From: a virus
Length of the DNA stretch: 36,450 nucleotides
Reading direction: 5' to 3' (one strand)
Virus record (IMG/VR): IMGVR_UViG_3300013094_000137
Location: 1 to 36,450 of that record
Made by a program: the position numbers and the translations under genes. Under the pieces are notes generated by a model. The model saw only the letters and a list, made by a program, of their open reading frames with translations. It made no database searches and was not told the origin of the DNA. Positions 1-36,450 of the stretch are shown here, piece by piece (within the stretch, counting starts at the first letter, position 1; each line of letters begins with the position of its first letter).

Positions 1-100
1 AGTTTTGCCCAATGTTTATCCAGCCAGTACCATTCCACTGGTAATTATACCCGTTATATGCTACAACTTGACCTAGAGTGCCGTGGGATGGTAATGCCAT
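1..100 (-). CDS. Tail fibre-like protein, N-terminal fragment (cut by window edge)
   Basis: This frame opens with ATG at position 100 (minus strand) after an AAGGA ribosome-binding site and runs open through 33 codons to the window edge, so only the N-terminus is visible. The peptide starts MALPSHGTLGQVVAYNG and then shows QWNGTGWINIG. This aromatic and glycine-rich pattern resembles the short G-Q-V/L-x-x-Y-N-G...W-x-G-x-x-W segments common in phage fibre and adhesin proteins. It starts 9 nt after the stop of the 998-aa fibre gene on the same strand, so it probably belongs to the same transcript. Function beyond a likely structural or adhesin role cannot be given from 33 residues. Confidence 0.55.
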   Translation of the reverse strand, partial: MALPSHGTLGQVVAYNGYNYQWNGTGWINIGQN

Positions 101-109
101 TTCTTATCC

Positions 110-3106
110 TTATACCGCCGATGGTGGAGGTGTTACGTTAAACCAGTAATCGGAACCATTTGGATTTGTATCTGGATCGTATGTTCCACTTCCGTCTATT
201 GTAACCCACATCATCGGAGTTTGTCTATTACTTGGAGAATATATAGTTATTGGAAGTGAATCGACTGTACCATCATTAGTTACTAACATCCAAACTGCAC
301 CATATGGAATTTTTACATCTGTTCTAAATCCTAATGTTGAAGCATTTTGATTTGGCGCTATATTTGACCATCCCAATCCATAAGCTGTATAATCATACAT
401 TTCTGTTGTATAATAATATGGTGCTGTCCACTCAACACCATTTGCTACTGCAGTAAGATACTGACCAAAAGCTCCAGTATTACCAGCAGTATCAACTAAT
501 GTGTTGTTAACATTAACCACACCATTAAATGTAATTGTATTAGCGAAAGTAAATTCAGCTGTTGTATTAACGATATTCGAAGGAATTACTGAATAAGAAA
601 GTGTGCCTGTGTTTATATTTGTTGCATTTGATGCATATGATATATTTGCAAAATCGTTTGACCAATATGCCACAGAGCCGTCAGAAGTAAGAACTTCACC
701 TGGTTCACCATTCGATCCATTGGCTGTTAAGGCACCAGAAACAACGAAATTATTTACGGAAATAGATTGACCATTCGTAAATGAAGATGCGGAATTTTGT
801 GTTTTCCAGTATAAACTACCACTTCCATCAGTTGTTAAAAACTGACCAGCTGTTCCGAAAGTACCATTTGCTTGAATACCAGATCCGTTGGAGAATATTA
901 AATCTCCAGCTGGTTCTACAACAATTTGCGCTCCCGCATAAATGTTTGTTGTAAAATATGTGTTGGTCGCATTAAAGTTTAAATTACCAGAAACAGTATA
1001 GTTGCCAGATGTGTTAACATAATTAGCAAGATTGCTTTGTAATTGTGAGTTAGATACAACATTGGCTGCAGATACATCACCAACAAAGTAAGTATTGTTT
1101 GCATAATTAGCATTGTTTGAAAAAACAGCGCTTAAACCATTTAATGTTAAACTTGAACTGTTAGCAGCAAGAGTGTTCCCGCTACCACTAACATCAGTAA
1201 ATACGAAACCACTCGAATTAAACGTAAGAGTATTTGCGTTGTCTTCACTTGAAATCGTAAGCAACGTACCTTGAAGATTTACGTTACCAGGTTTTACTTG
1301 AGTAAATGTGGAGTTATTACCAACATAGATACTACCACCATACCTTGCTTCGACATTAGCGTTGTATGGGCTTGGGAATATTTGTAGAGTCGGAGTTCCT
1401 GTAGCAGTAATTACTGGTGGTCCAGCTAAACCTTTATGAGGTCCAACAGAGAAAACGCCGCCTTCTTTTGTTATATCCCAGTAAGCATCACCAATAAGAA
1501 TGTTAGTTGTAAATTGTGCTGTGTTAACACCAGCAGATCCAGTTACTGCTGCGAAATTAGATTGGTTTAATGCGTTAAATGATTGTGTGAAGTTACCAGT
1601 ATAACGATTACCTTCAGATAAACGGAACGATGATAAGTAACCATCTAAACTTTGACCAAAAGTTTGAATTGAGCTTGTTGGTAAAGTTGAATTAGATGGG
1701 AATGAACTTTTGTATCCAGAAACAGTAGTAGTTGTTTGAGAAACACCATTCAAATAAACAGTAATCGCAGTCTGCGAACCACTGTTTGTGCCAACAACTG
1801 CAAAATGATACCATGTTTTTGTAGAAATTTCAGGAGTATAAATGAAAATGTTATCTGATGGCGAGCCACCGAAATTAGCATAAACATTTAATCTGTCAGA
1901 AGTATCTACTCCTACAGCAAAACTACCATCAGACCAAATTGTTGCATTAGAACTACTTGGTGTTGAATTTACATAGAGATAACCTTCGATTGTAAATGAA
2001 GGATTGGTAATTCCAGCAATAGGGTCAGTGCTTATTGATAAACTTGTACAAGCATAATATCCAGTTGTAAGATAAGAATCTGGAGAGAACGCAATACTAT
2101 ACGCCAAAATCGATGGCGTATTTGACATGTAAATTGCAGTAGAGTTTGCTTGTGTATAGACAGATGTGTTACCAGTTGCAAAATAAGAATTTCCGATTCT
2201 TGTATTTTCTGGACTATTACCAACAGTAATAGCACCATTACCGATACTAAGCTGAGCTGATTCAAGTGTGTTTGCAGTAACATAATTACCAGAAACATTA
2301 CCAGAACCAACAAAGTCAAACGACCAGAAAGGCGAAGTACCATTTGATACTAATATCTGACCATCTACACCAACACTACCATTAGCGCTGAATCCTTGAC
2401 CTGGAGGTACAACAAGTGTAGCGTTGACCGTAACATAATTGTTATCGATACGCATGCGCTCGTTATTGCTTAATGTACCATCGGTGAAGAAGTTAATGTG
2501 ACCACCAACTGTATTAGCACCAATTGTCAGATTACCATTTGATGTATAAAGATAACCATCGTTTGGTCCACTAATAGTCCATTCACTATTAGACCAGTTG
2601 GAACTGGAAATACCCATGTCGATATATGTGCCATAGGTAGCATCATCATTATACGCAGCAAAGTCAAAAGAAGCCGAAGATCCATTACTGAAGTTTTGAC
2701 CAGATATCTGAACGTAATTGTTTTGATTACCTTGGTTTTCTTGAATAGCTGAAATGTCACTAATATACCCCAGCTTTACTTGAGATGATGTATTACCGAC
2801 AGTAATCGTACCAGAGTCAGGGTTGAATGTTATGGTCTCAGCGCCACCAATCTGTCCAGATTGATTGAAAAGAAATACGCTGTTAGATCCTAAAGAGTTA
2901 GAATAGATGTTACCTGATACATTGATAGTGGTTACATTAGAACCAATTTCAATTGCATTAACACCATCTGAAGAGAAAAGCTTTTTATCGGCAAGATTAA
3001 GAGCCAACTCGCCTTGAGCAATATACTGCGTATTCGAGGAGGATGACGTGTTAGGTGTACGTCCAGATACGGTCGTGCGTTTTATCTGAATCTTATTACC
3101 AGCCAT
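110..3106 (-). CDS. Large tail fibre/adhesin protein with LamG-like domain
   Basis: A 998-aa protein, probably a virion fibre. The N-terminus (KIQIKRTTVSGR, then GELALNLADKKLF) matches the start seen in many marine T4-like phage fibres, where this segment is thought to attach the fibre to the particle. Residues about 335-510 look like a LamG/concanavalin-type jelly roll: PSFTIEGYLY, TWYHFAVVG, ITVYLNGVSQ and a DGYLSSFRLSEGNRYTGNF ending are the usual landmarks, suggesting glycan binding. The rest is Asn/Ser/Thr/Gly-rich beta repeat with several G-x-x-GQ-x-L-x-x-[ND]G...YW units, for example GTAGQFLTTDGSGSLYW and GEPGEVLTSDGSVAYW. The product ends with a proline-rich PPPSAV. It is the third of a run of fibre genes; which fibre of the particle it forms is unknown. 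Confidence 0.8.
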   Translation of the reverse strand: MAGNKIQIKRTTVSGRTPNTSSSSNTQYIAQGELALNLADKKLFSSDGVNAIEIGSNVTTINVSGNIYSNSLGSNSVFLFNQSGQIGGAETITFNPDSGTITVGNTSSQVKLGYISDISAIQENQGNQNNYVQISGQNFSNGSSASFDFAAYNDDATYGTYIDMGISSSNWSNSEWTISGPNDGYLYTSNGNLTIGANTVGGHINFFTDGTLSNNERMRIDNNYVTVNATLVVPPGQGFSANGSVGVDGQILVSNGTSPFWSFDFVGSGNVSGNYVTANTLESAQLSIGNGAITVGNSPENTRIGNSYFATGNTSVYTQANSTAIYMSNTPSILAYSIAFSPDSYLTTGYYACTSLSISTDPIAGITNPSFTIEGYLYVNSTPSSSNATIWSDGSFAVGVDTSDRLNVYANFGGSPSDNIFIYTPEISTKTWYHFAVVGTNSGSQTAITVYLNGVSQTTTTVSGYKSSFPSNSTLPTSSIQTFGQSLDGYLSSFRLSEGNRYTGNFTQSFNALNQSNFAAVTGSAGVNTAQFTTNILIGDAYWDITKEGGVFSVGPHKGLAGPPVITATGTPTLQIFPSPYNANVEARYGGSIYVGNNSTFTQVKPGNVNLQGTLLTISSEDNANTLTFNSSGFVFTDVSGSGNTLAANSSSLTLNGLSAVFSNNANYANNTYFVGDVSAANVVSNSQLQSNLANYVNTSGNYTVSGNLNFNATNTYFTTNIYAGAQIVVEPAGDLIFSNGSGIQANGTFGTAGQFLTTDGSGSLYWKTQNSASSFTNGQSISVNNFVVSGALTANGSNGEPGEVLTSDGSVAYWSNDFANISYASNATNINTGTLSYSVIPSNIVNTTAEFTFANTITFNGVVNVNNTLVDTAGNTGAFGQYLTAVANGVEWTAPYYYTTEMYDYTAYGLGWSNIAPNQNASTLGFRTDVKIPYGAVWMLVTNDGTVDSLPITIYSPSNRQTPMMWVTIDGSGTYDPDTNPNGSDYWFNVTPPPSAV

Positions 3107-3122
3107 ATGGCATCCTCAATTA

Positions 3123-3134
3123 CGGTATATACCG
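3123..3134. repeat. Perfect 12-bp palindrome CGGTATATACCG upstream of the LamG fibre gene
   Basis: CGGTATATACCG reads the same on both strands and lies 17-28 nt upstream of the start of the 998-aa fibre gene. Its inner TATATACC is a poor match to the TATAAATA late-promoter box but lies where such boxes are found upstream of other genes here. It could be a degenerate late promoter, an operator-like site or chance. Confidence 0.35.
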
Positions 3135-3138
3135 AGGT

Positions 3139-3345
3139 CTAAAAATTATCTTTTTTGGCTTTCTTATCTAAGGAAGCTTCAAGTTTATTTATAATCGCTC
3201 TCGCCTCTTCAAGTTCTTGACTCAAAGAGGCGATTTTTTTCTCAGCCAATTTTAGTTGGGTATCTTTTAGGACTCTAAACTTTGTCAATTCAGTCAATTC
3301 ATTTACTAAATTTTCAACATATGCATTAACGAATTCAATTTCCAT
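3139..3345 (-). CDS. Small coiled-coil protein in the fibre cassette
   Basis: A 68-aa protein with a clear ribosome-binding site (CAGGAGTAAATT before ATG). It is almost entirely alpha-helical in character: residues about 10-65 contain heptad-like leucines (LVNELTELTKF, KIASLSQELEEA, IINKLEASLDKK) and many charged residues, ending in a lysine-rich tail. There is no signal peptide or membrane segment. I do not recognise a family. It lies between two large fibre genes, with only 12 nt to the 844-aa fibre upstream. A helical fibre chaperone, trimerisation partner or hinge would fit the position, but that is inference. Confidence 0.6.
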   Translation of the reverse strand: MEIEFVNAYVENLVNELTELTKFRVLKDTQLKLAEKKIASLSQELEEARAIINKLEASLDKKAKKDNF

Positions 3346-3357
3346 AATTTACTCCTG

Positions 3358-5892
3358 TTAGAATGTACCACCATCCAAATAATCCCAAGCCACGAGACCA
3401 GATTGAACCTGAAGAACATATCCATCAGAATTCATAGGTAATGAAAGCTTGTCAAGACCATTAGATGTATTGGCAACCAAAATGTCTTGTGTAGTATATG
3501 TATTCTGCCCTGTACCACCAGATGTTCCTGCGAGAGGAGTGCTGAGAGTTAAGGTGTTGGCTATAAAATTGACACCAACAGTTGAGTTTGCAGAAATATA
3601 AACATTTGAAGAATTAGCAACAAACGCGCCACCAACACCGTATGGCACAAGATATGCTTCCAACGTACCGATAGAATATGTTGGAGCTGTATTATCTACA
3701 GTTGATGTAGGTAAAACATTAGATGAGAATATCTTGAATAATGGAGCTGTAAGTGAAGAACCAGCATGGTCGCGATACAAACCACTGTAGTATGTAGCCG
3801 AACTATTACCAGACTCTGCATAGAAACCAATATCGATAATATCAGAACTTGAATTCTGATCAGCAAGACGCATAAACGAATCTGTTACTGTTGTTGTTTG
3901 TGTATCAACAGTTGTAAGAGTACCAGTTACTGTAAGGTTACCAGTTGCGTAGATATCACGAACACGCAAATAGGCAGAAGCCATATCAACATTAGCAGCT
4001 GTGATAGACAGATTCGAACTAATGTTTGTTGTTGTTCCAATGATATTGTTAACAGTAAGATTAATATCAACAATTGCATTGTTAACTTCAAGAGCGCCGT
4101 TGTTTTCGGAAAGAGAAACTGAACCTAACTCAAGTGTTTGACCAGCAAGCCAGAGTTTATTCCATCTCATTCCTGAAGAACCAAGATCAAACGTAGAGTT
4201 TGTTCCTGGAATAATTGCACCATTTACAACAAGTGTAGAATCGAAATTGACATTCGCGCCATTAAAGAACAATTGAGTCGAATTTGCTATTAAATTCGAA
4301 CCGATTGTGAACGAAGAAGCATTTACAGTTGATGTATAAACGCCAGTCGCATTAGCAATTGTAGAAGTGCCAACAGTAAACGCTGTTGCATTAACAAGAC
4401 CAGTTGTAAACGAACCCAGAGCATTAGCAACAAATACTTGTGCATTACCAGCATATAATCTAACTTGACCATGCTGATTGGTGCCACCTGATTTTAACCA
4501 GATGTCGTAACCATCGCGACCAATAGAAATATCTGATACAGATTGGCCAAGAAGAATTTTGGTACCATCTGAAGTTGAATTATCTGTCGCAGGAGCATTA
4601 CTTCCTGATGAATTTTGGAATGTAATGTATGGAGCGCCTGCACTACCATCGCCAATGGTAATAACAGCACGAGACTTAACTGGAGATAATTGAAACTGCC
4701 AACCAGTTTGAATTGTGCCATAGTAACCAACAGCATAGAAATCACCATAAGAATCAACACCAGAAAGCATTTCAAATTGATATGGCTCCAGAGACATTTC
4801 TGGATTTCGTGCAGGATTACCAGCATTTATAGTTGAGTTATGGGTTTGACCGTAGGTCTGATAAATTACAGCGGATTCAACATTTGTCCAACCAGCTTGA
4901 GCATTTCCAGAAGCATCACCAACGAGAACAGAGTTGGTAAAATAACCATTTGACCAACGATAAGATGGTTCACCAACTTGACCTGTATTATCAGCTGATG
5001 GTATAATGTCGCCACTGAATGTTGTATTCGGAGCATAAAGTTCGCTAGTGTCTTTATTGAAAGCAAAAAGCGCACTACCATTAGCAATACCAGAATCGTT
5101 ATACTGAATCTGTGTGTTCGAACCACCAACGACTGATTCATTGTTAGCCCAGTAAATAGTGGTACCATTTGAATAAAGAATTTGACCAGCAGTACCTACA
5201 GAACCATTAGCAATAAGACCAGCTGCAGTTCCAATGGTTACGTTGCCATTAAATGATTGTGTATTCGACCATGTGTACGAATAGGTAGGGCTGAAAGCAG
5301 TATTCTGAACTGAAGAATCACCACTAAACGTAATGTTTGCTGTGTAGATAGATGGAGAATTTAAGTTGGTAATGTATAAATTCGCCCAAACATATGAGCT
5401 ATTACCAATGTTAAACGCATTATTTGTAGTAGGAATTAAATTCCCTGGAGCTCCAAAATGTCCATCATACGAATCAAATTGCCATGTGAAAGGAACATTT
5501 TGACTACCAGCGCCAGAATATTGTGTAGTAATACGAACGCCATTGCCAGCATTAGCTGCAGCAATTTGAATACCATCACCAAAAGCAACGTCAATAAAAT
5601 TATTTGAATTTCCAGTATTCTGCCAAAGATATGAACCACCAACATTCAAATTACCAAGAGTTGCGGTGTTCGAAATGATATTGTCAATACCACCAGTACC
5701 ATTGGCAACAAGAGCTTGGTTAGCTGTAAGGACGCCTGGATATCTAGCACCACCAATAGCCCATGTCGCCGAGCCATCTGGCAAACCAATCCAAAGAGTA
5801 TTACTTGCTTGTGTAAAAGCTAATTCGCCGTTTGACAGACCTGATACTACGCCATTGGCGACCGAACGTCTAATCTGAATTTTGTTTGACAT
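3358..5892 (-). CDS. Tail fibre protein with repeated fibre modules
   Basis: An 844-aa fibre-type protein. The N-terminus (MSNKIQIRRSVANG, then SNGELAFTQASNTLWIGLPDG) is the same class of particle-attachment domain as in the 998-aa fibre. Inside are repeats of the type I-P-x-x-x-N-x-x-x-x-LG-x-x-x-x-RW, such as IIPGTNSTFDLGSSGMRW and IIPSADNTGQVGEPSYRW, a familiar module of T4-like fibres. It also has the unit GTAGQILYSNGTTIYW. Residues about 650-760 (DSFMRLADQNSSSDIIDIGF and GLYRDHAG) resemble a domain that recurs in marine phage fibres. The C-terminus, WDYLDGGTF, is nearly the same as that of the adjacent 88-aa protein. A good TATAAATA late-promoter box lies 28 nt upstream. Host recognition is the likely role. 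Confidence 0.78.
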   Translation of the reverse strand: MSNKIQIRRSVANGVVSGLSNGELAFTQASNTLWIGLPDGSATWAIGGARYPGVLTANQALVANGTGGIDNIISNTATLGNLNVGGSYLWQNTGNSNNFIDVAFGDGIQIAAANAGNGVRITTQYSGAGSQNVPFTWQFDSYDGHFGAPGNLIPTTNNAFNIGNSSYVWANLYITNLNSPSIYTANITFSGDSSVQNTAFSPTYSYTWSNTQSFNGNVTIGTAAGLIANGSVGTAGQILYSNGTTIYWANNESVVGGSNTQIQYNDSGIANGSALFAFNKDTSELYAPNTTFSGDIIPSADNTGQVGEPSYRWSNGYFTNSVLVGDASGNAQAGWTNVESAVIYQTYGQTHNSTINAGNPARNPEMSLEPYQFEMLSGVDSYGDFYAVGYYGTIQTGWQFQLSPVKSRAVITIGDGSAGAPYITFQNSSGSNAPATDNSTSDGTKILLGQSVSDISIGRDGYDIWLKSGGTNQHGQVRLYAGNAQVFVANALGSFTTGLVNATAFTVGTSTIANATGVYTSTVNASSFTIGSNLIANSTQLFFNGANVNFDSTLVVNGAIIPGTNSTFDLGSSGMRWNKLWLAGQTLELGSVSLSENNGALEVNNAIVDINLTVNNIIGTTTNISSNLSITAANVDMASAYLRVRDIYATGNLTVTGTLTTVDTQTTTVTDSFMRLADQNSSSDIIDIGFYAESGNSSATYYSGLYRDHAGSSLTAPLFKIFSSNVLPTSTVDNTAPTYSIGTLEAYLVPYGVGGAFVANSSNVYISANSTVGVNFIANTLTLSTPLAGTSGGTGQNTYTTQDILVANTSNGLDKLSLPMNSDGYVLQVQSGLVAWDYLDGGTF

Positions 5893-5919
5893 TGATGGTC
5901 CTTTTTTATTGTTTTTTCT

Positions 5920-5927
5920 TATTTATA
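5920..5927 (-). promoter_or_regulatory. T4-type late promoter box TATAAATA
   Basis: On the minus strand this reads TATAAATA, identical to the T4 late-promoter consensus used by a gp55-type sigma factor. It lies 28 nt upstream of the ATG of the 844-aa fibre gene, in the 37-nt gap after the 88-aa gene. The same spacing occurs at other promoter candidates in this window. Confidence 0.75.
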
Positions 5928-5929
5928 AG

Positions 5930-6196
5930 TTAAAAGTTTCCACCATCAAGAGCGAACGTGCCTGTAGGCAGTGGTTCTAGATCATATTTCCCTGTGTTAG
6001 CATTATATGTTAAAACTTCTCCACCAACTGGAGCTTTTGATGCATCAACATCCAGAAGGTGAGAAAGATAATTTTGGGGTAATCCCAATATGTTGTTTTT
6101 CAGGTCCAACGTTGGATTTGACTGAGTCGTAGTTATCGGAACCGTATTTGCAATAATAATTTTTGGATTTTTTATTACTGCATTAATGTTAGCCAT
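5930..6196 (-). CDS. Small fibre-like structural protein (mini-fibre)
   Basis: An 88-aa protein whose ATG follows GGAGCAGTAAA; the stop codon of the 220-aa gene lies immediately before it. Residues about 40-65 (NYLSHLLDVDASKAPVGGEV) and LTYNANTGKYDLEPL match the G-x-x-G-x-x-L-x-x-N...Y-x-L units of the long fibres, and the last residues (ALDGGNF) closely resemble the LDGGTF end of the 844-aa fibre. It therefore looks like a much shortened fibre protein that keeps only a linker unit and the C-terminal tag. Whether it is a separate virion part, a fibre-tip adaptor or a remnant is unknown. Confidence 0.65.
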   Translation of the reverse strand: MANINAVIKNPKIIIANTVPITTTQSNPTLDLKNNILGLPQNYLSHLLDVDASKAPVGGEVLTYNANTGKYDLEPLPTGTFALDGGNF

Positions 6197-6197
6197 T

Positions 6198-6860
6198 TTA
6201 CTGCTCCGTTATACTCTGAGTAACACTCAAAACTATAGCGTTGGCGCTTGTATTCGAATCATAAAGTAAGAAATTGTTATTGTTTCCTGTTAAAATAAAC
6301 TGACCAGAAGGATCTGAAACCTTTATCATCATTACGTTTGCTGTATCGTTTGCCATGTATATTGTATTTGCAGTATTTGCAAGCGAATATCCGAAACCAA
6401 GCAGCGGTGGACCTTCGGTGTAGTAGACAGTTCCAACAACGTTAGCTGAGCCATTCGATTGGTAAACAAGATCACCGTCAAATATCGAAGCTTGAACATT
6501 AGCAAGCAACAATGTATAGTATGTTGGAATAACTTGTGGTCTTGTAATTGCAGGATCGACGTAGATTACGCCCTCAACAACACGTGTTATGTTATTTGAC
6601 GCGTCTGTAAGAACAACATCATAAACGTATCTTGGACGTGTTAATAAAGAAGTCGTGTTAGCATCTAATGAGAGAATAATATTACCATTCGAAAGCGAAG
6701 TTTGAAAACTTATCGAATTTACAGATGTATACCAAGTTCTAATTTGAGCTTGCGCAGTATAGCCACCAAGATTTAATTGGTTACCACTGTCATCTGATAG
6801 GGATATTGAGGTAGAAAAAGTAGTTCCTTGATCAATGCTTATATTAGCTTTTGTTGCCAT
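6198..6860 (-). CDS. Baseplate-associated structural protein (BppU-like N-terminus plus beta module)
   Basis: A 220-aa protein in two parts. Residues 1 to about 105 (ISIDQGTTFSTSISLSDDSG, NLGGYTAQAQIRTW, VYDVVLTDASNN) resemble the N-terminal beta domain of baseplate upper-type proteins in many phages, which links receptor-binding parts to the baseplate. Residues about 115-220 carry the beta-rich module found in several other baseplate proteins here: FDGDLVYQSNGSANVVGTVY, then SGQFILTG and LLYDSNTSANAIVLSVTQ. That last stretch is almost identical to LLYDANTSANASVISVSQ in the 836-aa protein. It lies 4 nt after the 683-aa fibre gene. An adaptor between fibre and baseplate is the best guess. Confidence 0.65.
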   Translation of the reverse strand: MATKANISIDQGTTFSTSISLSDDSGNQLNLGGYTAQAQIRTWYTSVNSISFQTSLSNGNIILSLDANTTSLLTRPRYVYDVVLTDASNNITRVVEGVIYVDPAITRPQVIPTYYTLLLANVQASIFDGDLVYQSNGSANVVGTVYYTEGPPLLGFGYSLANTANTIYMANDTANVMMIKVSDPSGQFILTGNNNNFLLYDSNTSANAIVLSVTQSITEQ

Positions 6861-6864
6861 ATTC

Positions 6865-8916
6865 TTACACCGTTATAGCAGTTCGAACATATTTAGAAAC
6901 CACTGTACCAGTTGCTGGTGTAATACGAAGCCTCACGTTACCAACATTAATATCGCCAGAGAATGTTGCCATAGCAACATTGTTATACATATATCCAAAT
7001 TCTGTAGTATAAGCAGAGGTGCCATCATGCACCACAAGAACTTTTGAAGAGTGGAAGTTTGTTGGGTTAGCTGGATCTGACAGCTGAATAAGATATTCAG
7101 CAGCTCTGTAAGTTGAAGCTGAATAGCTATCCATTGTTTGTGGAGAAGTTCCGCTAACAGTATAAGAACCAGAAGTAACAGCGCCAATGTTGTTAATAAT
7201 AACAGTGTTGCTTACTAAAATATTGTTGCTTACTGTAGCATTTACTAAGTTAGCTGTACCATTAAGATTTAAGGTATTGCTGGAAACAGTGTATGTAAGA
7301 GCAGCGTTACCATTGAATTTTGAAGTTTGTGTATTATCAAAGAACTGAATTTGTGAATTAGCGCCATTCGGGAAAGCGCCAGTTGTTTGAATAGAACCAT
7401 CAGGGAATTTAACACCACTGTTGATAGATTCAATCATACCATTAACAGTAAATACACTGCTTGGTGTGCTCGTACCCACGCCCACGCGAGAGTTTGTTGT
7501 GTCGATAAACAATAAGTTAGTGCTAAACGATGAGTTCGAACCACTTACGCTAATACTATTGGTAAACGTACCATTAGATGCGAAAATAGACCATCTGAAG
7601 GACGTGTTACCAAGAGTATAATAATTATCCAACTGTGGAATAATATTACCAGCAACGTTAGCAGTAAATGCAATATAACCATTGACTGTTAAGTTACCAT
7701 CGATTTTTAGATTACTACCAATCCATGTATTACCGCTGATATTAGCAGTTGATGTGATTGTGCTATTACCAACAACATAAAGAGTGTTACTGATAGTTGT
7801 GTTACCAGTAATTGCCATAGAGTTAGTAAATACAGCAGCTCCATTTACTGAAAGATTAGCATTAAAAATAACTGCATTACCAACAGTAAGGTTATTTAAA
7901 ATTGTATCGCTACCAGTAATATACAGACTGTTAGAAAATGTTACGTTACCAGTAACATACAAAGTATTGCTGAATACCACATTACCTGTAACAATCATGC
8001 TATTAGATAATGTAGCGTTGCCAGTTACTGCGATCGAATTGCTGATAGTTGTGTTACCAGTAATTGCCATAGAGTTAGCGAATGTGGCTGCACCATTTAC
8101 TGATACGTTACCACCGAACTGACCTGTAGATACAACATTAACAAATCCACCAACTGTTGTGTTTCCGCCAACACTCAATGTATTTGCTACTGAAAGATTA
8201 TTACCCATAGCGAAGTTATCTGAAACATTAGCAGTTCCAGTAACTTGTAATTTTGCATTTGGATTTGTATTACCGATACCTACGTTAGCGCCAGCATCGA
8301 TACGCAAAACTTCATTAGTTGAAAGAGTACCATTCGAGAAAAACTGAAGAGGTTTAGCCGAAGCTGTACCGATAGCCAATGCGCCGTTTGATGAATAGAG
8401 ATATCCATCGAGTGGTCCATTTATCGAATATAAAGAATTGGAATATCCGCTACCATTAATACCAAGGTCGAGGTAATTTGTATTGTTTGTTGCATTATCT
8501 GCGTTAATGATATAATCTGTGGTAGCATTTAAACCACCATTCGCATTCTGAATAATAGATTGCAGATAGCTGTTGATGTTTGCATTCGCATTGATAATTG
8601 TGTTTTCTAATGGATTAAAACCAACGAAAACATTAGCACTCGAATTACCAATGAAAGCTGTAGTATTAATCGTTACGTTTGTAGAAACGTGCAGAGTGTT
8701 AGCAAGAACATTGTTACCGCCTTGCAAGGTGTTAGCCACAAGAGTAACAGCGCCAAACACACCATTAACAAAAGCGTTACCAGAGGTCAATGCGCCGTTT
8801 ATGGTTACGTCTGTTGTAACAGTATTTGTGCTTATAACACTAAGTGCTTGGTTAGTTCTTTCTAACCAAACACCGAAGGACTGTGTATTTACAACTTGTG
8901 ATAACTGGACTGTCAT
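6865..8916 (-). CDS. Repeat-rich tail fibre protein
   Basis: A 683-aa fibre protein whose ATG overlaps the stop of the 72-aa gene (ATGA), suggesting translational coupling. Residues about 220-420 are a run of short units of about 12 residues, pattern TGN-x-T-x-S-NS-[LMI]-x-[VI] (SMAITGNTTISNS, SLYITGSDTILNN), which should fold as a long beta shaft. An IIPQLDNYYTLGNTSFRW unit follows. The last 90 residues (DSYSASTYRAAEYLIQLSD, KVLVVHDGTSAYTTEFG, LRITP) match a C-terminal domain that I know from fibre and structural proteins of marine T4-like phages. Part of the shaft is duplicated almost exactly at DNA level. Likely host recognition; the exact fibre is unknown. Confidence 0.78.
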   Translation of the reverse strand: MTVQLSQVVNTQSFGVWLERTNQALSVISTNTVTTDVTINGALTSGNAFVNGVFGAVTLVANTLQGGNNVLANTLHVSTNVTINTTAFIGNSSANVFVGFNPLENTIINANANINSYLQSIIQNANGGLNATTDYIINADNATNNTNYLDLGINGSGYSNSLYSINGPLDGYLYSSNGALAIGTASAKPLQFFSNGTLSTNEVLRIDAGANVGIGNTNPNAKLQVTGTANVSDNFAMGNNLSVANTLSVGGNTTVGGFVNVVSTGQFGGNVSVNGAATFANSMAITGNTTISNSIAVTGNATLSNSMIVTGNVVFSNTLYVTGNVTFSNSLYITGSDTILNNLTVGNAVIFNANLSVNGAAVFTNSMAITGNTTISNTLYVVGNSTITSTANISGNTWIGSNLKIDGNLTVNGYIAFTANVAGNIIPQLDNYYTLGNTSFRWSIFASNGTFTNSISVSGSNSSFSTNLLFIDTTNSRVGVGTSTPSSVFTVNGMIESINSGVKFPDGSIQTTGAFPNGANSQIQFFDNTQTSKFNGNAALTYTVSSNTLNLNGTANLVNATVSNNILVSNTVIINNIGAVTSGSYTVSGTSPQTMDSYSASTYRAAEYLIQLSDPANPTNFHSSKVLVVHDGTSAYTTEFGYMYNNVAMATFSGDINVGNVRLRITPATGTVVSKYVRTAITV
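7790..7826. repeat. Direct repeat copy A (37 bp, in frame in the fibre shaft)
   Basis: This 37-bp stretch is identical to 8042-8078, 252 nt away, which is exactly 84 codons. Both copies encode NSMAITGNTTIS within the repeat shaft of the 683-aa fibre, and protein similarity extends beyond them. Such identity points to a recent in-frame duplication or to recombination between shaft units. Confidence 0.8.
8042..8078. repeat. Direct repeat copy B (37 bp, in frame in the fibre shaft)
   Basis: The second copy of the 37-bp repeat at 7790-7826, in the same orientation and reading frame. It marks the other end of an 84-codon period in the 683-aa fibre shaft. Confidence 0.8.
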
Positions 8917-9131
8917 TTATTTTGTTCCAAAACCTTTATTAGTAAATTTTTTATGTCGGCTATGTCGCTTTTCATCTGCTCATTATCTCTTACAACTTCA
9001 GCCAGTTTCATTTTAAAATTACGCTCTTCTTTATATTTATTGAGAGCATCCAAGTCAGTATTCAATATAGCTTTACTTTGTTTATCACGAACCAGATCAG
9101 GATGATCAAGAACTTTTATATAATCATTCAT
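8913..9131 (-). CDS. Small conserved marine T4-like phage protein, coiled-coil C-terminus
   Basis: A 72-aa protein. The N-terminal half (YIKVLDHPDLVRDKQSKAIL then NTDLDALNKYKEER) matches a short protein type seen next to fibre and virion genes in marine T4-like phages, with the core pattern K-V-x-x-H-x-x-L-x-R-D-x-x-x-x-A-I-x-N-T. The C-terminal half (LAEVVRDNEQMKSDIADIKN, LLIKVLEQNK) is a predicted coiled coil. Its stop overlaps the start of the 683-aa fibre by 4 nt, and its start lies 1 nt after the stop of the 836-aa gene. No biochemical role is known to me; an assembly helper or small virion part is possible. Confidence 0.65.
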   Translation of the reverse strand: MNDYIKVLDHPDLVRDKQSKAILNTDLDALNKYKEERNFKMKLAEVVRDNEQMKSDIADIKNLLIKVLEQNK

Positions 9132-9132
9132 C

Positions 9133-11643
9133 TTAAACCTGCAAAGCTAGAACTCTTAGATCGCCAGCACGTGGAACCAATGCAGTAGAGTCTGCAATAG
9201 GAACAATCTTCATAGCGAACTGAATAAAGTTGTCATAAACAGCGTCAGAGCTAGTAACGTATCTTATAATATTGCTGTTCTGATCGTACAAGAATGCTGA
9301 TGTTGTAGATTCAATTCCAGGGATAATACCAAAGGAAGCATTAGTTGAGCTGAATGATGGAGGACGATCAACCACAACAGCTGTTGAATTTACAACATAA
9401 ACGATTTCACGAACATTGAATGGTTTTGATGAGATATTATCCTGCATATAAACAATCATATTGTTCGAAAGACCAGCTGTACTCTGTAAAGTAATAGTGT
9501 TAGAAGAGCTACTTGTTATTGTATTTGACAAGAAAATGTTCTGGCTTTGGTTAAAACCATAAACCAATTCAACTCTGTCATTAATGTTAACCTTGCTACT
9601 CAACAGAGAAGTAGGTGAAATTTCATTAAGTTTTGTCCAGCTCTTTGCGTTATATTGTTCATTATCCAGAGAGCTTTGAATTTTAGCATAAACGTAAAGA
9701 TTCGTATTCGCTGGACGGAATGCGCTGAGATAAGCGCGAATATCTTCTGAGTCTTGACCAGCTGCCAAAATAACATTCTTAGAAATATAACGAGAAACTT
9801 TATAGAAACCATTTGTGTTTGCTTCACTATAATTTTCTGCCGTATTAATGAAGCCAGTCGCGCTCGCGCTCGTGGTAAATGCAGTATTGCTAATGAACTT
9901 ACCATTTACGTTAGTAACACGAAGATAGGTGTTATTTGCATATGCAATAATACCAGTTGTTGTATTACCATAAGAGGTCTGACTTACAATGTCACCATTG
10001 GTAAATGGACCCATGTTCGGGCTGATTGAAAGATATGCACCATTCAAATCGTTAACAACTGGAACAATATTGTAAGTATATGTTACGTTCGTTTGAATTG
10101 TATCTATGCTTGGAGATATGTTTGTATTATCTGAAGACATACCAACTTGAATAACAACTGAGTTATTACCTAAACGAGGTGTTGGTAATGCAGCCAATTC
10201 GTTACTGCGTGACATAGCGACACGCTCTGTGTCAATAAATTCATTAGCTATACCATCAGTAATTGTAATGTATGCATTATCAGGTGTTCTATTTGTATCT
10301 GATGCAAAACCTTCGAAAGACCAATTTAAATATGTGTTTGGTGCTGCAATAGAAGTAAAGTTAGTTGTCAAACTGTTGTAGATTGGATCGTGAATACCAA
10401 TAACATTTGCTGACGAACCTGTATAAACACCAATCATTTGAACATTTGATACACCAGACAAATTAACATTCGAGTTTGCAGTAACAGCGTCAAGAACGCC
10501 ATAATTCCAATTGTTATAAACAACGCTACCAGAGTAATGAGCTTTTAATTTACCATCAGCTTTAACGCGACCATAGAGAGCATTTGTTTCAGTAAAAGTA
10601 ACATTGTTAGCTAATGCTATTGTTGTTGGGTTGACAATTCCTGTAACAGTTGCAATCTGACTGGTTGATCTGTTGCTTGTTTGAAGGAAAATGACTTGAT
10701 TTGTTGCAAACACACTGGAGTCTGGAACAGAAATAACATTAGATGTAGCAGTCGTAGCTACGTTTTGAGATACAGATATTACTGATGCGTTCGCGCTAGT
10801 GTTAGCATCATAAAGCAGTGGTGAACCAGCAACTGTGTTTGAAAACACACCATTGGCATTAGAAATACTAATAACAGAGGAATTAACTGCATAAACAATA
10901 CCAGAAACATTGGCAGTAGCGTTAGCCTGATAAACTGTATCACCAACAGAAAAAGTTCCCTGCGTTCCACTGATACCAAGAACAGAATAGTTATAATAAC
11001 CATTACTGAAAACGACAAGCTCTCTGGTTAGGAATGTACCAACAGTATCTTTGTAAATAATCCAATCTTCATCAGGTGTAGTAAAATAAGCATTACCACT
11101 CTGTATTGTAAAGTTTGCAGTATAAATTATGAATTTAATATCTTCATTTATAATTGGTTCCCACGCGATGTCATTCGAGGAAAGGAACAAGTCTCCAGTA
11201 CCATTATTGGTGTAGATAGGAACGCCACTGGTAACATCTGTTTGCCCAACTTCAGCTGTCCACACGTTATAGTTGGGGCTACCACCAAGAGGCGCAAGCA
11301 CGAAAGCATATTCTGTTCCTGATTGAACGAAAACAGGCGTATCAAAAATAAATGGAGTATAAACAGTAGCATCTTCTGAAGCTAAAATAACATTTCTTGT
11401 TACAGAAACACCACCAATTGTTAATGGTGCGTCAATTGTATCTGTAGGTTGAATAACCTTTTTACCAAATGGCAAACGATTTTGTGTTGGTTGTCCATTT
11501 TCAGTTGTTCTGATTTGCATTTCAATGCCAGTATTTGGATCAATGTTTTGGAAAAACACATCAATACGTGTAATAAAAACACCAGCCGATCCAGTAGGTG
11601 GAGGCGGCTCAGATATAAAGAACGTTTGACCAATTGGCTTCAT
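9133..11643 (-). CDS. Large baseplate/fibre-attachment structural protein
   Basis: An 836-aa protein. The first 180 residues (IGQTFFISEPPPPTG, FITRIDVFFQNIDPNTGIEM, QIRTTENGQPTQNRLPFGK, GTEYAFVLAPLGGSPNYNVW) match a domain typical of structural proteins in cyanophages and related T4-like phages, where it adjoins or is fused to DUF4815-type proteins. Residues about 225-297 and 541-610 carry copies of the beta module shared by several baseplate proteins here (GTFSVGDTVYQANATANVSG; GPFTNGDIVSQTSY). It lies where T4 has gp9/gp10, just after gp8 and the 1616-aa protein, so a role in joining fibres to the baseplate rim is plausible. No full T4 homologue is claimed. A late-promoter-like box lies 27 nt upstream. 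Confidence 0.7.
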   Translation of the reverse strand: MKPIGQTFFISEPPPPTGSAGVFITRIDVFFQNIDPNTGIEMQIRTTENGQPTQNRLPFGKKVIQPTDTIDAPLTIGGVSVTRNVILASEDATVYTPFIFDTPVFVQSGTEYAFVLAPLGGSPNYNVWTAEVGQTDVTSGVPIYTNNGTGDLFLSSNDIAWEPIINEDIKFIIYTANFTIQSGNAYFTTPDEDWIIYKDTVGTFLTRELVVFSNGYYNYSVLGISGTQGTFSVGDTVYQANATANVSGIVYAVNSSVISISNANGVFSNTVAGSPLLYDANTSANASVISVSQNVATTATSNVISVPDSSVFATNQVIFLQTSNRSTSQIATVTGIVNPTTIALANNVTFTETNALYGRVKADGKLKAHYSGSVVYNNWNYGVLDAVTANSNVNLSGVSNVQMIGVYTGSSANVIGIHDPIYNSLTTNFTSIAAPNTYLNWSFEGFASDTNRTPDNAYITITDGIANEFIDTERVAMSRSNELAALPTPRLGNNSVVIQVGMSSDNTNISPSIDTIQTNVTYTYNIVPVVNDLNGAYLSISPNMGPFTNGDIVSQTSYGNTTTGIIAYANNTYLRVTNVNGKFISNTAFTTSASATGFINTAENYSEANTNGFYKVSRYISKNVILAAGQDSEDIRAYLSAFRPANTNLYVYAKIQSSLDNEQYNAKSWTKLNEISPTSLLSSKVNINDRVELVYGFNQSQNIFLSNTITSSSSNTITLQSTAGLSNNMIVYMQDNISSKPFNVREIVYVVNSTAVVVDRPPSFSSTNASFGIIPGIESTTSAFLYDQNSNIIRYVTSSDAVYDNFIQFAMKIVPIADSTALVPRAGDLRVLALQV

Positions 11644-11669
11644 ATTTGTTTTACCCTTTGAATTTTAGA

Positions 11670-11677
11670 TATTTATT
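11670..11677 (-). promoter_or_regulatory. Late promoter-like box AATAAATA
   Basis: On the minus strand this reads AATAAATA, 7 of 8 bases of the T4 late consensus. It lies 27 nt upstream of the 836-aa gene and overlaps the stop codon of the 1616-aa gene. Its spacing matches the boxes upstream of gp8 and the 844-aa fibre. Confidence 0.5.
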
Positions 11678-14600
11678 TCGTTACCAGACAAGCTGCGCCG
11701 CCAACAATTTTGAACATGCTATTCAGGAAATATCTCTTATCAGCAGGTTTGCGGAATAGTTTTGCAAGCAACTTATTAAGTGGTTTGAAGTTAAGTTTGC
11801 CGAGATACTTATTCATAAGATAGATACCATAAACTGAACTTCTACCAGCATTTACATATTCAGACATAAATGCATTTACTTCAGCATTTGTGATTAGTCC
11901 TTGTTCAACAGCCAGACGCATCAAACCACCATCGCCAACGATAGATGTTGTACCGAATCCATTAACAATAAATGTTCCGTCACCATCAACCCAAAGATTG
12001 TATACGATGTTTTCATTGCATGCGCTAATCTCTGGTTTTTCGATTTTGTTTGTTTTATCCAACCATGGATACAAACGACCGATTTGTTCTGGATCAACAG
12101 AAAAAAGTTGACCATTTACATACATCGGATGGTTTACAGTAGCAAATGGAGCAAACATTGGAGATGGTGAGTAAAGATTGCCGAATTGAGAACCTTCAGC
12201 AGTCTCAATATACTTGACAGTATTTATTTCTGTTCTGTCATGGTTATAAACTCTGTCATTTACTTTAACATCGCTAATTGGAACTTCTCTACCTGACTCC
12301 AACAGAACATATGCATCGCCGATAAAGCAATGGCAACCGCAACCAGAACCATCGCCGCTGTATGGAGGTGGTGGAGGAATATACTGAACTGTTTGAGTTT
12401 GACCAAGTTGCAACCCAATAATTGTTGCATTTTGAGAAACTGGAATAGAATTGATCACTGTGTTACGAGTTGACAGTATCGATGAACCTGTAGCAAAAGA
12501 AAGTGTAGATCCATAGAAAGTTTCAGATGCTTGAGTTTGAATTGCATCAGCGCCTTGAGTAAGATCTGAAATATCATTCAAAACAAAGTCATTATCTTCT
12601 GATTTAAATGTATTCGCAGGAAGATAGAATTGACCCCAGACGTTACCATTCGCATCACTATAAAGTGGATCACCAAGTATATTTGTATATGCAGCTGGAA
12701 GTGTTGCGCTATTATCTGCAGTATACGATGAGTTAGTTGGCGCACAATAAGCTGAAACAGGAACATTACCGAAATAAGCATAGAGACGAGTATTAGGTTT
12801 CATACCGCTAGCGCTAAACTGAATTGTTGTAGCTTTTAGGTAAGGAAGAATGCTTACATTAGTAACATAATTACCAAGAGTTTGATCGGTGCTAGATGGA
12901 ATTGATGCAGCAAGTTGAGTACCAAATTGTTGCAGCTGAGTTGTTACGTTATTAATAACTTGATTTGTTGTTGTAATATCTTGGCTACCATCAGCATTTG
13001 TAACTGTTGACGTAGAAGAAGCATTAAACAACGTTGGTGTTGTTGTTTGACTGACTGGGAACCAGTTACCCCACTGAGTACCCCAAGCATTTACAAGGTT
13101 AATCCAGTTTGAAGCAAGATCAATGTTGCTTGTGACTGTTGGACCTGATGTAATATCAGGTGCGATAGTTCCAGGAGGTGTTAAAGTAATTGTACCAACC
13201 CAATCATACACATTACCTTCAACACAGTTTCTGTATTTCGAAGCATAATTCTGCGCAGTATACACATTGTTACTTGTGTGATTCAACATAATCAATTCGC
13301 CATGTTTCTCAACACCAGCACTTCTTACTGGATCGAACGAAAATTGGCTTCTCATTTGAACGAAAGCTGGACGCAACTCTGCGCGATGCGTGTCTAATGA
13401 GATATAGTATTGTGGATCTTTGGTGTTTGAGATATCGAATCCTTGGAATGGATCAACAAAGATACCGTTCTGAAAACGATTTTGACCAGTAGTTCCGCTT
13501 CTCACAAGCAAGTTGGAAGCTGATTGCTCAAGTAATGAAAGCGATGTATAGTATTCAAGATTTTTAATTCTATTATCAAGAGCGCCAATATCTTTCATAG
13601 TATAGCGTTTGTTTTGCAACAGTGTTGTTGTAATCGCATAGTCATAACGATTTTGTTCTTTTGCATCTTCTGTTGCGAGAGATGGATATGGAGGAACATT
13701 TACAAGACCAAGAGTCATTGTTCCTGTTTGTTCCAGAGGAGCAATCGGATTTGTAGCTGAAGGAATACCCTCAGTAATAACAAGATTTCCACCAATGTCA
13801 AGAGCAGCTCTGTCAATACGTTGTAAATAATATTGAAGATCTGTTTGGAAATTTGAATCTGGAGCTGGTAAGTGTGGGCTAACGCCAAGAGTCAATGTTG
13901 CTGATGGGTTAATTGTTGCGCCAGAAATAGATGTAGAAACAACAGCTGTATTAACAGCAAAAGGACGATAATCAACTGAATCACGAAGATCGAACACAGT
14001 ACCTTTTGAAGTTGTGTAAGTTGGAATTTCAGCTGTTGTGATAGCGTTTGTGTTCGCCAAATTAACATCATCAATTGGATAGGAGTTAGCTGTGAAGAAA
14101 CCAACACCTTGAGATTGATCGTATGTAAATGTAGTAAGCTGAACAAGGATAGTTGAATTTACATTCAGATGATCAGCTGGTGAATTAGTAGTAAGATTAA
14201 GCGTCGCCAGATCATAATGAGTATCGCGCTGTCCAGTGTTAAAAGTAAAGTTGTTTACGTAATTAACATCACTGTTAGAATAGTTTCCAGCTGTACCGAG
14301 CCAAACACCATCAATGCTATAAACATCTGGTAAACCAAGATTCCATGGACCAATATGACCAGCTATATTGTTAGAGCAGTCAACTTTAACAAAAACATTT
14401 CTGTTAATAATTTTCTTGATAGGAACTGTCTGCGAACGATTTACACTATAGAACACATCAACATTGAATGGTGCTGATGGTGTGTCGCCGATAGAAATTT
14501 GAGCTGATGTTGATGTAACACTAATCGTTCTATTAGCTGGCGACATGTTAATTGGTGAACCAGCAGGGAACACTTTGTAGTGACCATTGGCTGTTTTGCT

Positions 14601-16523
14601 TGTTGTAAATGTTGACTCAACATTCATGTATGTGTTGTTAGCGATAAAGGTAATGAGTCTGTTTTGACCATCAACACCAATATAATCACCAACATTATAA
14701 TCTGATAAGAATGAAGTAGATGAACCGAAAACAGCAACATTGCTATCTGAAACGCCGACAAGACCAGTTAGATTAGCTGTATTACCAGTTGCTGTAGGAA
14801 CGATATAAAAATCTTGAGTTTCTGCAGAAGAAAGAGTGCCAAGATATGGGAATGCTTCGTTACCAGTACCAACAGCTGCAGGGATAGTTACCGATGCATT
14901 ACCTGTTGTTAGGAACTGAGTTGAACCTTTTCTTCTATAAACATACTCTGTGTTGTTAAACCCATTTGATTTGATAGCTCTTTGACCGAATGGGAAAATC
15001 ATACCATTGTTGTATGTCTGTTGCAGAACAGCTGTATAACTTGAAGTTGTTGCATTGTAAGTAAGCACAACGTCAGCGCAACCAGCCATACCACCATTAT
15101 TGTAGATAATACTTCTTACATTGTTGAAGTTTTGACCAGCATTCATTACGATGTTGAACAGATACATACGGTATTGTGCTGATGGCGTACCAATAGTTCC
15201 ATTATCGAAAGAAAATCCACGGATATACGCTGTACCAATTTTAGTTGTATCAGAAAAACTTGTAGAAAGTAATGTACCACTTGTAATTGCTGTTTTTGCT
15301 ACATTATGCAACTCAACTTCGATAACAGAAGTAGAATCACCGAATTCACCAATAAATTCTTGAGTATAAACATAATTACCAAAGTTCGCAGTAACGATTT
15401 GTTGATTTGATAATGCGTAATCTGTGCCTCTGCGCAGCTGAGCGATGTTGTTATTCAGATACTCAACGCGATATCCTTCAACATAGCCCAAACCCTTGCT
15501 AGCAATCAGATTAACATACGATGCATAATTTGGATCTGATGTATTAGCCAAATCTTTTGTATTCAAAACGAACGGAGAAACAACGAAGTCGCCATTTGTC
15601 TCGTATGTGCGGCGAGCGAGTTCTGTACCGATTGTTGAATACTGGGCTGTTTGTTTTACTGTAACAGCTGCACCAGATTTAAAATCTGCCAGAGAAAAGA
15701 ATGAAGTATTGTTAGCAATGTCAGCTGTGTTTCTTACAATAAGCTGAGGAATGATAGCAAGGCGATCAGCTCCTGGAGCTGAATAGTTAGGGCTACCTGC
15801 AGCATTATCATAAAGATCAGTATTTGCAAGAGCTGTTTCAATTGACTCAGCTGCATCAAAACCAACAGAAACACCATCAGGCATATTGTCATATGGTGAC
15901 ACTAAAATTGTCTGTGGTTGGACGTAAAGGAATGTGCCTTTTTTGAAAACAATACCACTGGTTGTCGACATTGCATATCCAAAACCAGTTGGATTACCAA
16001 TGTTAGCATTTGTTGCGTTGCTGCAAACTACGACGTTACCAATTGAAAGATTTGCTGATGTAGCAATAGTGATTGTTTCACCTGGTAAAAATGCAGTTTG
16101 CTGTACGCCATTGGCAAAATTAGCAGCATTAATATACTTAACATAAAGAGTATTTGTATTTGGAGCTTGTGACAGATAACCTTGGTTAGTGTCGACAATG
16201 AGAGCTTTCAAACCATTTGAGTTATAAACATATTGACCGATAAAATCTGTAATCGTAAATGCAACGCTGTTAGCGAATGCGTCATTGATCTTAACATATG
16301 GACGTTTGTTGTCAAATGTAAATGTGCAGCCTTCTACGACTGAACCTTCTTTAAAAACATTGCGACCGAATTTATTGATCTGATCATGAAGAATAGACTG
16401 AATCTGATTTAATTCGCGAGTTTGAACTGCAGCTCCTGGCTTAAACAGAACTCGATAATAATCCGATGTTTCAATAAAATCATCGAAATATGGTTTACGA
16501 GACAGATTCGTTTCTAAAGTCAT
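11673..16523 (-). CDS. Giant baseplate/fibre protein with DUF4815-type N-terminus and C-terminal Hint domain
   Basis: At 1616 aa, the longest gene here. The N-terminus (LSRKPYFDDFIETSDYYRVL, FKPGAAVQTRELNQIQSILH, KFGRNVFKEGSVVEGC) is the hallmark of DUF4815-type phage structural proteins. A long beta-rich body follows. Near residue 1385 a proline-rich PPPPPYSGDGSG linker and a CGCHC cluster lead into a Hint-like domain: Cys1399 (CFIGDAYVLLESG), Thr1462-x-x-His1465 (TVNHP) and an end near NLWVDGDGTFIVNGFG. About 90 helical, basic residues follow. Hint domains cleave or rearrange the peptide bond before their first cysteine, so this protein may be processed. It starts 8 nt after gp8 (AGAGGAAAT before ATG) and sits in the gp9/gp10 region of the T4 order. 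Confident as a structural protein; the processing is inferred. Confidence 0.75.
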   Translation of the reverse strand: MTLETNLSRKPYFDDFIETSDYYRVLFKPGAAVQTRELNQIQSILHDQINKFGRNVFKEGSVVEGCTFTFDNKRPYVKINDAFANSVAFTITDFIGQYVYNSNGLKALIVDTNQGYLSQAPNTNTLYVKYINAANFANGVQQTAFLPGETITIATSANLSIGNVVVCSNATNANIGNPTGFGYAMSTTSGIVFKKGTFLYVQPQTILVSPYDNMPDGVSVGFDAAESIETALANTDLYDNAAGSPNYSAPGADRLAIIPQLIVRNTADIANNTSFFSLADFKSGAAVTVKQTAQYSTIGTELARRTYETNGDFVVSPFVLNTKDLANTSDPNYASYVNLIASKGLGYVEGYRVEYLNNNIAQLRRGTDYALSNQQIVTANFGNYVYTQEFIGEFGDSTSVIEVELHNVAKTAITSGTLLSTSFSDTTKIGTAYIRGFSFDNGTIGTPSAQYRMYLFNIVMNAGQNFNNVRSIIYNNGGMAGCADVVLTYNATTSSYTAVLQQTYNNGMIFPFGQRAIKSNGFNNTEYVYRRKGSTQFLTTGNASVTIPAAVGTGNEAFPYLGTLSSAETQDFYIVPTATGNTANLTGLVGVSDSNVAVFGSSTSFLSDYNVGDYIGVDGQNRLITFIANNTYMNVESTFTTSKTANGHYKVFPAGSPINMSPANRTISVTSTSAQISIGDTPSAPFNVDVFYSVNRSQTVPIKKIINRNVFVKVDCSNNIAGHIGPWNLGLPDVYSIDGVWLGTAGNYSNSDVNYVNNFTFNTGQRDTHYDLATLNLTTNSPADHLNVNSTILVQLTTFTYDQSQGVGFFTANSYPIDDVNLANTNAITTAEIPTYTTSKGTVFDLRDSVDYRPFAVNTAVVSTSISGATINPSATLTLGVSPHLPAPDSNFQTDLQYYLQRIDRAALDIGGNLVITEGIPSATNPIAPLEQTGTMTLGLVNVPPYPSLATEDAKEQNRYDYAITTTLLQNKRYTMKDIGALDNRIKNLEYYTSLSLLEQSASNLLVRSGTTGQNRFQNGIFVDPFQGFDISNTKDPQYYISLDTHRAELRPAFVQMRSQFSFDPVRSAGVEKHGELIMLNHTSNNVYTAQNYASKYRNCVEGNVYDWVGTITLTPPGTIAPDITSGPTVTSNIDLASNWINLVNAWGTQWGNWFPVSQTTTPTLFNASSTSTVTNADGSQDITTTNQVINNVTTQLQQFGTQLAASIPSSTDQTLGNYVTNVSILPYLKATTIQFSASGMKPNTRLYAYFGNVPVSAYCAPTNSSYTADNSATLPAAYTNILGDPLYSDANGNVWGQFYLPANTFKSEDNDFVLNDISDLTQGADAIQTQASETFYGSTLSFATGSSILSTRNTVINSIPVSQNATIIGLQLGQTQTVQYIPPPPPYSGDGSGCGCHCFIGDAYVLLESGREVPISDVKVNDRVYNHDRTEINTVKYIETAEGSQFGNLYSPSPMFAPFATVNHPMYVNGQLFSVDPEQIGRLYPWLDKTNKIEKPEISACNENIVYNLWVDGDGTFIVNGFGTTSIVGDGGLMRLAVEQGLITNAEVNAFMSEYVNAGRSSVYGIYLMNKYLGKLNFKPLNKLLAKLFRKPADKRYFLNSMFKIVGGAACLVTK
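11952..12329 (-). other. Hint (Hedgehog/intein-type) domain coding region
   Basis: This covers residues about 1399-1524 of the 1616-aa protein. Visible landmarks are the first cysteine in CFIGDAYVLLESGREVPISD, VNDRVYNHD, the TxxH block as TVNHP (Thr1462, His1465), and a final NLWVDGDGTFIVNGFG. The usual intein end, His-Asn before Cys/Ser/Thr, is replaced by Val-Asn-Gly (Asn1521). This fits Hedgehog or bacterial intein-like Hint domains that cleave or transfer at the first cysteine without full splicing. No homing endonuclease is inserted. Confidence 0.7.
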
Positions 16524-16531
16524 TATTTCCT

Positions 16532-19500
16532 CTAAAATTTGATAACGAGACTAACTTGCTCTTTCGAGGTATTAGATCTTTCGAATGGTATAACATTTTC
16601 CAAATATAAAACAGTTCCTGATTCTTTAACAAGATTAGGATATAATATAGCCCCAACAGCTGTAGAAATACCGAAAGCACCAGAAGTATTACCTGTGATA
16701 TTATAGTTTCCTGTTTGGAACTTATTCGTACCACTCACATCAGATAACACCAGAACTTGAGATATACTGGTTGCAGTTGCAGTTACACCATAGTTATTTA
16801 TAATGGTGTCACCAGAATACATGGCTCCACTAAGAGCAGTAAGCTGCAAATATGTCGTATTTGCGAATGTTACGATACCAGTTGAACTTGTATTTTGGCT
16901 TGTGATTGTATCGCCGATATTAAACGAACCAGATGGATCGGTATAAACTATGTCCAATTCATCAGATGTGCTAATGATTTTACCTGTTGCTCCAGATATA
17001 TTCTGAGTAACATACTCAAATTTCTGGAAAATACCATAGTGAGATGACAGAGGAACACGTGCAGTTTGAACCAGTCTTTGACCGAATGAAGAACTGACAT
17101 CTATTGATCCATTTGATTCATATATTGCATCGACTACAGCATATGCGTTTGTTGCAGGCTCATATACGATGTCATTAATATCGAATTTACCACTTACGTT
17201 TGTTAATCTGATTTGCTGGTTGGTTGTGTTTGTGTTAATAATTTGAGTAATCTGTGCAGAGCCACCGCTATTTGTTTCAGAAATAGTTTCTAAAGTTGAG
17301 CCATGTGTGAAGTAAGAAGTGTTGAATACTTTTACGTTTGCTGTTGCAGCAGAAGTATATCCGTAAATTTCATCACCTGTTGTGTTCGCAACCCAGCTGC
17401 TGTTGTTACTTCCAACGTTCTTTATTTCGATATATGTGCTGTTTGAAAACACAACAACACCAACGCCATTACTGTTTGCTTGAACAACAACTTCGCCTGG
17501 CACAAAATCACCAGATTTATTGGCAATAGTAAGTTTGGCTCTATCAAAGCTTGTAACATCAATTACGACATTATCAAACAATGGTTGTTCAATGATACCG
17601 ATTTTTCTGTATTGACCGTATGGTGGGAATACGTAGCTTTCATTTACAAGATTATCGAACGGGACAGAAATACTCGCATATCTTGCGGAAAGCTCTTGAA
17701 TAGCATCATAACCATGACCATTAAGAGGTGATATGAGAGCGCTAACAGCAGCGCCATTACCATGGTAAGCATTCGCATTAATCGCTACATTAGCAAAAGT
17801 ATAGTTAGATCCTGGATTAATGATAGTAATACCACTAATCACATTAGTTGAAGGATTTACATCTGAATAAGCAATCGCTCCCTCACCATCACCAGTAATG
17901 GTAACTGTTGGCGAGATAATGTACTCTGTCAATTCATTTGGTGTAATATATGAAGAAAGCAGAGTTGCATTTGCTACTTGTTGAGTTTGTGTAAGATCTT
18001 GTGGTGGTCTAAAGAATATTTCCTGACCAGTAATAAACATACCTGATGGGTTTTGAATAATAATACTTGGTGTTTCTGTTACAAAAGATATCTGTGCCTT
18101 TTGTAATGAGGTAACACCATAAACAAACAACCCTGTAGAAAACGTTCCTTGAACATTGTCAAGAACAAGAGAAGATGTGTTCGAGTAAACAACAACACCA
18201 TTGGCAAGCTGATCGACATTGTTAACATCAACCATTCTTACGTTCTCACCAACAGTATAAGAAATACCAAGGTTAGTAAGATTAGCGATTGTCATTTGAA
18301 TACCAGACAAATTCAAACTACTAACATATCCATTAGCGTTTAAAATTGTAACTGATGATGGATTTGCTGCGAATGGTAAGCTATAATGAACATTCGCAGT
18401 TAAGCTTGTATTGAATGGAGTATCTACAGTAATAACAGAATTGTTAACACCAACAACACGACGAATATTTGCAGCAGTATTGCTACCTACAAGGATATAA
18501 TCATTAATCGCATAATCTGTTTTAAATGATGTTCCAGAATAAGCATTAATAAAAGTATTACCTGATGTAATTGAAACAGTACCATTTTTAAGAACACCTG
18601 CTTGAGATGTATTGTAAATTGGTAAATTCTGAGCAAAATTATTAGTGCTGTATTTTACTGTATTCAGGATTGTAGAGTTAGAAGTAGCGATGGTTGCAGT
18701 CGCACCAGTATCTGATTGCAGAACTGTATCACCAGGATTAAAAAACCCTTTAAGATAATTGATGCCAAGAGAATCAAAACGCTGAGCAACTTCTAGCCCA
18801 ATGTCGATGTTTTCCAATCCTTGGATATTACCAATGTTCATATATTCAAAAACATCGAATGGAGTTGTAGTAATAATTTGTTTCGTAAGACCATTATAAC
18901 TACGAATTTCGCGAATCTGACCAGAACCGAAACCAGCTTTTAAATAGATTGATGAATTGGAATAAAAGTTATTGTATGCTGATGCATCAGACTGCAGTTG
19001 AACAACATATGTATTAACATAAGCTGTCAGATATCCGCTCGTATACGTGTCGTAACCTGAACCTGAAGAGTTAACACGAATATAATCGATTGTGCCAGGA
19101 ATAGCATTAGCAATAACATAGTTATTTGGTGTTACGGGAATATAATTTTGAGAACTGAATCGAGTATTTGCATCGGAAGTAATAGTGTACATGTACTTCC
19201 ATACGTATCCATCAGAAGTATTGAATGTTCCAGATGTCGTTGGAACCTCTGGTTTTACTGTTGATGGTGCACCATAATTATTAAAGATGCATTTATAAAC
19301 TTCGTATTTGTCGTTTACTGTATAAAAATTCTTAGTAAATAAGTTTGGGTCGTTCTGATCATAATAGCTATAAACGGTATTGCTTGTCCAATCATATCTT
19401 GGAAGCATGTACGATACGTCTAAATTTGTAATCTGTTTTGCGTATACCATATCATTGTATACGGTAAGTTCGGCTTCGTTAATAGTTGGAGTGGCAGGAG

Positions 19501-19648
19501 GTGGTGATGAGTCGACGATCTCACCAACGCTATTTAACCATGGATCTGGCTTACCGATAAAAACATAATATGAGTTGGTCTCGTTCTGAATTCTATTTAC
19601 GAAATTCGAAACCGTATCAATGTAGTATTTGTTTGTTAAAACTGCCAT
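16532..19648 (-). CDS. 8: Baseplate wedge protein gp8, greatly enlarged
   Basis: A 1038-aa protein against 334 aa for T4 gp8. The ends match gp8: near the N-terminus YYVFIGKPDPW (T4 FITFGRSEPW), YMLPRYDW (IPRRDW) and SDGYVWKYMYTI (GDGYVWEYLFEI); at the C-terminus VLYLENVIPFERS then EQVSLVIKF (T4 MIYMENRPPI then EINILFTF). Between them, residues about 300-985 are an added set of beta modules of the form G-x-F-x-x-GD-x-[IV], including FFNPGDTVLQSDTGATATI, SGDFVPGEVVVQ and SGSFNIGDTITSQ. gp8 is the wedge protein that forms a dimer near gp10 and gp7 in T4. Its neighbours here are gp7 and the 1616-aa protein. A CATAAATA box lies 27 nt upstream of the ATG. Confidence 0.88.
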   Translation of the reverse strand: MAVLTNKYYIDTVSNFVNRIQNETNSYYVFIGKPDPWLNSVGEIVDSSPPPATPTINEAELTVYNDMVYAKQITNLDVSYMLPRYDWTSNTVYSYYDQNDPNLFTKNFYTVNDKYEVYKCIFNNYGAPSTVKPEVPTTSGTFNTSDGYVWKYMYTITSDANTRFSSQNYIPVTPNNYVIANAIPGTIDYIRVNSSGSGYDTYTSGYLTAYVNTYVVQLQSDASAYNNFYSNSSIYLKAGFGSGQIREIRSYNGLTKQIITTTPFDVFEYMNIGNIQGLENIDIGLEVAQRFDSLGINYLKGFFNPGDTVLQSDTGATATIATSNSTILNTVKYSTNNFAQNLPIYNTSQAGVLKNGTVSITSGNTFINAYSGTSFKTDYAINDYILVGSNTAANIRRVVGVNNSVITVDTPFNTSLTANVHYSLPFAANPSSVTILNANGYVSSLNLSGIQMTIANLTNLGISYTVGENVRMVDVNNVDQLANGVVVYSNTSSLVLDNVQGTFSTGLFVYGVTSLQKAQISFVTETPSIIIQNPSGMFITGQEIFFRPPQDLTQTQQVANATLLSSYITPNELTEYIISPTVTITGDGEGAIAYSDVNPSTNVISGITIINPGSNYTFANVAINANAYHGNGAAVSALISPLNGHGYDAIQELSARYASISVPFDNLVNESYVFPPYGQYRKIGIIEQPLFDNVVIDVTSFDRAKLTIANKSGDFVPGEVVVQANSNGVGVVVFSNSTYIEIKNVGSNNSSWVANTTGDEIYGYTSAATANVKVFNTSYFTHGSTLETISETNSGGSAQITQIINTNTTNQQIRLTNVSGKFDINDIVYEPATNAYAVVDAIYESNGSIDVSSSFGQRLVQTARVPLSSHYGIFQKFEYVTQNISGATGKIISTSDELDIVYTDPSGSFNIGDTITSQNTSSTGIVTFANTTYLQLTALSGAMYSGDTIINNYGVTATATSISQVLVLSDVSGTNKFQTGNYNITGNTSGAFGISTAVGAILYPNLVKESGTVLYLENVIPFERSNTSKEQVSLVIKF

Positions 19649-19674
19649 TCTTTTACTCTATTTCCGTATAATAC

Positions 19675-19682
19675 TATTTATG
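19675..19682 (-). promoter_or_regulatory. Late promoter-like box CATAAATA upstream of gp8
   Basis: Minus-strand CATAAATA matches 7 of 8 bases of the T4 late consensus and lies 27 nt upstream of the gp8 ATG, overlapping the end of the gp7 gene. It would give gp8 and the fibre-attachment genes their own late transcript. Confidence 0.55.
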
Positions 19683-21768
19683 ATTGACTCAGAGAGAAAT
19701 AAATTGGTGATGATTCAGCTGGGAGCATTTCGTTTTTATTTACAAATTTACCAAACAAAGCCACTCCAGATGGATGAATAAGATCCAGAACCATTCTCTG
19801 ATATGTGCTAAGCATTCTTTTTGCCACCACCTCATAAGAAAACTTCTGGTAATAATTACTGTCTTCGAGATAATTTAGATCACTCAAGAATCCAGCATTG
19901 TCAGTCCAGTATCCAGAACCCACACCATTTAAATCGATAATAGCTGTACCTGTAATAGATGATGAACCATCTGGTGATGGAATAGTGAGAGTTTCGCTTG
20001 TATTATAACCAAACCCAGCATCCTCAACAAAAACGCTTGTCGCAACGCCAGCAGCGATACCTGCTTTCGAAGTTATCTGTGCATCATATCCATAATATCC
20101 ACCCTTACCATCATCTAGTTGCAAATTGTAAATCTGTGGTTCAACAACAGTAACTGTTGGAGATGCTGAATATCCAACTCCTGGATTAATACCTGACAGA
20201 GATGTAATAGTTCCAACTTCGAGATCATATGTGCGAAGAGTGTTACCAATAGTTGGAACATCAAGATTAGAAATATCTACTGCGTTAGGGAATTCCCAAT
20301 TGGTCAAACGATCTGTTGTAATTACATTGGATGTATACCCAGAAGTTTCACCAGTAATAGTTATCTGTGGTACAAAATATCCATTAACATTATCAACATA
20401 AACAACTGAGCTGTTAGCTGTAACAACTGTACCATTACCACTTATTGTTGTTTTTGGAAATACTGTGTTAACAATTATTAAGTTTGTGCTGTTAGCCAGT
20501 GTTACACCAGCAACAAGATTGGCGCTAGTAAGAGATGATTCTGGACCTGTTACATAAATTAACGACCCATCCGAATGGTATGCGCGAAGATCTGTAATAC
20601 CAAGATCTGTATTTGAAATAATATCATTGTTGGAAATAAATCCAGCTGTTGTTTGAACATCAAGAACAACAACATTTGCTGATGAAGTAACTTGCTCTCC
20701 AACTGTCATAGTACCAGTTGAATCAGCAATATTAAGATTAAAACCAGAACCAGAAACATCTAGCTGTGTTTCAATATAATTATTAATGATGTCTGTGTTA
20801 ATTTGATAGATAGCTTTGTTAGAAATAGTTCCTACTTTAAATGTGGCGCCAGCTCCGCCACCACCAACAATTGTAACAACAGCATTAACAGAAAATCCAA
20901 ACCCACCATCGATAAGTTTAAAAGTAACTTTACCATTTTCGTTTCTTACTGAGGTAACTTTTGCAATACCACCTGAACCAGTTCCATAGATAGGAAGAAG
21001 GTCACCAACAGCAAAATTAACACCACCATTAATGATACCAACAGCAGAAAGAGAACCAAACAGAATTGGTACATTATCGTTGTTAATTGCTATCATATAT
21101 GCAGCTTGTTCAGCCGAACTCAACAGAGAATATTCACGATAAGTAATCGTATTACCAGAGCCATCTACATAAAGATCATCACAATATACCTTGTCACCAA
21201 ATTTAAACCGACCAACAAGATTTGAAATGTATAAAACATTAACAACTTTATTGTTAACATATTTTGTAAAATAATTTTCTACGATAGCTGTAGAAGTAGC
21301 GCTACGAATTTGTTTACCCACAAGATCAGGAAGAAACTCGCTGTCTGAAATTTCAATATATTTTGGAATTTTCCAATTTGCTTGTGATGGTTTGAAAAGA
21401 TTATCGCCTGGAATATAGATATCGATATCTTCATTAAACACCAGTCGAAATAATAGAGCATATGCACGTCTTGTACCTTTTGATTGATACAATTCAATTA
21501 TGTGTTTAATGAGCATTCTCTTATCAACAACCACATTACTGGGTATCTGAGAAACAAACTCATTTTTAAAATACTGAAGGAACTGTTGAGTTGTGAAATC
21601 GATATCTGTGTTTTGTAACATCGATCTAGAGTAGTCTAAAACATTACCAGTTTGTTCCATCCACTCATAATATGCCTGCACAAATGCAATGAAGTTTGGT
21701 CCCTCATCCCTATAAAAAGCTGGGAACTGTGATGCAATAAGTGGCGATATATACTTTTCTATTTGCAT
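19678..21768 (-). CDS. 7: Baseplate wedge protein gp7-like
   Basis: A 696-aa protein between gp6 and gp8, exactly the T4 position of gp7 (about 1030 aa in T4). The N-terminus (SPLIASQFPAFYRDEGPNFI, AYYEWMEQTGNVL, FLQYFKNEFVSQIPSN, SKGTRRAYALLFRLVFNEDI) is the helical domain found in gp7 of T4-like phages and related to the gpI-type wedge proteins of other myoviruses. The middle (about 350-490) carries beta modules such as STGTMTVGEQVTSS and VNGYFVPQITITG. Glycine-rich repeats (GGVNFAVGDLLPIYGTGSGG, GINPGVGYSASPTVTV, DAGFGYNTSETLTI) follow. The C-terminus has KRMLSTYQRMVLDLIHPSG. In T4 gp7 pairs with gp6 dimers and gp10 in the wedge. Its start overlaps the gp6 stop by 1 nt. Confidence 0.82.
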   Translation of the reverse strand: MQIEKYISPLIASQFPAFYRDEGPNFIAFVQAYYEWMEQTGNVLDYSRSMLQNTDIDFTTQQFLQYFKNEFVSQIPSNVVVDKRMLIKHIIELYQSKGTRRAYALLFRLVFNEDIDIYIPGDNLFKPSQANWKIPKYIEISDSEFLPDLVGKQIRSATSTAIVENYFTKYVNNKVVNVLYISNLVGRFKFGDKVYCDDLYVDGSGNTITYREYSLLSSAEQAAYMIAINNDNVPILFGSLSAVGIINGGVNFAVGDLLPIYGTGSGGIAKVTSVRNENGKVTFKLIDGGFGFSVNAVVTIVGGGGAGATFKVGTISNKAIYQINTDIINNYIETQLDVSGSGFNLNIADSTGTMTVGEQVTSSANVVVLDVQTTAGFISNNDIISNTDLGITDLRAYHSDGSLIYVTGPESSLTSANLVAGVTLANSTNLIIVNTVFPKTTISGNGTVVTANSSVVYVDNVNGYFVPQITITGETSGYTSNVITTDRLTNWEFPNAVDISNLDVPTIGNTLRTYDLEVGTITSLSGINPGVGYSASPTVTVVEPQIYNLQLDDGKGGYYGYDAQITSKAGIAAGVATSVFVEDAGFGYNTSETLTIPSPDGSSSITGTAIIDLNGVGSGYWTDNAGFLSDLNYLEDSNYYQKFSYEVVAKRMLSTYQRMVLDLIHPSGVALFGKFVNKNEMLPAESSPIYFSLSQS

Positions 21769-23597
21769 TAAGTTGTGACTACTGTTATATTTTGACCTTG
21801 CATATCAAATTCAACAAGATCGTTACCAACTGCAAAAATGTCATCGAGAGCAGATTTAGCTATGATAGAAATACCCGTTGAATTTAAAAAGTCTGCAACG
21901 CCAATCGATGAAATTTGAATTGTACCATTAATATAATCGATTGTACCGATTGGCATATAAACTTGTTTCGTAAGATCGCTGAGTTTCATATAAAGAATGT
22001 TAGAAGTGTTCTGAACGTAAAGATTAGATCCATATCCAGATTGCACATATGTGTTATTGAATGGGCTATAATCAGTAAATGTATATTTGTTGCCATCCGT
22101 AGCTAAAAACTCAGAACTGTAAATCGATCCTGGAACTAACTCTTGATGAAAGTTTATATCGATAATAGAGTTTTGAAACAGCGCTGGTGACGCAATTTTT
22201 TTCATATATGGAGTAATTGAGTTAGCAATAATGCTGCTGTCGGCAGCGTCAATCGCTTCAACGAATTTAGAGAAACGGAAAGCGATATCGAAATCTTTTA
22301 ATGATGCATCATTGAACGCTGACACCGCATTATAAACAATTGCTTGAATATCAGCTGCAGTATAATTAGTAACATTTGGATCATAAGTTACTGTAATGTT
22401 GTTGCGAATGTAAAGAATGTCTGGATCAACAATTGCTGGATTCAAACCAATTGTCATTTTATCTTTAATGAATGTAATGACATCTTGTTTTCTATTATCA
22501 GAAAGAGTTGAACCAGCGTAAGTAATTGGTGAGATATAAACAGTACCAAAGTTAATACCAGCACTAAGAGCGCTGTTTTCACCACCATAAACATTTAATG
22601 TTTTCAATTCAGGGAATTTATCAAGGATAAGTGTTTTGTAATCGCTTGGAGTAATTGCGCGACCCTGTGTCTGAAACGCTTTTGGTGCGCGGAAACGAAT
22701 TGATTCAATACCTTCAGAGTTTGCACCAGCATCTGCAGTAGTATTGATTGAAACAATTGGTGATGCGAAACCACCATTGTATGCACCAAGATCTTGTGAT
22801 ACGAAGAAAGTACTAACACCACCACCATCTGTTCCGTTCGTAATACGATAGGTCAGCAAAATAGTAGCGTTGTTTTGTGGTTGGCGTCCAAACACTCCAT
22901 CACCAAATACCATCTCATATTGATTCTGGTATGCTTGTAAGAAAAACACAGCACTGTTTGGTGTTAATCCATACAGATTATCTGCGATGATGTAATCCAC
23001 AGATGTAGCGCCATTGTCCTCATAAACTGTGACCTGTAAACTGTCTGTGTCAATGTTTGGATTGGATATAACGAAACGCTGGTTTTCGATTGTATTGTCC
23101 ACAATCATTGTTTCGTTGATATATGAACCCTCGTATACGGGCAAGCCTGTAATAGTAAAGGTGCTATTTGTAGAAACGATATTGTAGTTACGATCTGTTA
23201 CGTAAATATATGCACCATTGGCATTTGAGCCACTGAACTGTGCACCTTTTGGAATAAGGAAATTGTTTTGTATACTGTCGTTCTGAACATTAAATGTAAC
23301 ATCGATCAAAGCTTTTGGGGATTTGTAAGAGCTTGGTGTATAGTTTAAAAGCTTCGCATGCGAGATAACAGAATCCAAAAGCTGAGCAGAATCCAAAAAT
23401 GATTCGGTTGCCACCATGTTCAAATAGAAAGAATTGATGTATGTGTTATAGGCAAGAAGGCTCATGAGAACATTCATATTACTACCTTCAAAGTCATAAT
23501 CTTTAAAGATTGACTGAGATTGCATATATGTTTTTAAACTGGATTTCAGCGTGTCAAAATCTAGTGAAGTAAGGTTTAGAGCGCTATTTGTTGCCAT
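21768..23597 (-). CDS. 6: Baseplate wedge protein gp6
   Basis: A 609-aa protein, close to T4 gp6 (660 aa). The N-terminus (TSLDFDTLKSSLKTYMQSQS, FKDYDFEGSNMNVLMSLLAY, NTYINSFYLNMVATESFLDS) is the typical gp6 start, and the central part is the baseplate J-like core (QGRAITPSDYKTLILDKFPE, VYGGENSALSAGINFGTVYI). gp6 dimers form the ring that joins the six wedges around the hub. The gene starts on the last base of the gp25 stop and ends on the first base of gp7, so gp25, gp6 and gp7 are probably translated in a coupled way. The length and gene order make the call secure. Confidence 0.93.
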   Translation of the reverse strand: MATNSALNLTSLDFDTLKSSLKTYMQSQSIFKDYDFEGSNMNVLMSLLAYNTYINSFYLNMVATESFLDSAQLLDSVISHAKLLNYTPSSYKSPKALIDVTFNVQNDSIQNNFLIPKGAQFSGSNANGAYIYVTDRNYNIVSTNSTFTITGLPVYEGSYINETMIVDNTIENQRFVISNPNIDTDSLQVTVYEDNGATSVDYIIADNLYGLTPNSAVFFLQAYQNQYEMVFGDGVFGRQPQNNATILLTYRITNGTDGGGVSTFFVSQDLGAYNGGFASPIVSINTTADAGANSEGIESIRFRAPKAFQTQGRAITPSDYKTLILDKFPELKTLNVYGGENSALSAGINFGTVYISPITYAGSTLSDNRKQDVITFIKDKMTIGLNPAIVDPDILYIRNNITVTYDPNVTNYTAADIQAIVYNAVSAFNDASLKDFDIAFRFSKFVEAIDAADSSIIANSITPYMKKIASPALFQNSIIDINFHQELVPGSIYSSEFLATDGNKYTFTDYSPFNNTYVQSGYGSNLYVQNTSNILYMKLSDLTKQVYMPIGTIDYINGTIQISSIGVADFLNSTGISIIAKSALDDIFAVGNDLVEFDMQGQNITVVTT

Positions 23598-24019
23598 TAT
23601 CTGACTCTTCTAAGAATTAAGCTTAATGCTATGGGCGTTGGATTATTTATTATTGAAAACAAAAGCGATACTGAGAAGGCATTTTGATCTGGTAAAGGAA
23701 CAACAGAAACATCTAACATATTAACTCTTGGCTCGTTTTGAGCTACTGTCAAATTGATATGATAAACGATATTCTGAGCTGTAACAACGTCATCTGGCTC
23801 AAACAATGAAGCCAAAACATTTGACCCAACTGTAGGCTCGAACAACCTTTCGCCTATATTTGTCAGAATTAAATTACGAAGAGACTGTTTTACCGAATTT
23901 TCATTGGTTGTTTTTGCAAGGTTATTGGTAATTGGATGCTTGTCGAAGTTGGTCAAAAAGTCAGAAAAGAATTCCTGCTTTTTACTAAGCTGCGTAATTT
24001 TATCTGCTCTCGTTGCCAT
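23597..24019 (-). CDS. 25: Baseplate wedge protein gp25 (GPW/gp25 family)
   Basis: A 140-aa protein, T4 gp25 being 132 aa. The family signature is clear: ENSVKQSLRNLILTNIGERL then FEPTVGSNV, the GPW/gp25 core. The C-terminal half (YHINLTVAQNEPRVNMLDVS) is also typical. In T4, gp25 sits in the inner baseplate, where it binds gp6 and gp53 and starts the tail sheath. A GATAAATA late-promoter-like box lies 19 nt upstream, after the spike gene, so gp25-gp6-gp7 may form one transcription unit. Despite its old description as a lysozyme, I see no lytic active site. Confidence 0.93.
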   Translation of the reverse strand: MATRADKITQLSKKQEFFSDFLTNFDKHPITNNLAKTTNENSVKQSLRNLILTNIGERLFEPTVGSNVLASLFEPDDVVTAQNIVYHINLTVAQNEPRVNMLDVSVVPLPDQNAFSVSLLFSIINNPTPIALSLILRRVR

Positions 24020-24037
24020 TTATTGACCTTTTTATTG

Positions 24038-24045
24038 TATTTATC
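24038..24045 (-). promoter_or_regulatory. Late promoter-like box GATAAATA upstream of gp25
   Basis: Minus-strand GATAAATA (7 of 8 bases of the late consensus) lies 19 nt upstream of the gp25 ATG and overlaps the last codon of the spike gene. Spacing is shorter than at the other candidates, so it is less certain. Confidence 0.45.
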
Positions 24046-24934
24046 AGTGTGGACCTTCTGGCGGTAAACCTGGGAATGGAAGAGGCGGAATTGTACCTTT
24101 TTCAAGCTGTGTACCAGTTGTAGATTTAATGATATTTTTATTACCAGCAATAACTGCATTACCAGCAGCGCCGATTTGAGTTTGCCCAGAACCATAATTT
24201 GCGATTGAAAGATTGTCTGAACCTTTATTAATGAAAAGATTAAGGAATCCATCTGTGCTAAGTTGTATTCCATCTGGTTGTATTTGAATTTGACTGTTAC
24301 CGACTCTAAATGTTATTCTAGTAGCGCTTTGAATTAACACACTACCTTGGGTACTTGCTCTATAATTACCTTTATCTAATTGAATATCAAAGTTACCTTT
24401 TGAAAGGTGTATGCCATACTCACCACCCTTCATTTCAATATGATTACCAGATATCTGATGAACATAATCACCATCTATATTACTGTGAATATTACCAGAG
24501 TGATCAGTAATAATATCTCCATCGGTCGTATGATGACCATCACCACTCGAATGGTGAATATGAGAATCATGAGAACCAGCAACAGATACACCACCACCAG
24601 CTGAATACTTGTTACCTGCAGTTTCGTTGTGATCGCTACCAGCAACTGTGTTTCGGTTGGATGCGCTTGTTTGAGTGTCGACATGCCCATCAGCTGTTGA
24701 TGAAACACCATCAGCATTATACTTGTGATGTTTACCAGTTGTTACAGAAACCTCAGCGCCATCAGGTCCATGCCCTGTATAATTACCAGATGCCTGAATG
24801 TTAAAATGTGATTCGTTACCTGGATCTAAACTACGTAAATCTTGACTACCATCTGCACGCTGCGTAACATGCATATTAGGATATGTACCTTTGTAATCAA
24901 TTTTCGGGTGGGATGTATTTGGATCGTATGTCAT
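24044..24934 (-). CDS. Central tail spike, beta-helix protein (gp5 C-terminal domain equivalent)
   Basis: A 296-aa protein directly downstream of the gp5-like hub gene. Residues about 45-230 are short beta repeats rich in G, H, D and N that read like the triple-stranded beta-helix of T4 gp5 and VgrG spikes (GDYVHQISGNHIEMKGGEYG, IHLSKGNFDIQLDKGNYRAS). Residues 120-166 are strikingly histidine-rich (GSHDSHIHHSSGDGHHTTDG), which could bind metal along the spike axis. The protein ends in a proline-rich PPLPFPGLPPEGPH. In T4 this spike is part of gp5; here it is a separate gene. The trimeric needle would pierce the outer membrane. I infer function from the repeat pattern and position. Confidence 0.75.
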   Translation of the reverse strand: MTYDPNTSHPKIDYKGTYPNMHVTQRADGSQDLRSLDPGNESHFNIQASGNYTGHGPDGAEVSVTTGKHHKYNADGVSSTADGHVDTQTSASNRNTVAGSDHNETAGNKYSAGGGVSVAGSHDSHIHHSSGDGHHTTDGDIITDHSGNIHSNIDGDYVHQISGNHIEMKGGEYGIHLSKGNFDIQLDKGNYRASTQGSVLIQSATRITFRVGNSQIQIQPDGIQLSTDGFLNLFINKGSDNLSIANYGSGQTQIGAAGNAVIAGNKNIIKSTTGTQLEKGTIPPLPFPGLPPEGPH

Positions 24935-24935
24935 G

Positions 24936-26675
24936 CTATGAACCTGTCATAAATGAAGGAGTTGAAGATTCGCCAGTTATACCAATAAAATTACCAGTTG
25001 CAGGATTTACTTCATTTTGAGATAATCCTTGTTGTGCAGCTGACTGTGTTGCCGCTTCTTGTTGTGTCTGATAATTATTCGTTGCATTCGAATTAGCTTG
25101 TTCTTCTTGGTATGCTTTGTATGCCTGTATTTGAGCATCTTGGTCTTCTGGCGGTTTTGGATCAAGAGCTTTCTTCATTGATTTTTTCTTAATAGCAAGT
25201 TTTGCCTGACTTTGACTGAACTCGCTCATTGTATTACCAACAGAACCCTGATCAAGAGTTGATTGTGGAAGATGGCTGCTCATTAATCCTTGAATAGAAC
25301 CAGCAATGTTAGGAATCAATTTCGTTGCGAGTGAAATAATACTATTAAGATTTACTCCATGCCCGAGCACGCTCGCGATACCTGCTGCTGACACACCACC
25401 CAAACCTCCAGTAAGAGATGAAGCAAGTTGGCCAGCAATAGCAGGAGATATATTTGTAGAGAAACCAGCAACATTAGCAAGATGAGTTGCTATAGATGCT
25501 GCCATTCCTACTTGTAATGCTAGTGTTGTATCGCCTTGTATTCGAGCGGAAGCTGAAGGATAGTGAGGCTCGTTACCACGCAATGTATAAAGAGGAGTTG
25601 TACTGTTTCCTGTAGAATCTATCCACTGAATGAATCCTGGATATGGCTCAGAACCAAGTGGATAATACTGCTGAACATATGTCGGAGGAACAGAAGTTAC
25701 AACTTGTATTGAAGGTGGATAACCAATATTTGGATCAATCTGAGGAATAACACTGCTTACTGTTTGATGCGAGAAAACACCACCATTTGTTTGTGCTGTA
25801 AAAGTTGAAACTGCCAGCGCAAGTCGTAATGCGCTCTGTGCTTGTGTTGGTAATAATCCACTGTTATAAAGCCCCATCATTGGACCAATAACATTACTAA
25901 AACCAAAACGCCCAGCCAATCCACTAATCGCACCAAGAATACCACCAGATAACATTTTCTGAATACCAGCTGGGCTTGTAAGATTCATTATGTTTCTTAC
26001 AGTCGAAAACTCGCTTACTGCATTTTGTAGAACTGTACTTAAACCTTTCGGATCAACATTCTTTACAATATCAAGAACATCGCTCTTATCACCTTTATCG
26101 GCGGAAGCTGTTGTTGGTTTGTTTGGTTGCTTTAATTTTTTATCGACAGCTTTTTTATTATCAACACCATCAGATGGTTTGAGCTTTTCAACTTTCTGTT
26201 TTGTTGAATCGTTTGGATCATTTCTTGCTGGATCGTTTAATGTGTTTATAGTAAATCCAAAATCACCCATAGCATTATATGGAGTATATGGTAATGGATC
26301 AGATTGATTGATGGCACCACCTGGTATACTACCAGTTTTAATATCAATTTGTTCTGTGCCATTAGATGTTTGACCAGGAATAGGGTCGCCAGCTTTACCA
26401 AAACTACCAAGAACAATTGCGTGTTGTTCGTGTTTATCCATATATTTTACGATAACTTTGGAATTAACAACCAACCCAAGTGGTGTTGTTCCAACTTTAC
26501 CGTAAGCAGCCGATGTGATAGGCTGCATAACAAGACACCAATCTAATTTGTCATTAGGAATATTTTGTTCATCGTCATGCCTCCCGTATACGCGAACACG
26601 CACACGTCCAGATTGATCAGGATCTTTTACGTCGACGACTCTACCAATGTACCAATCCCCAGCAAACTGTGACAT
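24936..26675 (-). CDS. 5: Baseplate hub protein gp5-like, OB-fold, no lysozyme domain
   Basis: A 579-aa protein. Residues 1-98 form the gp5/VgrG-type OB-fold: WYIGRVVDVKDPDQSGRVRV, VYGRHDD, DWCLVMQPITSAAYGKVGTT, VVNSKVIVKYMDKHEQHAIV, LGSFGKAGDP. The lysozyme domain that follows in T4 gp5 is not visible; residues about 200-480 are instead alanine/glycine-rich and partly helical (GILGAISGLAGRFGF, ASSLTGGLGGVSAAGIASVL). A Lys-rich, Gln-rich tail ends in NPATGNFIGITGESSTPSF. The beta-helix spike is the next gene and peptidoglycan hydrolase domains occur in the 821-aa protein. It starts on the stop codon of the gp27-like gene, its expected partner in the hub. Confidence 0.8.
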   Translation of the reverse strand: MSQFAGDWYIGRVVDVKDPDQSGRVRVRVYGRHDDEQNIPNDKLDWCLVMQPITSAAYGKVGTTPLGLVVNSKVIVKYMDKHEQHAIVLGSFGKAGDPIPGQTSNGTEQIDIKTGSIPGGAINQSDPLPYTPYNAMGDFGFTINTLNDPARNDPNDSTKQKVEKLKPSDGVDNKKAVDKKLKQPNKPTTASADKGDKSDVLDIVKNVDPKGLSTVLQNAVSEFSTVRNIMNLTSPAGIQKMLSGGILGAISGLAGRFGFSNVIGPMMGLYNSGLLPTQAQSALRLALAVSTFTAQTNGGVFSHQTVSSVIPQIDPNIGYPPSIQVVTSVPPTYVQQYYPLGSEPYPGFIQWIDSTGNSTTPLYTLRGNEPHYPSASARIQGDTTLALQVGMAASIATHLANVAGFSTNISPAIAGQLASSLTGGLGGVSAAGIASVLGHGVNLNSIISLATKLIPNIAGSIQGLMSSHLPQSTLDQGSVGNTMSEFSQSQAKLAIKKKSMKKALDPKPPEDQDAQIQAYKAYQEEQANSNATNNYQTQQEAATQSAAQQGLSQNEVNPATGNFIGITGESSTPSFMTGS

Positions 26676-27907
26676 TATACACTTTCCTCCAAATTACCCT
26701 TGACTATTTCAAGAACACAAGTATATCTAGGTCTTTCGCCTGCACCAGCTATCTTATGATGCAATCTTGAAATTAAAAATTTACCAGAGAGCAATGGATC
26801 ATTCTTCTTATAATCTGTTGTACTGGATTTTACTGGAATGTTAGCGTTAATTAAGTCCCCAGCTTTCAATGTTGTATCACCAGTAACACGAATCTTCATT
26901 GCGTTTTGCATTAAAATACCAAGGTATGCCTGTTGATCTGCTGTCATTTCAGGAATACCAGTGTTTGGGCGACCACCCGAACCAGCATCAACAACAATCA
27001 ATGATTGTGGTGGTATCTTTGGTGCAGTTATATATGTGTCTTTGAAATCGCTTGAGTTATAATCACCAGTACCACCGCTGTTAAAACTTGTTGGATCTGG
27101 CGTCTGATCTTTGTATTCGTATGCATGCGTTCTGAAATTAAATTGCGCTATACGTCTCTTACCGCCATAAGCAATACGATCTGTTGATGATAATTGTTTT
27201 GGAACTTCATATGCTATAATGTTACTTTCAACATCGCTGTTTATATCATTACCAACAGTATCTGATTGATTAAATGTTTTAACAGCAGACCCTTGAAACA
27301 ATTGCTCTATTGTCTTGAAAACAAATCCTTCACGATTCTCAAAAAACACATAGGATGATGATTTGTTTTGAGGTGAAACTGCACGTCGACGAATCGTATC
27401 TACAGCTTTGAAAGGATTATAGCTAGGAACTATAACTTTTTGCATTCCTTTTGTGTCTTCAATATCAAGAGGTTTTTGACTTTTCATGTAATTTTTATGA
27501 ATATCTTTTACCATATCTGATATTGTCATGTCATAGTTTTTCTGAACTATGTTTGTTTTGGCGTGAAGAGCTTCTTGTGAAACACATTTTAAAATATATG
27601 TTTTTGATTTCATTGCGCCTGTTGACGACTTAACATCATCAAGTTTATGTAAGGCAAATGTATATGAAGCTGTTGTTCCTCCAGGAGGTAAAAAGGAAAA
27701 GCTTACTGTTTCGTCACCAGCTATTTTCAAATTACCAAGTTGATCGTCTGTATCTAATACTTCAATGTCTGCTACAATACCAGGTGTGAAAATGCTCTCG
27801 TATACTGATGAAGATACGAAAGCTCTTGTTAGATCTAAACTACCTCTGGATGAAGATACAGTCAACGAGTTGACAAAGATGTCTCCAGGATTATATCCGT
27901 CTGCCAT
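26675..27907 (-). CDS. 27: Baseplate hub protein gp27-like
   Basis: A 410-aa protein, T4 gp27 being 391 aa. It lies directly upstream of the gp5-like gene and overlaps its start by 1 nt. The first half (ARAFVSSSVYESIFTPG read as RAFVSSSVYESIFTPGIVAD, IEVLDTDDQLGN, TFALHKLDDVKSS, YILKCVSQEALHAKTNIVQK) and the middle (KAVDTIRRRAVSPQ, SYVFFENREGFVFKTIEQLF) match the hub proteins annotated as gp27-like in marine T4-type phages. gp27 trimers form the torus that joins the tail tube to gp5. The late part (DTTLKAGDLINANIP, SGKFLISRLHHKI, YTCVLEIVKG) fits the OB/tube-like hub fold. Function is inferred from pattern and context. Confidence 0.8.
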   Translation of the reverse strand: MADGYNPGDIFVNSLTVSSSRGSLDLTRAFVSSSVYESIFTPGIVADIEVLDTDDQLGNLKIAGDETVSFSFLPPGGTTASYTFALHKLDDVKSSTGAMKSKTYILKCVSQEALHAKTNIVQKNYDMTISDMVKDIHKNYMKSQKPLDIEDTKGMQKVIVPSYNPFKAVDTIRRRAVSPQNKSSSYVFFENREGFVFKTIEQLFQGSAVKTFNQSDTVGNDINSDVESNIIAYEVPKQLSSTDRIAYGGKRRIAQFNFRTHAYEYKDQTPDPTSFNSGGTGDYNSSDFKDTYITAPKIPPQSLIVVDAGSGGRPNTGIPEMTADQQAYLGILMQNAMKIRVTGDTTLKAGDLINANIPVKSSTTDYKKNDPLLSGKFLISRLHHKIAGAGERPRYTCVLEIVKGNLEESV

Positions 27908-27908
27908 T

Positions 27909-28802
27909 TTATCCTAATAAGTTTTTCAATTCGGCTGCTAGTTGTGGTGCATATGCTGCATTAAGAATTTGAATAGATTTGTTTTGTTCATTCTTTTCAT
28001 TCTCCATATCGTAGATAGATACTGATTCCCAGTAAATACCTTCTTCTTCATATATAATGTTATCAGCCACAATAGATGCTGTGCTGATGGTAACTGTTGT
28101 ATTACTTTCTTGACCTCTTAAATAACTTGCATCAGTAATAACAACTGAGTTATTTGGCATGTTGGTACCAAATATATGCTGAAGAGTAACAGAAGAACTG
28201 TTAGCAATAACAACCTGTCCTCTGCCAGTGTTATTCGAATCAAAAACTATATTTACAACTTCATTTTTAATAAAGCCAGAAGCATTGTTACTGGTTGTGT
28301 ATTGTCTTAATCGATTGGTGTTTATGACCCAATCTTTTTGAACTCTTTGATATTGAATTGGTCGACTTGAGCCATTAAAAACAGGCTCCCAATATTTCGC
28401 TAAGCCTGTTCCAACGATTGTTTGATTGTATTGTGCTACAGAAATGTTTTCTGCATTATACCAGTTGTTTCGCCAAAATGCGACTTTCTTTTGTAATGTA
28501 TCGATTGTTTTAACATTATACTTTTTCAACAATACATCATTAAAATCGTTTTGTGCTATGTACCATTGATAGTATGGATCGATAATTTGGTTTGAAAGAT
28601 ATAAAACCCAGCTCATATATTGATCGTTGTAATATGTATCAGATAACTGATCGGGTCTTACGCCATTAGAAACATCCAATGGATAATAAAGATATGGGTT
28701 GTTTATAACGCTGTTCAATACAACTGCACGCTCTGTAATGTTTACTGCAACATTGTTAGAATATGCAATTGTGGAGAACTTATCGAAATATCTTTCTGGC
28801 AT
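27909..28802 (-). CDS. 53: Baseplate wedge protein gp53 with a beta-module insertion
   Basis: A 297-aa protein; T4 gp53 is 196 aa. Residues 35-82 show the gp53 core: NPYLYYPLDVSNGVRPDQLS, DTYYNDQYMSWVLYLSNQII, DPYYQWYIAQNDF (T4 has RPEELANAIYGNPQLYWVLL then NYDPYYGWI). Residues about 173-246 are extra and resemble the beta module spread among the baseplate proteins here (SGFIKNEVVNIVF, GRGQVVIANSSSVTLQHIFG). The helical end (EEEGIYWESVSIYDMENEKN, LAAELKNLLG) fits gp53. In T4, gp53 bridges gp25, gp6 and the wedge core. It starts 1 nt inside the gp48-like stop and is 1 nt upstream of the gp27-like gene. Confidence 0.85.
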   Translation of the reverse strand: MPERYFDKFSTIAYSNNVAVNITERAVVLNSVINNPYLYYPLDVSNGVRPDQLSDTYYNDQYMSWVLYLSNQIIDPYYQWYIAQNDFNDVLLKKYNVKTIDTLQKKVAFWRNNWYNAENISVAQYNQTIVGTGLAKYWEPVFNGSSRPIQYQRVQKDWVINTNRLRQYTTSNNASGFIKNEVVNIVFDSNNTGRGQVVIANSSSVTLQHIFGTNMPNNSVVITDASYLRGQESNTTVTISTASIVADNIIYEEEGIYWESVSIYDMENEKNEQNKSIQILNAAYAPQLAAELKNLLG

Positions 28803-29740
28803 TATTGAACATCCTCTTGGAGCCAGTATTCAATTTCTTTTAGGCTCAACGATAACTGAACTTCAACAGGTGCATTTACGTTCTTGAAGAAAGAAGGTGT
28901 GTTTGCTGGTGCGAAATTTACCGACATGCTTTCAATGACGCATGGTTTGAATCTGTAAAGATATTCATCCTGCGGAAACAATTTGATAATTGCAATGTTT
29001 GGATATGATAACAATGTACCACCCTGTCCAGGCGATAATGCTGGTAACATATTAAAACGAATTGTCTTAATAATGTCTCTCACTTTGTTTGTTTCCTCGA
29101 CATTGTTAGGAGAAAGCTTCCAACTGAATTGATGTTGTTTGAATGTTGGTGACTTGAACAGAACAGTCAAGAATGGATTTTGAGCAACACCACCAAGCTG
29201 TAACAATTGATCAACAGATACTTTTAATCCATTTGGTGCACCAGCTGCAGCTGCTCTTGCTTTATCAAGCCCAAGACCAGAAAGAATATTACCAGCTGCG
29301 CCAAGCATGCTACCGAAATCGCTGGATCCACTGTTTATACCCTGTTCAATACCAGCACCAACAGCAGCATCTGCACCTTCTTCACCATAAGTAACAGTTT
29401 GCGTATCAACCAGATTATTCGGGATTGGCAAATATACTGAAGAAGCTCCATCTGTAGGGCTGAGGAATCGAACTGGATCTAAAATTGATCTTCTACGATA
29501 TGTTTGAAACTGCATCTGAAACATAAAGTTACGACCATCTGGACCAGAACTGGTAAGGTCGTTAGGAAACGTAAGTGATTGTTGTACTGGATTCGTAGTT
29601 GTTGGTGGATGAAGGCTCAATAGTTTTAAAGCTGCTGCAGCGCCAGCAGTTGCTGTTAGTGGGTTTTTTGCTATGGCATTTATCGCTGAACCGCCAGCGT
29701 TTTTTGCACCCTGAACTAATTTTGATGTTATTGAAGCCAT
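28802..29740 (-). CDS. 48: Baseplate tail-tube cap protein gp48-like
   Basis: A 312-aa protein starting MASITSKLVQGAKN; this ATG is chosen over one 84 nt upstream because it follows TCAGGAACAA and a TATAAATA box, while the longer form would run into the divergent gp4 gene. Residues 10-50 are small, Ala/Gly-rich and may form a membrane-like or packing helix. The C-terminal half resembles T4 gp48: QHQFSWKLSPNNVEETNKVR (T4 KVFTWDLTPRSTEDL) and FKPCVIESMSVNF, then VEVQLSLSLKEIEYW (T4 FGPCQIQSIRF, TFTLEITMREI). gp48 sits on the hub and starts tube polymerisation with gp54. It is the first gene of the leftward baseplate run. Confidence 0.8.
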   Translation of the reverse strand: MASITSKLVQGAKNAGGSAINAIAKNPLTATAGAAAALKLLSLHPPTTTNPVQQSLTFPNDLTSSGPDGRNFMFQMQFQTYRRRSILDPVRFLSPTDGASSVYLPIPNNLVDTQTVTYGEEGADAAVGAGIEQGINSGSSDFGSMLGAAGNILSGLGLDKARAAAAGAPNGLKVSVDQLLQLGGVAQNPFLTVLFKSPTFKQHQFSWKLSPNNVEETNKVRDIIKTIRFNMLPALSPGQGGTLLSYPNIAIIKLFPQDEYLYRFKPCVIESMSVNFAPANTPSFFKNVNAPVEVQLSLSLKEIEYWLQEDVQ

Positions 29741-29745
29741 AAATA
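29738..29745 (+). promoter_or_regulatory. Late promoter-like box CATAAATA facing gp4
   Basis: Plus-strand CATAAATA, identical to the box used upstream of gp8, lies 33 nt before the gp4 ATG and overlaps the start codon of the divergent gp48-like gene. With the opposite box at 29769-29776 it would give a compact two-way late promoter. Confidence 0.5.
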
Positions 29746-29768
29746 ATTGTTCCTGAAACTTGATAAAG

Positions 29769-29776
29769 TATTTATA
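29769..29776 (-). promoter_or_regulatory. T4-type late promoter box TATAAATA facing gp48
   Basis: Minus-strand TATAAATA is a perfect match to the T4 late consensus and ends 29 nt upstream of the gp48-like ATG, in the 37-nt divergent gap. It probably starts the long leftward baseplate transcript. Confidence 0.78.
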
Positions 29777-29777
29777 G

Positions 29778-30221
29778 ATGGCATACCAAGGACGTTTTAA
29801 CGCAAAAAATCCCAACAAATACAAAGGCGATCCATCGAATATTATTTATCGTTCTCGCTGGGAATTACTAGTAATGGATCGATTTGATAAAGATCCAAAC
29901 GTACTTTGGTGGAATTCAGAAGAAACAATTATACCTTATCGATCTCCTGTCGACGGCAGGATACACAGATACTTTGTTGACTTTACCGCTCGAATGAAAA
30001 CAACTGATGGTAAAACAAAAACTGTTTTGATTGAAGTAAAACCATCGGCTCAAACAAAACCACCAGTTATTAAAGAGGGAAAAAAGGATAGAAGGTATAT
30101 TCAAGAGGTAATGACATGGGGTGTAAATGAAGCCAAATGGAAAGCTGCAACCGAATACTGCAAGAACAGAGGTTTTGAGTTTATTATCCTTACAGAAAAA
30201 GAACTAAATATCAAGTTCTAG
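29778..30221 (+). CDS. 4: Head completion protein gp4 (nuclease-fold)
   Basis: A 147-aa protein, T4 gp4 being 150 aa. The start MAYQGRFNAKNPNKYKGDPS then NIIYRSRWELLVMDRFDKDP matches gp4 closely. Putative nuclease-fold residues are in place: Glu29 in the RWE helix, Asp68 in YFVDF, and Glu86-x-Lys88 in LIEVK, the pattern of TnsA/PD-(D/E)xK-type enzymes. gp4 acts after DNA packaging to finish the head so that the tail can join; its nuclease activity is inferred from the fold. It is the first rightward gene, divergent from the gp48-like gene with a 37-nt gap that holds two late-promoter boxes. Confidence 0.93.
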   Translation: MAYQGRFNAKNPNKYKGDPSNIIYRSRWELLVMDRFDKDPNVLWWNSEETIIPYRSPVDGRIHRYFVDFTARMKTTDGKTKTVLIEVKPSAQTKPPVIKEGKKDRRYIQEVMTWGVNEAKWKAATEYCKNRGFEFIILTEKELNIKF

Positions 30222-30230
30222 GAGTTAACA

Positions 30231-30824
30231 TTGGCTTATATATTTCAGACAATCACAGATAAAGGCACAGCGCAGGGTATACCGCCGAATGTGGCTGCGG
30301 ATGCTCGCGCATGGTATAGAACAGCAGCCCAACAGGTTACCAACGTAAATACACAGCGTCTTATGACCGATAAGAAAAACCTGAAAAACAACATCACATT
30401 ACAAGATATTGGTAAGATGTTTATGTTTTTCTATGATCCAAAGATGAAACAGGTTTTACCATATTATGATAAGTTTCCGCTGGTATTTCCAATAGGATTT
30501 AAAGAAGGTGGATTCCTAGGATTGAATCTACATTATCTTTCACCAGTTTTAAGAGCCAAGTTGATGGACGCTCTTTATACTACTGCAAATAACAATAAAT
30601 ATGATGACACAACGAAATTAAAACTATCATATGATCTTTTAAATGGTGCTTCTCGATTTAAGTACTTTGCTCCTTGTTTGAAACATTATCTCTGGGACCA
30701 TGTTCAGGGTAAATTTTTAAATGTTGAAACGAGCAACTGGGATACAGCATTGATGTTACCAACAGAAAGATTTACAGGCGCAAACAAATCTAAAGTTTGG
30801 GCTGAGTCGGCTAAGAAAGTATAA
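30231..30824 (+). CDS. Conserved T4-like neck-region protein (possibly gp2-like), TTG start
   Basis: A 197-aa protein starting at TTG, set by a strong CTAGGAGTTAACA just before it; the GGAG follows directly on the gp4 stop. The sequence (DARAWYRTAAQQV, IGKMFMFFYDPKMKQVLPYY, DKFPLVFPIGFKEGGFLGLN, LHYLSPVLRAKLMDAL) belongs to a family widely present in T4-like marine phages. In T4 the neighbour of gene 4 is gene 2, the DNA end protector, and the pattern Y-D-P...LPYYDKFPLV...GLNLHYL fits what I recall of that family, but I hold this loosely. The C-terminus (LPTERFTGANKSKVWAES) is also conserved in such proteins. A virion part acting at the head-tail joint is likely. Confidence 0.6.
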   Translation: MAYIFQTITDKGTAQGIPPNVAADARAWYRTAAQQVTNVNTQRLMTDKKNLKNNITLQDIGKMFMFFYDPKMKQVLPYYDKFPLVFPIGFKEGGFLGLNLHYLSPVLRAKLMDALYTTANNNKYDDTTKLKLSYDLLNGASRFKYFAPCLKHYLWDHVQGKFLNVETSNWDTALMLPTERFTGANKSKVWAESAKKV

Positions 30825-30826
30825 AA

Positions 30827-31630
30827 ATGGCATTTAGTGTATCAGATATACTGGGTAGCATAACAGAAAGCGGAGTACTGCATAGCAATAAATTTATATT
30901 GCAAATGAACTCCCCTCCTGTTTTGCGCAATGTTTCGATCAACGGAACAACAGCACAGGACACAGAATATCTGATGGTAATTCGTGCAGAACAGGCAAAA
31001 CTGCCTGGAGTATTAATTGAAACAACAGACGTAAATCGTTATGGTGTTGGACCTAATCAGAAAATGCCATTTAATGTGCAGTTTACCGACACAAGTTTAA
31101 CATTTGTTTCTGACAAAAATGGTGAGTTATATCGTTATTTCTACACATGGTTAAATGCTATTTTTGATTTCGGTGGTATCAACAACACCAATACTCTTGC
31201 CACATACAAAACGGATTACAAAGACAACTACACGACAGATTTACATATCTACGTTTATAACAATTTTGGAGATATTGTTCAGGGTGTTACTCTGTTCAAA
31301 GCATATCCCGTTTCATTTAATGAAGTTTCACTTGACTGGGGTCAAACAAACCAACTTATGAAGTTTACTGTCGGATTTACTTTCCGTGATTGGAAACTTG
31401 ATGACGTTAGTGCAAGCTTACCTTCTGTTCAAATAACAACTGACACAACTCAACAGCTTACCACTAACCCAGTCGTTCAACAAACACCTTCGATTACAAC
31501 ACCACAAACTGATGTAAGTAAATATAACACAGTTATTCAATCAGGATTAAATGCATTGAATGATGCTGGTATAAGCATACCGCCTGGATCTGGATTACCT
31601 GGAGACGTTAAGAGCGCACCAACTGACTAA
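30827..31630 (+). CDS. 54: Tail tube-fold protein, gp54/gp19-like (baseplate-tube junction)
   Basis: A 267-aa protein. Residues about 20-195 have the beta layout of tail tube proteins: NKFILQMNSPPVLRN, AEQAKLPGVLIETTDVNRYG, MPFNVQFTDTSLTFVSDKNG, LYRYFYTWLNAIFDF, then LFKAYPVSFNEVSLDWGQTN and LMKFTVGFTFRDW. This order matches both gp19 (tube) and gp54 (junction) in T4. Placement in the hub cluster and the extra C-terminal region (about 200-267, rich in Thr/Gln/Pro and ending in GISIPPGSGLPGDVKSAPTD) favour gp54 over the main tube protein. gp54 seats the first tube ring on gp48. gp54 is the best fit; a tube paralogue cannot be excluded. Confidence 0.7.
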   Translation: MAFSVSDILGSITESGVLHSNKFILQMNSPPVLRNVSINGTTAQDTEYLMVIRAEQAKLPGVLIETTDVNRYGVGPNQKMPFNVQFTDTSLTFVSDKNGELYRYFYTWLNAIFDFGGINNTNTLATYKTDYKDNYTTDLHIYVYNNFGDIVQGVTLFKAYPVSFNEVSLDWGQTNQLMKFTVGFTFRDWKLDDVSASLPSVQITTDTTQQLTTNPVVQQTPSITTPQTDVSKYNTVIQSGLNALNDAGISIPPGSGLPGDVKSAPTD

Positions 31631-31653
31631 CATAATTACTTTTGGAGTATATA

Positions 31654-32364
31654 ATGGCATTACCTAAAATTTCACATCCTACTTTTTTTGTTGAAGTTCC
31701 TTCTACAAAAAAGAACGTAACCTTTCGCCCATTTCTTGTAAAAGAAGAAAAGCTCTTGCTTATGGCAAAAGCCAGTGGTGAAGAGTCGGATATGCTTGCT
31801 ACAATCAAACAGATTGTTAACAACTGTGCAATCGACGAAGGATTTGATGTTAATAAACTTTCTCTGTTTGACATGGAATATCTGTTTATTAAGATTAGAG
31901 CAAGTTCCGTTTCAGATATTGTGGATGTTTCATTTAAAGATTTAGAGGATGAGAAAATTTATGACTTTTCAATCAATCTTAATCAGGTGGTTGTTAAGTT
32001 CCCAGATAATACCAGTAATGTGATTAAAGTTACTGATGATTTTGGTATTACAATGAAATACCCACAAGCTTCTCTGTATGATGATAAGGAATTTCTTAAC
32101 TCTGGTGAAGATTCATTCTTTCAGCTTATCATTCGCTGCATAGACAAAATCTATAATGGCGATGAAGTTATCGATGCTCAGAATTATACCACAAAAGATT
32201 TGGGTGAGTTTATTGAAGATCTTGATGTTAAAACATTCGAATTGATTCGAGATTTCATTGTTAACCCACCAACACTTTATTATATGTTAAAATATAAGAA
32301 TTCACTTGGAAACGATAAAGAAATTGAATTACGCACGTTATCCGATTTTTTTACCTTGCGCTGA
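31654..32364 (+). CDS. 26: Baseplate hub assembly chaperone gp26-like (T4_baseplate family)
   Basis: A 236-aa protein; the ATG at 31654 follows GGAG with 7-nt spacing and is preferred to an upstream TTG. The sequence (VTFRPFLVKEEKLLLMAKAS, IKQIVNNCAIDEGFDVNKLS, LFDMEYLFIKIRASSVSDIV) is the signature of the T4 gp26 baseplate family. T4 gp26 (208 aa) acts in hub assembly. The last codons are TCC GAT TTT TTT ACC TTG CGC TGA: the seven T residues at 32346-32352 form a perfect -1 slip site, and the -1 frame continues for 61 codons with no start of its own. This is the arrangement of tail assembly chaperone pairs such as lambda G/GT, lying before a tape-measure-like gene as expected. Confidence 0.85.
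   Translation: MALPKISHPTFFVEVPSTKKNVTFRPFLVKEEKLLLMAKASGEESDMLATIKQIVNNCAIDEGFDVNKLSLFDMEYLFIKIRASSVSDIVDVSFKDLEDEKIYDFSINLNQVVVKFPDNTSNVIKVTDDFGITMKYPQASLYDDKEFLNSGEDSFFQLIIRCIDKIYNGDEVIDAQNYTTKDLGEFIEDLDVKTFELIRDFIVNPPTLYYMLKYKNSLGNDKEIELRTLSDFFTLR
32346..32352 (+). promoter_or_regulatory. Candidate programmed -1 frameshift site T TTT TTT
   Basis: In the gp26 frame this is gaT TTT TTT acc, so both the A-site and P-site phenylalanine tRNAs re-pair perfectly after moving back one base. The zero-frame stop follows 9 nt later and the -1 frame stays open to 32535. I did not find an obvious stem-loop downstream by eye. Confidence 0.65.
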
Positions 32365-32537
32365 GTCATAATACCTTAGAGAATTACTATAAAACAGTAT
32401 TCTCTTTGATTCAGCACCATAAATATTCTTTGACAGAAATTGAAAATCTTATACCATTCGAACGTGATTTGTATGTAGAAATGTTATTGCAACTTCTTCA
32501 AGAACTAGAAGAACAACAGAGGTTACAAAATGGCTAA
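32352..32537 (+). CDS. -1 frame extension of gp26 (tail assembly chaperone, frameshift part)
   Basis: After a -1 slip the frame reads 61 codons: YLALSHNTLENYYKTVFSLI, then QHHKYSLTEIENLIPFERDL, then YVEMLLQLLQELEEQQRLQN and G, ending at TAA 32535-32537. It has the look of a true protein: amphipathic helices, a LIPFERD-type motif of the kind seen in phage tail chaperone tails, and no rare-residue noise. In this frame the nearest upstream stop is at 32325-32327, and the only ATG (32481) is too far downstream to start it. The fusion would be about 294 aa. It overlaps the next start by 8 nt. T4 gp51, the hub assembly factor, is much longer (249 aa), so equivalence to gp51 is not claimed. Confidence 0.65.
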   Translation, partial: YLALSHNTLENYYKTVFSLIQHHKYSLTEIENLIPFERDLYVEMLLQLLQELEEQQRLQNG

Positions 32538-33054
32538 ATTCGCAAAGAGCGCTGACGATGAACCAGCTCCACCAGTTGAAAGAGAGCTTCCTGCTTCTCC
32601 TACAGCAGCACCCGCACCTATTGTTGTGGCTGTGGCTGCTGGCGGTGGTAGCGGCGGTGGCTGTTCTAGTAGCAGCGGTAATACTAATTTTCAAGCTGCG
32701 CAAGCTACTGCGGCAGCTCAAGCTACAGCGTCAGTTGGCTTGGCGCAAACGGCTATTGATAAAGAAGTCGTTGACGAACAGATATCTAAAGAAGAAGAAC
32801 ATTGGGTAAAAGCATATTGGCGTCCAGCTATGGGCTGGCTGTATATGTTGATTTGCTTTATGGACTTTATAGGATTTCCACTAATATCAATGTTCCTACC
32901 AGTTTTATTTAAAGGACTTGGCGTACAATACCAATACGTTGCATGGCAAAGTTTGTCATTGAGCAATGGTGGTTTGATTCATTTGGCATTTGGTGCTATC
33001 CTTGGTGTTTCGGCATGGACAAGAGGTCAAGAAAAACTAGCAAAGATAAACTAA
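32530..33054 (+). CDS. Small membrane protein, holin-like, in the hub/tape-measure cluster
   Basis: A 174-aa protein starting 8 nt inside the gp26 extension, after AGAGG. Residues 1-75 are low-complexity Pro/Ala/Gly/Ser-rich (VAAGGGSGGGCSSSSGN) with an Ala/Gln-rich stretch. Residues 91-170 form a conserved membrane part: HWVKAYWRPAMGWLYMLICF then MDFIGFPLISMFLPVLF, and LSNGGLIHLAFGAILGVSAW before a charged tail. This W-RP-x-x-GW...GGLIHLAFGAILGVSAWTRG pattern resembles three-segment holin proteins such as the GTA-type holin family. A lysis holin or a membrane-interacting partner of the adjacent hydrolase-bearing protein are both possible. It is followed after 3 nt by that gene. Confidence 0.6.
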   Translation: MAKFAKSADDEPAPPVERELPASPTAAPAPIVVAVAAGGGSGGGCSSSSGNTNFQAAQATAAAQATASVGLAQTAIDKEVVDEQISKEEEHWVKAYWRPAMGWLYMLICFMDFIGFPLISMFLPVLFKGLGVQYQYVAWQSLSLSNGGLIHLAFGAILGVSAWTRGQEKLAKIN

Positions 33055-33057
33055 TAG

Positions 33058-35523
33058 ATGGCTAAGAAACCTAAAAATCCAGAACCACTTAAACTATCGG
33101 ATATTCCAGCCGATCAGATGACACCAGCTATTCGCGCACAGGTTGCAGCTGCTCAAGCTCAAATTGCTGCAGCTGCATCTATTTCCGAATCCGCTGAAGA
33201 AATAGCTCAAGCTACTGAAGAAGCATTAAAACCAGAGAAAACAAAAACTCTAAAACAATCTGCTCGTGAAACGAACATTCAAACATTTGAGAAAGTTTTT
33301 CCATCTCTAACCAAGTTACTTGATTCTGTTGCTCAGAGCAAAGAAGAAAGAGATAAGAAAAATCAGGCAGACGAAAGAGCTGCCGAACAAGCAAAACTTG
33401 CTATGGAAGAACTTACTGACAAGCAAGATGATGCTAATTTAGAATTAAAAAACATCACCACACAAATAAAGTCGACTAACAAATCTCTTGGTGATATTAC
33501 CAAAGTTTTGGTTGAAATTAAAACAGCCATTCAGCAATTGGGTAACAATGGCAGTGGACTTAGCCCACTCGATTTTCTTGATGAAGGTAAAGGTGCTCGT
33601 CGCGGACTTGGTAAAAGTGTAGCGAAAGGTGGCGCAAGAGGCGCAGCGCGTGGCGCTGTTCGCGAACTTGGTGGTGGCTCGCTATTAAAAGGTGTTGGTA
33701 AAATAGGCGGTGGCGCTCTCCTTGGCGGTGGTCTTGAAGCATATGATGAATACCAACAATCAGGTAATGTAGGAAGAGCTGCTAGTGCTGGTGTTGGTGG
33801 AACAGCTGGTGGTGCTCTTGGCGCATGGGGTGGCGCGGCTGCTGGTGCTGCTCTCGGATCTGTTGTTCCTATTGTAGGAACTGCTATTGGTGGTACTATT
33901 GGAGCTATTCTCGGCGGCATGGGCGGAAGCATGCTCGGTGGTTCAGCTGGTAAGGGAGTATATGATTATGCTACAAAACCATCTACTCCTGGACAATCAA
34001 ACGCGATTGCTTCTCTCGAGGAAAAACAAAAAGCTGCTGAAAAAGAAAAAGATTTAAACGATCTTACATTTACAGCAAAATCTGTTACGTTCAAAGCTGA
34101 CACAATCAGTTTCAATTCAACTAATATGTCAACTGGGCAACAGCAACAAACAGGCGCTCAGCAACAAGCATCAACCACAACTCCATCCGTTCCTTCAGGT
34201 GGTGCTACACAAGCTGTTGCGCCGCAGGGTGGTACAGGCGCTGCTCCGACTGGATCTGGTGCTGGTGGGGGTACAGGCGCTGCTGGTGGCGAAGCTGGTG
34301 CTGGTGGTGTTGATCAAGTTCTTGCTACAATCAGAAAAAGAGAATCGGGCGGTAATTATAATGCTCGAGCAAAAGGATCATCTGCTTCTGGTGCTTATCA
34401 ATTTATCGACAGCACATGGCAAAGTCTTACTCGAAAATATAAAATCGGTGGTGAATATAAGAGCGCAGGCAGCGCTCCCGCACAGATTCAAGATCAAGTT
34501 GCAAGAGCATATGTTTCAGACATTTTAAAACAAAATGGTGGTGACGTATCAAAAGTTCCATTAGTTTGGTATACTGGTAACGCTCAGGGGCAAATGTCTG
34601 CGAAAGCATTAGCTGCCAATGGTGGAATGACAGCACAAGCTTATCAATCTAAGTGGATGAATGATTTTTCTAAAACTGGTGGTGGTGGTGTGACTGCTTC
34701 TACTGGCGCATTAGGTCCAGGAGATAATCGTGCAGCTGCTCGCAGAATGGAAATGGGTAGCGGTCAAGTAGGTGCTGGTGCTGGTGGAGCTCCAACTAAT
34801 TTGGGCGCCGAAAGTGGCAGAATGTCAATAGGTGGAATGGATGGTGTTAGCCCAGCGCTGGCTGAAGCTTTAAGTGCTGCAGCATCCGAATATTTTCAAG
34901 CAACTGGTAAAAAGATTCAAGTTACTTCTGGTAGAAGAGATTCGCAAAAACAAGCTAAACTCTATCAAGATTATATTTCTGGAAAATCTCCATATCCCGC
35001 AGCGAAACCTGGCACAAGCAAACATGAACGTGGATTAGCTGCAGACATTAATCGTGCCGATGCAGATGCTATGGATAAAATGGGCATTCTTGCTCGTCAT
35101 GGATTACATCGCCCAGTAAGAGGCGATCCAGTCCATATCGAATACATGGGTGGTGGTCCATCTGGTGAACAAATAGCGGAGGCTATGCCAAAACCACAAA
35201 TTACAAGTAGCAGCACATTAACGCCGAAGGAAAGCTCAACATTATCCACTGCGATGGGTCCACGTGGTAATCTCTCTGATGCATCAGCTGCTCTACAACC
35301 AAACAAACCGACCAAAGGTACACAGCTTTCAACTGCAAGTACGAACGATCAAGTCAGTCAAAGATCATCTTCGACTGCTCTTCAACAATCACAATCAACT
35401 CCTAAAACTGCAGCACCGAAAGGTAAAGATGTTGAAGGTAAGTTTGATTCAAGCAATGCTGGGCATGTTGAACCAATTGATGCTTCGAAAAGATTTAAAG
35501 ATCTTTATGAACTTGGGGAATAA
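33058..35523 (+). CDS. Tape measure/hub-like protein with transglycosylase-like and M15 peptidase domains
   Basis: An 821-aa protein. Residues about 30-160 are Ala/Gln/Lys-rich coiled coil (QSKEERDKKNQADERAAEQA). Residues 180-300 are glycine-zipper, membrane-active-looking (GGALGAWGGAAAGAALGSVV). Residues about 420-535 form a lysozyme-like/SLT-type domain with catalytic Glu429 in RKRESGGNYNA and GAYQFIDSTWQSL. Residues about 590-698 form an M15/VanY-type zinc peptidase: TSGRRDSQKQAKLYQ, SKHERGLAADIN and VHIEY give ligands His656, Asp663 and His693. So it should cut both glycan strands and stem peptides of peptidoglycan, replacing the lysozyme missing from the gp5-like protein. A Ser/Thr/Gln-rich tail follows. 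Position after a chaperone frameshift pair suggests the tape measure (gp29 role). Confidence 0.78.
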   Translation: MAKKPKNPEPLKLSDIPADQMTPAIRAQVAAAQAQIAAAASISESAEEIAQATEEALKPEKTKTLKQSARETNIQTFEKVFPSLTKLLDSVAQSKEERDKKNQADERAAEQAKLAMEELTDKQDDANLELKNITTQIKSTNKSLGDITKVLVEIKTAIQQLGNNGSGLSPLDFLDEGKGARRGLGKSVAKGGARGAARGAVRELGGGSLLKGVGKIGGGALLGGGLEAYDEYQQSGNVGRAASAGVGGTAGGALGAWGGAAAGAALGSVVPIVGTAIGGTIGAILGGMGGSMLGGSAGKGVYDYATKPSTPGQSNAIASLEEKQKAAEKEKDLNDLTFTAKSVTFKADTISFNSTNMSTGQQQQTGAQQQASTTTPSVPSGGATQAVAPQGGTGAAPTGSGAGGGTGAAGGEAGAGGVDQVLATIRKRESGGNYNARAKGSSASGAYQFIDSTWQSLTRKYKIGGEYKSAGSAPAQIQDQVARAYVSDILKQNGGDVSKVPLVWYTGNAQGQMSAKALAANGGMTAQAYQSKWMNDFSKTGGGGVTASTGALGPGDNRAAARRMEMGSGQVGAGAGGAPTNLGAESGRMSIGGMDGVSPALAEALSAAASEYFQATGKKIQVTSGRRDSQKQAKLYQDYISGKSPYPAAKPGTSKHERGLAADINRADADAMDKMGILARHGLHRPVRGDPVHIEYMGGGPSGEQIAEAMPKPQITSSSTLTPKESSTLSTAMGPRGNLSDASAALQPNKPTKGTQLSTASTNDQVSQRSSSTALQQSQSTPKTAAPKGKDVEGKFDSSNAGHVEPIDASKRFKDLYELGE

Positions 35524-35527
35524 AAAA

Positions 35528-35544
35528 GGGGAGCTTGGCTCCCC
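35528..35544. terminator. Two-way hairpin terminator between convergent genes
   Basis: GGGGAGC (35528-35534), loop TTG, GCTCCCC (35538-35544) forms a perfect 7-bp GC-rich stem. On the minus strand it is followed by TTTTTTATT, a strong U tract; on the plus strand by CTTCTCTTTT, a weaker one. It lies in the 29-nt gap between the 821-aa gene and gp32. Confidence 0.8.
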
Positions 35545-35552
35545 CTTCTCTT

Positions 35553-36450
35553 TTAGTTATTGGCTAATTTCTCAAAAAAAGCCATATCATCATCTTCGTC
35601 TTCATCATCCAATTTCGGAGCAGCTGCTAGCGTCTCCTTCAACCTTGGAGCTGGAGTCGATGGGATTTCATCTTCATCAACTTGCTTCTTTGAAACATAG
35701 TCACCATCAAGACCAAGCACCTTATTCAACTTAGCCTTCAACTCATCATAAGACTTGAATTGGCTTGGAGCAATTAACTCTTGAAGCGAATATGCTTGCT
35801 TCCAGATTTTCTCCATCTCATCATCGTCCTCTGATAATGGACCAGAAGAAGCGAACTCAGACTTATCGTAGTTACGATAGCCTTCAACGTTGCGAATCTT
35901 CAGCTTGAAGTTAGCGCCATCCCAAAGATCAAAAGGATTCATCGGAGCTTCATCAGCGAACTGAGGATTCATTGCTTCGTTGAGCTTGTCAAAGATCTTC
36001 TTGCCGTACTTGAACAAGAATACCTTGCCTTCGTTTTCAGGATTGTTTTGATCGGTGATAACGTAGATGTTACTAATAAATGTCAGCTTACGCTTTTGCT
36101 TACGAGCAATTTCCTTATCAGACTCAAGACCAGAATTCCAGAGCTGAGTGTTATACTCGCCGACTGGATCGTTCTTGCCGATAGTTGTCAAAGAGTTCTC
36201 AATATACCATGAGCCAGTTGGACCTTTGAACCCATGAGAGAACAAACGAACAAAAGGAACATCTTCTTCGCCTGGAGCAGGAAGGAAGCGGATAACTGCG
36301 TAGCCATTGCCAGCTTTATCCACATTAGGATACCAATAACGATCGTCATTAGACTTATCGTTTTGACCACCACTGAGTTTGGAAAGTTCTGAAGTCAGCT
36401 TCTCGAGTGACTTCTTGCCTGATTGTGCTTTGAGTTTTGCAAAGTTTGAC
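35553..36450 (-). CDS. 32: Single-stranded DNA-binding protein gp32 (lacks only its start codon in window)
   Basis: The frame runs from its stop at 35553 to the window edge. The last base gives the G of a likely ATG, so the protein would be about 299 aa, MSNFAKLKAQSGKKSLEKLT at its start. It matches T4 gp32 (301 aa): DKAGNGYAVIRFLPAPGEED (T4 [20 protein letters not shown]), SHGFKGPTGSWYIENS, NPENEGKVFLFKYGKKIFDK, and WDGANFKLKIRNVEGYRNYD. The acidic end (LDDEDEDDDMAFFEKLANN) is the partner-binding tail. The T4 zinc site (His64, Cys77, Cys87, Cys90) is not kept: the histidine of SHGF remains, but ENSLTTIGKNDPVGEYN has no cysteine. gp32 coats single-stranded DNA in replication and recombination. 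It converges with the structural genes and is probably an early/middle gene. Confidence 0.94.
   Translation of the reverse strand, partial: SNFAKLKAQSGKKSLEKLTSELSKLSGGQNDKSNDDRYWYPNVDKAGNGYAVIRFLPAPGEEDVPFVRLFSHGFKGPTGSWYIENSLTTIGKNDPVGEYNTQLWNSGLESDKEIARKQKRKLTFISNIYVITDQNNPENEGKVFLFKYGKKIFDKLNEAMNPQFADEAPMNPFDLWDGANFKLKIRNVEGYRNYDKSEFASSGPLSEDDDEMEKIWKQAYSLQELIAPSQFKSYDELKAKLNKVLGLDGDYVSKKQVDEDEIPSTPAPRLKETLAAAPKLDDEDEDDDMAFFEKLANN

Follow-up and report, generated by a model that had tools for sequence, protein, structure and literature searches.

A conserved in-phase slip site and −1 frame at the 3' end of gp26 point to a frameshifted tail-assembly-chaperone pair in T4-like phages

The window analyzed in this study is the whole 36,450-nt stretch of the IMG/VR record IMGVR_UViG_3300013094_000137, and all coordinates are window positions. 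The gp26-type gene (Table 1) matched Pfam PF12322 (T4_baseplate; E 1.3e-53) and phrog_150 (baseplate hub; E 1.4e-59). The genes around it follow the order of the G/GT class, with the tail tube gene 5' of gp26 and the tape measure gene 3' of it; a single holin-like gene separates gp26 from the latter. The holin-like gene is GTA_holin_3TM-like, with a PF11351 match falling just under the cut-off. The tape-measure-like gene expected downstream by the initial annotation is indeed present, two genes 3' of the gp26-type gene, and its product is the presumed client of the chaperones. This protein combines the VanY domain with an endolysin-like match (phrog_13118) and, given both, may also cut the cell wall. 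Elsewhere in the window, a 1616-aa protein (DUF4815) encoded on the minus strand (11673-16523) has a C-terminal stretch that appeared Hedgehog/intein (Hint)-like by eye (CHCFIGDAYVLLESG...); a Pfam search of this protein returned no match to a Hint domain.

Table 1. Features of the gp26/gp51 locus and its surroundings (window positions).
Feature	Position	Strand	Evidence
Tail tube gene	30827-31630		phrog_45, E 1e-32
gp26-type gene, short tail assembly chaperone (TAC-N, 236 aa)	31654..32364	+	PF12322, phrog_150
Final −1-frame in-frame stop 5' of the slip site, TGA	32325..32327	+	sequence
Slippery heptamer T TTT TTT	32346..32352	+	sequence; in phase with gp26
−1-frame extension (gp51 / TAC-C domain): 61 codons and a stop, lacking its own start	32352..32538	+	phrog_634; purifying selection in the −1 frame only
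Spacer from heptamer to stem, 7 nt	32353..32359	+	fold
5' arm of conserved 9-bp stem (GCUGAGUCA), includes the 0-frame stop codon	32360..32368	+	fold and covariation
0-frame stop TGA, terminates the short product	32362..32364	+	sequence
3' arm of conserved stem (UGAUUCAGC)	32407..32415	+	fold, covariation and RNAalifold
Holin-like gene, overlaps the end of the −1 frame	32530..33054	+	phrog_3427 holin, E 2.5e-6; PF11351, E 8.8e-5
Tape-measure-like gene with VanY-type peptidase domain	33058..35523	+	phrog_794 tail length tape measure, E 2.6e-16; PF02557 VanY, E 9.8e-7

The 3' end of the gp26-type gene is read GAT (from 32344) TTT TTT ACC TTG CGC TGA. The −1 frame opens with the codon TAC, which overlaps the heptamer by its first base, and ends with TAA (32536-32538). 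The heptamer and the 61-codon start-less frame thus lie where the initial annotation had placed them. The closest upstream −1-frame stop lies 18 nt before the heptamer, rather than the 19 nt given in that annotation. Between this stop and codon 18 of the −1 frame, the window contains no ATG, GTG, or TTG. The earliest candidate start is a TTG at codon 18, which lacks a Shine-Dalgarno sequence, and the first ATG is codon 43. The product of the frame was also said to look like a real helical protein. The frame is not anonymous, since it matches phrog_634 (baseplate hub assembly catalyst, gp51) with an E value of 1.4e-24, and it evolves as a protein. Among the close relatives of the window, pN/pS was 0.24 for codons 5-45 of the −1 frame and 0.28 for codons 5-13, a segment that in the window ends before any start codon is reached. 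The two remaining reading frames of this DNA gave 1.2 and 2.2. These ratios point to protein-level selection acting on the −1 frame from the slip site onward, upstream of any start codon.

The slip site was compared across 96 frameshift loci from viral-contig relatives and isolate phage genomes, of which 74 were distinct at <80% identity and served as representatives. Few loci came from viral-contig scans with KVP40-, Aeromonas-, Rhizobium-, and Ackermann-type gp26; one further locus (L008) is cut by a contig edge and was uninformative on frame. All 96 loci, found in cyanophages, vibriophages, Aeromonas phages, rhizobiophages, and other groups, had gp51 in the −1 frame and an in-phase NNT TTT TTN located 2-5 codons 5' of the gp26 stop, with the 0-frame stop 0-3 codons past the slip codons. 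The residue preceding Phe-Phe varies (Asp, Ser, Asn, or Ala). Its codon (GAT, AGT, TCT, AAT, or GCT) ended in T in 74 of the 74 representatives, for which log10 P was −15.4 given the amino acids. The first Phe codon was likewise TTT in every representative (log10 P = −13.7), compared to a TTT share of 65% among Phe codons outside the site, and the full heptamer occurred at 1 of the 63 other Phe-Phe pairs of the same gp26 genes. The T-ending codon, the invariant TTT, and the rarity of the heptamer at other pairs indicate that the T run is not due to chance. About half of the representatives have the form T TTT TTC, and one locus (L059) reads T TTT TTA. A second run of seven T is present early in the window's gp26-type gene (31683-31689), in phase by arithmetic; since early sites of this type are not conserved, this run provides an internal control. 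The in-phase X XXY YYZ heptamer by which programmed −1 frameshifting is recognized is conserved across the relatives. Relatives have retained both the T run and the −1 frame, with the synonymous-site constraint that the initial annotation had suggested looking for. Neither an intact ATG and ribosome-binding site for the −1 frame nor a broken T run with the frame kept emerged as a rule.

Two types of candidate stimulatory element flank the heptamer. In the window, the sequence downstream of the heptamer folds into a stem that is more stable than those of shuffled sequences (z = −3.0). In an alignment of 30 sequences, 94.1% of the pair cells of this stem were standard, four of the nine pairs had changed on both sides, and the covariation score was reached by none of 500 shuffles. 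Pairing fell to 20-39% in slid controls, in which the partner was moved by 1-3 columns, and RNAalifold recovered eight of the nine pairs unprompted. The background rate of stems with the same geometry was 0.4%. The arms also encode the conserved residues LSH and QHH, which accounts for part of their invariance; synonymous choices within the arms follow the pairing. An inner hairpin (32378-32388/32396-32405) folds well in the window, but was not predicted by RNAalifold on the 30 relatives and is therefore not claimed. Most cyanophage-like relatives lack the 9-bp stem and have a Shine-Dalgarno (SD)-like motif upstream of the heptamer. Such a motif was found in 28 of the 74 representatives (1.1 expected), and where it reads GGAGGG (14 loci) it always lies exactly 9 nt 5' of the heptamer. 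Stimulators of −1 frameshifting are expected 5-9 nt 3' of the heptamer (stem) or about 10 nt 5' of it (SD-like motif); the stem of the window, at 7 nt, and the GGAGGG of relatives, at 9 nt, fit this spacing. The two elements are nearly exclusive and co-occur rarely: 26 representatives have the stem only, 26 the SD-like motif only, 2 both, and 20 neither. Five cyanophage-type loci (L045, L069, L078, L080, and L083) have perfect local hairpins of 9-14 bp shortly past the slip site in place of the long-range stem, a possible third type of stimulator.

These data make it very probable that the gp26/gp51 locus encodes a short/long pair of tail assembly chaperones produced by programmed −1 frameshifting. 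At the sequence level, the slip site, the −1 frame, the selection on that frame, and the stem all appear as conserved features; from them we infer slippage of ribosomes at the heptamer, its frequency, and the chaperone function of the products. According to the proposed mechanism, most ribosomes would terminate at the gp26 stop (32362), yielding a short form comparable to lambda G (TAC-N). A minority would pause at the stem that starts 7 nt past T TTT TTT, slip by −1, and read the 61-codon frame, yielding a 294-residue long form comparable to lambda GT (TAC-NC), whose additional three-helix domain would be gp51. On the model of G/GT, both would coat the tape measure protein and guide tail assembly. 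The initial annotation was probably right to link gp26 with the G/GT class.

Public records offer another reading, in which ribosomes reinitiate past the gp26 stop and gp51 is a small protein in its own right. Among the records examined, gp51 is listed as a stand-alone "hub assembly catalyst" of 43-60 residues, for example in cyanophage, rhizobiophage, and Caulobacter phage genomes. An ATG lies 2 nt past the stop in one cyanophage clade, and TAATG or TGATG overlaps occur in several phages. Since an ATG is present within the first six −1-frame codons of 33 of the 96 loci, reinitiation is possible at these loci. Against this reading, the annotated gp51 starts vary between phages, the window offers no start before codon 18 and no Shine-Dalgarno sequence, and conservation of the −1 frame sets in at the slip site, ahead of any start. 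Reinitiation also gives no reason to conserve T TTT TTY, and T4 gp51 is a full-length fusion rather than a free C-terminal domain. We consider reinitiation very unlikely as the general explanation. The stand-alone gp51 entries are most likely the C-terminal part of the frameshift product, and their annotation should be corrected on that account.

Slippage of RNA polymerase on the T run, which would generate mRNAs with one T too many or too few, could draw on the homopolymer of at least six T present in every frameshift locus. The T TTT TTC form caps the run at six T in about half of the representatives, a length that is short for the polymerase, and signals of the ribosomal type, the stem at 7 nt and the SD-like motif 9 nt upstream, would be superfluous. 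Transcriptional slippage is accordingly hard to credit. A sequencing or assembly error in a truly in-frame gp26-gp51 fusion, for which the in-frame long form of T4-type phages is a precedent, is refuted by the comparative data. Contigs and isolate records that are independent of one another, about 90 in number and produced by different laboratories, show the same T run and frame relation, and each of the 96 loci has a 0-frame stop 0-3 codons past the site.

Phage T4 has gene 26 (208 aa) on one strand and a separate gene 51 (249 aa) on the other. Profile alignment identified the two proteins as paralogues (181 columns, E 5.8e-15). The hypothetical fusion product of the window aligned to T4 gp51 along its length (245 columns, E 5.3e-21). 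For the −1-frame extension, the C-terminus of T4 gp51 was the only part that aligned. By sequence, a short and a long form therefore share the whole N-terminal domain, the long form being represented by the −1 extension in the window and by gp51 in T4. T4 gp51 is needed for assembly and is not found in the particle (PMC3004832). The initial annotation had taken the T4-type gp26 of this phage to work as a short/long pair through slippage. T4 itself does not use the slip; it lacks the site and has two paralogous genes, 26 for the short form and 51 for the long one. T4-type gp26 keeps Phe-Phe, written GAG TTC TTT, so that the T run is gone. The site reads TTC CTT in JSE, and several other split genera likewise have no slip site. 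KP15 gp26 retains TTT TTA without the preceding T. In this Klebsiella phage (L119, Slopekvirus), genes 51 and 26 lie in tandem on one strand, with 51 ahead of 26, and gp26 reads CAA TTT TTA, an arrangement that is possibly an intermediate or a separate rearrangement of the split pair. Where gp51 is encoded by a gene of its own, the slip site has disappeared, and T4 serves as a natural control. T4 26/51 would be a clear case in which a recoding signal was replaced by two genes and the slip site was lost afterwards.

In AlphaFold models, the window's gp26 (mean pLDDT 91) and a T4-type gp51 (85) share one order of elements, to which gp51 adds C-terminal helices. The gp51 model matched gp26-family models and, weakly, a protein of phage Moon annotated "Tape measure chaperone". 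The gp26 model weakly matched the solved HK97 chaperone 2ob9 (probability 0.51-0.57, the top probability among the 50 solved matches listed, E about 1). A sequence search of the PDB with the gp26 and gp51 profiles gave chance hits only.

A variant of the locus was found in seven phages in or near the Ackermannviridae (L093, L113-L116, L118, and L122), which have a conserved gp51-like −1 frame at the 3' end of gp26. The −1-frame motif is MPWHLD (APWQVL in BX-1), and gp26 lacks the full heptamer, the only conserved in-phase element being a T TTY tetramer. The −1 frame of these phages may be reached by slippage or by reinitiation. Several of the Ackermannviridae annotations examined omit gp51; the Kuttervirus record (L113) shows no annotated gene on this strand over the gp51-like −1 frame. 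Taken together, the comparisons lead us to lean slightly toward the view that one slip site is served by two interchangeable, near-exclusive stimulators, the downstream covarying stem in the window's clade and the upstream SD-like GGAGGG in cyanophage-like clades, in one homologous chaperone gene, and that the Ackermannviridae encode gp51 in the −1 frame with the U_UUY tetramer only. If so, the family would offer a natural series for the turnover of frameshift signals, ending with T4, in which gene duplication would have replaced them.

Frameshifting is reportedly conserved in several T4-like groups, and the T4 group reportedly has separate genes. Tail chaperone genes of T4-like phages were identified by Vladimirov, Gautam and Davidson (2022, Virology 566:9-15), according to the papers citing that work (PMC10885494, PMC12846349). 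As cited there, poly-T runs are known to act as −1 signals in the TAC-N genes of T4-like phages (PMC12846349), and some of these phages carry a short gene plus a longer fusion gene in place of frameshifting (PMC10885494). On these accounts, the core of our finding is already published; the initial annotation knew of no description for T4 gp26 itself. In our reading of these accounts, the TAC-N/TAC-NC genes are genes 26 and 51, and the window is a further example of a published type of T4-like frameshift rather than a new phenomenon. The present analysis provides independent comparative confirmation of T4-type gp26/gp51 as a chaperone pair of the G/GT type. The two alternative stimulators and the unannotated −1-frame gp51 of the Ackermannviridae are possibly new.

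Lambda G/GT (Xu, Hendrix & Duda 2004) reportedly consists of a short form and a −1 frameshifted long form. The window shares with it this design and the position 5' of the tape measure gene; it differs by the holin-like gene that separates chaperone and tape measure genes. The lambda slip sequence also differs from that of the window. In E. coli dnaX, the heptamer A AAA AAG is combined with both an upstream SD-like element and a downstream stem. The gp26/gp51 family has a heptamer with the same kinds of stimulators, but usually only one of the two. Of the T4 proteins, gp26 is a homologue of the short form and gp51 of the whole frameshift product; their genes are separate, lie on opposite strands, and have no slip site. 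The T4-like TAC-N/TAC-NC systems, as described in the papers citing Vladimirov et al. (2022), have the same short/long design and the same poly-T signals as the window. The window phage would be an uncharacterized member of this group, for which the stem, the SD-like element, and the Ackermannviridae version were derived in the present analysis.
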